NCBI RefSeq assembly: GCF_000531125.1
Contig: NZ_CBTK010000304.1
Location: 1-48,184 of the forward strand
Length of the DNA stretch: 48,184 nucleotides
Source of the DNA: Candidatus Contendobacter odensis Run_B_J11
GTDB lineage: Bacteria > Pseudomonadota > Gammaproteobacteria > Competibacterales > Competibacteraceae
Reading direction: 5' to 3'
How positions within the stretch are numbered: position 1 is the first letter of the stretch; each line of letters opens with the position of its first letter. Of this stretch, positions 1-48,184 are shown piece after piece. Below the pieces are notes generated by a model. That model saw only the letters and a list, made by a program, of their open reading frames with translations. It did no database searches and was not told the DNA's origin. A program made the translations under genes and the position numbers.

Positions 1-26
1 CTGATGATAAACTCTTCCAGCGGCAT
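1..26 (-). CDS. Possible N-terminus of a transposase, cut by the window edge
   Basis: A minus-strand ATG at 26 opens a frame reading MPLEEFII before the window ends. Several insertion-sequence transposases begin with a very similar acidic-hydrophobic stretch, which is the only reason for this call. Eight residues cannot establish a family, and no clear terminal inverted repeat was recognised in the bases upstream (27-190). The decayed sequence that follows would fit the edge of a mobile element. An unrelated gene start, or chance, is equally possible. Confidence 0.2.
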
Positions 27-195
27 GGCTATCGCCCTCTAGGTTAGGTTTTCTATCTCCATCAATAACCTATGCCGATAGCCGTGTCGCTTCAAGACCT
101 ATCCGCTAAAGTTGCACATCGCGTTATAACCGCTACCCAAAATTAGACAGCCCGGTAGCCTACCAGGATGGGTACGGCATGGTAAGGCGGGTTAG

Positions 196-276
196 CGATT
201 TGCCGAAGAACGGGAAGCGTTAGCCGAAATAGCGCTCGATAGCGAGGTGCGTCAGGACCTGGCGTTTCTTGGATGA
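196..276 (+). pseudogene. Short coding-like relic of unknown gene
   Basis: Between an in-frame TAG (193-195) and a TGA (274-276) lies a 26-residue frame, RFAEEREALAEIALDSEV and onward, ending in LAFLG. It has the charged, helical composition of a real protein C-terminus, but no start codon. Just upstream, a second frame (Met at about 168) runs in and stops at about 225. This would fit one small gene broken by a frameshift. The amphipathic character could suit a small antitoxin-like protein, but no family is recognised. Confidence 0.25.
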
Positions 277-458
277 ATGCGCGGTTGACTTATTGCGAAC
301 GACGGGGTTGACAGCTACTGAAAACTTTATTGACTTTCATGGGCTTTCATTTAAGAATCTTGGCCGTTCTCAGGAACCTACCGCCAGTTGGGCGGAAAGT
401 AACGCTTGCAGAGAGGGCGTGAGACCTGGGGGAACATGCGGTCGCCTCATCAGCGTAA

Positions 459-481
459 AGTTCCCCACCCGTGGGGAATTT
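459..481. repeat. Perfect 8-bp palindrome, CRISPR-repeat-like but solitary
   Basis: TTCCCCAC (461-468) is followed by two bases and its exact reverse complement GTGGGGAA (471-478). The form is reminiscent of a type I-E CRISPR repeat hairpin. No second copy is seen at a regular distance and no cas gene is present, so it is not called an array. It could be a stand-alone hairpin or a relic. Confidence 0.5.
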
Positions 482-583
482 GAGTGGCGAAAACCAAGCC
501 GTACCCTTGGGCAACCTCGTTGAAGCAAGAAGTGAGCTATGGAATAAAAGACCATGGTTTACGCAACGGTTTGTTGATGCCTG

Positions 584-841
584 TTGGCGGAAGAACACCC
601 AAGATCAACCCTTGGCCCACTGGTATATTTCTGGATTTTCAACGATAAAATCATTATTGACTTCCACACTGGCCCGAATTATCCCCCCGCTCAGTTGATC
701 ATTCGGCTCTATGCTTCTCGCAACAGTCACTTCAAGCAGGGCATCTATGGCTATATGCCTGACGGTTATGAAATGCCATTGGCTTCAGTGGATGAAGCCG
801 TGGAGTTCATCGCCACTCAATGCGGCAAGCGGCTGGCTTGA
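584..841 (+). CDS. Small hypothetical protein, possibly 5'-truncated
   Basis: The frame opens at a TTG (584) and encodes about 85 residues. From about residue 14 (YFWIFNDKIIIDFHTG) to the end (IATQCGKRLA) the sequence looks like a folded, aromatic-rich domain, ending with an acidic helix (SVDEAVEFI). No Shine-Dalgarno sequence supports the TTG, and an overlapping frame (471-698) has coding-like text up to about 610. The true gene may therefore begin further left and have been frameshifted near 600. It converges on the sulfate-binding protein gene, with nine bases between the stop codons. No family is recognised. Confidence 0.4.
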   Translation: MAEEHPRSTLGPLVYFWIFNDKIIIDFHTGPNYPPAQLIIRLYASRNSHFKQGIYGYMPDGYEMPLASVDEAVEFIATQCGKRLA

Positions 842-850
842 ACCCACCGT

Positions 851-1888
851 CTAGCGGGCCTGCTGATAGATTTGATCGAAGGTTCCGCCGTCTTTGAAAT
901 GCGTGGCCTGCGCCTTGGCCCAGCCGCCGAACGCTTCGTCAATAGTGAACAGATTCAAGGTTGGGAACCGATTCCGGTAACGTTCGACCACCGCTGGATC
1001 TCGCGGTCGGTAATAGTGCTTGGCCGCCAATTCCTGCCCGACTGAACTGTACAGATACTCCAGATAGGCTTGGGCCGCTGTACGGGTGCCATGCCGGTCG
1101 GCCACTTTGTCCACCAGTGCCACCGGGGGTTCTGCCAAAATGCTGCTGGATGGTGTCACTCGCTCAAACCGGTTCTTGCCTAATTCCTCGACCGCCAAGA
1201 ACGCCTCGTTTTCCCAGGTCAGCAACACGTCACCTATATCGCGTTCCACAAAGGTGGTAGTGGAACCCCGTGCCCCGGAATCCAGCACTGGCACGTTGCG
1301 GTATAAACGGGCGACAAACTCACGCGCCTTATCCTCATTACCGCCCGGCTGGCGCAGTGCGTAGCCCCAGGCCGCCAGATAATTCCAGCGCGCTCCACCC
1401 GAAGTTTTGGGATTGGGAGTAACCACGCTCACCCCTGGCTGCGCCAGATCATCCCAATCCTTAATGCCCTTGGGATTGCCCTCGCGCACCAAAAATACAA
1501 TCGTCGAGGTGTAGGGAGCGCTGTTGTACGGTAGCCGTTGTTGCCAGTCTGTCGGCAATAAACCACCCTTGATACTGATTTCATCAATATCGTAAGCCAG
1601 CGCCAAGGTAACGACATCGCCTTCCAGCCCGTCAATCACCGAACGAGCCTGCTTGCCAGAGCCACCGTGCGATTGTCGGATAGTGACGGATTCGCCGGTT
1701 TTAGCCTGCCAGTCCTTGCTAAAAGCAGCGTTGAGTTCGCTGTAAAACTCGCGAGTGGGATCGTAGGACACGTTCAGCAGTGCCACGGTCTGACGGGTAG
1801 TACCGTCATCGCTGCGGTCGCTGCATCCTGACACCAGCGCCAAAATCAGCAGAGGTACAATCAGCCAGAGCAACTGTTTCATTTTCAT
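851..1888 (-). CDS. Sulfate-binding protein (Sbp/CysP family), predicted lipoprotein
   Basis: This is a solute-binding protein of the sulfate/thiosulfate ABC-transporter family, expected to capture the oxyanion outside the inner membrane. Family hallmarks are [13 protein letters not shown] near residue 40, the [10 protein letters not shown] anion-binding segment near residue 80, [12 protein letters not shown], and [17 protein letters not shown] in the second lobe. The start at 1888 follows an AAGAGA-type ribosome site and gives 345 residues. The longer upstream frame would put about 32 residues before a signal peptide. The N-terminus is hydrophobic and ends in LVSGC, so Cys22 is a likely lipidation site; many homologues are soluble periplasmic proteins instead. 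No permease or ATPase gene is adjacent, so the partners must lie elsewhere. Confidence 0.88.
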
Positions 1889-1917
1889 CGGGATTCTCTT
1901 TCGCAGAGTGCCAGTCA

Positions 1918-2379
1918 TCAAGCCGCCGGGTTTGAAAAACGCCATTCGACGACGTTCTGAAACTGGCTGACCACGTAATAGCATTCCACATCCAGTTGCA
2001 GCAGCGCACAGGCAGCGTCGGTGACGAAATCCCGTAACTGCGGATGCTTGCTCAGATAAAGTTGAAGCCGTTCAGCGCGCTGCGCGGCGTCTACCTCACG
2101 GGTCACGCCTTGAGCCGAAATGGCTACTGCATTGCGGTAATCGGCAGAATCGTTACCACGGTTATCAATCAGCAGCGAGGCGCGAGGATTGGTCATCAGA
2201 TTGGCGTACTTCTGTGTCGCCCGGGCGGTGGCAAACACGATCTGCCGCAGATCCGGGGTGACGGCGAAGGCCATTAAACTGGTGTAGGGCTGCTGCTGGT
2301 GTTGAGTCGCCAGCACCGCCTGAATCTGGGAATTCAGCAGGGTTTGAACCATAGGACGAAGGGATTCGGGAGTCATCAT
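1918..2379 (-). CDS. Pyridoxamine 5'-phosphate oxidase-like (FMN-binding split barrel) protein
   Basis: About 153 residues with the pattern of the PNPOx-like split-barrel fold. The segment [19 protein letters not shown] is the usual first two strands, where the substrate or flavin contact begins. It is followed by [19 protein letters not shown] and [10 protein letters not shown], the typical strand-helix-strand around the FMN phosphate. Members include flavin- or haem-binding proteins of the HugZ type and general stress proteins; the ligand cannot be read from the sequence. Start choice is uncertain: tandem ATG codons at 2379 and 2376 fit the domain, but neither has a clear ribosome site, and an ATG at 2427 is also in frame. 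It lies upstream of the sulfate-binding gene on the same strand, 29 bases away. Confidence 0.72.
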
Positions 2380-2451
2380 GAGGAACCAGTCAGGCTGGAG
2401 GAGGCAGAAGAGGTGTTTGTACATCAAGGATGAGCGGATATTCGGCCATTT

Positions 2452-3485
2452 TCACCCCGGCCTTGCCGCTTTCAGCGCCGCCCAGAGTTGCAGGTAGCTT
2501 TCCAGCCGCCGCGCCGCAATCTCACCGTGCGCCACTGCCTCCCGCAACGCGCAAGCCGGCTCAGTCAGATGGCGGCAGTCGGAAAATCGGCAGCGGCCCA
2601 GATAGGGCGCAATGTCCACGAAACCCCGATCCAGATCGCCCAGGCTGATTTCTCCCAACTCGAAGCTGCGCACGCCGGGAGTATCCACCAGATCACCGCC
2701 GTCCGGCAGATGATAGAGCGTACTGGTAGTGGTGGTATGAGTGCCGTGGCCGGTGAATTGGGACACGGCCTGAATGCGAATCTCGCGATCCGGCAGCAAC
2801 GCCTTGATCAGCGACGATTTGCCTACGCCCGATTGCCCAACCAGCAGGCTGACGCGACCCCGCAGCCAGGTGCGCAGTTCGTCCAGACCCTGTGCGGTGT
2901 AGCTGCTGGTCAGTAGCAGCGGATAACCGATCCGGCGATACGGCTCCATCCGCTCGGTCAAAGTCGCCAGCGCGGGCTTGTTCAGCACATCCAGCTTATT
3001 CAACACCAACAGCCCGTGTACCCCAAGAGCGGCGATGGTCACTAAATAGCGATCAATCAGGTATTCGCTCGGTTCCGGCTCCGGCGCTCGCTCGGTTCCG
3101 GCTCCGGCGCCAGCACCACCGCCACCGCGTCGAGATTGGCGGCGACCGGGCGCGGCTGGCCGTTGTAGTCGGGGCGGGTCAGGAGCGAACGGCGTTCGCC
3201 CAGGGCGATGATCACTCCATCCTCCGCGCCGGACGCTTGCCAAATGACCTGATCGCCACACGCCAGCCGTCCCAGATTCTGCCGGGCGGTGCAGCGATAT
3301 AGCCGACTGGCGCTATCCTCGACAATCAGCGTCTGTCCGTAATGGGCGATAACCAGGCCGGTCTGTTCCGAACCCAGCCCGGCGCTATCCAGCGTTTCCA
3401 TCCGCTGATCAGCGCGGTCGCGGCGGCGCTCCTGCAAGCGCTGGATGCGACCCTGCTGGCGTTGGGTCAGACGGCGACCGGCCAT
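2452..3485 (-). pseudogene. rsgA: Ribosome small-subunit GTPase RsgA, frameshifted by a 23-bp duplication
   Basis: RsgA is the circularly permuted GTPase that checks late 30S ribosome assembly. The N-terminal OB-fold part (ATG at 3485 behind GGTAGAGG) reads in one frame to AVVLAPEPEPSE. The rest, beginning YLIDRYL, is in another frame and holds the permuted GTPase motifs NKLD, GQSGVGKSS and DTPGV, then the zinc knuckle with Cys-x-His and a final Cys. The junction is an exact 23-bp tandem duplication (3065-3087 and 3088-3110). Removing one copy gives an uninterrupted gene of 336 codons plus stop, close to the usual 350. As written, the product ends after about 142 residues, without the GTPase domain. 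A sequencing or assembly error is possible. Followed by orn on the opposite strand, a common gammaproteobacterial neighbourhood. Confidence 0.9.
3065..3110. repeat. Exact 23-bp tandem duplication inside rsgA
   Basis: Bases 3065-3087 and 3088-3110 are identical 23-mers beginning TCGCTCGGTTCC. The unit is not a multiple of three, so it shifts the rsgA frame. It encodes the conserved region just before the LIDRYL motif on the minus strand. The unit is itself GC-rich and internally repetitive (GGTTCCGGCTCCGG), which would favour slippage. Confidence 0.97.
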
Positions 3486-3602
3486 AGCGCCTCTACCCCG
3501 CGACCGCCGGAATCGGCGTACACTTTTCGTCGGCAATCATTGTGGATTCGCCGCCGGCAGCATGATTTTTTCACTCACCCTAACTCCATAAATAAAGCAA
3601 CC

Positions 3603-4157
3603 ATGTCCCCTGATAACCTGATCTGGATTGATTTGGAAATGACCGGCCTGGAACCCCAGACTGACTTTATCATTGAAATCGCTACGCTCATTACCGACAG
3701 CCAGCTCAATCTTCTGGCCGAAGGGCCGGTGCTGGCGATCCACCAAAACGACGTTGTGCTGGCGGCGATGGACGACTGGAACCGCAAACAGCACGGCGCG
3801 TCTGGGTTGGTGGCCCGGGTTCGTGCCAGCCGCGTGAATGAGCGCGAGGCCGAGGCGCGCACTCTGGAATTTTTGAGCCAGTATGTGCCCAAGGGCCAAT
3901 CGCCCATCTGCGGCAATAGCATTTGCCAGGATCGGCGGTTTCTGGCCCGCTGGATGCCCGAACTGGAGACGTATTTTCACTACCGCAACCTGGATGTCAG
4001 TACGGTTAAGGAACTGGCCCGCCGCTGGTATCCGAACCTCAAGAGTTTCAGCAAGACCTCGACGCATCTGGCATTGCAGGATATCCGCGATTCCATTGAT
4101 GAACTGCGCTTTTATCGCGAGCGACTGTTCGTAGCGGCGGAAGGCGTGGGGACCTAA
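3603..4157 (+). CDS. orn: Oligoribonuclease
   Basis: This 3'-to-5' exoribonuclease degrades very short RNA oligomers (including the pGpG product of cyclic-di-GMP breakdown) to mononucleotides in the cytoplasm. The 184-residue protein begins with the DEDD-family ExoI motif [10 protein letters not shown] (Asp10, Glu12). ExoII lies in [11 protein letters not shown], and ExoIII in [15 protein letters not shown] carries the His and Asp that complete the metal site. Length and motif spacing match E. coli Orn (181 residues). The ATG at 3603 is chosen because homologues begin just before this motif; the upstream extension overlaps the divergent rsgA. The ribosome-binding site is weak. Confidence 0.96.
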
Positions 4158-4198
4158 CTGCCGCTTCGGCGAGCGAGCGGAAAACACAGTGCCACTGC

Positions 4199-5026
4199 TC
4201 ACGCCTCGACCGGCACACTGGGATCGTTGCCCCATTCCGACCAGGCGCCCGGATAGCCGCGCACCCGTGGATAGCCCAGATAGCGTAACACCCAGTAGGT
4301 ATGGGCAGAGCGGTGATGGGTCTGGCAATAGACGATCACTTCCTTGTCGGTGGTGACACCACGCAGATCCAGTAACTGGCGTAACACCGGAGCGGGCTGG
4401 AGGCGCAATTGGCGTTGCGGGTCCATGGTATCCATCCAGTTCAGGTTGACCGCGCCGGGGATATGTCCACCCCGGGCGGCGCGTTGATCCATGCCGGCGT
4501 ATTCCGCTGGAGTTCGAGTATCGAGCAGGGCTACATCCGGCTGGCCCAGTCGTTTCAGGATATAAGCTCGGTCGGCGACTGCGACTGGCGGATCGACAAA
4601 GCGAGCCTGATAGGTGCTGCTCGACGGATGCTGAAATTGCGCTTCCAGCAACCCGCCGGCGGCATTCCAGGCGTGGGCGCCCCCGTTGAGGAGCGATACC
4701 CGTGGGTGACCGAGCGTCACTAACGTCCATAATAACCGGCTGGCGCGACCGTTGCCTTCCGCGTCATAAGCGATCACATGCCGTTCTGGGGTCAGACCGA
4801 TCCGCGCCAGTACCTCGCTCAGTCGCATTGCGTCGGGCAGCAATCCCATTGCCGGTGGCACGACCCGGATCAGATCGGAGTAGTCGAGATGGATCGCACC
4901 GGGAATGTGCCCAGCGGCGTAGCGGGCCGGATCGGACAAGTCGACAATCAGAACGGCCGGATCGGCGAGACACGGTTGAAGCTGCTCCGGTTCAATCAGC
5001 AGCGGCGGATAGGATACGGAAGACAT
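4199..5026 (-). CDS. Tandem-rhodanese sulfurtransferase (RhdA type)
   Basis: A 275-residue two-domain sulfurtransferase. The N-terminal non-catalytic rhodanese domain spans about 10-125 (VLIVDLSDPARYAAGHIPGA). The catalytic domain spans about 150-270 (VALLDTRTPAEY, then GGHIPGAVNLNW). The active-site loop is CQTHHRSA with Cys234 as the expected persulfide carrier. This loop resembles the CQTHHRSG loop of Azotobacter vinelandii RhdA rather than the CRxGxT loop of classical thiosulfate sulfurtransferases or the CGSGVTA of mercaptopyruvate sulfurtransferases, so the natural sulfur donor is uncertain. The ATG at 5026 has AGGAG seven bases upstream. It is divergent from the DUF502 gene, with 72 bases between starts that must hold both promoters. 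Confidence 0.9.
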   Translation of the reverse strand: MSSVSYPPLLIEPEQLQPCLADPAVLIVDLSDPARYAAGHIPGAIHLDYSDLIRVVPPAMGLLPDAMRLSEVLARIGLTPERHVIAYDAEGNGRASRLLWTLVTLGHPRVSLLNGGAHAWNAAGGLLEAQFQHPSSSTYQARFVDPPVAVADRAYILKRLGQPDVALLDTRTPAEYAGMDQRAARGGHIPGAVNLNWMDTMDPQRQLRLQPAPVLRQLLDLRGVTTDKEVIVYCQTHHRSAHTYWVLRYLGYPRVRGYPGAWSEWGNDPSVPVEA

Positions 5027-5098
5027 GCAGGCTCCTGAAAAATGGGATGCTAGGTGTAGCACAATTTAATGTAAGTAATCGGTTCGAGGTTTCAAACA

Positions 5099-5845
5099 AT
5101 GGCAAATCTTAAACATCATCACAAGTTGCCGCCCCATGCGCAACGGTATCTGGTGACCGGTATTCTGACAATTATTCCGATTTGGATCACTTGGCTGGTG
5201 TTCGGGTTCGTGCTGAACCAGTTGACCCGGATCGGGATGCCAGGAGTGCGGGCGCTCTCCAAGAATATTTACGATGATTTACCGGTTCTGTCGGGTTTAC
5301 TGTTGCAACCCTGGTTTCAGAACCTGCTGGCGGCACTGATCACGCTGATCGGTCTGTATCTGCTGGGTTGGATGGCGTCTCGCGTAGTGGGACGGCGGGT
5401 GATTGCCGGTTTCGAGGATTTGATGCACCGGCTGCCCGGGGTGCAAACCATCTACGGATCGACCCGGAAACTGGTTCAGTCGCTGCAACAGGAACCGACC
5501 CAAATTCAGCGGGTGGTACTCATCGAGTTCCCTTCGCCGGGGATGAAAGTCGTCGGGTTCGTGACCCATATCATGTGCGACGCGGATACCGGCGAGAAAC
5601 TGGCGGCGGTCTATGTACCAACTGCGCCGAATCCGACCTCCGGTTATCTGGAGATTTTGCCACTGAGCCAACTCACCGCGACGAACTGGTCCATGGACGA
5701 AGCCATGACCTTTATCATTTCCGGCGGGGTAGTGGCGCCTGATACCATTCACTACAACCAAGGGGTTGAGCGGCTGGAACAGAGCGATAGCGATAATGAA
5801 CCAGCCGCTCCATCTTCTTCAGGGTCTAATTCTGATGCTGCCTGA
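5099..5845 (+). CDS. DUF502 family membrane protein
   Basis: A 248-residue integral membrane protein of the DUF502 family, whose role is not established. Two hydrophobic segments are clear: residues about 17-42 (YLVTGILTIIPIWITWLVFG) and about 76-96 (LLAALITLIGLYLLGWMA). The conserved central part follows, including GFEDLMHRLPGVQTIYGSTR, then a soluble beta-rich domain with FPSPGMKVVGFVT and VPTAPNPTSGYLEILP, all typical of the family. The C-terminal tail is Ser-, Asn- and Ala-rich and probably disordered. A GAGG lies about nine bases before the ATG. Its last bases overlap the start of tag, so the two are probably co-transcribed. Confidence 0.9.
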   Translation: MANLKHHHKLPPHAQRYLVTGILTIIPIWITWLVFGFVLNQLTRIGMPGVRALSKNIYDDLPVLSGLLLQPWFQNLLAALITLIGLYLLGWMASRVVGRRVIAGFEDLMHRLPGVQTIYGSTRKLVQSLQQEPTQIQRVVLIEFPSPGMKVVGFVTHIMCDADTGEKLAAVYVPTAPNPTSGYLEILPLSQLTATNWSMDEAMTFIISGGVVAPDTIHYNQGVERLEQSDSDNEPAAPSSSGSNSDAA

Positions 5846-6406
5846 GCGCTGCGCATGGTGCAGCGCTGATCCGCTGTATGTGGATTACCATGATCATGAA
5901 TGGGGTGTACCGCTGCACGATGATCACCGGTTGTTTGAGATGCTGATCCTCGAAGGCGTGCAGGCCGGTTTGAGTTGGCTGACCATTCTGCGTAAACGGG
6001 AACATTACCGCGCCGCGTTCGATGATTTCGATCCAGAACGGATCGCCCGTTATGATGCCGCCAAAATTGCCGATCTGCTGGCCAATCCGGGCATTGTGCG
6101 CAATCACCTCAAGATCGCTGCCGCCATTCGCAACGCCCAAGGTTATTTGACGATTCGGGAGCAGCAGGGCGGATTCAATGCCTTCCTGTGGCGCTATGTC
6201 GAATTCCAGCCCCGGCAGAACGCTTGGCCGACGCTGGTGGAGGTACCGACCCGCACCCCGGAAGCAGAAGCAATGAGCCGCGATCTGAAGCGGCTCGGCT
6301 TTAATTTCGTAGGCCCGACCGTCTGCTACGCCTTCATGCAGGCGGTCGGCATGGTTAATGACCACACCACCAACTGTTTCCGCCACCGGGAAGTACAGGA
6401 ACTGGC

Positions 6407-6410
<4 letters not shown>
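5835..6410 (+). CDS. tag: DNA-3-methyladenine glycosylase I
   Basis: This base-excision repair enzyme removes 3-methyladenine from alkylated DNA. The 191-residue protein matches E. coli Tag (187 residues) along its length: it opens RCAWCSADPLYVDYHDHEWG, followed by LFEMLILEGVQAGLSWLTIL with the conserved aromatic and acidic pocket residues. Near the C-terminus GFNFVGPTVCYAFMQAVG and VNDHTTNC supply the His and Cys of the structural zinc site, together with the N-terminal Cys and His. The ATG at 5835 is chosen to match homologue length; it overlaps the end of the DUF502 gene by 11 bases, suggesting translational coupling. In-frame starts further upstream (TTG 5766, ATG 5796) would add residues with no counterpart in Tag. 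Confidence 0.95.
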
Positions 6411-8227
<1,817 letters not shown>

Positions 8228-8243
8228 AAACGGAGAAGAAACC

Positions 8244-9062
8244 ATGGCGACGATGCTCGATCAATACGCCGTAATGGGCAACCCCATTGCCCACAGCAAA
8301 TCACCCCACATTCATGCCCTGTTCGCGGCGCAGACCGGCCAGAGTCTTGAATACCGTGCCATTCGGGTGGAACCGGGTGGTTTTGCCGCAGCGGCGCGGG
8401 CGTTTCGGGCGGCGGGCGGCAAAGGGCTAAACGTCACCGTACCGTTCAAACCGGATGCCTGGGTATTTGCCGACCTTCTGAGCGCCCGCGCCGAACGGGC
8501 TGGAGCGGTGAATACGCTGATTTTCGATTCAACCGGAGTGCGCGGCGACAACACCGACGGGCCGGGACTGGTGCGCGATCTGACGGTCAACCACGGTTAT
8601 GCGCTGGCGGGTCGGCGAATTCTGCTGCTGGGCGCGGGCGGCGCGGCGCGAGGGGTGTTGCAGCCGCTGCTGCTGGAACAACCGGCGCAACTGGTGATCG
8701 CCAACCGCACCGCTGGCAAGGCGCTGGAGCTGTCGTTGCGGTTTGGCGATCTGGGGCGGGTATCCGGCTGCGGCTTTGCCGAATTGGCCGGGCGGCAGTT
8801 CGATCTGATCATCAATGCCACGTCCGCCGGTCTGAGCGACGCCGTGCCGCTACTGCCAGAGGGGGTGCTGGCGGCGGATGGCTGGTGTTACGACCTGATG
8901 TACCGCAGCGAACCGACGGCCTTTGTACGTTGGGGGAAGGAGCAGGGCGCAGCCCGATCACTGGATGGTTGGGGGATGCTGGTGGAACAGGCGGCGCAGT
9001 CGTTTTACCTGTGGCGCGGAATTTGGCCGGAAACCAGGCCGGTCATTGAGAACTGTCGCTGA
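8244..9062 (+). CDS. aroE: Shikimate dehydrogenase
   Basis: Reduces 3-dehydroshikimate to shikimate with NADPH in aromatic amino-acid biosynthesis. The 272-residue protein has the substrate motif SKSPHIHALF (Ser18, Ser20), NVTVPFK with the catalytic Lys, and the paired Asp in NTDGPGL. The NADP Rossmann motif is GAGGAARGV, followed by NRT, where the Arg recognises the 2'-phosphate. The C-terminal GWGMLVEQAAQSFYLWRG is the usual closing helix with the substrate-contacting Gln. The ATG at 8244 follows GGAGAAGAA. It is the last gene of the hemB operon, convergent with tgpA 39 bases away. Confidence 0.97.
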   Translation: MATMLDQYAVMGNPIAHSKSPHIHALFAAQTGQSLEYRAIRVEPGGFAAAARAFRAAGGKGLNVTVPFKPDAWVFADLLSARAERAGAVNTLIFDSTGVRGDNTDGPGLVRDLTVNHGYALAGRRILLLGAGGAARGVLQPLLLEQPAQLVIANRTAGKALELSLRFGDLGRVSGCGFAELAGRQFDLIINATSAGLSDAVPLLPEGVLAADGWCYDLMYRSEPTAFVRWGKEQGAARSLDGWGMLVEQAAQSFYLWRGIWPETRPVIENCR

Positions 9063-9101
9063 TTTTTGCCTGAAAGCATGGCGCGACGGTCAAGGCAACC
9101 T

Positions 9102-11096
9102 TCAAGCCCGAAACCGCCGGACTAATTGCTGCAACTGACGCACCGCTGCTGGCGAGATCGTGGGTCCGTAGCGCAGCGCCGCGTAGAGCCGCCCAATCTC
9201 CCCAGCCGGCTGCGCCAAATCCGGGCGGCAATGCGTCACCCGTTCCACGAACGCCAGCGGGCCTTCGTCGGCCTCCCGCACCAGCCCGCGCCGCGCCAAC
9301 CGGACACAAAACCGCTGCCAGGCGCGCACCACCGGATCGCGAGCGTAGCGACGACGCCAGCGCAAAGCTGCATAGGCGAGACCGAGACCGCTCAAGGCCG
9401 TGATCATCGCTACCGTCATTTCACCCCAGTCCACCGCCCCAAAACCCAGCCCTGATAGAAACTCCTTCTGCCGGTCGGGGCCGTAGGCCAGCACCCACTC
9501 GTTCCAGACGATATTGAATGAATCCCAACTCAGGGCCAGTTGTCGCAGCCACTCGCTATTGCCGCCTCGACGCAGCAGAAAGGGTAGCGCCCCCGAATCA
9601 GGTAAGGCGGCATACAGCCCCTCCTGAATTCGGCTCGGCGCCACCGCTGCGGTGGGGTCTATCCGCACCCAGCCGCGCCCCTCCAGCCAGACTTCAGCCC
9701 AGGCGTGGGCGTCAGCCTGGCGGATGATGAAATACCCGCCCAGCTCGTTGCGCTCGCCGCCCTGATAGCCCGTCACCACTCGCGCCGGTACGCCAGCCGC
9801 TCGCATCAGAAATACGAAGGCGCTGGCGTAGTGTTCGCAAAAGCCTTGGCGGGTGCGGAACAGAAAATCATCCACGCTATCTCTGCTCATCAACAGCGGC
9901 GGAGTCAGGGTGTAATAAAACGCCTGCTCGCGGAATAGTGCCAATGCCGTATTAACCAGCGCCTCGGGTTGAGCGTCACGCTGCCGCCACGCTGCCGCCA
10001 GCGTTCGAGTGCGCGGGTTAGTGCGCGAGGGCAATTGCAGACCGTGCGTTCGTTCCGCTGCGGTCAGATCACCGGTTCGATAGTGCGGGTACGACCGCAT
10101 TTCGTAACGATACACTTCGTTAACCGGCTGATTGCGCAGCAGTTGAAACGAGGCCGTCATGCTGGTGCGGGGCGGCAGGCTGGCGGGCAGATCCAGCGCC
10201 AACAGCCAGCGCCGGTTGCTCGGCTCCAGAATCACGGTGTATTCCACTGCCGCGCCTTCCGGGGTAAAAGGCGCGGGAACATTGCTCGGCAGTTCCTCAA
10301 TCCGGGTCCAGCGCCGACCATCGAAATTCCATAATACGGGTCCGCGCCAGTAACGCTGGTTCGGGGGGGGAATGGCGCTGGTGAAACGAACCCGAAAAGC
10401 CACTTCGTCCGATTGGCCCAACGCGCTGATCGTGCCCGGCGCCATCTCCTCGGACAGGCCGGTGCGACCTTCATGGGCATCCTTGGGCAGACCCCACAGC
10501 GGGCCAGGGATACGCGGGAACAGCACAAACAGGATCAGCATCACTGGAATCGCCAGCAACAGCATCCGGCCCGCCAGCCATAACGGCGCCAACGCGGTCA
10601 GGCCGGCATGCTGGCGATGGATCATCACTTGGGCCGCCAGCATAGCGACAATGACCACCAACAGATAGGCCACCATCGGAATATCCTGGCTATGGAGCAG
10701 GTTGCTCATCACCAGCAGATAGCCCAGGAACACCAGCACGACGCCATCGCGCAAACTGCGAGTTTCCAGCAATTTGCAGGCCGTCATCGCAGTGAGCAAC
10801 GCCACCCCCGCTTCACGGCCGAGCAGGGTGCGGTATTCGAGCAACACCCCGGCGCCCGCCAGCGTCGCCAGAATTAACAACAGCCAGCGGGGTGGCAGCG
10901 CCTGATTACGGATCACGATGAATCCCCGCCAACCGGCGACAGCGGCGAACAAGGCTGTCAACCAGACCGGCAGTTCGCGGGCGTGAGGCCCCACCGCCAG
11001 CACCAGCGCCGCCAGCAGTCCGATCAGCGCCTGCGGGGTCAGCAGCTCAACCGGCGGTTCGGGCTTGGGCCGGTTGTTCCGGTTCCACGGCATCAT
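9102..11096 (-). CDS. tgpA: Transglutaminase-like membrane protein, TgpA/DUF3488 family
   Basis: About 664 residues, close to Pseudomonas TgpA (668). The N-terminal DUF3488 part holds a run of hydrophobic helices (roughly 20-195), including ALIGLLAALVLAV and LLLAIPVMLILFVLFP. A periplasmic region follows with a transglutaminase-core triad: Cys in QGFCEHYASAFVFLM (about 420), His in ADAHAWAEVW (about 463) and Asp in RIDPTAA (about 478). A further helix near 570 leads to a cytoplasmic DUF4129-like tail ending in ALRYGP. The two ATGs at 11096/11093 are the only starts near the family length, although no clear ribosome site is seen. The start overlaps the DUF58 gene end by about 50 bases, which suggests translational coupling. 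The natural substrate in the cell envelope is unknown. Confidence 0.93.
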   Translation of the reverse strand: MMPWNRNNRPKPEPPVELLTPQALIGLLAALVLAVGPHARELPVWLTALFAAVAGWRGFIVIRNQALPPRWLLLILATLAGAGVLLEYRTLLGREAGVALLTAMTACKLLETRSLRDGVVLVFLGYLLVMSNLLHSQDIPMVAYLLVVIVAMLAAQVMIHRQHAGLTALAPLWLAGRMLLLAIPVMLILFVLFPRIPGPLWGLPKDAHEGRTGLSEEMAPGTISALGQSDEVAFRVRFTSAIPPPNQRYWRGPVLWNFDGRRWTRIEELPSNVPAPFTPEGAAVEYTVILEPSNRRWLLALDLPASLPPRTSMTASFQLLRNQPVNEVYRYEMRSYPHYRTGDLTAAERTHGLQLPSRTNPRTRTLAAAWRQRDAQPEALVNTALALFREQAFYYTLTPPLLMSRDSVDDFLFRTRQGFCEHYASAFVFLMRAAGVPARVVTGYQGGERNELGGYFIIRQADAHAWAEVWLEGRGWVRIDPTAAVAPSRIQEGLYAALPDSGALPFLLRRGGNSEWLRQLALSWDSFNIVWNEWVLAYGPDRQKEFLSGLGFGAVDWGEMTVAMITALSGLGLAYAALRWRRRYARDPVVRAWQRFCVRLARRGLVREADEGPLAFVERVTHCRPDLAQPAGEIGRLYAALRYGPTISPAAVRQLQQLVRRFRA

Positions 11097-12069
11097 GGCG
11101 GCGGGAAATCCCTTCGGAGTCGATAAACAGGGCCAGCGCCTCCAGACAGCGACGCCGTTGCACAGCGCCGTGTCCCGGCGGTATTTGCAACCCCGGCAGG
11201 CGCAACCCGTACTGGCGACCATCACTGTCGGCTTTCAGCACCCACTGACAAAGCTGCGACAGTCGGGGTTCAAGGTTGTCAATGCCCAGCAATCGCCAGT
11301 CCAGCCATAGTTCCGGGCGGGCTTGATCGGTGAAGCATTTGACCAGAAGTTGATCGGCACGGCCTGCGGTTTTCCAGGCAATCCGGCGCGGCGAGTCGCC
11401 GGGCACATAAGGACGGAAACCAGCGTAATCCTCGCTGCCCAAGCCCTGCTCACCCAAGCCACTGCCGGCACTGCCCGGTAACGCCGCTGGCAATGGTCGT
11501 TGCCCACGCGGTTGCGGATAAACCAGGCCACCCTGATCGAATTCCACCCAACTCCAGGCTTGCAATAACCCCAGCGGATAGCGGGTCAGCACCCGCAGCC
11601 GTCCCGGTCGCAGCCAGCCACGCCGTTCGGCGGGGATCGCTAAAGTCACGGTTGCTGAACCCTGTGCAGGTAAATTGACATACTGAGGCGGTCGGTTCTG
11701 CCATTGCAGGGCGACACCGTAGTGCGGCCTGGAATCGGGATTTTCCAGCCGAAAGCTCCATTGTGCATCCTGACCGGCGAACACTGGCTCGGCGCAGCCA
11801 GGATGAAGGATCAACCCCAGTAGATTGTCATGCGCCTGCCACATGCTGTTCAGCGCCACTGCGGCCAGCAGGAAGGTAAAGGCAAAGCCCATGCTGTTGC
11901 TGTAGTTGATGGCCCACAGGAACAGCACGAACAGCAATAAGGCAAAGGCATAGCCCTGACGGGTCGGCAGAATGTAAATCCGGCGGCGGTTTAACTGCAC
12001 CGGATCATTCGATGGACGCTGGCCACGCATGACCCACCTCTCGAATCGTTGCCACAGCGTCGTAGCCAT
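11047..12069 (-). CDS. DUF58 domain protein with two N-terminal membrane helices
   Basis: A 340-residue protein that accompanies MoxR ATPases and TgpA-type transglutaminases. Residues about 40-80 contain two close hydrophobic helices (GYAFALLLFVLFLWAINYSN and FAFTFLLAAVALNSMW). A beta-rich extracytoplasmic region follows, and then the DUF58 signature EDYAGFRPYVPGDSPRRIAW near 230, which resembles a degenerate von Willebrand A fold. The domain is thought to present substrates or partners to the MoxR chaperone, but direct function is unproven. Start at 12069; the upstream bases give only a weak ribosome site. It sits 14 bases after the moxR stop and overlaps tgpA. Confidence 0.9.
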   Translation of the reverse strand: MATTLWQRFERWVMRGQRPSNDPVQLNRRRIYILPTRQGYAFALLLFVLFLWAINYSNSMGFAFTFLLAAVALNSMWQAHDNLLGLILHPGCAEPVFAGQDAQWSFRLENPDSRPHYGVALQWQNRPPQYVNLPAQGSATVTLAIPAERRGWLRPGRLRVLTRYPLGLLQAWSWVEFDQGGLVYPQPRGQRPLPAALPGSAGSGLGEQGLGSEDYAGFRPYVPGDSPRRIAWKTAGRADQLLVKCFTDQARPELWLDWRLLGIDNLEPRLSQLCQWVLKADSDGRQYGLRLPGLQIPPGHGAVQRRRCLEALALFIDSEGISRRHDAVEPEQPAQARTAG

Positions 12070-12083
12070 GATGAGGATTCGAT

Positions 12084-13016
12084 TCAGAGGGGCAGCGCTA
12101 CGCCAGCGCGCAGGCGCTCGACCAGATGGGAGGTGGACTGCTCCAGATGGTCTTCACTGGGATGCAGGCGATGGCCGACCACCGCCGGCAACACGGTCTG
12201 CACGTCCTCTGGCAGCACATGACTGCGCCGATGCAACAGCGCCCAGGCCCGCGCCGCCCGCAGCAAGGCCAGTCCGGCGCGCGGTGACAGGCCGCCCCGA
12301 AAATGGCTGGACTGGCGCGAGAAGGTCAATAGCGCCTGGATGTAATCCAACAGCGGCGACGCGGCGTGAATTCCCGTTACTCGCGCCTGCGCTTCGTGCA
12401 ATTGGGCCGGGGTCAAACAGGCGGGCAACCGCGCCAGCACCTCGCGACGATCCTCGCCTTCCAGCAGCAACCGTTCGGCCTGGGCATTGGGATAGCCGAG
12501 TTGAATCCGCATCAGGAACCGGTCAAGTTGCGATTCTGGCAGCGGGAAGGTGCCAATCTGATACGCCGGATTCTGGGTCGCGATAACGAAGAACGGATCC
12601 GGCAGTTTGCGGGTTTCGCCCTCAATAGTGACCTGACCTTCTTCCATCGCTTCCAGCAATGCGCTCTGGGTCTTCGGGGTAGCACGGTTGATCTCATCGG
12701 CCAGAATCAATTGAGCGAAGATCGGGCCGGGATGAAACACGAAGGTCTCGCGCTGGCGCTCGTACACCGCCGCGCCGAGAATGTCGGCGGGCAGCAAATC
12801 GCTGGTGAACTGGATGCGCTGATAGTGCAGGCCCAGACAGCGCGCCAAGGCGTGAGCCAGGGTGGTTTTACCCATCCCCGGCAGATCTTCGATCAACAGA
12901 TGACCCCGCGCCAGCAGGCAGCTCAGCGCCAGACGGATGGCGTGTTCCTTGCCGAGAATGGTTGATCCGACCTGCCGGATCGCCAGATCCAGGCGATCCT
13001 CCAGCACCGTCGCCAT
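12084..13016 (-). CDS. MoxR-family AAA+ ATPase
   Basis: A 310-residue ATPase of the MoxR branch, chaperone-like enzymes that act with VWA/DUF58 proteins in maturation of complexes. Walker A is LPGMGKTTLAH (Gly47-Thr51) and Walker B is LILADEINRATP (Asp107, Glu108). Sensor 1 lies in FFVIATQNP, the arginine-finger region is in SQLDRFLMRI, and the C-terminal lid has SPRAGLALLRAARAWALL. The ATG at 13016 is one base beyond the TGA of the upstream carbonic anhydrase-like gene, so the start is set by tight coupling and by match to the family. With DUF58 and tgpA it forms the common moxR-DUF58-tgpA set. Confidence 0.95.
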   Translation of the reverse strand: MATVLEDRLDLAIRQVGSTILGKEHAIRLALSCLLARGHLLIEDLPGMGKTTLAHALARCLGLHYQRIQFTSDLLPADILGAAVYERQRETFVFHPGPIFAQLILADEINRATPKTQSALLEAMEEGQVTIEGETRKLPDPFFVIATQNPAYQIGTFPLPESQLDRFLMRIQLGYPNAQAERLLLEGEDRREVLARLPACLTPAQLHEAQARVTGIHAASPLLDYIQALLTFSRQSSHFRGGLSPRAGLALLRAARAWALLHRRSHVLPEDVQTVLPAVVGHRLHPSEDHLEQSTSHLVERLRAGVALPL

Positions 13017-13017
13017 G

Positions 13018-13542
13018 TCAGTCCTGGAGGCGCAGTTCGCGCTGGAACCGCTTGAAGTTTTCCACATAGCGGGCGGCGGATAACCGCAAGCCCTCAATCT
13101 CCGCTTCGCTCAACGTTCGCACGATCTTGCCCGGCGAACCCATGACCAGCGACCCGTCCGGGATGATCTTGCCTTCGGGAATCAGGCTGTTGGCGCCGAT
13201 CAGGCAGTTCTTGCCGATTACCGCCCGATTCATGATCAGGCTCTTGATCCCGATCAGGCTGTTGTCGCCGATGATACAGCCGTGCAGCATCGCCAGATGG
13301 CCGACGGTGACATCACGGCCAATGGTGAGCGGAATGCCAGGGTCGGTGTGCAGGATCGATCCATCCTGAATGTTGGAATTCTCGCCGATGATGATGGGGT
13401 CATTATCGCCGCGCACCACGGCGTTGAACCAGATACTGGCGTTCTGCTTGAGGATGACTGAGCCGATGACGGTGGCGTTGTCGGCGATAAACCAGTCCGC
13501 GCCGTGAAATTCGACCTTGCGGTCGCCAAGAGAATAAATCAC
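13018..13542 (-). CDS. Gamma-carbonic anhydrase family protein (YrdA-like)
   Basis: A 174-residue left-handed beta-helix protein with hexapeptide repeats (for example [11 protein letters not shown] and [12 protein letters not shown]). The three zinc-ligand histidines are in place: His65 in ILHTDPG, His82 and His87 in [10 protein letters not shown]. Gln59, which follows SNI, is the usual neighbour of the site. Many bacterial relatives bind zinc without measured carbonic anhydrase activity, so the reaction is uncertain. The start is a GTG at 13542 behind a strong AAGGAGG. It is the first gene of the minus-strand run into moxR, which follows with one base between. Confidence 0.93.
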
Positions 13543-13699
13543 CGAATCCTCCTTAAATGTTGGGCCTGGAAAAGGCTGGGCAGTATAAACGAGTGACGGC
13601 GAACGGCGGGGAAAGCGATAGTGCGGGTGAAACCGCCGCGTTCCGCTGCTGGTGGGGAAACCAGCGGCAGGATCGGATCGCGGCGGAATCGATAGGGGC

Positions 13700-14200
13700 T
13701 TACTTGGTCTTGGCTTCCAGTTGCTGGACGGTCATCTTGTCGTCATAGACGCCGGCGCCCACAGTATAATTGCCGGCGGCCAGTATATAGGCGATTTTGC
13801 GGTGATTGCCCTCAGCGCCCGGTTTGGTCCACATGTACTCGACCCAGCCACCGTTAGCCTTCTTGGAGGCATCGCACATGGCCGTAGCAAACTCCTTGCC
13901 TGTGGCTTTGTCCTTGAGGATATCGGCTAACTTCTTGCCTCTAACCGCCTCGGCTGGATGAGCCTTCATCACCCCATTGGTGCAATCAAGCACAAAGACG
14001 TAGGTATCTTTCCATGCCCATTTGCCGTCTTTCTTGTCGAATTCCGACAAGGCGACATCAGCCTTGGCCTTCACCTCGACGGCGGCTTCCTTGGTCTTGG
14101 CGACCACTTCGTCGGCGGTTGCAGCGTCAGCCGCCCACGCGCCCGAGGATAGACCCATCGCACAGAACGCGGCCATACTCATTAGCAGTTTCTTGTTCAT
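13700..14200 (-). CDS. Secreted single-Cache-domain protein
   Basis: A 166-residue exported protein. Residues 1-24 form a classic signal peptide (Lys-rich start, hydrophobic core, SSGAWA then AD). A charged helical segment rich in Ala, Lys and Glu (about 30-60) follows, then a Cache-type sensor domain: [20 protein letters not shown], then [20 protein letters not shown] and [17 protein letters not shown]. The same domain forms the extracellular part of many chemoreceptors and histidine kinases. Here it stands alone, without membrane anchor or output domain, so it is probably a periplasmic small-molecule binding protein. The ATG at 14200 has AGAGG upstream. Isolated between a minus-strand gene block and parE, with a 124-base upstream gap for its own promoter. 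Confidence 0.87.
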
Positions 14201-14324
14201 CCGCAACCTCTTTTGGTGTGTTTTGGTTTGGGTTTCCGCCGCCACGGGGGTAGCGGCGTCTTCAAACTCTAGTTGCTGAATCCGGGAGCGGCAAGGTGCG
14301 GCGTGATAAAGCCCTTTCTTTTTC

Positions 14325-16217
14325 TCACACCTCGGCCAGATTGCCGTTTGCTTCCAGCCAATGCTTGCGATCCCCGGCCCGTTTTTTCGCCAGCAACATG
14401 TCCATGAGCACCAAGGTGTCGTCGCTGGCGTCGAGCGTCAATTGCACCAGCCGACGGGTAGCGGGGTCCATGGTGGTTTCCCGTAATTGCAGGGGATTCA
14501 TTTCGCCCAGGCCCTTGAACCGGGTGACGTTGACCTTGCCCTTTTTCTTTTCGGCGCTGATGCGGTCGAGAATGCCCTGTTTCTCGGCCTCGTCCAGGGC
14601 GTAAAACACTTCCTTGCCGACATCGACGCGAAACAGCGGCGGCATGGCAACATGGACATGACCGGCCTCAACCAAGGGGCGAAAATGGCGCACGAACAGC
14701 GCACACAACAGCGTCGCAATATGCAGTCCATCCGAGTCGGCGTCGGCCAGAATGCAGACCTTACCGTAGCGCAGTCCGGCTAAATCCTCGGAACCGGGAT
14801 CAACGCCGATGGCGACCGCGATGTCATGCACCTCTTGCGAAGCCATCACTTCGGCGGAATCTACCTCCCAGGTGTTCAATATCTTGCCGCGCAACGGCAT
14901 CACCGCCTGAAACTCGCGGCTGCGGGCCTGTTTGGTGGAACCGCCGGCGGAATCGCCTTCGACCAGAAACAGTTCGGTGCGCGCCAAGTCCTGTGCGGTG
15001 CAATCGGCCAGCTTGCCGGGCAGCGCCGGGCCGCTGGTCACCTGTTTACGCACCACTTTGCGGCTGGCGCGCATCCGCTTATGGGCATTCGCCAGCGCCA
15101 GTTGCGCAATCCGCTCGCCGATTTCGGGATGCTGGTTCAACCACAGACTCAGGGTGTCCTTGACCACCCCGGCCACGAATACCGCGCACTCCCGCGAGGA
15201 TAAGCGCTCCTTGGTCTGTCCGGAGAATTGTGGGTCGGCCAGCTTGACCGACAGCACATAGCAGCAACCGTCCCAGACATCTTCCGGCGCAATCCGCAGC
15301 CCACGCGGAACCAGGTTGCGGAACTCGCAGAACTCGCGCACCGCATCGGTCAAGCCACCGCGCAAGCCGTTGATGTGGGTGCCGCCCTGCGGCGTGGGAA
15401 TCAGGTTGACGTAACTTTCCGCCACCGGCTCGCCACCTTCCGGCAACCAGGTCAAGGCCCAGTCGGCGGCCTCACGTTCGCTGCTGACATGGCCGACGAA
15501 CGGCGGATCAGGCAACAACGGCGTCTGACCGAGCGCCTCCTTGAGGTAGTCGGTGAAGCCATCCTGGTAATGCCAGATGATTTGCTCGCCGCTGGCCTCG
15601 TCGGTGAACGCGACCTTCAGCCCCGGACACAGCACTGCCTTGGCGCGTAACACATGCTTGAGGCGCGGTGTCAAAAACTTGGGCGAATCGAAATAGCGCG
15701 GGTCCGGCCAGAACCGCACCGTGGTGCCGGTGGTCCGGCGCGGGGCGGTGCCGACTTCTTTCAAATCAGAGACTTTGTCACCGCCGGCAAAGGCCATGTG
15801 GTATTCCTTGCCGTTGCGCCGTACCCACACCTCCAACTGACTGGAGAGCGCGTTCACCACCGACACCCCGACGCCGTGCAGACCACCAGAGAAGCGGTAA
15901 TTGCGGTCGGAAAATTTGCCGCCGGCGTGCAAGCGGGTCAGGATCAGTTCAACGCCGGGGATGCCTTCTTCGGGGTGAATGTCAACGGGCATCCCGCGTC
16001 CGTCATCGGCGACGGACAGCGAACCATCGGCGTACAAAATGACCGTGACTGCGCCGGCATGGCCGGCGATGGCCTCGTCCACGCTGTTGTCAACCACTTC
16101 CTGCGCCAGATGGTTGGGCCGAGTGGTATCGGTGTACATGCCCGGTCGCTTGCGAACCGGGTCCAGGCCGCTGAGGACTTCAATCGCGGCGGCGTCGTAG
16201 GTAGCGGTAGCGTTCAT
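14325..16217 (-). CDS. parE: DNA topoisomerase IV subunit B
   Basis: The ATPase subunit of topoisomerase IV, which unlinks daughter chromosomes with ParC. The 630-residue protein has the GHKL ATP site: EVVDNSVDEAIAG (Glu40, Asn44), DDGRGMPVD and GGLHGVGVSVVNAL. The Lys-bearing switch loop is in PTPQGGTHING. The TOPRIM metal site is EGDSAGGSTKQ and DADSDGLHIATLLCALF. The latter, together with KEVFYALDEAEKQ, matches ParE better than GyrB, and the length of about 630 rather than 800 agrees. The ribosome site before the ATG at 16217 is weak. No parC gene lies in the window. Confidence 0.97.
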   Translation of the reverse strand: MNATATYDAAAIEVLSGLDPVRKRPGMYTDTTRPNHLAQEVVDNSVDEAIAGHAGAVTVILYADGSLSVADDGRGMPVDIHPEEGIPGVELILTRLHAGGKFSDRNYRFSGGLHGVGVSVVNALSSQLEVWVRRNGKEYHMAFAGGDKVSDLKEVGTAPRRTTGTTVRFWPDPRYFDSPKFLTPRLKHVLRAKAVLCPGLKVAFTDEASGEQIIWHYQDGFTDYLKEALGQTPLLPDPPFVGHVSSEREAADWALTWLPEGGEPVAESYVNLIPTPQGGTHINGLRGGLTDAVREFCEFRNLVPRGLRIAPEDVWDGCCYVLSVKLADPQFSGQTKERLSSRECAVFVAGVVKDTLSLWLNQHPEIGERIAQLALANAHKRMRASRKVVRKQVTSGPALPGKLADCTAQDLARTELFLVEGDSAGGSTKQARSREFQAVMPLRGKILNTWEVDSAEVMASQEVHDIAVAIGVDPGSEDLAGLRYGKVCILADADSDGLHIATLLCALFVRHFRPLVEAGHVHVAMPPLFRVDVGKEVFYALDEAEKQGILDRISAEKKKGKVNVTRFKGLGEMNPLQLRETTMDPATRRLVQLTLDASDDTLVLMDMLLAKKRAGDRKHWLEANGNLAEV

Positions 16218-16434
16218 GCTTGAGGAATTGGGCGGCAGTCGGGCGAGAAGGGGTGCTTAAGCTAACGGAAGGGTAGGGAACCGTCCAGCGTCTGATTAAA
16301 ATGGGCGATCCCGGCTTGACTGTAATCCGAGCTGAGAGCGAACCGGATCAAGAATAAGCTAGAATCCGTTCTGAGCCGGTGGCTGGTGGCAATAACACAG
16401 TGATCGAAAGGGTTCCACAGCAAGGTAAAAAATA

Positions 16435-17148
16435 ATGAGTTTAAGCGTAGCCTTTATCCAGAAAACCATGCGCGAAATTTTTACCGGGGCAGCGCCGTGG
16501 TGTATTGCGCCGAATGAACGAGAACCAGCGAAACAGCAGTTGAAAGAACGACTATCGCGCTTGAATTACATTAAGATTGACCGGAATCAATATCGTGAAT
16601 TCAACCAGCAGCATAAAAATAAAAGCGATGTGTTGTGTACCTTTTCCTTCGACGATCCAAACGATAGTTGGCATAGCTGCTACGATTTTGGGCTATTATT
16701 AAATGATCGCAAAGAATTGATGATCGGTTATTCTTATGGCAAAGCCGTAGTTGTTTCCAGTCTTGCCGAGATTGAAGCCTTTATTGCGGCTTGTCAGGCG
16801 CAGTTCAATCGACAAGCAGCTCTGGCCAACCGGCGGCAAAAAGTGCGCGAGTTCAAGGCCCAGGCGATTATCGCCCAAGTCAAACAAATTGCGGCGGAAG
16901 ATCGGTTTGAATTTTTCACTGAAAACGATACGATCAAGCTAAAATTATCGATCCGGCTGGACAAAAACCAAGCCATTCAAATTAACATCCCGTTCAATCG
17001 CTTTCAGGAAGTATTGTCGAAGCTCCGCTCGATTATTGCTTCAGTGCGCGAGGTCTATCAGCAGGGCGTTCATTTTAAGATGAAGCAAATCGGCTCGCGG
17101 GAACAGAGTAAATTTATCCATTCCGATGCGGATCTTCGCAACCGGTAG
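16435..17148 (+). CDS. Unrecognised protein, first gene of an AAA/VWA cluster
   Basis: A 237-residue predicted cytoplasmic protein with no recognised family. There are no hydrophobic helices. Residues about 60-110 look like an alpha/beta domain (VLCTFSFDDPNDSWHSCYDF, then ELMIGYSYGKAVVVSSLAEI). Residues about 120-155 form a long charged helix (ANRRQKVREFKAQAIIAQVK), possibly a coiled coil. The C-terminal part has strand text followed by another helix. Base composition is visibly richer in A and T than the surrounding housekeeping genes. It precedes the AAA ATPase by 39 bases on the same strand, so it is probably in the same transcript and may be a third component or regulator of that machine; this is inference from position. 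Confidence 0.8.
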   Translation: MSLSVAFIQKTMREIFTGAAPWCIAPNEREPAKQQLKERLSRLNYIKIDRNQYREFNQQHKNKSDVLCTFSFDDPNDSWHSCYDFGLLLNDRKELMIGYSYGKAVVVSSLAEIEAFIAACQAQFNRQAALANRRQKVREFKAQAIIAQVKQIAAEDRFEFFTENDTIKLKLSIRLDKNQAIQINIPFNRFQEVLSKLRSIIASVREVYQQGVHFKMKQIGSREQSKFIHSDADLRNR

Positions 17149-17187
17149 TGAAAAATTTTCAACCGTTTTCTTGGCTAAGGTTTATTC

Positions 17188-18273
17188 ATGTCCATTCGGA
17201 TTGATGCAAAAGAACTCCATGATCTCCTGCGCTTGAGTCCGCCGGAGCAAAATATCATGCTGATCGGTAAACACGGCATTGGCAAATCGGAAATTATTAC
17301 CGCGTATTATCGCCAGAAAAATATGCGGGTGGTGCCCTTCTTTCTCGGCCAAATGAGCGATCCTGGCGATTTAATCGGCCTGATGAATAAGGATGAACAG
17401 ACCGGGCGCTCGCTATTCCTGCCGCCGTATTGGTGGCCGTTAGCTAACGAGCCAATCGTGCTGTTTCTGGATGAACTCAACCGGGCGCGACCGGAAATTT
17501 TGCAAGCGGTACAGGATTTAAGCCTGAATAAAACCTTGGCGGGTAAAACCTTGCCCGCCGGCAGCATCGTGATTGCCGCAGTTAATGAGGGCGATGAATA
17601 CCAGTTGACGGAACTCGATCCGGCGCTGGTTTCACGGTTTAACCTGTATGAGTTCTCGCCGACTGTAGAAGACTGGCTGTTGTGGGCCAATAGCACCGGC
17701 ATCGATGAACGAGTGATTAATTTCATCCAGAAAAATCACGAGCATCTGGATAGTCCGGATCGTGCTGCTGATGAAAGCTGGTTGACTGCCGGGCTGGTGA
17801 AAACCCCGGATCGGCGAGCCTGGGTCAAAGTCGCCCGGTTTATCGAATACCATCCCGCTCTCGAAGAGATTCACCTGAAAATCATTGCAGGGATGGTGGG
17901 CGCAGCGGCGGCTGCGGCTTTCAGGCAGAATCTTCATGTCGTGGCAAAAGTCACCCCGGAACAGCTATTATTGCGGTTCCATCAGCATCAGGACAAGTTG
18001 AAAACGCTGTCCCTGGCCGAGTTTACGTTGTTGAACCAGCAAATGGTGTTCTGGCTAAACAGCAAAAAATACAAACCGGAACAGGCCGATCTCATCCGCC
18101 AAAATCTGCTGGCCTATCTGAAATTCCTGCAAAAAGCCAAACAAAATGAAGCGATTGCTCACTTGGCTGGGATGATGCAGAGTCCCAAATTTTCTCAAGC
18201 GATGGGCTTTATCGCGGAGTCAATGGAACTGATTACTTTTATGACGGATTATATTGAAGGCATTCAGGTCTAA
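17188..18273 (+). CDS. MoxR-like AAA ATPase paired with a VWA protein
   Basis: A 361-residue AAA+ ATPase. Walker A is IGKHGIGKSEII (Gly27-Ser34). Walker B is VLFLDELNRARP (Asp95, Glu96). Sensor 1 Asn133 lies in IAAVNEGDEYQL, and the arginine finger is probably Arg150 in LVSRF. The LNRA sequence after Walker B and the absence of other domains place it with MoxR-type ATPases that load onto von Willebrand A partners. The C-terminal 150 residues are helical and not of the standard MoxR lid type. The next gene, which begins two bases after the stop, is that VWA partner. The arrangement points to an ATP-driven chaperone or remodelling pair. It is distinct from the moxR gene at 12084, which belongs to the DUF58/tgpA set. 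Confidence 0.88.
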   Translation: MSIRIDAKELHDLLRLSPPEQNIMLIGKHGIGKSEIITAYYRQKNMRVVPFFLGQMSDPGDLIGLMNKDEQTGRSLFLPPYWWPLANEPIVLFLDELNRARPEILQAVQDLSLNKTLAGKTLPAGSIVIAAVNEGDEYQLTELDPALVSRFNLYEFSPTVEDWLLWANSTGIDERVINFIQKNHEHLDSPDRAADESWLTAGLVKTPDRRAWVKVARFIEYHPALEEIHLKIIAGMVGAAAAAAFRQNLHVVAKVTPEQLLLRFHQHQDKLKTLSLAEFTLLNQQMVFWLNSKKYKPEQADLIRQNLLAYLKFLQKAKQNEAIAHLAGMMQSPKFSQAMGFIAESMELITFMTDYIEGIQV

Positions 18274-18274
18274 C

Positions 18275-19711
18275 ATGCCGCAAAAACTGACCGCCCGTGA
18301 ACGCATTCGCCGCATTGCCGAAGTCTGGTTTCTGCGGGAACCGTTGCTGTTTGGCGTCTGGATGACCCATCAATTGCTCGCGTCGCCGCATTTGCAAAGT
18401 ATCCGGGTTAACCACGGACAAATTGAATATAACCCGCGCTTTATTGATTCACTCAATCCGCGTGAACTGGAACAAGCCATGCAGTTTGAGGCGACCCGGA
18501 TTTTATTAAGACATCCTTATTCCCGGCGCAAGGAAAACAGCGAGCGCAGCTACCTTGCCAGTAATATCACCTTGCAGGAGTATTTGCACAGCAGCCTGCC
18601 CTTTCCCAATGCCAAAGATGTATTTGGCGATAGCGCTTTTAATCAGCAATATTTCGAGTTTTACTACAACAAACTGGAGGAGATCAGCGATGCGGCCCGT
18701 GCAGCGGTAAAGCCGGAAACTCCCGCTCCGCTCAGCAACATCCAGTCATCAGCCGGAGGCAGGCAAAGCGCCGCTGAGACTCAGGGTGCTGGTGAAAGTG
18801 CGAATGCCGCCGCTGCCGATGAAACCCTGGAGGAACCCTCAGCGGAACAACCGGATGAAAAGACAGGTGAAGCTTCTGATCAAAATGCCGATAGCGAAAA
18901 CGCCGCTGGTTCGCCGCTGGAACATTATACGCAGGCCGGAGTCGAGAATGCGGAATGCTGGGACGAAGATGACTGGCTGAATGAACGCCTTAATCAGGCC
19001 ATTGAAGCGGTGCGCGAAAGCCAAAGCTGGGGAAGCATTGCCGGAAAATTGCGCGAACAGATTCTGGCAACGCTCAAACCGAAGCTGGATTATCGAACGG
19101 TGCTGCGCCAGTTTCGGGCCAACATTATCGCGCTGAACCGGGAATTGACCCGGATGAAACCCAGCCGTCGCTATGAATTTCTCTACATGGGTAGTCGGCG
19201 GCACTTCACTACCAAGCTGTTGATCGCGGTCGATGTCAGTGGCTCGATGAGCAGCGATGAGTTGCAACGCGGCTTTTCCACCATTAACCGGTTTTTCAAC
19301 TATGGCATTGAGCAGATTGACGTGATTCAGTTTGATACCGAGATCAAAGGCCCGCCGCTAATACTAAAAAAAGCCCGTCGTCAGGTGCAAATTACCGGGC
19401 GGGGCGGCACTGATTTCACTCCTGTGATTGATTACATTGACCAGCATCGTGATTACGATGGGCTGATTATTTTCACCGATGGTTATGCACCGATTCCACT
19501 GCGTCCTAAAAATCGGCAGACGCGGGTTTTATGGCTGTTTAACCATGAATCGAATTATCAACGGGCGGCAGCGCTATTGCGCCCGATTGGGCGATCCATT
19601 TTTTTGAAGGCCGACGCAAAATCGAATCCGACTGCGGTAAAGCCCCGAAAAAGTCGAGCGCTAATGACTCCCGACCTTGACCACCCTGAACCGGGTAGCT
19701 ATGGAACATAA
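18275..19711 (+). CDS. VWA-like protein with DUF2201-type N-terminal domain
   Basis: A 478-residue protein in two parts. The N-terminal ~140 residues resemble the putative metallopeptidase-like DUF2201 domain. In relatives an HExxH-like helix stands where this protein has QFEATRILLRH, so the zinc site looks lost. A long acidic, Ala/Glu/Ser-rich linker (about 140-225) follows. The C-terminal VWA domain has the MIDAS motif DVSGSMSS (about 320) and the later Thr and Asp positions in GRGGTDFTPV and IIFTDGYAP. Together with the preceding ATPase it makes the common AAA-VWA pair. Start ATG at 18275; a longer TTG start inside the upstream gene is less likely. The alpha/beta hydrolase gene begins three bases after its stop. 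Confidence 0.87.
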   Translation: MPQKLTARERIRRIAEVWFLREPLLFGVWMTHQLLASPHLQSIRVNHGQIEYNPRFIDSLNPRELEQAMQFEATRILLRHPYSRRKENSERSYLASNITLQEYLHSSLPFPNAKDVFGDSAFNQQYFEFYYNKLEEISDAARAAVKPETPAPLSNIQSSAGGRQSAAETQGAGESANAAAADETLEEPSAEQPDEKTGEASDQNADSENAAGSPLEHYTQAGVENAECWDEDDWLNERLNQAIEAVRESQSWGSIAGKLREQILATLKPKLDYRTVLRQFRANIIALNRELTRMKPSRRYEFLYMGSRRHFTTKLLIAVDVSGSMSSDELQRGFSTINRFFNYGIEQIDVIQFDTEIKGPPLILKKARRQVQITGRGGTDFTPVIDYIDQHRDYDGLIIFTDGYAPIPLRPKNRQTRVLWLFNHESNYQRAAALLRPIGRSIFLKADAKSNPTAVKPRKSRALMTPDLDHPEPGSYGT

Positions 19712-19713
19712 CA

Positions 19714-20946
19714 ATGCCATTCAATGCCATTCGTGAAGTAAAGCTACGGGAAAACCGTAGCGGTTATTACCCGGTGCTAAAAACCGGCTTTCAGGAAGCG
19801 ACCACGCGGGTGCAGGAAATCCATCAGGCGATTGCCGGACTGTCTTTCCAGATGCTGGGCTGGATTCCCGGACTGGCCGGGCCGGTGCGGCTGGCGCAGG
19901 GTACGCATGATGCGATTGCTGGCGGCATTTACGCCACCATCCGCCAAGGCGTCGGCGGGGCGCTTACCGTCGCCGATCTGCTGGAGCCACACGCTGTCGC
20001 GGCCATCACAACGCCCACAACACCCACCGAACCGCCCAGTCGATTGGCCGTCGGGCTGCGGAGCGCCCTGAATGCAGTGGTCGGCGATCATTTGCAACAC
20101 AGCGCCAATCCGCTGGCGATTCGCATGGGTTTCTACGCCAGCGGCCACCTGATTCCATTGACGCCAGCGGGCCTGGCCGCCCATCTGCCGGAACGCAGCG
20201 ACCGCTTGTGCCTGTTTATTCACGGGCTGGGCTGCGATGAACACAGTTGGCAGCGCAACTCCGCAACCGCCGGCAACGCGCCAAGTCAGGATTACGGCCA
20301 GCGCTTACAGGCTGAACTGGGCTACACCCCGCTCTACCTGCGCTACAACACCGGCTTGACCATCACCGATAACGGTGAGCAATTAGCGCAGCAACTACAG
20401 CAATTGCTGGCCGTTTATCCGCAGCCGGTGCATGAGCTGATATTGATCGGTCATAGCATGGGCGGGCTGGTGGCGCGCAGTGCCTGCCAGCAGGCCGCCG
20501 CTGAAAATCTGCCGTGGCTGAATCTCACCCGCATGGTGATCTGTCTCGGATCGCCGCATCAAGGCGCAGCGCTGGAACAACTCGGTCACGCGGTCACGGC
20601 AGCGCTGCATCGCTCCGACATGACCGCACCCTTGGGGAAAATCGCCAATGCCCGCAGCGTCGGCATCAAAAACTTGCGTTATGGGTTACGCGCCATCAGC
20701 CCGCAGCCCCAAGCCGCGCCCGGATTACCTGGCGTAGCTCTACGTTTTATTGGCGCCAATCTAGCCAAGAACGCTGATCATCCGTTGGGCCATATTCTAG
20801 GGGATGGACTGGTCACGCTCGGGAGCGCCACGGCGCCTCACCTAAGGGGCGACGTAGACGCTATCAAGCTGGGGGGATTAAATCACATGGCTTTATTGAA
20901 TGATCCACGAGTGTATCAACAGATTAAAAAATGGCTGAGGGTTTGA
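19714..20946 (+). CDS. Alpha/beta hydrolase (lipase-like, PGAP1-type)
   Basis: A 410-residue predicted cytoplasmic or membrane-associated hydrolase. The N-terminal ~150 residues are helical (a possible amphipathic region, GLSFQMLGWIPGLAG). The catalytic fold then begins: LCLFIHGLGCDEHSW supplies the oxyanion-hole strand and LILIGHSMGGLVAR the nucleophile elbow with Ser248. The likely acid and His lie in GDGLVTLGSA and NHMALLNDP near the end. The esterase/lipase subclass cannot be fixed from sequence. It is the last gene of the four-gene run, two bases after the VWA gene stop; GNAA-like text before the ATG gives no strong ribosome site, so coupling is likely. Why a lipase-like enzyme should travel with an AAA/VWA pair is unclear. 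Confidence 0.85.
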   Translation: MPFNAIREVKLRENRSGYYPVLKTGFQEATTRVQEIHQAIAGLSFQMLGWIPGLAGPVRLAQGTHDAIAGGIYATIRQGVGGALTVADLLEPHAVAAITTPTTPTEPPSRLAVGLRSALNAVVGDHLQHSANPLAIRMGFYASGHLIPLTPAGLAAHLPERSDRLCLFIHGLGCDEHSWQRNSATAGNAPSQDYGQRLQAELGYTPLYLRYNTGLTITDNGEQLAQQLQQLLAVYPQPVHELILIGHSMGGLVARSACQQAAAENLPWLNLTRMVICLGSPHQGAALEQLGHAVTAALHRSDMTAPLGKIANARSVGIKNLRYGLRAISPQPQAAPGLPGVALRFIGANLAKNADHPLGHILGDGLVTLGSATAPHLRGDVDAIKLGGLNHMALLNDPRVYQQIKKWLRV

Positions 20947-20991
20947 ATAATGCCCCAGCAAAATTAGGGAAAGGCCCCAGAATTTTTGGAT

Positions 20992-21025
20992 ATAAAAAAA
21001 CCGCCAGCAAATCCGGCTGGCGGTT
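20992..21025 (-). terminator. Intrinsic terminator, mainly for the minus strand
   Basis: A 10-bp perfect stem, AACCGCCAGC (20999-21008) against GCTGGCGGTT (21016-21025), with a 7-base loop. On the minus strand it is followed by seven T, so it is a good terminator for the zinc-ribbon gene that ends at 21168. On the plus strand the downstream tract is TTAAATA, so its effect on the hydrolase gene is weaker. Confidence 0.85.
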
Positions 21026-21167
21026 AAATACAGGATATTAAGATTAAAACCTGCTTTGCTGTAAAAATCAGCTAAAGCGACATTTAGTTAACAATAATCT
21101 GATGGTAGGGTAAATCAGGAAGATTTACAGCCCGATCATGGTTTTTACCTACACCGCCTATCCGTCA

Positions 21168-21701
21168 TCACGGCTCCTCACTGACGCGGATGAAAACAGT
21201 GCCGCCACAGACCGAACAAGGAATAATGGCGGCAGGTGCATGGAAAACCATCAGCTCAGCGCATTGTTCGCATTGCAAGGTCCCCGGCCCGGTGATTTCG
21301 CCGCTGCAATACTCGGCCAGTTCCGCGCCCGCAACCGGCTCCTCGAACGCCAACAAATCCAGCCGCGACTGATCCACGCCGCGCTGGAAAAAATCCAGCA
21401 TCCGGTCTTCCAGCAACTCTACGTCAAACCGCAGCCAAGCCCCCAGATCGTGACCGGTACTGCTCAGATATTGGCCGGCGTCCTCCAGATCGCGCTTCAG
21501 GTAGCTACCGATCAGCCGCGCCTCCTCGCCGGTCAGTTCACCCAGTTCCACCGCCTTTTCCGCCGCATGTTCAATGCTGGCGTACAAGCGTGGAAACGCC
21601 GCCTTCTCGGCCTGTTCCAGTTCCTCCAGCCGGAGCTTTACCCGCTCCATCATCCGGTCATACGCCTGCGCCCGTGGGCTGCCGTGGGTCGGTTCGGTCA
21701 T
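21168..21701 (-). CDS. Zinc-ribbon protein (DUF1451 / YbeL-like)
   Basis: A 177-residue protein that is mostly helical, with a C-terminal zinc ribbon. The helical part (AYDRMMERVKLRLEELEQAE and later LSSTGHDLGAWLRFDVELLE) is followed by the metal site, made of CEQC and CSVC about 20 residues apart, with a Cys in AEYCSGEI just before. This matches the DUF1451 family, whose role is not known. The ATG at 21701 has GAGGAAG eight bases upstream; a longer frame reaching 21833 is rejected because it enters the divergent gene's start region. It is divergent from the phosphatidyltransferase gene (126 bases between starts) and ends before a clear terminator at 20992-21025. Confidence 0.85.
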   Translation of the reverse strand: MTEPTHGSPRAQAYDRMMERVKLRLEELEQAEKAAFPRLYASIEHAAEKAVELGELTGEEARLIGSYLKRDLEDAGQYLSSTGHDLGAWLRFDVELLEDRMLDFFQRGVDQSRLDLLAFEEPVAGAELAEYCSGEITGPGTLQCEQCAELMVFHAPAAIIPCSVCGGTVFIRVSEEP

Positions 21702-21826
21702 AGCGGATTCTTCCTCTGTCGCAATTACGCCCAATTCTAGTCGCAAATTCATCGGTTGGGTTATGCTTGTTCGAGCCTTGTCGGCATTATTAAAGAGTTC
21801 CCCGCAATCGCCCGGATGGTATTGAC

Positions 21827-22423
21827 GTGGCATTATTACCCTTGAAACTCTGCGATATTCCCAATCTTATCACCAGCTTGCGTATTCTGCTCGTAGCGCC
21901 CTTCCTGTGGCTGCTGCTGCAAGAGCGCTATGGCGCGGCGTTGCTGCTGTTCGTGATTGCCGGCATTTCCGACGCGCTGGACGGGTTTCTCGCCAAGTAT
22001 TACGGCTGGACCAGTGAACTCGGCGGCCTGCTTGATCCGATAGCCGACAAGCTACTGCTGATGGGCGCCATTCTGGCGCTGGGCTGGCTGGATGAACTGC
22101 CGGGCTGGCTGGTGATGCTGGTGATCCTGCGTGACCTCATGATTCTCGGCGGCGCCGTCGCCTATCATCTGCTGATCGAGCGCTTCCAGGCCGCGCCGCT
22201 GATGATCAGCAAGCTAAATACCCTCATCCAGTTGACGCTGGTTTGCACGATCATCATTCATTATGGGTTGATCGCATTGCCCGCTTGGCTGTTGATCGGT
22301 TTGATCTATTTGACCGCCTTGACCACGCTCTGGAGTGGCGCGGCCTATCTCTGGCGTTGGGGATCGCGCGCTTGGCATCGCATCCGCCGCCCGCCCCCTC
22401 CATCCCACCGCAATCCGCGCTGA
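21827..22423 (+). CDS. CDP-alcohol phosphatidyltransferase family protein
   Basis: A 198-residue integral membrane enzyme, expected to transfer a phosphatidyl group from CDP-diacylglycerol to an alcohol such as glycerol phosphate. The family motif is present as DALDGFLAKYYGW, then SELGGLLDPIADK, with a Lys in place of the usual Arg after the DG-xx-A. There are about five or six hydrophobic helices. The C-terminal tail is basic and Pro-rich. Similarity to PgsA is evident, but the substrate cannot be fixed, and a dedicated pgsA may exist elsewhere. Start GTG at 21827 follows GGATGG. The permease gene begins 29 bases after its stop. Confidence 0.85.
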   Translation: MALLPLKLCDIPNLITSLRILLVAPFLWLLLQERYGAALLLFVIAGISDALDGFLAKYYGWTSELGGLLDPIADKLLLMGAILALGWLDELPGWLVMLVILRDLMILGGAVAYHLLIERFQAAPLMISKLNTLIQLTLVCTIIIHYGLIALPAWLLIGLIYLTALTTLWSGAAYLWRWGSRAWHRIRRPPPPSHRNPR

Positions 22424-22452
22424 ACCCACGCCCTGATCTGAGGAACATCCCC

Positions 22453-23508
22453 ATGGAACGCGAATCCCGTATCCGCTTCTGGCTGATTTTCGTAGCGGCT
22501 ACCCTCGGCTTGCTGTATCTGCTGGCACCGGTGCTGACACCTTTTCTATTTGCCGCCCTGCTGGCCTATCTGGGCGATCCACTGATTGATCGGCTGGAAA
22601 TGCGCAAGATAGAACGGTCTATGGCGGTGACATTGGTGTTCGGGGTCATCATTATCGGACTGCTGCTGCTGATCCTGTTGCTGATCCCAATTTCAGCCCA
22701 CCAATTCAAAGGGTTGATGCAAAAGATACCGGTCTACATTGACTGGTTCCACACCAGTGTGCTGCCCTGGCTGCGTGATACGCTGGGGATTGATCCGACG
22801 CTGTTCGAGTTAAATCAGTTGCGCGACCGGGCGCTTGCATATGCTCAGGAAATCGGCGATTTAGCAGGCGGCCTGCTGGAATCATTGCGGGCCTCTTCCA
22901 CCGTGATTTTCACCTGGATTGCCGATGTGGTGCTGGTTCCGGTGGTAACGTTCTACCTGTTGCGCGACTGGGATGTGCTGGTTGCCGGAGTCCGCGATCT
23001 GCTACCACGACGCATCGAGCCGACAGTGACCAAGCTGGCGCAGGAGTCGGATGAGGTGATCGGCGCGTTCCTGCGCGGCCAGTTCATCGTGATGGCGGCC
23101 TTGGGCGTTATGTACTCGATAGGACTAGCCATCATCGGGCTGGATGCCTCGCTGCTGATTGGGATGCTGGCCGGCTTGGTGAGCTTCGTACCCTACCTGG
23201 GTCTGATCGTCGGCATTTCCGTTGCCGGCATCGCTGCTCTGCTGCAATTCCACAGCTTCCTGAGCCTGATCGCTGTCATGATGGTGTTCGGCGCCGGTCA
23301 ACTGGTCAGCGATCTCTACCTGACCCCGAAACTGGTCGGCGACCGCATTGGCCTACATCCGGTGGCGGTTCTGTTCGCGGTGCTTTCTGGCGGACACCTG
23401 TTCGGCTTTTTCGGCATTTTGCTGGCGCTCCCGGTGGCGGCGGTTATCGTGGTGCTGCTCCGCCATGCTCAAGACAAGTATTTCAAGAGTGCGCTCTATC
23501 ACGGCTGA
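22453..23508 (+). CDS. AI-2E family transporter (PerM-like permease)
   Basis: A 351-residue polytopic membrane protein of the AI-2E exporter/PerM family. The N-terminal pair of helices (FLIFV-type core and LAPVLTPFLFAALLAYLG) is followed by LGDPLIDRLE, the family's usual connecting segment. The C-terminal half has closely spaced helices (IGMLAGLVSFVPYLGLIVG, then VAVLFAVLSGGHLFGFFGIL). FVPYLG and LVGDRIGLHPVAVL are typical. The name of the family is historical and the substrate is not known. The ATG at 22453 has AGGA nine bases upstream. It follows the phosphatidyltransferase gene, an order seen in other gammaproteobacteria, and is convergent with the ligase gene eight bases on. Confidence 0.9.
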   Translation: MERESRIRFWLIFVAATLGLLYLLAPVLTPFLFAALLAYLGDPLIDRLEMRKIERSMAVTLVFGVIIIGLLLLILLLIPISAHQFKGLMQKIPVYIDWFHTSVLPWLRDTLGIDPTLFELNQLRDRALAYAQEIGDLAGGLLESLRASSTVIFTWIADVVLVPVVTFYLLRDWDVLVAGVRDLLPRRIEPTVTKLAQESDEVIGAFLRGQFIVMAALGVMYSIGLAIIGLDASLLIGMLAGLVSFVPYLGLIVGISVAGIAALLQFHSFLSLIAVMMVFGAGQLVSDLYLTPKLVGDRIGLHPVAVLFAVLSGGHLFGFFGILLALPVAAVIVVLLRHAQDKYFKSALYHG

Positions 23509-23515
23509 ACCTTGC

Positions 23516-24829
23516 TTAGAACGCCGGTCGCAAATCCAGAACTCGTTGAGCTTTACCCTCGGATACCGGCAGGCTACCCGGTTGGTGCAGTTCAATCGCC
23601 GGCTTAACCAGAATCGCCGAGCGCAACCGTTCACCGATGCGTTCACGCAGATCGTCCAAAGTTTGCCGATCACCCATAAACAGCTTGGCGCAAAGCTCGG
23701 TTTTGACCACCAACCGATCCATGGAACCCCGTTTTTCCAACTGAATTAGATAATTGGTTCCGACTTCCGGTATTTTCATCAAGGCTTCCTCGATCTGGGA
23801 CGGGAACAGGTTGACGCCATTGACAATCAGCATGTCGTCGCTGCGCCCCGTAATCCGCGCCAGTCGGCGGTGGCTGCGCCCGCACGGACAGTGGCCACTC
23901 ATCAGATGCGAAAGATCGCGGGTGCGGTAGCGTAACAGTGGCGTCGCCTGTCGTTGCAGCGTGGTCATCACGATTTCGCCGGTTTCGCCTTCGGGCAACG
24001 GTTGCAGGGTTCGGGGATCGATCATCTCCAGAATATAAGCGTCTTCCCACAGGTGCAGACCGGTTTGGTACACGCACTCAAAGGCCACGCCGGGGCCGTT
24101 CATCTCGCTCAGGCCATAGGAGTTGTAGGCTTTGATCCCGAACAGTTCCTCAATCTTGCGGCGGGTCTGCTCCGAGTGCGGTTCGGCGCCGATGAATGCC
24201 TTGCGCAGGCAAAGCTGTTCGCGGGTCATGCCATCATTAACCAGCACTTCGTACAGATGCAGCAGATAGCTGGGCGTAGCGTGAACCACCGTGGTGCGAA
24301 AATTTTTCATCAACTGGATTTGGCGGTGGGTGTTACCGGAACTGGCTGGAATCACCAGCATGCCCACCTGTTCCGCCCCGTAATGCAAGCCCAGGCCACC
24401 AGTGAATAGTCCATAGTGGGTCATATTCTGGAATACATCGCGGGCAGTAGCGCCGGTGGCAACAATGCAGCGAGCCACCAATTCGGTCCAGTGTTCAATA
24501 TCGCGCCGGGTGTGATAGATCACGGTCGGCATCCCGGTAGTGCCGCTGGAGGTGTGCAGTCGCACTGCCTGTTCTGGTGCGACTGCCAGCAGGCCAGCGG
24601 GATAGGCTTCGCGCAGATCATCCTTGGTGGTGTAGGGAATATTCCGCACATCGCGCAGGCTGGCGATATCCTCCGGGCGGGTCAGACCGGCTTCGGTAAG
24701 CCGCTGGTGGTAGAACGGTGTCTTCAGCGCCCATTCCACCGTCTGGCGCAGCCTGGCGAGTTGTAACTGTTCCAATGCCTCCCGTTCGATGAATTCAATC
24801 GCCGGGTTCCAGACCGGTATCTTGCCCAT
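23516..24829 (-). CDS. paaK: Phenylacetate-CoA ligase-like AMP-forming enzyme
   Basis: A 437-residue adenylate-forming enzyme of the PaaK branch, which activates an aryl acid such as phenylacetate with ATP and then transfers it to coenzyme A. The phosphate-binding P-loop is TSSGTTGMPTVIYHT (93-107). FNSYGLSEMNGPGVAFEC carries the adenine-contact region. The hinge and C-terminal motif are YRTRDLS, then ITGRSDDMLIVNGVNLFPSQ. The length and the CPCGRSH cysteine cluster near the hinge are typical of PaaK. The ATG at 24829 is preceded by AAGG. No other phenylacetate-degradation genes are nearby, so the true substrate could be another aryl acid. Confidence 0.88.
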   Translation of the reverse strand: MGKIPVWNPAIEFIEREALEQLQLARLRQTVEWALKTPFYHQRLTEAGLTRPEDIASLRDVRNIPYTTKDDLREAYPAGLLAVAPEQAVRLHTSSGTTGMPTVIYHTRRDIEHWTELVARCIVATGATARDVFQNMTHYGLFTGGLGLHYGAEQVGMLVIPASSGNTHRQIQLMKNFRTTVVHATPSYLLHLYEVLVNDGMTREQLCLRKAFIGAEPHSEQTRRKIEELFGIKAYNSYGLSEMNGPGVAFECVYQTGLHLWEDAYILEMIDPRTLQPLPEGETGEIVMTTLQRQATPLLRYRTRDLSHLMSGHCPCGRSHRRLARITGRSDDMLIVNGVNLFPSQIEEALMKIPEVGTNYLIQLEKRGSMDRLVVKTELCAKLFMGDRQTLDDLRERIGERLRSAILVKPAIELHQPGSLPVSEGKAQRVLDLRPAF

Positions 24830-24914
24830 GAGTGATGCCTTTTTGCTCTGAATTTTGCGATGAAATGCTACCATGCGCACCCTGCATTGCCGCTATGGTT
24901 GCCCTGGAGTCTTC

Positions 24915-25934
24915 ATGCCCCGCTTCATTCTGCTTCTCGTGTTGCTCTCCGGGTTATCCCTCAGCGCGTGTGCCGCCCGGGAATTCGCGGCGACTCCGAT
25001 TTCGCTGGCCGACCACGTCGCCCCCGGTGACATCTACGCTGGAATTCGCTTGCTCGGTGCATTGCGGCTGAGCAGTTCCGAAATCAACGGCTTGCGCCTC
25101 TGCGGTCTGTCCGGGTTGGCTTGGGATGAAGGCGCTGGATTGCTGTATGCCATTTCCGACCAGGGCGCCTTGTTCCATTTACGCCCGGTTTTCGACGACC
25201 AGGGGTATCTGGCCGGCGCACGATCCATAGCCGCTTATCCGCTGCAAGATGCCTCTGGCAAACCGCTACGCACGCCGTTCGACGATTCTGAAGGGTTGGC
25301 CATCCGCAACGGTGATCATCAAATCCAGGGTGATACAGAACTGCTGATTTCGTTCGAGGTAAAGCCGCGCGTGGTTCGCTACAGTACCAAGGGCGAGTGG
25401 CGGGGCGAGGAATCGCTGCCGGCGGTGCTGCGCGACATCCGCAACTATCGCGATCCCAATCAGGCGTTGGAAGCAGTAACTCTTGATCCCCGCTGGGGCG
25501 TCCTGGTTGGGACTGAAACCCCGCTGCGCAACGACCCGTCTGGTCAGATCCGCATTTTCACCAGCAGTGGCCGGTTTTGGATCTATCCGCTCGGCAGCGC
25601 ACCCAGCAGCGCCCTGGTCGCGATGGAAGCATTGCCGGACGGTAGCTTGCTGACGCTGGAGCGAGCTTTTGTCGCCCCCCTGCGTCCCTTGGTCATCAGC
25701 CTGCGCCGCACCGAACTGCCAGTGCTGGGGACAGCCGGGGTGCCGCTGAAAGTCACCGACATTGCGGTCTTCGACAGCAGTCAGGGCTGGCTGCTGGACA
25801 ATTTCGAGGGTCTAACCCGCTACCGTGACCAGCGCTTTTTCATGGTCAGCGACGATAACTGCAATTCCTGGCAGACTACCCTGCTGGTTTATTTCGAGCT
25901 GTTGCCCGTCGCTCCTGTATCCGGTTTCCGCTGA
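24915..25934 (+). CDS. Phytase-like esterase domain protein, exported
   Basis: A 339-residue protein with an N-terminal signal (PRFILLLVLLSGLSLSACAA; the LSAC sequence suits a lipoprotein, Cys18). The rest fits the phytase-like beta-propeller domain: CGLSGLAWDEGAGLLYAISD near 63, DDSEGLAIR near 122, and VTLDPRWGVLVGTE near 185, with the terminal FFMVSDDNCNSWQTTLLVYF. Substrate is unknown; relatives are called phytase-like esterases from structure, not assay. The ATG at 24915 has GGAG seven bases upstream. Divergent from the paaK-like gene, with 85 bases between starts. Confidence 0.82.
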   Translation: MPRFILLLVLLSGLSLSACAAREFAATPISLADHVAPGDIYAGIRLLGALRLSSSEINGLRLCGLSGLAWDEGAGLLYAISDQGALFHLRPVFDDQGYLAGARSIAAYPLQDASGKPLRTPFDDSEGLAIRNGDHQIQGDTELLISFEVKPRVVRYSTKGEWRGEESLPAVLRDIRNYRDPNQALEAVTLDPRWGVLVGTETPLRNDPSGQIRIFTSSGRFWIYPLGSAPSSALVAMEALPDGSLLTLERAFVAPLRPLVISLRRTELPVLGTAGVPLKVTDIAVFDSSQGWLLDNFEGLTRYRDQRFFMVSDDNCNSWQTTLLVYFELLPVAPVSGFR

Positions 25935-26033
25935 CGCTGGGCAGAGTCTGTCAAATGCGTCGGGCGTGGGATATCCCCGCCAGAAATTGAAGAAAAAGCG
26001 TAGGCTTGCTCTATGCTGCAATGCCAGAATCGG

Positions 26034-26062
26034 TTGACAATGAGTATGACAACCTTCAATAT
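26034..26062 (+). promoter_or_regulatory. Probable sigma-70 promoter of phaA
   Basis: TTGACA at 26034-26039 matches the -35 consensus fully. After a 17-base spacer CAATAT (26057-26062) is a fair -10. This lies about 75 bases before the phaA start in a 202-base gap with no gene. Only one strand fits. Confidence 0.5.
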
Positions 26063-26136
26063 GCGGCGCTTAAATTGACTCGTGCCAGACCGTGTTTTTG
26101 ACATAAATCAAACAAGATCACCCGGAGGTCAATTCA

Positions 26137-27318
26137 ATGGAAGATGTGGTCATCGTCGCTGCGGCAAGGACCGCAATCGGCAACTTCATGGGATCCCTGT
26201 CAACGATTCCCGCCAATATTCTGGGCGCCAAGGTCATCCAGGATCTGTTGCGGAAAACTGGCGTCAAACCCGATCAGATCGACGAAGTGATCCTGGGTCA
26301 GGTGCTGACTGCCGGCACTGGACAGAATCCCGCCCGTACTGCGGCGCTGAACGCCGGCCTGCCTATCGAAGTGCCCTGCCTAAATATCAACAAGGTCTGT
26401 GGCAGTGGCCTGAAAGCGGTGCATCTAGCTTACCAATCCATCCGTGATGGCGACAACCGCATCGTGATCGCCGGTGGGCAGGAAAATATGAGCCTGTCCC
26501 CGCACCTGTTGCTCGGTTCGCGGCGCGGCACCACCATGGGCGATGCCCGGCTGGTGGATTCCATGCTCAGCGAAGGCTTGCATTGCGCCATCAATCACTA
26601 CCACATGGGTATCACCGCCGAAAACGTCGCCGCCCAGTGGGCCATTTCCCGTGAGGAACAGGATTCCTTCGCTGCTGCCTCCCAGATCAAGGCGATTGCC
26701 GCCATCCGTGACGGCAGGTTCAAGGATGAAATCGTGCCGATTGAAATTCCACAGCGCAAGGGCGCTCCACTAATATTCGATACTGACGAATTCCCACGGG
26801 AAGGAACCACAGCCGCAGCGCTCGCCAAGTTACGACCGGCGTTCAAGCAGGACGGCAGCGTGACCGCCGGCAACGCCTCCGGCATCAACGATGGCGCTGC
26901 CGTTGTGCTGGTGATGGCTGCCAGCGTCGCCTGCGACCTTGGCCTCAAGCCGCTGGCGCGCATCGCCGCCTACGCCAAGGCCGGAGTGGATCCAAAAATC
27001 ATGGGTACCGGCCCGATTCCCGCCTCCCGCGTCTGCCTGAAGAAAGCCGGCTGGACTGTGGATCAACTCGATCTGGTCGAGGCCAATGAAGCCTTTGCCG
27101 CTCAGGCGATCTCGGTCAACCGGGAAATGGGCTGGGACCCCAGTAAAGTTAATGTCAATGGCGGCGCCATTGCGCTGGGCCACCCCATCGGCGGATCGGG
27201 CTGCCGCATCCTGGTGACTCTACTGCATGAGATGGTACGCCGTGATGCCAAGAAAGGTCTGGCGACCCTATGCATCGGCGGTGGTCAGGGTGTCGCCCTT
27301 GCCGTTGAGCGCGATTGA
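26137..27318 (+). CDS. phaA: Acetyl-CoA acetyltransferase (beta-ketothiolase)
   Basis: Condenses two acetyl-CoA to acetoacetyl-CoA, the first step toward polyhydroxybutyrate. The 393-residue protein has the three catalytic residues of biosynthetic thiolases: Cys88 in [11 protein letters not shown], His349 in [10 protein letters not shown], and Cys379 in TLCIGGGQG. The strong ribosome site GGAGG lies about eight bases before the ATG. phaB follows 51 bases later with its own good ribosome site, so the two probably form an operon with the downstream phaR. Neither a phaC synthase nor phasin gene is in the window, so polymerisation is encoded elsewhere. Length and spacing match family members exactly. 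Confidence 0.97.
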
Positions 27319-27369
27319 TTACAACGGCTTAAACTATATACACCACAACAACCCTGAGGAGGGATAAGC

Positions 27370-28113
27370 ATGTCCAAAGTTGCAGTTGTCACGGGTGGTA
27401 TCGGCGGTCTCGGCACCGCAATGTGCAAGGCGCTGATCGAAAGTGGCCGTCGTGCTGTCGCGGTGGACTACAACGGTCTAAAGCCGGAAGCAGTAGAGAA
27501 GTGGCAAGCCGACCGCAAGGCGGAAGGGTTCGAAATTCCGGTCTATCTGGCGGACGTCACTGATTTCAGTTCCTGCGCCGAAGCCTGCAAGAAGATCGAA
27601 GCGGAGGTGGGTCCGATTGAAATCCTGATCAACAACGCTGGCATCACCCGTGACGCCATGTTCCACAAGATGACGGCTGAGCAGTGGGATCAGGTCATCA
27701 AAACCAATCTGTACAGCGTTTTCAATATGACCAAACAGGTCTATGACGGAATGGTGGCGCGGGGTTGGGGCCGTATCGTCAACATCTCCTCGGTGAATGG
27801 TCTGCGGGGCCAGGCTGGACAGAGCAACTATTCCGCCACCAAGGCTGCGATCTACGGGTTTAACAAGGCATTGGCGCAGGAATGCGTCAAGAAAGGCGTC
27901 ACGGTCAATTCCATCTCGCCGGGCTACATCGGCACCGAGATGGTGCGGGCTATCCGCGAAGACGTGCTGGCGAAAGTCATCGCCGGCATCCCGGCCGCTC
28001 GCTTGGGCGAGCCTTCCGAAATCGCCCGTACCGTGGTGTTCCTGTCTGCTGATGAGGCCGGCTACATCACTGGTGAAGACATTACCGTCAACGGTGGTCT
28101 TTACTACCACTAA
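27370..28113 (+). CDS. phaB: Acetoacetyl-CoA reductase
   Basis: An NADPH-dependent short-chain dehydrogenase that reduces acetoacetyl-CoA to (R)-3-hydroxybutyryl-CoA, the monomer for PHA. The 247-residue protein has the cofactor motif TGGIGGLG near residue 8, the NNAG motif near 88, and the Ser-Tyr-Lys active site (Ser141, Tyr154, Lys158, in NYSATKAA). The stretch ITRDAMFHKMTAEQWDQV is characteristic of PhaB as opposed to FabG. A GAGGAGGG ribosome site precedes the ATG. The stop is followed by the terminator at 28126-28163, which ends next to phaR. Confidence 0.97.
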   Translation: MSKVAVVTGGIGGLGTAMCKALIESGRRAVAVDYNGLKPEAVEKWQADRKAEGFEIPVYLADVTDFSSCAEACKKIEAEVGPIEILINNAGITRDAMFHKMTAEQWDQVIKTNLYSVFNMTKQVYDGMVARGWGRIVNISSVNGLRGQAGQSNYSATKAAIYGFNKALAQECVKKGVTVNSISPGYIGTEMVRAIREDVLAKVIAGIPAARLGEPSEIARTVVFLSADEAGYITGEDITVNGGLYYH

Positions 28114-28125
28114 GTCCTGAATCGT

Positions 28126-28163
28126 GCGGCGTTTGTCCCCATGGACAGCGCCGCGCCTTTTTT
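28126..28163 (+). terminator. Intrinsic terminator or attenuator between phaB and phaR
   Basis: A long hairpin made of GCGGCG (28126-28131) with CGCCGC (28149-28154), and an inner TGTCC (28134-28138) with GGACA (28143-28147) around a 4-base loop. Six T (28158-28163) follow. It ends two bases before the first phaR ATG (28166), so transcription of phaR from phaAB needs read-through, or a promoter within this short region. Confidence 0.85.
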
Positions 28164-28165
28164 AT

Positions 28166-28738
28166 ATGCCTGCCATGACCCAACCGCGCATCATCAAGAA
28201 ATACCCGAACCGCCGACTCTATGATACGGCGGTAAGCAGCTACATCACCCTTGAGGATGTCAAGCAACTGGTGCTGGAACGCGCCCAGTTCCATGTTATT
28301 GATGCCCGGACCAACACCGACATCACCCGCGGAATTCTGCTGCAAATCATTAGCGAGCAGGAAGAACAGGGCACTCCGATTTTCACCACCGATGTGTTGG
28401 CTCACATCATTCGATTCTATGGCGATACGCTGCAAGGCATGATGGGCAACTATCTGGAGAAGAGCCTGCAAGCCTTCGTCGATCAGCAGCATCTGTTTCG
28501 GGAACAGATGCGCACTCTGATTGGCACCAACCCGCTGTCAATGATTACTGAACTGGTGGAACACAACTTGGCGCTGTGGAAGAACGTCAACGAGCGGTTG
28601 CAAAAACCCTATGTCCCCATGGCTGGCGAGCCACCGTTGTCCCCATCGGACACTCAGATCGATGTTCCTACTACCCCACATCCTGAACCAGAAACTTCCG
28701 AGAAGCCCTACAAGAGCGGGAAGAACAAGGGAGTATGA
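28166..28738 (+). CDS. phaR: Polyhydroxyalkanoate synthesis repressor PhaR
   Basis: A DNA-binding repressor that senses PHA and controls phasin and PHA genes. The 190-residue protein opens with the signature PHA DNA-binding domain, QPRIIKKYPNRRLYDT, then SSYITLEDVKQLVLE. The PHA-granule-associated domain follows (TPIFTTDVLAHIIRFYGD). A Pro-rich tail ends it. ATG codons at 28166 and 28175 are both possible; the second is closest to homologue starts. Neither has a ribosome site, because a terminator U-tract lies directly before them. A GTG at 28124 would put the terminator inside the gene. The usual phaA-phaB-phaR grouping fits the assignment. Confidence 0.92.
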   Translation: MPAMTQPRIIKKYPNRRLYDTAVSSYITLEDVKQLVLERAQFHVIDARTNTDITRGILLQIISEQEEQGTPIFTTDVLAHIIRFYGDTLQGMMGNYLEKSLQAFVDQQHLFREQMRTLIGTNPLSMITELVEHNLALWKNVNERLQKPYVPMAGEPPLSPSDTQIDVPTTPHPEPETSEKPYKSGKNKGV

Positions 28739-28791
28739 GGCTAAGGTTCGGGGTAAGTTTGTGGAATGGTTATTCCCTGATTCATAATTAA

Positions 28792-28812
28792 ACCCCCGGT
28801 TTTGCCAGGGGT
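28792..28812. terminator. Terminator-like hairpin between convergent phaR and ilvC
   Basis: ACCCCCGG and CCAGGGGT pair as an 8-bp stem (with one G-T pair) around a 5-base loop. The minus-strand downstream tract is TTAATT, not a full U-run, so termination may be modest. The location between two converging stops supports a bidirectional terminator. Confidence 0.55.
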
Positions 28813-28827
28813 ATTTAACTGACCGCT

Positions 28828-29862
<1,035 letters not shown>

Positions 29863-29927
29863 TCAAAACAAGCCATCCCTAACCAGAATGGACAGTAGGG
29901 ATGGCAATGGATTTAAGGCAAGAGCTA

Positions 29928-30431
29928 TCAGGCGTGCAGCGATTTCTGGCCACGGGCAATGCCCGTTGTGCCGGAACGCACCACTTCAAGAACGGCGTCT
30001 TTCTCGACCGCGTTCAGAAAGTTGTCCAGCTTCTCGCTACGACCGGTCAGCTCGATGGTGTAAGTCGCATCGGTCACATCGAGAATATGCCCGTCAAATA
30101 TCTCCGCCAGCCGTTTCATTTCAGCCCGCTGTTCGCCAACTGCCTTGGTCTTGATCAACATCAGCTCACGCTCGATGGCATCGGTCTCACTCAGATCCAC
30201 CAACTTGACCACATCAATCAGCTTGTTGAGCTGCTTGACGATCTGCTCGATGATCTGCTCGTTGCCATTGGTCACCAAGGTCAGCCGCGACAGCGTCGGG
30301 TCGTCGGTCGGAGCGACCGTCAGGCTCTCGATGTTATAGCCCCGCGCCGAGAACAGATTAGCTACCCGTGACAAGGCACCGGCTTCATTTTCCATCAGGA
30401 TCGAAATCAGATGACGATTATTGTTGTTCAC
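29928..30431 (-). CDS. ilvN: Acetolactate synthase small (regulatory) subunit
   Basis: Regulatory subunit of acetohydroxyacid synthase; binding of valine here gives feedback inhibition. The 167 residues have an N-terminal ACT domain (HLISILMENEAGALSRVANL, then YNIESLTVAPT) and a C-terminal domain with HILDVTDATYTIELTG. The length is that of the IlvH/IlvN type. The start is a GTG at 30431, whose bases overlap the ilvB stop codon (GTGA), so the two subunits are translationally coupled in a fixed ratio. Confidence 0.97.
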   Translation of the reverse strand: MNNNNRHLISILMENEAGALSRVANLFSARGYNIESLTVAPTDDPTLSRLTLVTNGNEQIIEQIVKQLNKLIDVVKLVDLSETDAIERELMLIKTKAVGEQRAEMKRLAEIFDGHILDVTDATYTIELTGRSEKLDNFLNAVEKDAVLEVVRSGTTGIARGQKSLHA

Positions 30432-32173
30432 AGCAGCACCATCCCTTCGTCGTGAGTCGAAACCATCTCGTCGCGTTCGGCCAGCAACATCTCATTCTGG
30501 CCGCCGCCGGAAGGAATCATCGGGAACACGTTTTCACTCTGATCAGTGATGAAATCGAGGAACACGGTACGATCCTTCATCGCAAAGGCTTCGCGCAGCG
30601 CCCCTTCCACATCGCCCGGCTTCTCGATCCGCATCCCGACATGGCCATACGCCTCCGCCAGCATCACAAAATTCGGCAGTGCCTCCAGATAGGTCATGCT
30701 GTAGCGCTTCTGATAGAAGAACTCCTGCCACTGCCGCACCATGCCGAGATAGCCGTTGTTCAGGTTCACGATCTTGACCGGCGTGTGGTACTGCTTCATG
30801 GTCGAAAGCTCTTGCAACATCATCTGGATGCTGCCGTCGCCAGTGACGCAGGCTACGTCCTGATCGGGGAAGGCCAGCTTGGCACCCATCGCCGCCGGCA
30901 GCCCAAAGCCCATGGTGCCCAGCCCGCCGGAGTTGATCCATTGGCGTGGCCGGTCGAAGTGATAATACTGGGCCGCCCACATCTGATGCTGGCCCACATC
31001 GGAGGTGATGATGGCCTTGCCCTCGGTGACCTGGTACAGCTTCTGGATCACATACTGCGGTTTGATCACCGTGTCGCTGTTCTTGTAGTGCAGCGACTTA
31101 ACGTCGCGCCATTCATCAATCTGCCGCCACCAGCTCGCCAGCGCTTCGGCGTCAGGTTTGAGCTTCTCGTCGCGAATCACGCTGATCATCGCCCGCAGCA
31201 CGCTCGGCACTGATCCAACGATGGGAATATCCACCTGGACATTCTTGGAAATCGAGGAGGGGTCAATATCCACATGAACGATTTTCGCGGTCGGGCAGAA
31301 TTTATCGATCTTGCCGGTCACCCGGTCGTCAAACCGGGCGCCAATGGCAATCAGCACATCACATTCGTGCATCGCCATATTGGCTTCATAGGTGCCATGC
31401 ATTCCCAACATGCCGATGAACTGGTGGTCGGTGGCCGGATAGGCACCGAGTCCCATCAATGTGTTGGTGATCGGATAGCCCAGCAGTTGGGTCAATTCGA
31501 CCAGTTCCGGCGAGCCGTCGCTCAGAATCACCCCGCCGCCGGTGTAAAGCATCGGGCGTTTGGCCGACAGGATTAAATCCACCGCCTTGCGAATCTGGCC
31601 GGCGTGACCCTTAACCGTGGGGTTGTAGGAACGCAGCTTGACCTTCTTGGGATAGTGATACTCAGCCTTGGTGATGGTCACGTCCTTAGGCAAGTCGATG
31701 AGTACCGGGCCAGGCCGACCAGTGCTGGCAATATAGAACGCTTTCTTCACAGTTTCAGCGAGTTGCTTGATATCCCTGACCAGGAAGTTATGCTTGACAC
31801 AGGGTCGGGTAATGCCGACTGCGTCCACTTCCTGAAAGGCGTCATTACCGATCAGCGCAGTGGGCACCTGACCGGAGAATACCACCAGCGGGATGGAATC
31901 CATGTAGGCATTGGCGATGCCGGTGACCGCATTGGTGAGACCGGGGCCGGAGGTCACCAGCGCGACGCCCGTTTTGCCGCTGGCGCGAGCATAGCCGTCA
32001 GCGGCGTGCAGAGCGGCCTGTTCATGCCGCACCAGTACATGCTTGATGTCGTCCTGGGCGTACAGGGCGTCATAAATGTGCAGCACCGCGCCGCCTGGAT
32101 AACCAAACATGCACTCGACGCCTTCTTCCTTGAGGCAACGGACTAAAATTTCAGCACCCGTTATGAGTTCCAT
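30428..32173 (-). CDS. ilvB: Acetolactate synthase large (catalytic) subunit
   Basis: A thiamine-diphosphate enzyme that makes 2-acetolactate from pyruvate, the committed step to branched-chain amino acids. The 581-residue protein has the catalytic Glu51 in VRHEQAALHAADGYAR and the thiamine-binding motif GDGSIQMMLQELSTM, then NLNNGYLGMVRQWQEFFY, near 443-480. The pyruvate-channel region PVLIDLPKDV is also present. The ATG at 32173 has GAGGAG spaced about nine bases upstream. The in-frame upstream extension (to 32278) includes the leader and has no family counterpart. It is followed by ilvN with a 4-base overlap. Confidence 0.98.
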   Translation of the reverse strand: MELITGAEILVRCLKEEGVECMFGYPGGAVLHIYDALYAQDDIKHVLVRHEQAALHAADGYARASGKTGVALVTSGPGLTNAVTGIANAYMDSIPLVVFSGQVPTALIGNDAFQEVDAVGITRPCVKHNFLVRDIKQLAETVKKAFYIASTGRPGPVLIDLPKDVTITKAEYHYPKKVKLRSYNPTVKGHAGQIRKAVDLILSAKRPMLYTGGGVILSDGSPELVELTQLLGYPITNTLMGLGAYPATDHQFIGMLGMHGTYEANMAMHECDVLIAIGARFDDRVTGKIDKFCPTAKIVHVDIDPSSISKNVQVDIPIVGSVPSVLRAMISVIRDEKLKPDAEALASWWRQIDEWRDVKSLHYKNSDTVIKPQYVIQKLYQVTEGKAIITSDVGQHQMWAAQYYHFDRPRQWINSGGLGTMGFGLPAAMGAKLAFPDQDVACVTGDGSIQMMLQELSTMKQYHTPVKIVNLNNGYLGMVRQWQEFFYQKRYSMTYLEALPNFVMLAEAYGHVGMRIEKPGDVEGALREAFAMKDRTVFLDFITDQSENVFPMIPSGGGQNEMLLAERDEMVSTHDEGMVLL

Positions 32174-32479
32174 CGGTTTTGACTCCTCATGGCGATGGGG
32201 GGTTGGAAAAACGTGAGCCAGCAAAACAAAGGGTCGCCGAGGTACGGGCGGATCATGGCCGGGTCCGTGAGGTAGCATGGCCGGGGCCGCGACTGAGCGG
32301 GATGACCGCCGTGCGGCGGGGGGGTAGCCCCCGGCGGGCGCAACTCGTCCTGATAATCGCCGGTACTCGTTGGGCGCAAGTTTTGCGGACTGGCTATACT
32401 ACACAACTTTATTTTTCAGCAAAATCCCGTTGCGATGCTGGGGAGTGCTACTCCCGGATAGGACGGGTTGGAGAATCCA
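32174..32479. promoter_or_regulatory. Divergent intergenic region between ilvB and a DUF4124 gene
   Basis: A 306-base gap with two GC-rich stem-loops: CCGCCG/CGGCGG (32306-32319) and GGGGG/CCCCC (32320-32332). Neither has a U-tract. A TATACT (32395-32400) may be the -10 of the rightward gene, with only a weak -35. A leftward TTGCTG (complement of 32417-32422), 18-base spacer and TATAGC (complement of 32393-32398) overlap it. No ilv-type leader peptide rich in Ile/Val/Leu was found. Promoters are tentative. Confidence 0.3.
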
Positions 32480-32944
32480 ATGTTGAAACAAGTGTTATTG
32501 CTATTGATAGTCAGCGGTTGCGGGGCAGTGGCCATAGCCCAAACTCAACCCCAGCAAACTATCTACAAGTGGATCGATGATCAGGGCAAGCTCCAGTATT
32601 CCGAATTAGCGCCACCCCCTGGTGTTGCTTATGAGACGGTGCGTAAACCGACCGGAGCAACGCCGGGCGAATCTGCCCTAAGCAATCAGCAAACCAAGGA
32701 ACGGGAAGAATTGGCCCGGCAGGAAGCCGAGCGCAAGGAGCAAGCGGAGAAAACTCAGCAGGAGGCTCAGGATCAGCGTACCAAAAATTGTGAAATCGCC
32801 AAGAAAAACGTCCAAGTGCTGCAAGGCGACAGCCAGATTGTAAAAACTGACGCCACTGGTAAAAAAGTGGTGATCGACCCACAACAGCGTGAAGTCGAGT
32901 TGAAGAAGGCCCAGAAAGACGCCGACTATTTTTGCAATCCCTAA
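32480..32944 (+). CDS. DUF4124 domain protein, exported
   Basis: A 154-residue protein with a signal peptide (LKQVLLLLIVSGCGAVAIAQ) followed by a DUF4124 domain: IYKWIDDQGKLQYSELAPPPG. Next is a long Glu/Gln/Lys-rich helix of about 40 residues (EREELARQEAERKEQAEKTQ), probably a coiled coil. A C-terminal segment has a Cys in KNCEIAKKN and another in the last three residues, possibly a disulfide. The family is common in proteobacterial envelopes and has no fixed role. The ATG at 32480 has GGAG seven bases upstream. The proS gene follows 27 bases after the stop. Confidence 0.87.
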   Translation: MLKQVLLLLIVSGCGAVAIAQTQPQQTIYKWIDDQGKLQYSELAPPPGVAYETVRKPTGATPGESALSNQQTKEREELARQEAERKEQAEKTQQEAQDQRTKNCEIAKKNVQVLQGDSQIVKTDATGKKVVIDPQQREVELKKAQKDADYFCNP

Positions 32945-32971
32945 CCCGTTGCTGCTGCCCAAGGCCGATTC

Positions 32972-34693
32972 ATGCGCGTATCCCGTTTTCCGCTGTTCAC
33001 CGTCAAGGAAACCCCGGCCGATGCCGAGGTTATCAGTCATCAACTCATGCTGCGGGCCGGCTTGATCCGCAAGCTCGCGGCCGGTATCTACACCTGGCTG
33101 CCGCTGGGTCTGCGCGTATTGCGCAAGGTCGAAGCAGTGGTGCGGGAGGAGATGAACCGCGCCGGCGCGCTGGAATTGTTCATGCCCGCGGTACAGCCGG
33201 CCGAGTTGTGGCAGGAATCCGGTCGCTGGCAGCAGTACGGCCCGGAGCTGCTACGGATCAAGGACCGGCACCAGCGCGAGTTCTGCTTTGGTCCGACCCA
33301 CGAAGAAGTGATCACTGACTTATTCCGCCGCGAAATCAAGAGCTATAAACAACTGCCGATCACGCTTTATCAGATCCAGACCAAGTTCCGCGACGAAATC
33401 CGGCCGCGTTTCGGAGTGATGCGGGCGCGGGAATTCCTGATGAAGGATGCCTATTCATTCCACCTCGACCAGTCCTCGTTGCAGGAAGGCTACCAGGCGA
33501 TGTACGACGCCTATTCCTGCATTTTTACCCGGCTGGGGTTGCTGTTTCGGGCCGTGCTGGCCGATTCCGGCAGTATTGGCGGCAGCCGTTCCCAGGAATT
33601 TCATGTATTGGCCGATTCCGGTGAGGATGCTATCGCCTTTTCTACCGGCAGCGATTATGCCGCCAATGTCGAACTGGCCGAAGCGCTGGCGCCGATGGGC
33701 GAGCGTCCCGCGCCGGGTGAAGCCATGACCCGCGTATCGACGCCGGGGATCAAAACTATTGCCGAGTTATGCGCCTTCTTGCACATTCCTGCCGAGCGCA
33801 CGGTAAAGGCAGTGGTGGTCGAGGGCGTGGACGAGCAGCCGGTACTGTTGCTGGTGCGCGGCGATCACGAGGTGAACGCAATTAAAACCGAGAAGCTGCC
33901 GCAGGTGAAAACACCACTGGTTTTCGCCAGTCCCGACGCGATTCGCGCTGCCTTTGGGGCTAGTCCGGGTTCACTTGGTGCGGTTGGCTTCTCTGGCGTG
34001 ATCATTGCCGACCGCACCGTGGTGAAAATGGCCGACTTTGTCACGGGCGCCAATGCCGATGACTGGCATTTCACCGGCGTTAATTTCGGTCGGGATTGCC
34101 TGGAACCCGAGGTGGCCGATCTCCGCAGTGTGGTTGAGGGCGATCCCAGTCCGGATGGACACGGTACGCTGGCGATGGCCCGTGGCATTGAGGTCGGCCA
34201 TGTTTTCCAATTAGGCCAGAAGTACAGCGCTGCTTTGAATGCGGCGGTGCAGGGCGAAGACGGCCAACCGGAGATCGTGACTATGGGTTGCTACGGCATC
34301 GGCGTATCGCGGGTGGTAGCCGCCGCCATCGAACAGAACCACGACGAACGCGGCATCATTTGGCCGGCGGCAATGGCGCCGTTCCAAGTAGCGGTTCTAC
34401 CGATTGGTGCGGGTCGTTCCGCTGCGGTGCGCGAGGCTGCCGAAGCGCTGTATCAAAACCTGTTAGCCGTTGGCATCGATGCCTTGCTGGATGACCGGGA
34501 TGCCCGACCCGGCGTTATGTTTGCGGATATGGAGCTGATCGGTATTCCGCATCGGGTAGTGATCAGCGAGCGCAACCTCACCGCCGGCCAAGTGGAATAT
34601 CGTGGACGACGCGATGTGGATAACACCCTGGTGGCGCGTGCCGGTCTGCTGGATTGGCTACGGGAGCGGCTGGAGATGACGGGACGCGGTTAG
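32972..34693 (+). CDS. proS: Prolyl-tRNA synthetase (bacterial type with editing domain)
   Basis: Charges tRNA-Pro. The 573-residue class II synthetase starts with [20 protein letters not shown]. Motif 1 lies around [20 protein letters not shown], motif 2 is [26 protein letters not shown] (over two stretches), and motif 3 is in [14 protein letters not shown] YbaK-like editing insertion (about 225-385, including [11 protein letters not shown]) clears mischarged alanine. AAGG precedes the ATG. Its stop is followed by the gene-free region with DnaA boxes. Confidence 0.98.
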
Positions 34694-34716
34694 ATTCCTG
34701 GCTAGACATGGGTTAA

Positions 34717-34941
34717 GAGTTATCCACAGAACCTGTGGATAACTCTGTGGATAACTTTTGTGCAGCGTAGCTAACTGCGTATTACCCTTAACAGAATGAC
34801 AGTTTGATGAATTTTTGACCATTGGGTATTTATGATTATTTTCAGTAAGTTGTGTGTAAGGCTTGGAATCTTCGGAAGATTTTTGGGTAGATGGCGAGGA
34901 AAAAGCGCCCAGCGGGAGACGGTTCACAGGCCTGTGGATAA
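34717..34941. other. Cluster of four perfect DnaA boxes between convergent genes
   Basis: Four exact copies of the 9-bp DnaA box: TTATCCACA at 34720-34728, and its complement TGTGGATAA at 34734-34742, 34746-34754 and 34933-34941. The first two form a 13-bp perfect inverted repeat (34717-34729 and 34733-34745). A-T-rich sequence (34801-34860) separates them from the fourth box, which partly overlaps the palindrome CACAGGCCTGTG. The flanking genes proS and acyP converge, so no promoter is expected here. This would suit a replication origin, or a DnaA-titrating or regulatory site. The A-T-rich block has no obvious 13-mers. Confidence 0.72.
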
Positions 34942-34974
34942 ATCAAGCCTGATGCAAAATAAAACTGACTTCAC

Positions 34975-35247
34975 TCAGTCAATTTGGAAACCGTGAACAT
35001 CCTGATGAGGCAGCGTTTCACAGCGCACATCGCTCACCCGTGCAGGCTGTGGGCCTTGCCACAGCCAGTTGCGTAAGGCAACGACAGCGCTTTCCTCGCC
35101 GCACGCCAGTACTTCCACTCGCCGATCCGGTAGATTGCGAACGTAGCCGTTAACGCCCAAATTCAGGGCTTTTTCGGCGGTGGCGTAGCGGAAACCGACG
35201 CCCTGAACACGGCCAGTTACATAGCAACGCAGGCAAAGGGTTTTCAC
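34975..35247 (-). CDS. acyP: Acylphosphatase
   Basis: A 90-residue small enzyme that hydrolyses carboxyl-phosphate bonds such as those in acetyl or carbamoyl phosphate. The P-loop motif is GRVQGVGFR with the catalytic Arg20, and the second catalytic residue Asn38 is in GYVRNLPD. The length is normal for the family. The start is a GTG at 35247 with CAGGAGA eight bases upstream. It converges on proS through the DnaA-box gap; the TlpA-like gene lies 44 bases upstream on the same strand, so co-transcription is possible. Confidence 0.97.
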   Translation of the reverse strand: MKTLCLRCYVTGRVQGVGFRYATAEKALNLGVNGYVRNLPDRRVEVLACGEESAVVALRNWLWQGPQPARVSDVRCETLPHQDVHGFQID

Positions 35248-35291
35248 GAAATCTCCTGATGGTCGGGGAGTGCAGGGATAGCAGAACCGGG

Positions 35292-35798
35292 TTAGCGCGC
35301 CGATCCGCTGGCGTGTTCCAGTTCGGCCAGCCGCTTGATGAGCATGGCGGTGTTCACGGTGCCCAAATGAGTGTCAACCCGTTGGCCGGTTGGAGAAACA
35401 AAAAACGTGGTAGGCAATCCCTTAATCTCGAAACCCGGTATGGGCTGGCTGCCGCTCAGTACAATAGGAAAAGTGATACCCAGCCGAGCTACGAAGGGCC
35501 GGATCTCGCGGGCGGAAAGCTCTTCAAAATTGACACCGATGACCACGGCACGGGTGTAGTAGGCTTGGTGGAACGCTTGCAACTCGGGCATTTCCAGCAG
35601 ACAGGGCGTACACCAGCTTGCCCAGAAGTTGACGATTACCCACCGGCCACGGAAATCAGCGAGTTGTACCGGTCGATCATCCAAGTCAGGCAATGTGAAG
35701 TTGACGCCCTGCGCCTTAACAGGATGAGCCAGCGCCAGTAGCGCCAGCGCCAAACAGATGCCGGGTCGGGATAGGCTGTGTGCAACGAAGGCGGGCAT
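35292..35798 (-). CDS. TlpA-like periplasmic thioredoxin
   Basis: A 168-residue exported thioredoxin-fold protein. A signal peptide (ICLALALLALAHPVKA, cleavage near residue 29) is followed by the TlpA/ResA fold with the redox motif WCTPC (Cys63, Cys66) in FWASWCTPCLLEMPEL. The cis-Pro is in IKGLPTTFFVSPTG. It probably reduces or exchanges disulfides in periplasmic partners such as cytochrome maturation factors; the partner is not identified. The start is uncertain: a TTG at 35804 and an ATG at 35798 are adjacent, with no ribosome site. It precedes acyP by 44 bases, on the same strand. Confidence 0.9.
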   Translation of the reverse strand: MPAFVAHSLSRPGICLALALLALAHPVKAQGVNFTLPDLDDRPVQLADFRGRWVIVNFWASWCTPCLLEMPELQAFHQAYYTRAVVIGVNFEELSAREIRPFVARLGITFPIVLSGSQPIPGFEIKGLPTTFFVSPTGQRVDTHLGTVNTAMLIKRLAELEHASGSAR

Positions 35799-35819
35799 TT
35801 TCAAACCGGTGCTGTGAGT

Positions 35820-36146
35820 CTAAGGAGGAGGAGAGTGTATGGTAGTCGCTCGCTCACGCGCCTTGATTGCTTCATCGCGAGCGTCCAGTGCATGGTGTCG
35901 GGCATCGTCATAAGCACCCGTTTCCAGACGGGTTTGCGCTTCCTGCAGCAAGCGTTGGGCTGCGAGCAGAGTATCGGGAGAGTATTGCGCTGCGCCAGCC
36001 ACCTCGGCTGAGTAGATCGCTTGGCGGGCGTCGCTCATCTCCTGAACCGGCGCACTGACGCAGGCTGTCAGCACCAGCAGGATAGTGACGAGCCGAATCA
36101 ATTTTGCCAGTAATCGCGTCAAGGAAAGATAAGCCACTGGAGTCAC
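35820..36146 (-). CDS. DUF4398 lipoprotein
   Basis: A small envelope lipoprotein of the DUF4398 type. A hydrophobic segment (LLAKLIRLVTILLVLTAC) ends in a lipobox with Cys. The mature part is helical, with SDARQAIYSAEVAGAAQYSP, LAAQRLLQEAQTRLETGAYD and DARHHALDARDEAIKAR. The start is doubtful: the ATG at 36239 would put about 60 residues before the Cys, too long for a signal. GTG codons at 36146 and 36137 give plausible lengths. Role is unknown; relatives are often found with OmpA-like genes, none of which lies here. The stop of this gene lies 22 bases from the TlpA-like start. Confidence 0.75.
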   Translation of the reverse strand: MTPVAYLSLTRLLAKLIRLVTILLVLTACVSAPVQEMSDARQAIYSAEVAGAAQYSPDTLLAAQRLLQEAQTRLETGAYDDARHHALDARDEAIKARERATTIHSPPP

Positions 36147-36292
36147 CGCGTTTGATGGATGCGGAGTTGAAACTGAAGGAATTATATAGCACCGGATCGC
36201 GTCTGATGGCAGGATTCCTATCGAAATGATGATCTTCATGCGATGAATTTGGCCAATACAGCGTTAGCTGAATTGCGAGTGAAGTGTGCTGA

Positions 36293-37296
<1,004 letters not shown>

Positions 37297-37333
37297 CGAC
37301 CGGTAAAGGACGACGCAATCGCTGTCATGCTGC

Positions 37334-37362
37334 TTGCAAGAGTTTCATCTTGCTGCTATATT
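37334..37362 (+). promoter_or_regulatory. Promoter of the initiator tRNA gene
   Basis: TTGCAA (37334-37339) and TATATT (37357-37362) are separated by 17 bases, about 13 bases before the tRNA starts. The -10 matches consensus at five of six positions. Placement and spacing agree with a strong tRNA promoter. Confidence 0.72.
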
Positions 37363-37374
37363 GATTAACTCTGA

Positions 37375-37451
<77 letters not shown>

Positions 37452-37462
37452 AAATTTTAGGG

Positions 37463-37484
37463 AAGCCCGTCAAGGGCTTTTTTT
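37463..37484 (+). terminator. Terminator after initiator tRNA
   Basis: AAGCCC (37463-37468) pairs with GGGCTT (37474-37479) over a 5-base loop, followed by a run of seven T (37478-37484). It would end the tRNA transcript or act partly, allowing read-through into the rimP operon. Confidence 0.85.
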
Positions 37485-37646
37485 GTGCGGCTGTTCCCGA
37501 TACTACCTTGGACAACGGAGCATAGTTGATAGTCTATAGGTCAGGGATGGTGAATGAATCTCTGGGAACGGGCAGCCTGGCGCAGGCAATGTTCAGCTTA
37601 TTTCAAACCTGATTTTGCGCTGGGCAAACCAGGCAGGTGGTCGAAC

Positions 37647-37676
37647 AAGTGGGCCGTAGGCCCATTTTTTATTTTT
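37647..37676 (+). promoter_or_regulatory. Attenuator-like hairpin before rimP (rimP-leader type)
   Basis: TGGGCC (37650-37655) and GGCCCA (37659-37664) form a perfect 6-bp stem with a 3-base loop, extended outward by A-T and G-T pairs (37647-37667). Six T, one A and five more T follow, ending four bases before the first rimP ATG (37680). A terminator in this position is known as the rimP leader in other gammaproteobacteria, which suggests premature termination control of the nusA-infB operon. The control signal is not visible. Confidence 0.7.
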
Positions 37677-37679
37677 GCG

Positions 37680-38147
37680 ATGATCAAGATGCGCCAAGAT
37701 CTGCAGACGCTCAGCCGAAGATTAGCCACTGTAGTCGAATCCATGGGTTATGAACTGGTTGGGGTGGAATTTCACCCTCACCGTACTAACGCCCTGCTGC
37801 GAGTCTATATCGACAGCCCCAGCGGTATTACCTTGGGTGATTGCCAGCGGGTCAGTCACCAGTTGAGTGGTCTGTTGGAAGTTGAAGATCCGATTGAGGG
37901 GCAGTACAACTTGGAAATCTCCTCACCTGGATTGGAACGCCCACTGTTCGAGGCTCAGCATTTTGTCCGCTTCGCGGGTTCGGAGGTGCGGATTCAATTG
38001 CGGGAATTGCTGGATGGGCGGCGGAAACTGATCGGACGGTTGCTGGGAATGCACGATGACGACGTGATGATCATTGATAACGAGGGCCGGGAGTGGCGGG
38101 TGCCGCTGGAGCGGATTGAGAAAGCCAGGCTGGTTCCTGAACTCTGA
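37680..38147 (+). CDS. rimP: Ribosome maturation factor RimP
   Basis: Needed for 30S subunit assembly. The protein of about 155 residues has the RimP N-domain (YELVGVEFHPHRTNALLRVY, then SPSGITLGDCQRVSHQLS) and the linker SSPGLERPLFEAQHFVRF, both highly conserved. A C-terminal SH3-like barrel ends with RIEKARLVPEL. ATGs at 37680 and 37689 are both possible; the second matches E. coli length better. Neither has a ribosome site, since the upstream bases are the U-tract of the leader hairpin. nusA follows 42 bases later. Confidence 0.96.
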   Translation: MIKMRQDLQTLSRRLATVVESMGYELVGVEFHPHRTNALLRVYIDSPSGITLGDCQRVSHQLSGLLEVEDPIEGQYNLEISSPGLERPLFEAQHFVRFAGSEVRIQLRELLDGRRKLIGRLLGMHDDDVMIIDNEGREWRVPLERIEKARLVPEL

Positions 38148-38189
38148 AATACGGGACAGCATGCGGATCCGGCTAGGAGGCAGAGCGAT

Positions 38190-39734
38190 ATGCGCGTTAA
38201 AGACAGCAAAGAAAGTAATAAAGATAAGGAAGGCAATAAAGAGATTCTGCTGGTCGTGGATGCTGTCTCCAATGAGAAAGGCGTTAATAAGGAAATTATC
38301 TTCAGCGCCTTGGAGGTAGCGCTGGCATCGGCGGCCAAGAAGCGTTACCCAGGCGATCCCGATGTACGGGTGGCAATCAACCGGCGTACCGGTACCTATG
38401 ACACCTTCCGGCGCTGGCTGGTCGTGGCCGAAGGTGTTCAGATTGAAAACCCGGATCGGCAAATGGCCTTGAGCGACGCTTGCCGGATCCGGGAGGGTGC
38501 CCAGGACGGTGAATATGTCGAGATCCCGCTGGAAAACGCCAATTTTGGTGGTCGCATTGCCGCCCAGACTGCCAAGCAAGTCATCGTTCAAAAGGTGCGA
38601 GATGCCGAACGCGCTCAGATCGTGGATGCCTACCTGCATCGTAAAGGTGATTTGATTGGGGGTACGGTCAAGCGGTTGGAGCGCGGCGATGTCATTGTGG
38701 ATGTCGGCGGTAGCGTCGAGGCCAGGGTCGCCCGCGAAGATATAATCCCCCGGGAATCCTTCCGGATCGGCGAGCGTATCCGGGGCTATCTGAAGAACGT
38801 TCGCGCCGAAAGTCGTGGCCCCCAGCTTTTTATCAGCCGGGTAGCACCGGAGTTCCTGATTGCTTTGTTTACGCTGGAAGTGCCTGAGATCAACCAGGGT
38901 CTCATCGAGATCAAGGGTGCAGCCCGCGATCCCGGTTCGCGATCCAAGATCGCGGTTAAAAGCAAGGATACGCGCATCGATCCCATCGGCGCCTGCGTGG
39001 GCATGCGCGGGGCGCGAGTGCAGAGTGTCACCAACGAACTGTCCAGCGAGCGGGTGGACATCGTGCAGTGGGACGACGAACCGGTTCGCTTCGTTATGAA
39101 CTCGATGTCGCCGGCTGAAGTCGAGTCGGTGATCGTGGATGAGGACACGCACAGCATGGACATCATCGTCGCCGATGAGAAGCAACTGGCCCAGGCGATT
39201 GGCAAGGGCGGTCAAAACGTGCAGTTGGCCAGTAGGCTGACCGGATGGATTCTGAATGTAATGACGCGATCACAGGCCCAGGCCCAGCGCGGTCAGGAAG
39301 ACGAGACCCTGCAGCGCATGTTCATGGATCAGTTGGAGGTCGATGAAGATATTGCAGCCATTCTGGTTCGCGAGGGATTTGCCAGCATGGAGGAAGTCGC
39401 CTATGTACCGGCCCACGAGATGCTGGAAATTCCGGAATTTGATGCAGAGATTGTCGAGGAACTGCGTGGACGGGCGCGTGATGTGTTTTTGACTCGTGCG
39501 ATTGCTGCTGAGGAACGGCTGGGCAATGCCCGACCGTCCGAAGATCTGTTGCACATGGATGGCATGGATGAGGAATTGGCGTTCACGCTGGCTGGCAGCG
39601 GGATCGCGACGATGGATAACTTGGCCGAATTATCGGTGGACGATCTTAACGAGATCGCTGGATTGGATGACGAGCGAGCTGCGAAGCTGATCATGACGGC
39701 GCGTGCGCCTTGGTTTTTGAAGAACGAGCGGTAG
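38190..39734 (+). CDS. nusA: Transcription termination/antitermination factor NusA
   Basis: Binds RNA polymerase and nascent RNA to modulate pausing, termination and antitermination. The 514 residues have the N-terminal RNAP-binding domain, an S1 domain (GTVKRLERGDVIVDVGGSVE near 155), two KH domains (DPIGACVGMRGARVQSV and AIGKGGQNVQLASR), and two acidic repeats at the C-terminus (EEVAYVPAHEMLEI and MDNLAELSVDDLNEIAG). The N-terminus has about 16 extra, charged residues (RVKDSKESNKDKEG) before the usual NKEILLVVDAVSNEKG start, and the AGGAGG upstream confirms the longer form. infB follows 25 bases after the stop. Confidence 0.98.
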   Translation: MRVKDSKESNKDKEGNKEILLVVDAVSNEKGVNKEIIFSALEVALASAAKKRYPGDPDVRVAINRRTGTYDTFRRWLVVAEGVQIENPDRQMALSDACRIREGAQDGEYVEIPLENANFGGRIAAQTAKQVIVQKVRDAERAQIVDAYLHRKGDLIGGTVKRLERGDVIVDVGGSVEARVAREDIIPRESFRIGERIRGYLKNVRAESRGPQLFISRVAPEFLIALFTLEVPEINQGLIEIKGAARDPGSRSKIAVKSKDTRIDPIGACVGMRGARVQSVTNELSSERVDIVQWDDEPVRFVMNSMSPAEVESVIVDEDTHSMDIIVADEKQLAQAIGKGGQNVQLASRLTGWILNVMTRSQAQAQRGQEDETLQRMFMDQLEVDEDIAAILVREGFASMEEVAYVPAHEMLEIPEFDAEIVEELRGRARDVFLTRAIAAEERLGNARPSEDLLHMDGMDEELAFTLAGSGIATMDNLAELSVDDLNEIAGLDDERAAKLIMTARAPWFLKNER

Positions 39735-39759
39735 GGTTGGCTCGTCCTGGGGGTATTGA

Positions 39760-42579
39760 ATGACGGACGTAACGGTCAAACAGTTTGCGACGGTGGTCGG
39801 CATCCCGGCAGATCGTCTGCTGGAGCAGTTTGCCGAGGCAGGTATTACCGTCGCCGGGGCGGATACGGCGATCACGGAAAAACAGAAGTTGGATTTGCTG
39901 GCGCACCTGCGCAAGAGTCACGGTAACCCGCCGACCCAAGGTGTAGCCGAGCCCAAGAAAATCACGCTCAAACGTAAAACCCATAGTGAAATCAGGATGA
40001 CGGGCGGCGCGGCTGGACAGGTCAAAACGGTGAGCGTTGAAGTGCGCAAGAAGCGCACCTATGTCAAGCGCAGCCTGGTTGAGGATGAAACTGCACAAAC
40101 TGCACTGCGTCGCGAACCTGAAATCCAGGTCGAAGCGCCAGTTCCAGTGGTGTCGGCTGCAGTGGAGATCAGCGAGCCACCCCGCCCGACTGAGGTTGCC
40201 AATGAAGCTGTCCGCACGGCAGAAGCGACGCATCCGCAAGCACCCGTAGCGGAAGCCCACCTTCAGACTGAATCGGAAACTGCCCCCCGTGAGCCGGACG
40301 CCCTCCCCCGTACTCAGACCGAAGAGGGAACCCGGCAACCCACCGTGGCTGAGGCCCCACGGCACCGCTCGGAAAATCCGGTGCGGCGCCCACCCTCTGA
40401 TCCCGGTGTACGCCGTCGCCCGGAATCCACCGATGATCGACGCAAACCCACGGATCGCCCGGCAGTGTCCCGACCGTCGGAAGCGCGGGCACGCAAGCCT
40501 GCCGATTCAGGTGTAGCAGCGACTCCGGGTCAACGGCGCCCCGCCGCAGGTGGAGCCGCGCCAGATACCAGAACCCGGCCGCAACCTGCGCCAACCGTAG
40601 ACGCCAAAGCCAGAAAGCGCCCCGAAGGATCGGCCCCCAGTAAGCGACGAGGCGAAACTGAAGCGCCCCGGCGTCGGGAGGGTGAGAGCGAGGCGGATCG
40701 TCTATCGCGGCATGGGCGTGGTGATCAGACTGGATCAGACCGGTCGGATCGCCGCCGCCCCAGGAAAGCCAAGCCAGCTAAAGTCGCTGCGCCAGCACAG
40801 CGACATGGTTTCGCTAAGCCTACCGCCCCGATGGTGCGTGAAGTGACCTTGACCGAAACCATCAGCATTGCTGATCTGGCTCAAAAAATGTCAGTTAAGG
40901 CCACTGAGGTAATCAAGACCTTCCTGAAAATGGGGCTGATGGTCACTATCAATCAAGTTATTGATCAGGAAACCGCCGCGCTGGCCGTCGAGGAAATGGG
41001 GCATACCTACAAGCTGCTCAGGGACAACGCGCTGGAGGAAGATCTGACGGCAGGAACCGGTAGCAATGAGACCTTGCCGCGCCCACCGGTAGTCACCATT
41101 ATGGGTCATGTGGACCACGGTAAAACCTCGCTGCTGGATTACATCCGCCGCACCCGGGTCGCAGCGGGCGAGGCCGGAGGCATTACCCAGCATATTGGTG
41201 CCTACCATGTGGGCACTGAAAAAGGGGTGGTGACCTTCCTTGACACGCCAGGTCACGCTGCATTTACCGCCATGCGCGCTCGCGGCGCCAAGGCGACGGA
41301 TGTGGTGGTGCTGGTGGTGGCGGCTGACGACGGAGTGATGCCGCAGACCCTGGAAGCGATTCAGCATGCCCGCGCCGCCGGAGTGCCGATGGTCGTCGCC
41401 GTCAACAAGATGGATAAATCCGGTGCTGATCCGGATCGGGTCAAGAGCGAGCTATCGGCGCAGGGTGTTATTTCTGAGGAGTGGGGTGGCGATACTCTGT
41501 TCACCTACGTTTCCGCCAAAACCGGCATGGGCGTTGATGAACTGCTGGATAAAATTCTGGTGCAAGCCGAAGTGCTGGAACTGAATGCACCGGTGGACGG
41601 GCCGGCTAAAGGTGTAGTGATCGAATCACGGCTGGATAAAGGCCGTGGGCCGGTGGCAACGGTGCTGGTGCAGAGCGGTACCTTGCGTAAAGGCGATATG
41701 ATCCTGAGCGGTCGCGAATACGGTCGGGTGCGCGCCATGCTCAATGAAACCGGTCAGGGGATCAGCGAGGCGGGGCCTTCGATTCCGGTGGAGGTGCTGG
41801 GTCTGTCGGGTACTCCCAAGGCCGGTGACGAAGTGATCGCGATCACTGACGAGCGTAAGGCCCGCGAAATTGCCCTGTTCCGGCAAGGCAAGGCCCGCGA
41901 GGAACAGACCCGGAAACCGGTGATGGACATCGAAGGCATCTCCAAGCAGTTTGAAGCGGGGTTGGTCAACACTCTCAACGCTGTACTCAAGGCCGACGTG
42001 CAGGGTTCTGCTGAGGCGATTGTGGATGCGCTGACCCGGCTGTCTACTGCCGAGGTGCAGGTCAAGATTGTTGCCAGCGGTGTAGGCGGGATCAACGAGT
42101 CTGACGTGAACTTAGCCAAGACTTCGGGCGCCATTTTGATTGGCTTCAATGTCCGCGCCGACAATGTTGCCAAAAAACTGGCGGATGAAGAAGGGCTGAA
42201 ACCGCACTACTACAGCATCATTTACGAATTGATCGATGACGTAAAGCGCGCCATGGTCGGGATGCTCAAGCCGGAGTTTAAGGAGCAGATCATCGGTTTG
42301 GCGGAGGTGCGCGGAGTATTTCGTTCACCCAAATTCGGCGTAGTGGCGGGCTGTATGGTGGTGGATGGAGTTGTGCGCCGCAGCAACCCGATTCGGGTAT
42401 TGCGCAACCATGTCGTAATCTTCGAAGGCGCACTGGATTCGCTGCGGCGCTTCAAGGACGATGTCAGTGAAGTCCGCGCCGGTATGGATTGCGGCATGGG
42501 GGTAAAAAATTACAACGACATCCGCGAGGGCGACCATATCGAGGTCTTCGAGCGGGTGCAGGTGGAACGCACCCTGTAG
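39760..42579 (+). CDS. infB: Translation initiation factor IF-2
   Basis: A GTPase that places initiator tRNA on the ribosome. The 939 residues begin with an IF2 N-domain ([20 protein letters not shown]). A long Arg/Pro/Glu-rich region (about 60-355) with little order follows, then a second IF2 N-domain near 358 ([19 protein letters not shown]). The G domain has GHVDHGKTS (about 449), DTPGHAAF and NKMD. Domains II to IV end in [20 protein letters not shown]. The ribosome site before the ATG is weak (GGGG). An internal start for a shorter IF2 form is not resolved. rbfA follows 25 bases after the stop. Confidence 0.98.
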
Positions 42580-42604
42580 GGATGCGATAGGACGAAGCTG
42601 AACC

Positions 42605-43021
42605 ATGGCGAACGTAAATTCGCGTATCCGCCGGATCGGTGAACAGATTCGCCGGGAACTGGCGGATCTCATCCGTACCGAACTGCACGATCCCCGATTG
42701 ACGCTGGTCTCCATGACCAGCATCGAGGTCAGCCGCGATCTGGCTCACGCCCGGATTTACGTTACCGTGGTGTGCGATCCTGATGACCGAGCCGGGTTAG
42801 TGGCCGAACTCAATCGTGCGGCATCGTTGCTGCGCCGGGAACTGGGGCGGAGAATGCATATCCGTACCGTGCCGAAACTGGAATTCCGCTACGATGAAGT
42901 GGTGGAACACGGTGCCCGACTGTCAGCCTTGATTGATGCGGCGGTCGCTGCTGATGCCCGCCGGCATCACGACGATGAAGTGCCGCTAACCAATGACCCT
43001 GATTCGGAGAATGCGGCTTGA
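42605..43021 (+). CDS. rbfA: Ribosome-binding factor A
   Basis: A small KH-fold factor for 16S rRNA 5'-end maturation and cold adaptation. The 138 residues contain IRRIGEQIRRELADLIRTEL, HDPRLTLVSMTSIEVSRDLA and AHARIYVTVVCD, the conserved first two-thirds. A tail of acidic residues (RRHHDDEVPLTNDP) ends the protein. Length and order between infB and truB are those of the family. The stop codon overlaps a TTG that may be the truB start. Confidence 0.97.
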   Translation: MANVNSRIRRIGEQIRRELADLIRTELHDPRLTLVSMTSIEVSRDLAHARIYVTVVCDPDDRAGLVAELNRAASLLRRELGRRMHIRTVPKLEFRYDEVVEHGARLSALIDAAVAADARRHHDDEVPLTNDPDSENAA

Positions 43022-43023
43022 CG

Positions 43024-43950
43024 ATGCGTAACCGGCGTTCAGTCAGCGGGGTGCTGTTGCTGGACAAGCCGGAGGGCTGGACTTCCAACGCGGCGCTGCA
43101 AGCGGTCAAGCGGCTGTATCAGGCGCAAAAGGCCGGCCACACCGGCAGCCTTGATCCGCTGGCCAGTGGTCTGTTGCCCATCTGTCTGGGCGAAGCGACC
43201 AAGCTGTCGGGATTATTGCTGAATGCCGACAAGTCTTATCGCTTCACCTGTCGGCTGGGCGCAACCACCACTACGGGCGATGCTGATGGTGAGATTATGC
43301 TCGCCCGCCCGGTGGGGTCACTAAGCCGCGAGCGGGTGGAAGCCGCGCTGCGGCGCTTCATCGGGGTGATCCAGCAGATACCGCCGATGTATTCAGCGTT
43401 GAAGCGCAACGGTCAGCCGTTGTACAAACTGGCGCGCCAGGGCATTGAGGTCGAGCGTGCGCCGCGTGAGGTGACGATTCACCAATTGCACTTGTTGCGT
43501 TTGGACGGCGAGGAGCTGGAGTGCGAGTTGCGCTGTTCTAAAGGTACCTATGTGCGGACGTTGGCCGCTGATCTCGGCGAAGTACTGGACTGCGGTGCGC
43601 ACATTGCCGCATTGCGCCGCACGGCAGTAGCGCCCTACGACGCCGGACGAATGGTGACGCTGGACACCCTGCGCGAGCGGGCAGAACAGGGGTTAGCCGC
43701 ACTGGATGAATGCCTGCTGCCGGCAGATAGCGCGGTGGCGGAATGGCCGGCGGTGCGGGTGCGCGGTGATGCCGCCTTTTACCTGGGCCAAGGCCAGCCG
43801 ATTTTGGCGCCACACGCGCCGACTCAGGGTTGGGTACGCCTGTATGAGGGCGATGAGCGGTTTCTGGGGATCGGTGAGATTCTCGACGATGGCCGGGTCG
43901 CCCCGCGCCGTTTGCTGCTCCAAGCTTCAGCGCTGAGGCTTGCTTGTTGA
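43024..43950 (+). CDS. truB: tRNA pseudouridine(55) synthase
   Basis: Makes pseudouridine at position 55 in the T-loop of tRNAs. The 308 residues start RNRRSVSGVLLLDKPEGW. The catalytic Asp44 lies in GHTGSLDPLASGLLPICLG, followed by YRFTCRLGATTTTGDADGE. A PUA domain at the C-terminus is seen in GRVAPRRLLL. The ATG at 43024 lies three bases after the rbfA stop. A TTG at 43018 overlaps that stop (TTGA) and is seven bases from GGAGA, a better ribosome spacing, so it may be the true start. Confidence 0.97.
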   Translation: MRNRRSVSGVLLLDKPEGWTSNAALQAVKRLYQAQKAGHTGSLDPLASGLLPICLGEATKLSGLLLNADKSYRFTCRLGATTTTGDADGEIMLARPVGSLSRERVEAALRRFIGVIQQIPPMYSALKRNGQPLYKLARQGIEVERAPREVTIHQLHLLRLDGEELECELRCSKGTYVRTLAADLGEVLDCGAHIAALRRTAVAPYDAGRMVTLDTLRERAEQGLAALDECLLPADSAVAEWPAVRVRGDAAFYLGQGQPILAPHAPTQGWVRLYEGDERFLGIGEILDDGRVAPRRLLLQASALRLAC

Positions 43951-43975
43951 TTGTCGGCGCTGAGGTTAGTATTTT
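43947..43975 (+). promoter_or_regulatory. Probable promoter of rpsO-pnp
   Basis: TTGATT (43947-43952) and TATTTT (43970-43975) are 17 bases apart, inside the short gap before rpsO. The -35 matches four of six and the -10 four of six. In E. coli rpsO has its own promoter in this location. Confidence 0.5.
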
Positions 43976-44020
43976 TCATCGGATTTATTGACTGAATCGA
44001 ATTTGCACGGGAGTTTTACC

Positions 44021-44290
44021 ATGCCGCTTAATACCGAACAGAAGTCGCAGATCATGCGGGATTTCCAGCGCGGAGCCGCCGACACCGGGTCGCCGGAGGT
44101 CCAGGTTGCGCTGTTGACCAACCGCATCAATGGCTTGCAGCCTCATTTTGGCGAACACAAGAAAGACCATCATTCCCGGCGCGGGCTGCTCAAGATGGTC
44201 AACCAGCGTCGCAAGTTGCTGGATTACCTGAAGCGGAAGAATTTACAATCCTATCAGGCTCTTATAAGCCGCCTTGGCTTGCGCCGCTGA
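44021..44290 (+). CDS. rpsO: Ribosomal protein S15
   Basis: A primary 16S rRNA-binding protein of the 30S subunit platform. The 89 residues show [17 protein letters not shown], the [16 protein letters not shown] rRNA-binding turn, and a C-terminal GLRR. The length is that of the family. The ATG at 44021 has GGGAG nine bases upstream. pnp follows after 37 bases; in relatives that gap carries RNase-processing hairpins, which are not evident here. Confidence 0.98.
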
Positions 44291-44327
44291 GATTTTCCAC
44301 CGCTCTTTTGCTGTATAGGACGCTTTC

Positions 44328-46406
44328 GTGACGCCCATCAAAAAAACATTTCAGTATGGTCAGCATACCGTCACCCTGGAGACCGGCGAGATCGCCCGGC
44401 AAGCCAGTGGTGCGGTACTGGTCAACATGGCCGATACCGTGGTGCTGGTCACGGTAGTGGCTGCCCGGGAAGCCGAGAAAGGTCGGGATTTTCTCCCGTT
44501 GCGGGTGGATTATCAGGAACGGACCTATGCGGCAGGCCGGATTCCCGGAGGTTTCTTCCGCCGTGAGGGTCGTCCTTCCGAGAGCGAAACCCTGACCTGC
44601 CGGCTGATTGATCGCCCGCTGCGCCCTCTGTTTGCCGATGGCTTTACCAATGAGATGCAGATCATCGCTACCGTGATGTCCCTGAATAATCAGGTGGATC
44701 CGGAAATCCTGGCCTTGATCGGTGCTTCGGCGGCGGTGGCTTTGTCCGGGGTGCCATTCAGCGGCCCCATTGGCGCGGCTCGGGTGGGTTACCACAACGG
44801 CCAATACCTGCTCAATCCAAACCGTGAGGCCCTGAAAACCTCGCAACTCGATTTGGTGGTCGCCGGGACCGAGCGGGCGGTGCTGATGGTGGAATCCGAA
44901 GCCGATGGCCTGTCTGAAGAGGTGATGCTGGGTGCCGTGATGTTCGGCCATGAGCAGATGCAGGCCGTTATTCGCGCCATCAACGAACTGGTGACGGAAG
45001 CCGGGGTACAGCCATGGAACTGGCAGCCGCCAGCCCATGACGAGGCGTTAACGAGCGCTGTTCGCACCGCTGCCGAGGCTGCGCTGACCGAGGCGTACCA
45101 GATTGCCGAGAAACTGATTCGCCAGCAACGGGTGCGCGACATTCACGACCAGGTTCTGGCGCAACTGACCATTCAGGAACCGGAGCGTTGGACCGCATTG
45201 GCGATTGACGGCGTGTTTTCGACGCTGGAGAGCCAGATCGTGCGCGGACGGATTCTGGCTGGCCAACCACGCATTGATGGCCGCGATACCCGCACGGTGC
45301 GGCCGATCACGGCTCGGGTTGGCGTATTGCCGCGCACCCACGGTTCGGCGTTGTTCACCCGGGGTGAGACCCAGGCGCTGGTGGTCACCACGCTGGGCAC
45401 CGACCGGGACGCCCAGGTTATTGACGCCATTGAGGGTGAGTACCGCCAGCCGTTCCTGCTGCACTACAATTTCCCACCCTATTCGGTCGGCGAGATTGGT
45501 CAGGTCGGCAGTCCCAAGCGCCGGGAAATCGGCCACGGGCGGTTGGCCAAGCGGGGCGTCCAGGCGGTGATGCCCAAGCCCGAACAGTTTCCCTACACGG
45601 TGCGGGTGGTATCGGAAATCACCGAGTCCAACGGCTCCAGTTCAATGGCGTCGGTCTGTGGCGCCAGCCTGTCGCTGATGGATGCGGGTGTGCCGATCAA
45701 AGCGCCAGTTGCCGGTATCGCGATGGGGCTGATTAAGGAAGATGACCGCTTTGCGGTGCTGACTGACATTATCGGCGACGAAGATCATCTGGGCGACATG
45801 GATTTCAAGGTAGCGGGCACCACCGACGGGGTAACCGCCCTGCAAATGGATATCAAGATTGACGGCATCACCCGTGAAATCATGGAGCAGGCGCTGGCTC
45901 AGGCCCGTGAGGGGCGGTTGCACATCCTCGGCAAGATGGCGCAGGCGATTACCCAGCCCAGTCAGGAATTGTCCGAATATGCGCCGCGCTATACCACGAT
46001 GCGGATCAACCCGGACAAGATCCGCGACGTGATCGGCAAGGGCGGGGTCACGATTCGTTCCATTACCGAGGAAACCGGCGCCACCATTGATATCAGCGAT
46101 GATGGGGTGATTAAAATCGCCGCCGTTGATAAGGCTGCCGGTGACGAGGCTCGCCGCCGTATCGAGCAGATTACCGCCGATGTGGAAGCCGGTCAGGTTT
46201 ACGAGGGTAAGGTAGTCCGCATTATGGACTTTGGCGCGTTTGTAGCGATTCTGCCCGGCCGTGATGGCATGGTGCATATCTCGCAGATTTGCGAGGAACG
46301 GCTACAAAATGTCAGCGACAAGTTGACTGTGGGCGATGTGGTCAAGGTCAAAGTGCTGGAAATTGACAAGCAGGGTCGTATCCGCCTGAGCATGAAGGGT
46401 CTCTGA
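44328..46406 (+). CDS. pnp: Polyribonucleotide nucleotidyltransferase
   Basis: A phosphorolytic 3'-to-5' exoribonuclease and degradosome member. The 692 residues have two RNase PH-like halves: the first has [20 protein letters not shown], the second has [12 protein letters not shown] and the catalytic region [18 protein letters not shown] (about 480-495). A KH domain begins near 556 ([14 protein letters not shown]), and an S1 domain begins near 624 ([20 protein letters not shown]). The start is GTG at 44328, with AGGA eight bases before. The gene ends the translation operon; the tRNA-Ser gene follows 92 bases later. Confidence 0.98.
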
Positions 46407-46498
46407 GGCCCAGGAGCGTCTCGCCATGGCCGCTTGCCTTGGCATGGTCGCTTCGGATAGTCTTACCCGCCGTGCCGTGTTGAGCGCGGCGATGTTTT

Positions 46499-46588
46499 GG
46501 AGAGGTGGCCGAGCGGTTGAAGGCGCAGCACTGGAAATGCTGTTTAGGGGTAACTCTAACGAGGGTTCGAATCCCTCTCTCTCCGCCA
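46499..46588 (+). tRNA. tRNA-Ser (anticodon GGA)
   Basis: A 90-nucleotide class II tRNA with a long variable arm and an encoded CCA. The acceptor starts GGAGAGG and pairs with the CTCTCC before GCCA. The anticodon loop is CTGGAAA with GGA at 46533-46535. The T-arm is GAGGG TTCGAAT CCCTC. It lies between pnp and an IS-interrupted region and could act as an integration site. Confidence 0.96.
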
Positions 46589-46623
46589 AATTCAAGTCCG
46601 TAATGTTTCATTACAAGTTTTCA

Positions 46624-46646
46624 AACCCGCCAAGTGCGGGTTTTTT
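46624..46646 (+). terminator. Terminator after tRNA-Ser
   Basis: AACCCGC (46624-46630) pairs with GCGGGTT (46636-46642) over a 5-base loop, followed by TTTTTT (46641-46646). It is a standard intrinsic terminator for the tRNA transcript. Confidence 0.9.
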
Positions 46647-46824
46647 AATGCCTTTAGTTCCGCAACCGTCCATAGCCAGCCGTAAGCATCCGCGCTAAGC
46701 AAGGGGTCATTTTCCGGGGTCAGTTCGTGGTGTGTGGCGCGTTGCGCTTGGCCCCCACCGGCTGATGGTGCGGCCCGATGCGATGGCTTGGCGGTTGGTC
46801 GCCTTCCATTCCGCCCAAACCCGA

Positions 46825-47940
46825 TCAGCTCACCTTGATCGCCCGGACCTCCGCAGCGCGCTCATCGACCGGGATCACGGGCAGTTCGCCCGGAGTCTTG
46901 ACCGGTAGCTTGCGCAGGTGATCCATGATCGCCTGCCATTCCTTAATCTCACTGACCGTGCCTTTCCCCGACCCAGTGGCGACACTGCCCTTGTCCGTCG
47001 TACCCGGCGGCGGCAGCAGGTAAGGCGTGTCGATGCGAGGGTCGTCCAGCGCCTCGACTTTCGACTTGAGCGGCTGCCCCTCTTTGTTCTTGGCAACCAG
47101 CGGCAGTTTGCCCTGGGTGTACTTGGGGATGGCCGTGAGAATCAGGCCGAGATACAGGGGGCAGGTGAGGCTGTACCAGCGTGGATCCTTGCCGGTGATG
47201 TCGATCACGCGGTAGCCGCGATTGAGGTCGCCCAGTTCGATAGCCGTCACGACATCGAACTTCGGGCGGGACGGGTCGTAGTGCAACCGCAGGCCGGAGG
47301 TACGCGGGAAAAACTCGCCGGGGTGGGCCGGGTTGTCCACGAGGAAGTACTCAAGCAGATTCTTCAGATCGAGGCCCGTGAAGTAGCCGGTCACTAGGGC
47401 GCTGCCCGCCGTCGTATCCACTACACCGAAGCCCAGGGGCGCGACGGCGAACACGTCGTAGACCGTTTGCACGCCCGACTTGCCCCGGGTCAGACCGGCG
47501 CGCATCAGCCCGTTGACGGAAAATCCGATGTCCGCTTGCGTGGCGCTTCTGAAGGCGTCGGTGCAGAGGTTGGCGAGGAGGGTGCTGGCCGCGATGTCCG
47601 TGAAGGTGTTAGGCAGGTCCTGCGGGATTACGGCCAGCGGCTGATCGATGCTGTAACCGCGTGACGCGAACACGGCCCCGCTGACCGACTTCTTGAACGT
47701 GTCGATCACGTCGGCCGTGGCCCGGTCGCCGGCAAGGATGTCGTCGATCTGGTAGAGCCGGTAAGACTCCACCGTCAACTTGCCGCCATCCAGGGTGATC
47801 ACCAGCTCGCCAAGGTTCTTCCCTTCCTTTCCGGTCTGGACCACCGGTGTGCGGTTGTTGACGATGATCGCTTCTTGCAGCTCGGTATGGCTGTGGCCGC
47901 CGATCACTACATCAATGCCCGGCACGGCCTCGGCTAGTAC
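46825..47940 (-). pseudogene. 5'-nucleotidase (UshA-like), N-terminal half missing
   Basis: The C-terminal 370 residues of a secreted nucleotidase/2',3'-cyclic phosphodiesterase-type enzyme. What remains starts in the metallophosphatase half at LAEAVPGIDVVIGGHSHTEL, where the GGHSHT motif supplies a metal ligand. The whole C-terminal substrate domain follows (SVNGLMRAGLTRGKSGVQTV, then DVFAVAPLGFGVVD). The frame is open upstream to about 47940, where the IS630 end begins; an in-frame stop lies in IS sequence. About 200 residues with the first metal-binding motifs are missing. The GTG at 47925 is an accidental start, not the native one. No active protein is expected from this copy. Confidence 0.85.
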
Positions 47941-48184
47941 TTCACCCGATCTGAGTTGACTTCAAGTAGCGCATGGGTTTTCCTGTGAGGGTAACCCCCA
48001 ACCTGGAGTCTGCGATGCCGCTGCCCAAATACATCGTCCGCTTGACCGATGAAGAGCGCACCCAACGGGAGGATCTGAGCCGCACGGGGACGCGAGCGGC
48101 GTCTGTGCTGAGCCACGCGCGGATTTTGCTCAAGGCCGATGCGGGCGCGGGCGGGCCGGGCTGGGACGATGAGCGGATGGCCGA
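47940..48184 (+). mobile_element. Left part of an IS630-family insertion sequence, cut by the window edge
   Basis: The coding frame of the 5'-nucleotidase stops at a TA dinucleotide (47938-47939), the target used by this family. From there comes a non-coding stretch of about 75 bases starting CTTCACCCGATCTG and then the transposase start. The right end and the second target copy are outside the window. The exact first base is not certain: a second TA lies at 47935-47936. Confidence 0.75.
48015..48184 (+). CDS. IS630-family transposase, N-terminal part
   Basis: The first 56 residues of an IS630 transposase, up to the window edge. The text follows the family's N-terminal helix-turn-helix region: KYIVRLTDEERTQREDL, then SVLSHARILLKADAGAGG and GWDDERMA. 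The catalytic DDE domain lies beyond the window. The ATG at 48015 has GGAG ten bases upstream. Confidence 0.88.
   Translation, partial: MPLPKYIVRLTDEERTQREDLSRTGTRAASVLSHARILLKADAGAGGPGWDDERMA

Follow-up and report, generated by a model that had tools for sequence, protein, structure and literature searches.

The window analysed here, a stretch of 48,184 nucleotides of Competibacteraceae DNA, carries a group of perfect DnaA boxes in the gap between proS and acyP, and the question raised by this locus is what DnaA would do there. The original prediction offered three roles, a replication origin, a datA-like titration site and a DARS-like site, and chose none of them. The comparisons below favored the last, while the origin role was lost and the datA-like role found no support in the box geometry. 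Our reading of the sequence is that the gap very probably holds a DnaA-reactivating sequence (DARS) of about 235 bp, at roughly 34715-34950. The window belongs to an assembly (G000) of 4.6 Mb in 319 contigs, rated 99.5% complete. The closest relative of its ProS was found in a Candidatus Competibacteraceae bacterium MAG (84% identity over the best segment), followed by a Thiogranum MAG (71%) and a Candidatus Contendobacter MAG (74%). The features of the locus are as follows.

32972-34693, plus strand: proS, proline--tRNA ligase, left flank (NCBIfam NF006625, TIGR00409)
34615-34623, minus strand: fifth perfect DnaA box, an exact 9-mer TTATCCACA within the 3' end of proS
34720-34728, plus strand: DnaA box I (TTATCCACA), exact 9-mer, offset 0, matching box I of E. 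coli DARS1 and DARS2
34734-34742, minus strand: DnaA box II, inverted relative to box I, 5-bp gap, offset 14
34746-34754, minus strand: DnaA box III, in tandem with box II, 3-bp gap, offset 26
34794-34821, no strand: conserved block GAATGACAGTTTGATGA...TTTTTGACCA of the 21-copy alignment, with a weak IHF-like match at +77 (2 mismatches)
34840-34852, plus strand: candidate IHF site TTTCAGTAAGTTG, at +120 of box I, one mismatch to WATCARNNNNTTR
34863-34885, no strand: conserved block TTGGAATCT...GAAGATTTTT of the 21-copy alignment, possible Fis region (weak)
34933-34941, minus strand: distal DnaA box (box IV), at +213 of box I, in a conserved block that exceeds the 9-mer
34975-35247, minus strand: acyP, acylphosphatase, right flank, convergent (NCBIfam NF011014)

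All four intergenic boxes were confirmed at the positions and on the strands first given for them, and proS (+) and acyP (-) converge as claimed. The cluster is also beyond chance, since the window contains 5 perfect boxes, against a mean of 0.13 and a maximum of 1 in 100 shuffles of the window. The expectation originally used for this argument, about one 9-mer per 130,000 positions on each strand, is in fact that for both strands together, where it amounts to one per about 131,000 (4^9 = 262,144). Boxes I and II form a perfect inverted repeat as described, with arms of 14 bp instead of 13 bp (34716-34729 and 34733-34746, 3-bp loop), and the A-T-rich middle was borne out, with 70-75% A+T between +60 and +140 of box I. 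The fifth box, in proS, was missing in both relatives aligned there (n = 2). The whole assembly has 39 perfect boxes, with 12 at oriC, 5 in the window and at most 2 on any other contig. One place elsewhere in the assembly (L033, G000:C32, 480-740) has repeats like TGTGAGTTCTTATTCGTAA between two perfect DnaA boxes and resembles an iteron plasmid origin. Two perfect tandem boxes with a 3-bp gap lie at 121-141 of a 3.2-kb contig (L032, G000:C283) that also carries a transposase-like ORF, judged by eye.

The 12 boxes at oriC lie in the dnaA-dnaN gap of another contig (L031, C146:8260-8738), which is 68% A+T. Ten of them form two arrays in opposite orientation, and the gene order is the usual dnaA-dnaN-recF-gyrB. 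This cluster is a conventional oriC, and the window site is therefore excluded as the main origin; a denser box cluster elsewhere was an outcome that the original prediction had itself named as refuting this role. Clustered perfect boxes and an AT-rich middle would suit a chromosomal origin or a second origin at proS-acyP, but set against the dnaA-dnaN cluster of the same genome this reading has hardly any probability. The rightward operon pointing away from the site, which had been brought forward in favor of an origin, has no bearing on one here. In all 11 genomes checked, dnaA and the DARS-type core were on separate contigs. No GATC sites were present in the proS-acyP gap or the dnaA-dnaN gap of G000. 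A plasmid origin was likewise rejected, as a distant search of 34600-35000 against a plasmid collection gave no match.

In E. coli, DARS1 and DARS2 convert ADP-DnaA to ATP-DnaA. ADP-DnaA is placed head-to-head on boxes I and II, ADP leaves, box III stimulates the reaction, and DARS2 depends on IHF and Fis (PMC8682772, PMC10380432, PMC4245941). According to PMC10380432, the head-to-head pair of boxes I and II typifies DARSs and is indispensable for their function. In E. coli K-12 we located the DARS1 boxes at 813107(+), 813121(-), and 813133(-) in the bioD-uvrB gap, and the DARS2 boxes at 2969135(+), 2969149(-), and 2969161(-) in the rppH-mutH gap. PMC11317965 prints the double boxes (II and III) of both elements, and they agree with the E. 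coli core sequences used here. The three core boxes of the window have the same offsets and orientations (0+, 14-, and 26-) as both E. coli cores. When the pattern TTATNCACA-N5-TGTGNATAA-N3-TGTGNATAA was scored, the best fits had 0 mismatches in the window, 2 in DARS1, 3 in DARS2, 6 in the datA region, and 7 in the oriC gap of the same genome, and a place in L031 outside that gap had 6. Matches with up to 3 mismatches were absent from 40 mononucleotide shuffles of the window, scored at TT starts only.

The best reading of the window element is a putative DARS most like DARS2, with a new address and consensus boxes. Both are intergenic, and both have an IHF match in the same orientation at about +110 to +120 and a perfect box at about +211 to +213. 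In E. coli DARS2 the IHF-like matches were at +93(+) and +109(-), 3 bp apart, and a 3-bp spacing of IBS1 and IBS2 is given in PMC4245941. The predicted motif of the window lies at +120, starting 10-11 bp further out than the IBS2 match. The two elements differ further in that each core box of DARS2 has one mismatch to TTATNCACA whereas those of the window are all consensus, that the distal box of the window points the opposite way from its E. coli counterpart at +211, that the window has no clear Fis site, and that the address is proS-acyP instead of rppH-mutH. DARS1 shares the core geometry and a perfect box II, whereas its boxes I and III have one mismatch each, its address is bioD-uvrB, and its first 330 bp contain no IHF match with fewer than 2 mismatches. 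The E. coli DARS neighbors, uvrB or mutH, are thus replaced by proS and acyP.

E. coli datA is also a non-coding, DnaA-regulating locus with DnaA boxes and an IHF site (PMC10380432). If the window element were a DnaA-titration or datA-like site, its boxes would bind up DnaA or stimulate ATP hydrolysis together with IHF, and ATP-DnaA would be lowered after replication of the locus. The five perfect boxes inside about 330 bp and an IHF-type motif flanked by boxes III and IV are compatible with this, and another inactivation route would be useful in a genome where no Hda was found. However, an IHF motif between boxes is common to both kinds of element, and the core geometry is that of a DARS, not of datA, which adjoins tRNA-Gly genes and whose 6 mismatches are a misfit. 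For titration, the number and affinity of boxes suffice and a fixed 14/12 arrangement is unneeded, yet all 58 perfect inverted box pairs (summed from the table; 36 of 59 relatives) had a gap of exactly 5 bp when gaps of 0-15 were allowed. Plain titration leaves this fixed spacing unexplained, and we consider a titration or datA-like role unlikely. Perfect inverted pairs with a 5-bp gap were also seen at 26 loci (L195-L220) with mixed neighbors and no core of up to 3 mismatches, several of them inside longer palindromes. Two neighbor genes recurred in this set, one at up to 7 loci (an amino-acid permease in L211, the locus scanned) and another at 5 loci (Asp/Glu racemase family, again from L211), and the pair of L210 is near a Rep3 replication initiator.

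Comparison of the proS-acyP gap among relatives, which had been proposed with the original prediction, showed that the boxes are conserved across much of the Competibacteraceae. The triple core was present in 23 of 39 family genomes (up to 3 mismatches to consensus boxes), while the reversed control gave 0 matches, and in 20 of the 23, the window counted, it is flanked by ProS and AcyP. In G003 the core adjoins AcyP only, with ProS on another contig, and in G014 and G020 it lies away from proS-acyP. The 20 proS-acyP copies and that of G003 were aligned. Box III and the distal box were perfect in all 21, with the latter at +211 to +214 inside a block conserved past the 9-mer, and boxes I and II had one change in one copy each (L193 and L192, respectively). 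The IHF-type motif WATCARNNNNTTR at +119/120 had at most 1 mismatch in 20 of the 21 copies and none in 9, and the stretch of +80 to +120 ahead of it averaged 69-77% A+T. Fis sites may fall within a block conserved at about +143 to +165, although matches to the Fis consensus were weak and had no position common to all 21 copies. These results, together with the E. coli core geometry, strongly support the DARS-like role among those first offered. The element, kept in place across much of this uncultured family, probably serves cell-cycle control instead of acting as a replication origin.

The inverted repeat could also be understood as an RNA hairpin or a bidirectional terminator for proS and acyP, with the likeness to DnaA boxes being secondary. 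Convergent flanks and perfect 14-bp arms would be in keeping with this, and none of 200 shuffles folds as well as the RNA of 34694-34800 (z -4.4). However, the stem has no T-run after it, on which ground a terminator was rejected, and it was unlisted by the terminator scan. In addition, boxes III and IV and the IHF-type motif are outside the hairpin yet equally conserved, and the core pattern recurs next to unrelated genes across the class. A hairpin or terminator is therefore a very improbable explanation.

A first scan covered 80 ProS loci. In 78 of them, the 300 bp that follow ProS showed no TTATNCACA box in the available sequence, which in L082 covers only 71 bases downstream; the nearest box beyond that distance was at +395 in L086. 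Boxes lay just downstream in the other two, L036 and L038, which were not counted as independent because they are probably the same genomes as G012 and G005.

ProS was sought in 19 family genomes, namely G003 and the 18 that lack a core at proS-acyP; 17 gave a match and 18 ProS loci were examined. Five of the 18 (L252 = G022, L256 = G034, L257 = G027, L258 = G017, and L261 = G031) kept AcyP and boxes II, III, and IV and had lost box I. These five copies may be decayed sites, given that the pair which they no longer have complete, boxes I and II, is reported as essential in E. coli (PMC10380432). A perfect inverted pair was present elsewhere in G017, G022, and G031, and none was found genome-wide in G027 and G034 (82% and 75% complete). 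L263 (G014) has a decayed core at proS with 4 mismatches, and L260 (G020) has AcyP beside proS and no box. Neither AcyP nor a box was found in the available sequence of L251, L253, L254, L255, L259, L262, L264, and L268, and in L265, L266, and L267 the contigs end inside proS.

Outside the family the same geometry was widespread. Of 369 genomes in the class, 294 contained the core pattern with up to 3 mismatches, against a total of 2 control matches (G152 and G384), and a phylum sample gave 160 of 299 genomes. As a positive control, G665, G586, and G553 had exactly two matches each, reading like E. coli DARS1 and DARS2. Outside the class, most genomes of family f201 had the pattern, with up to 9 copies (G436), and no core match was found in families f200, f207, f210, f213, and f217 (58 rows, counted by eye). 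The address varied. Around 32 core loci (L221-L250, L185, and L194), of which 30 were matches listed out of a longer class set and not a random sample, there was no match to E. coli UvrB, BioD, RppH, MutH, PtsP, or YgdQ (about 1.5 kb on each side for 30 of them), nor to the ProS or AcyP of the window nearby.

Among the matches listed, 9 of the 30 class loci, from 7 families, share one neighbor gene (L223, L226, L228, L229, L245, L247, L248, L249, and L250). This was PriA in the three scanned with Pfam, and tblastn with two PriAs found it at all nine and also matched L144 and, further off, part of L227. At these nine loci the core is usually just upstream of priA. This adjacency suggests a possible link between the state of DnaA and replication restart; our literature search found no paper linking DARS and priA.

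By analogy with E. coli DARS biochemistry, ADP-DnaA bound on boxes I and II of the window would make head-to-head contact through the AAA+ domains, with box III strengthening the DnaA assembly, and IHF would bend the AT-rich middle so that the distal part is folded back. ADP would then be released, and apo-DnaA would rebind ATP, raising ATP-DnaA ahead of the following round of initiation from the dnaA-dnaN oriC. An ihfA match in the genome scored 170.8 bits (cut-off 120.25), and a Fis homolog is present with 56% identity over residues 17-98. No Hda was found in the genome; DnaA itself was the best match to TIGR03420, at 111 bits against a cut-off of 194.8, and no other match exceeded 23 bits. 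RIDA may thus be absent in this lineage of the Competibacteraceae. That no Hda was found as a source of ADP-DnaA counts against the DARS reading. So do the five relatives without box I, the decayed core of G014, and the box-free proS-acyP of G020, as well as an IHF motif with one mismatch and 10-11 bp out of the E. coli register, the inverted distal box, the lack of a convincing Fis site, and the different address.

The primary paper on DARS is reportedly the 2009 study of Fujimitsu et al. The discovery of DARS1 and DARS2 and of an earlier DARS at the ColE1 origin is recounted in PMC5835720. DARS2 has been described as conserved in relatives of E. coli (PMC5742627, PMC4245941), and sequences like DARS1 and DARS2 as conserved in many proteobacteria (PMC10380432); the candidate element of the window would therefore belong to a known kind. 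A DnaA site upstream of proS was described earlier in E. coli and was undetected by ChIP-seq, according to PMC11317965. This coincidence is probably accidental, because the window element lies downstream of proS. In the literature searched, no DARS was described in the Competibacteraceae or at proS-acyP, and no paper on the DnaA box together with Competibacter was found.

Taken together, our results provide an exact, testable candidate DARS for the Competibacteraceae, and at the single proS-acyP locus intact copies can be compared with naturally box-I-less ones. A broader proposal, which we regard as rather doubtful, is that DARS-type elements are widespread in gammaproteobacterial cell-cycle control, with a fixed geometry and a changing address (proS-acyP here and often priA elsewhere). 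With no Hda found, the element of this lineage might then be the main IHF-gated switch of the DnaA nucleotide state, acting in the absence of RIDA, the system that E. coli DARS counterbalances. Since the core occurs in so many genomes of the class, the cycle between ATP-DnaA and ADP-DnaA could become comparable class-wide, beyond a few model species.
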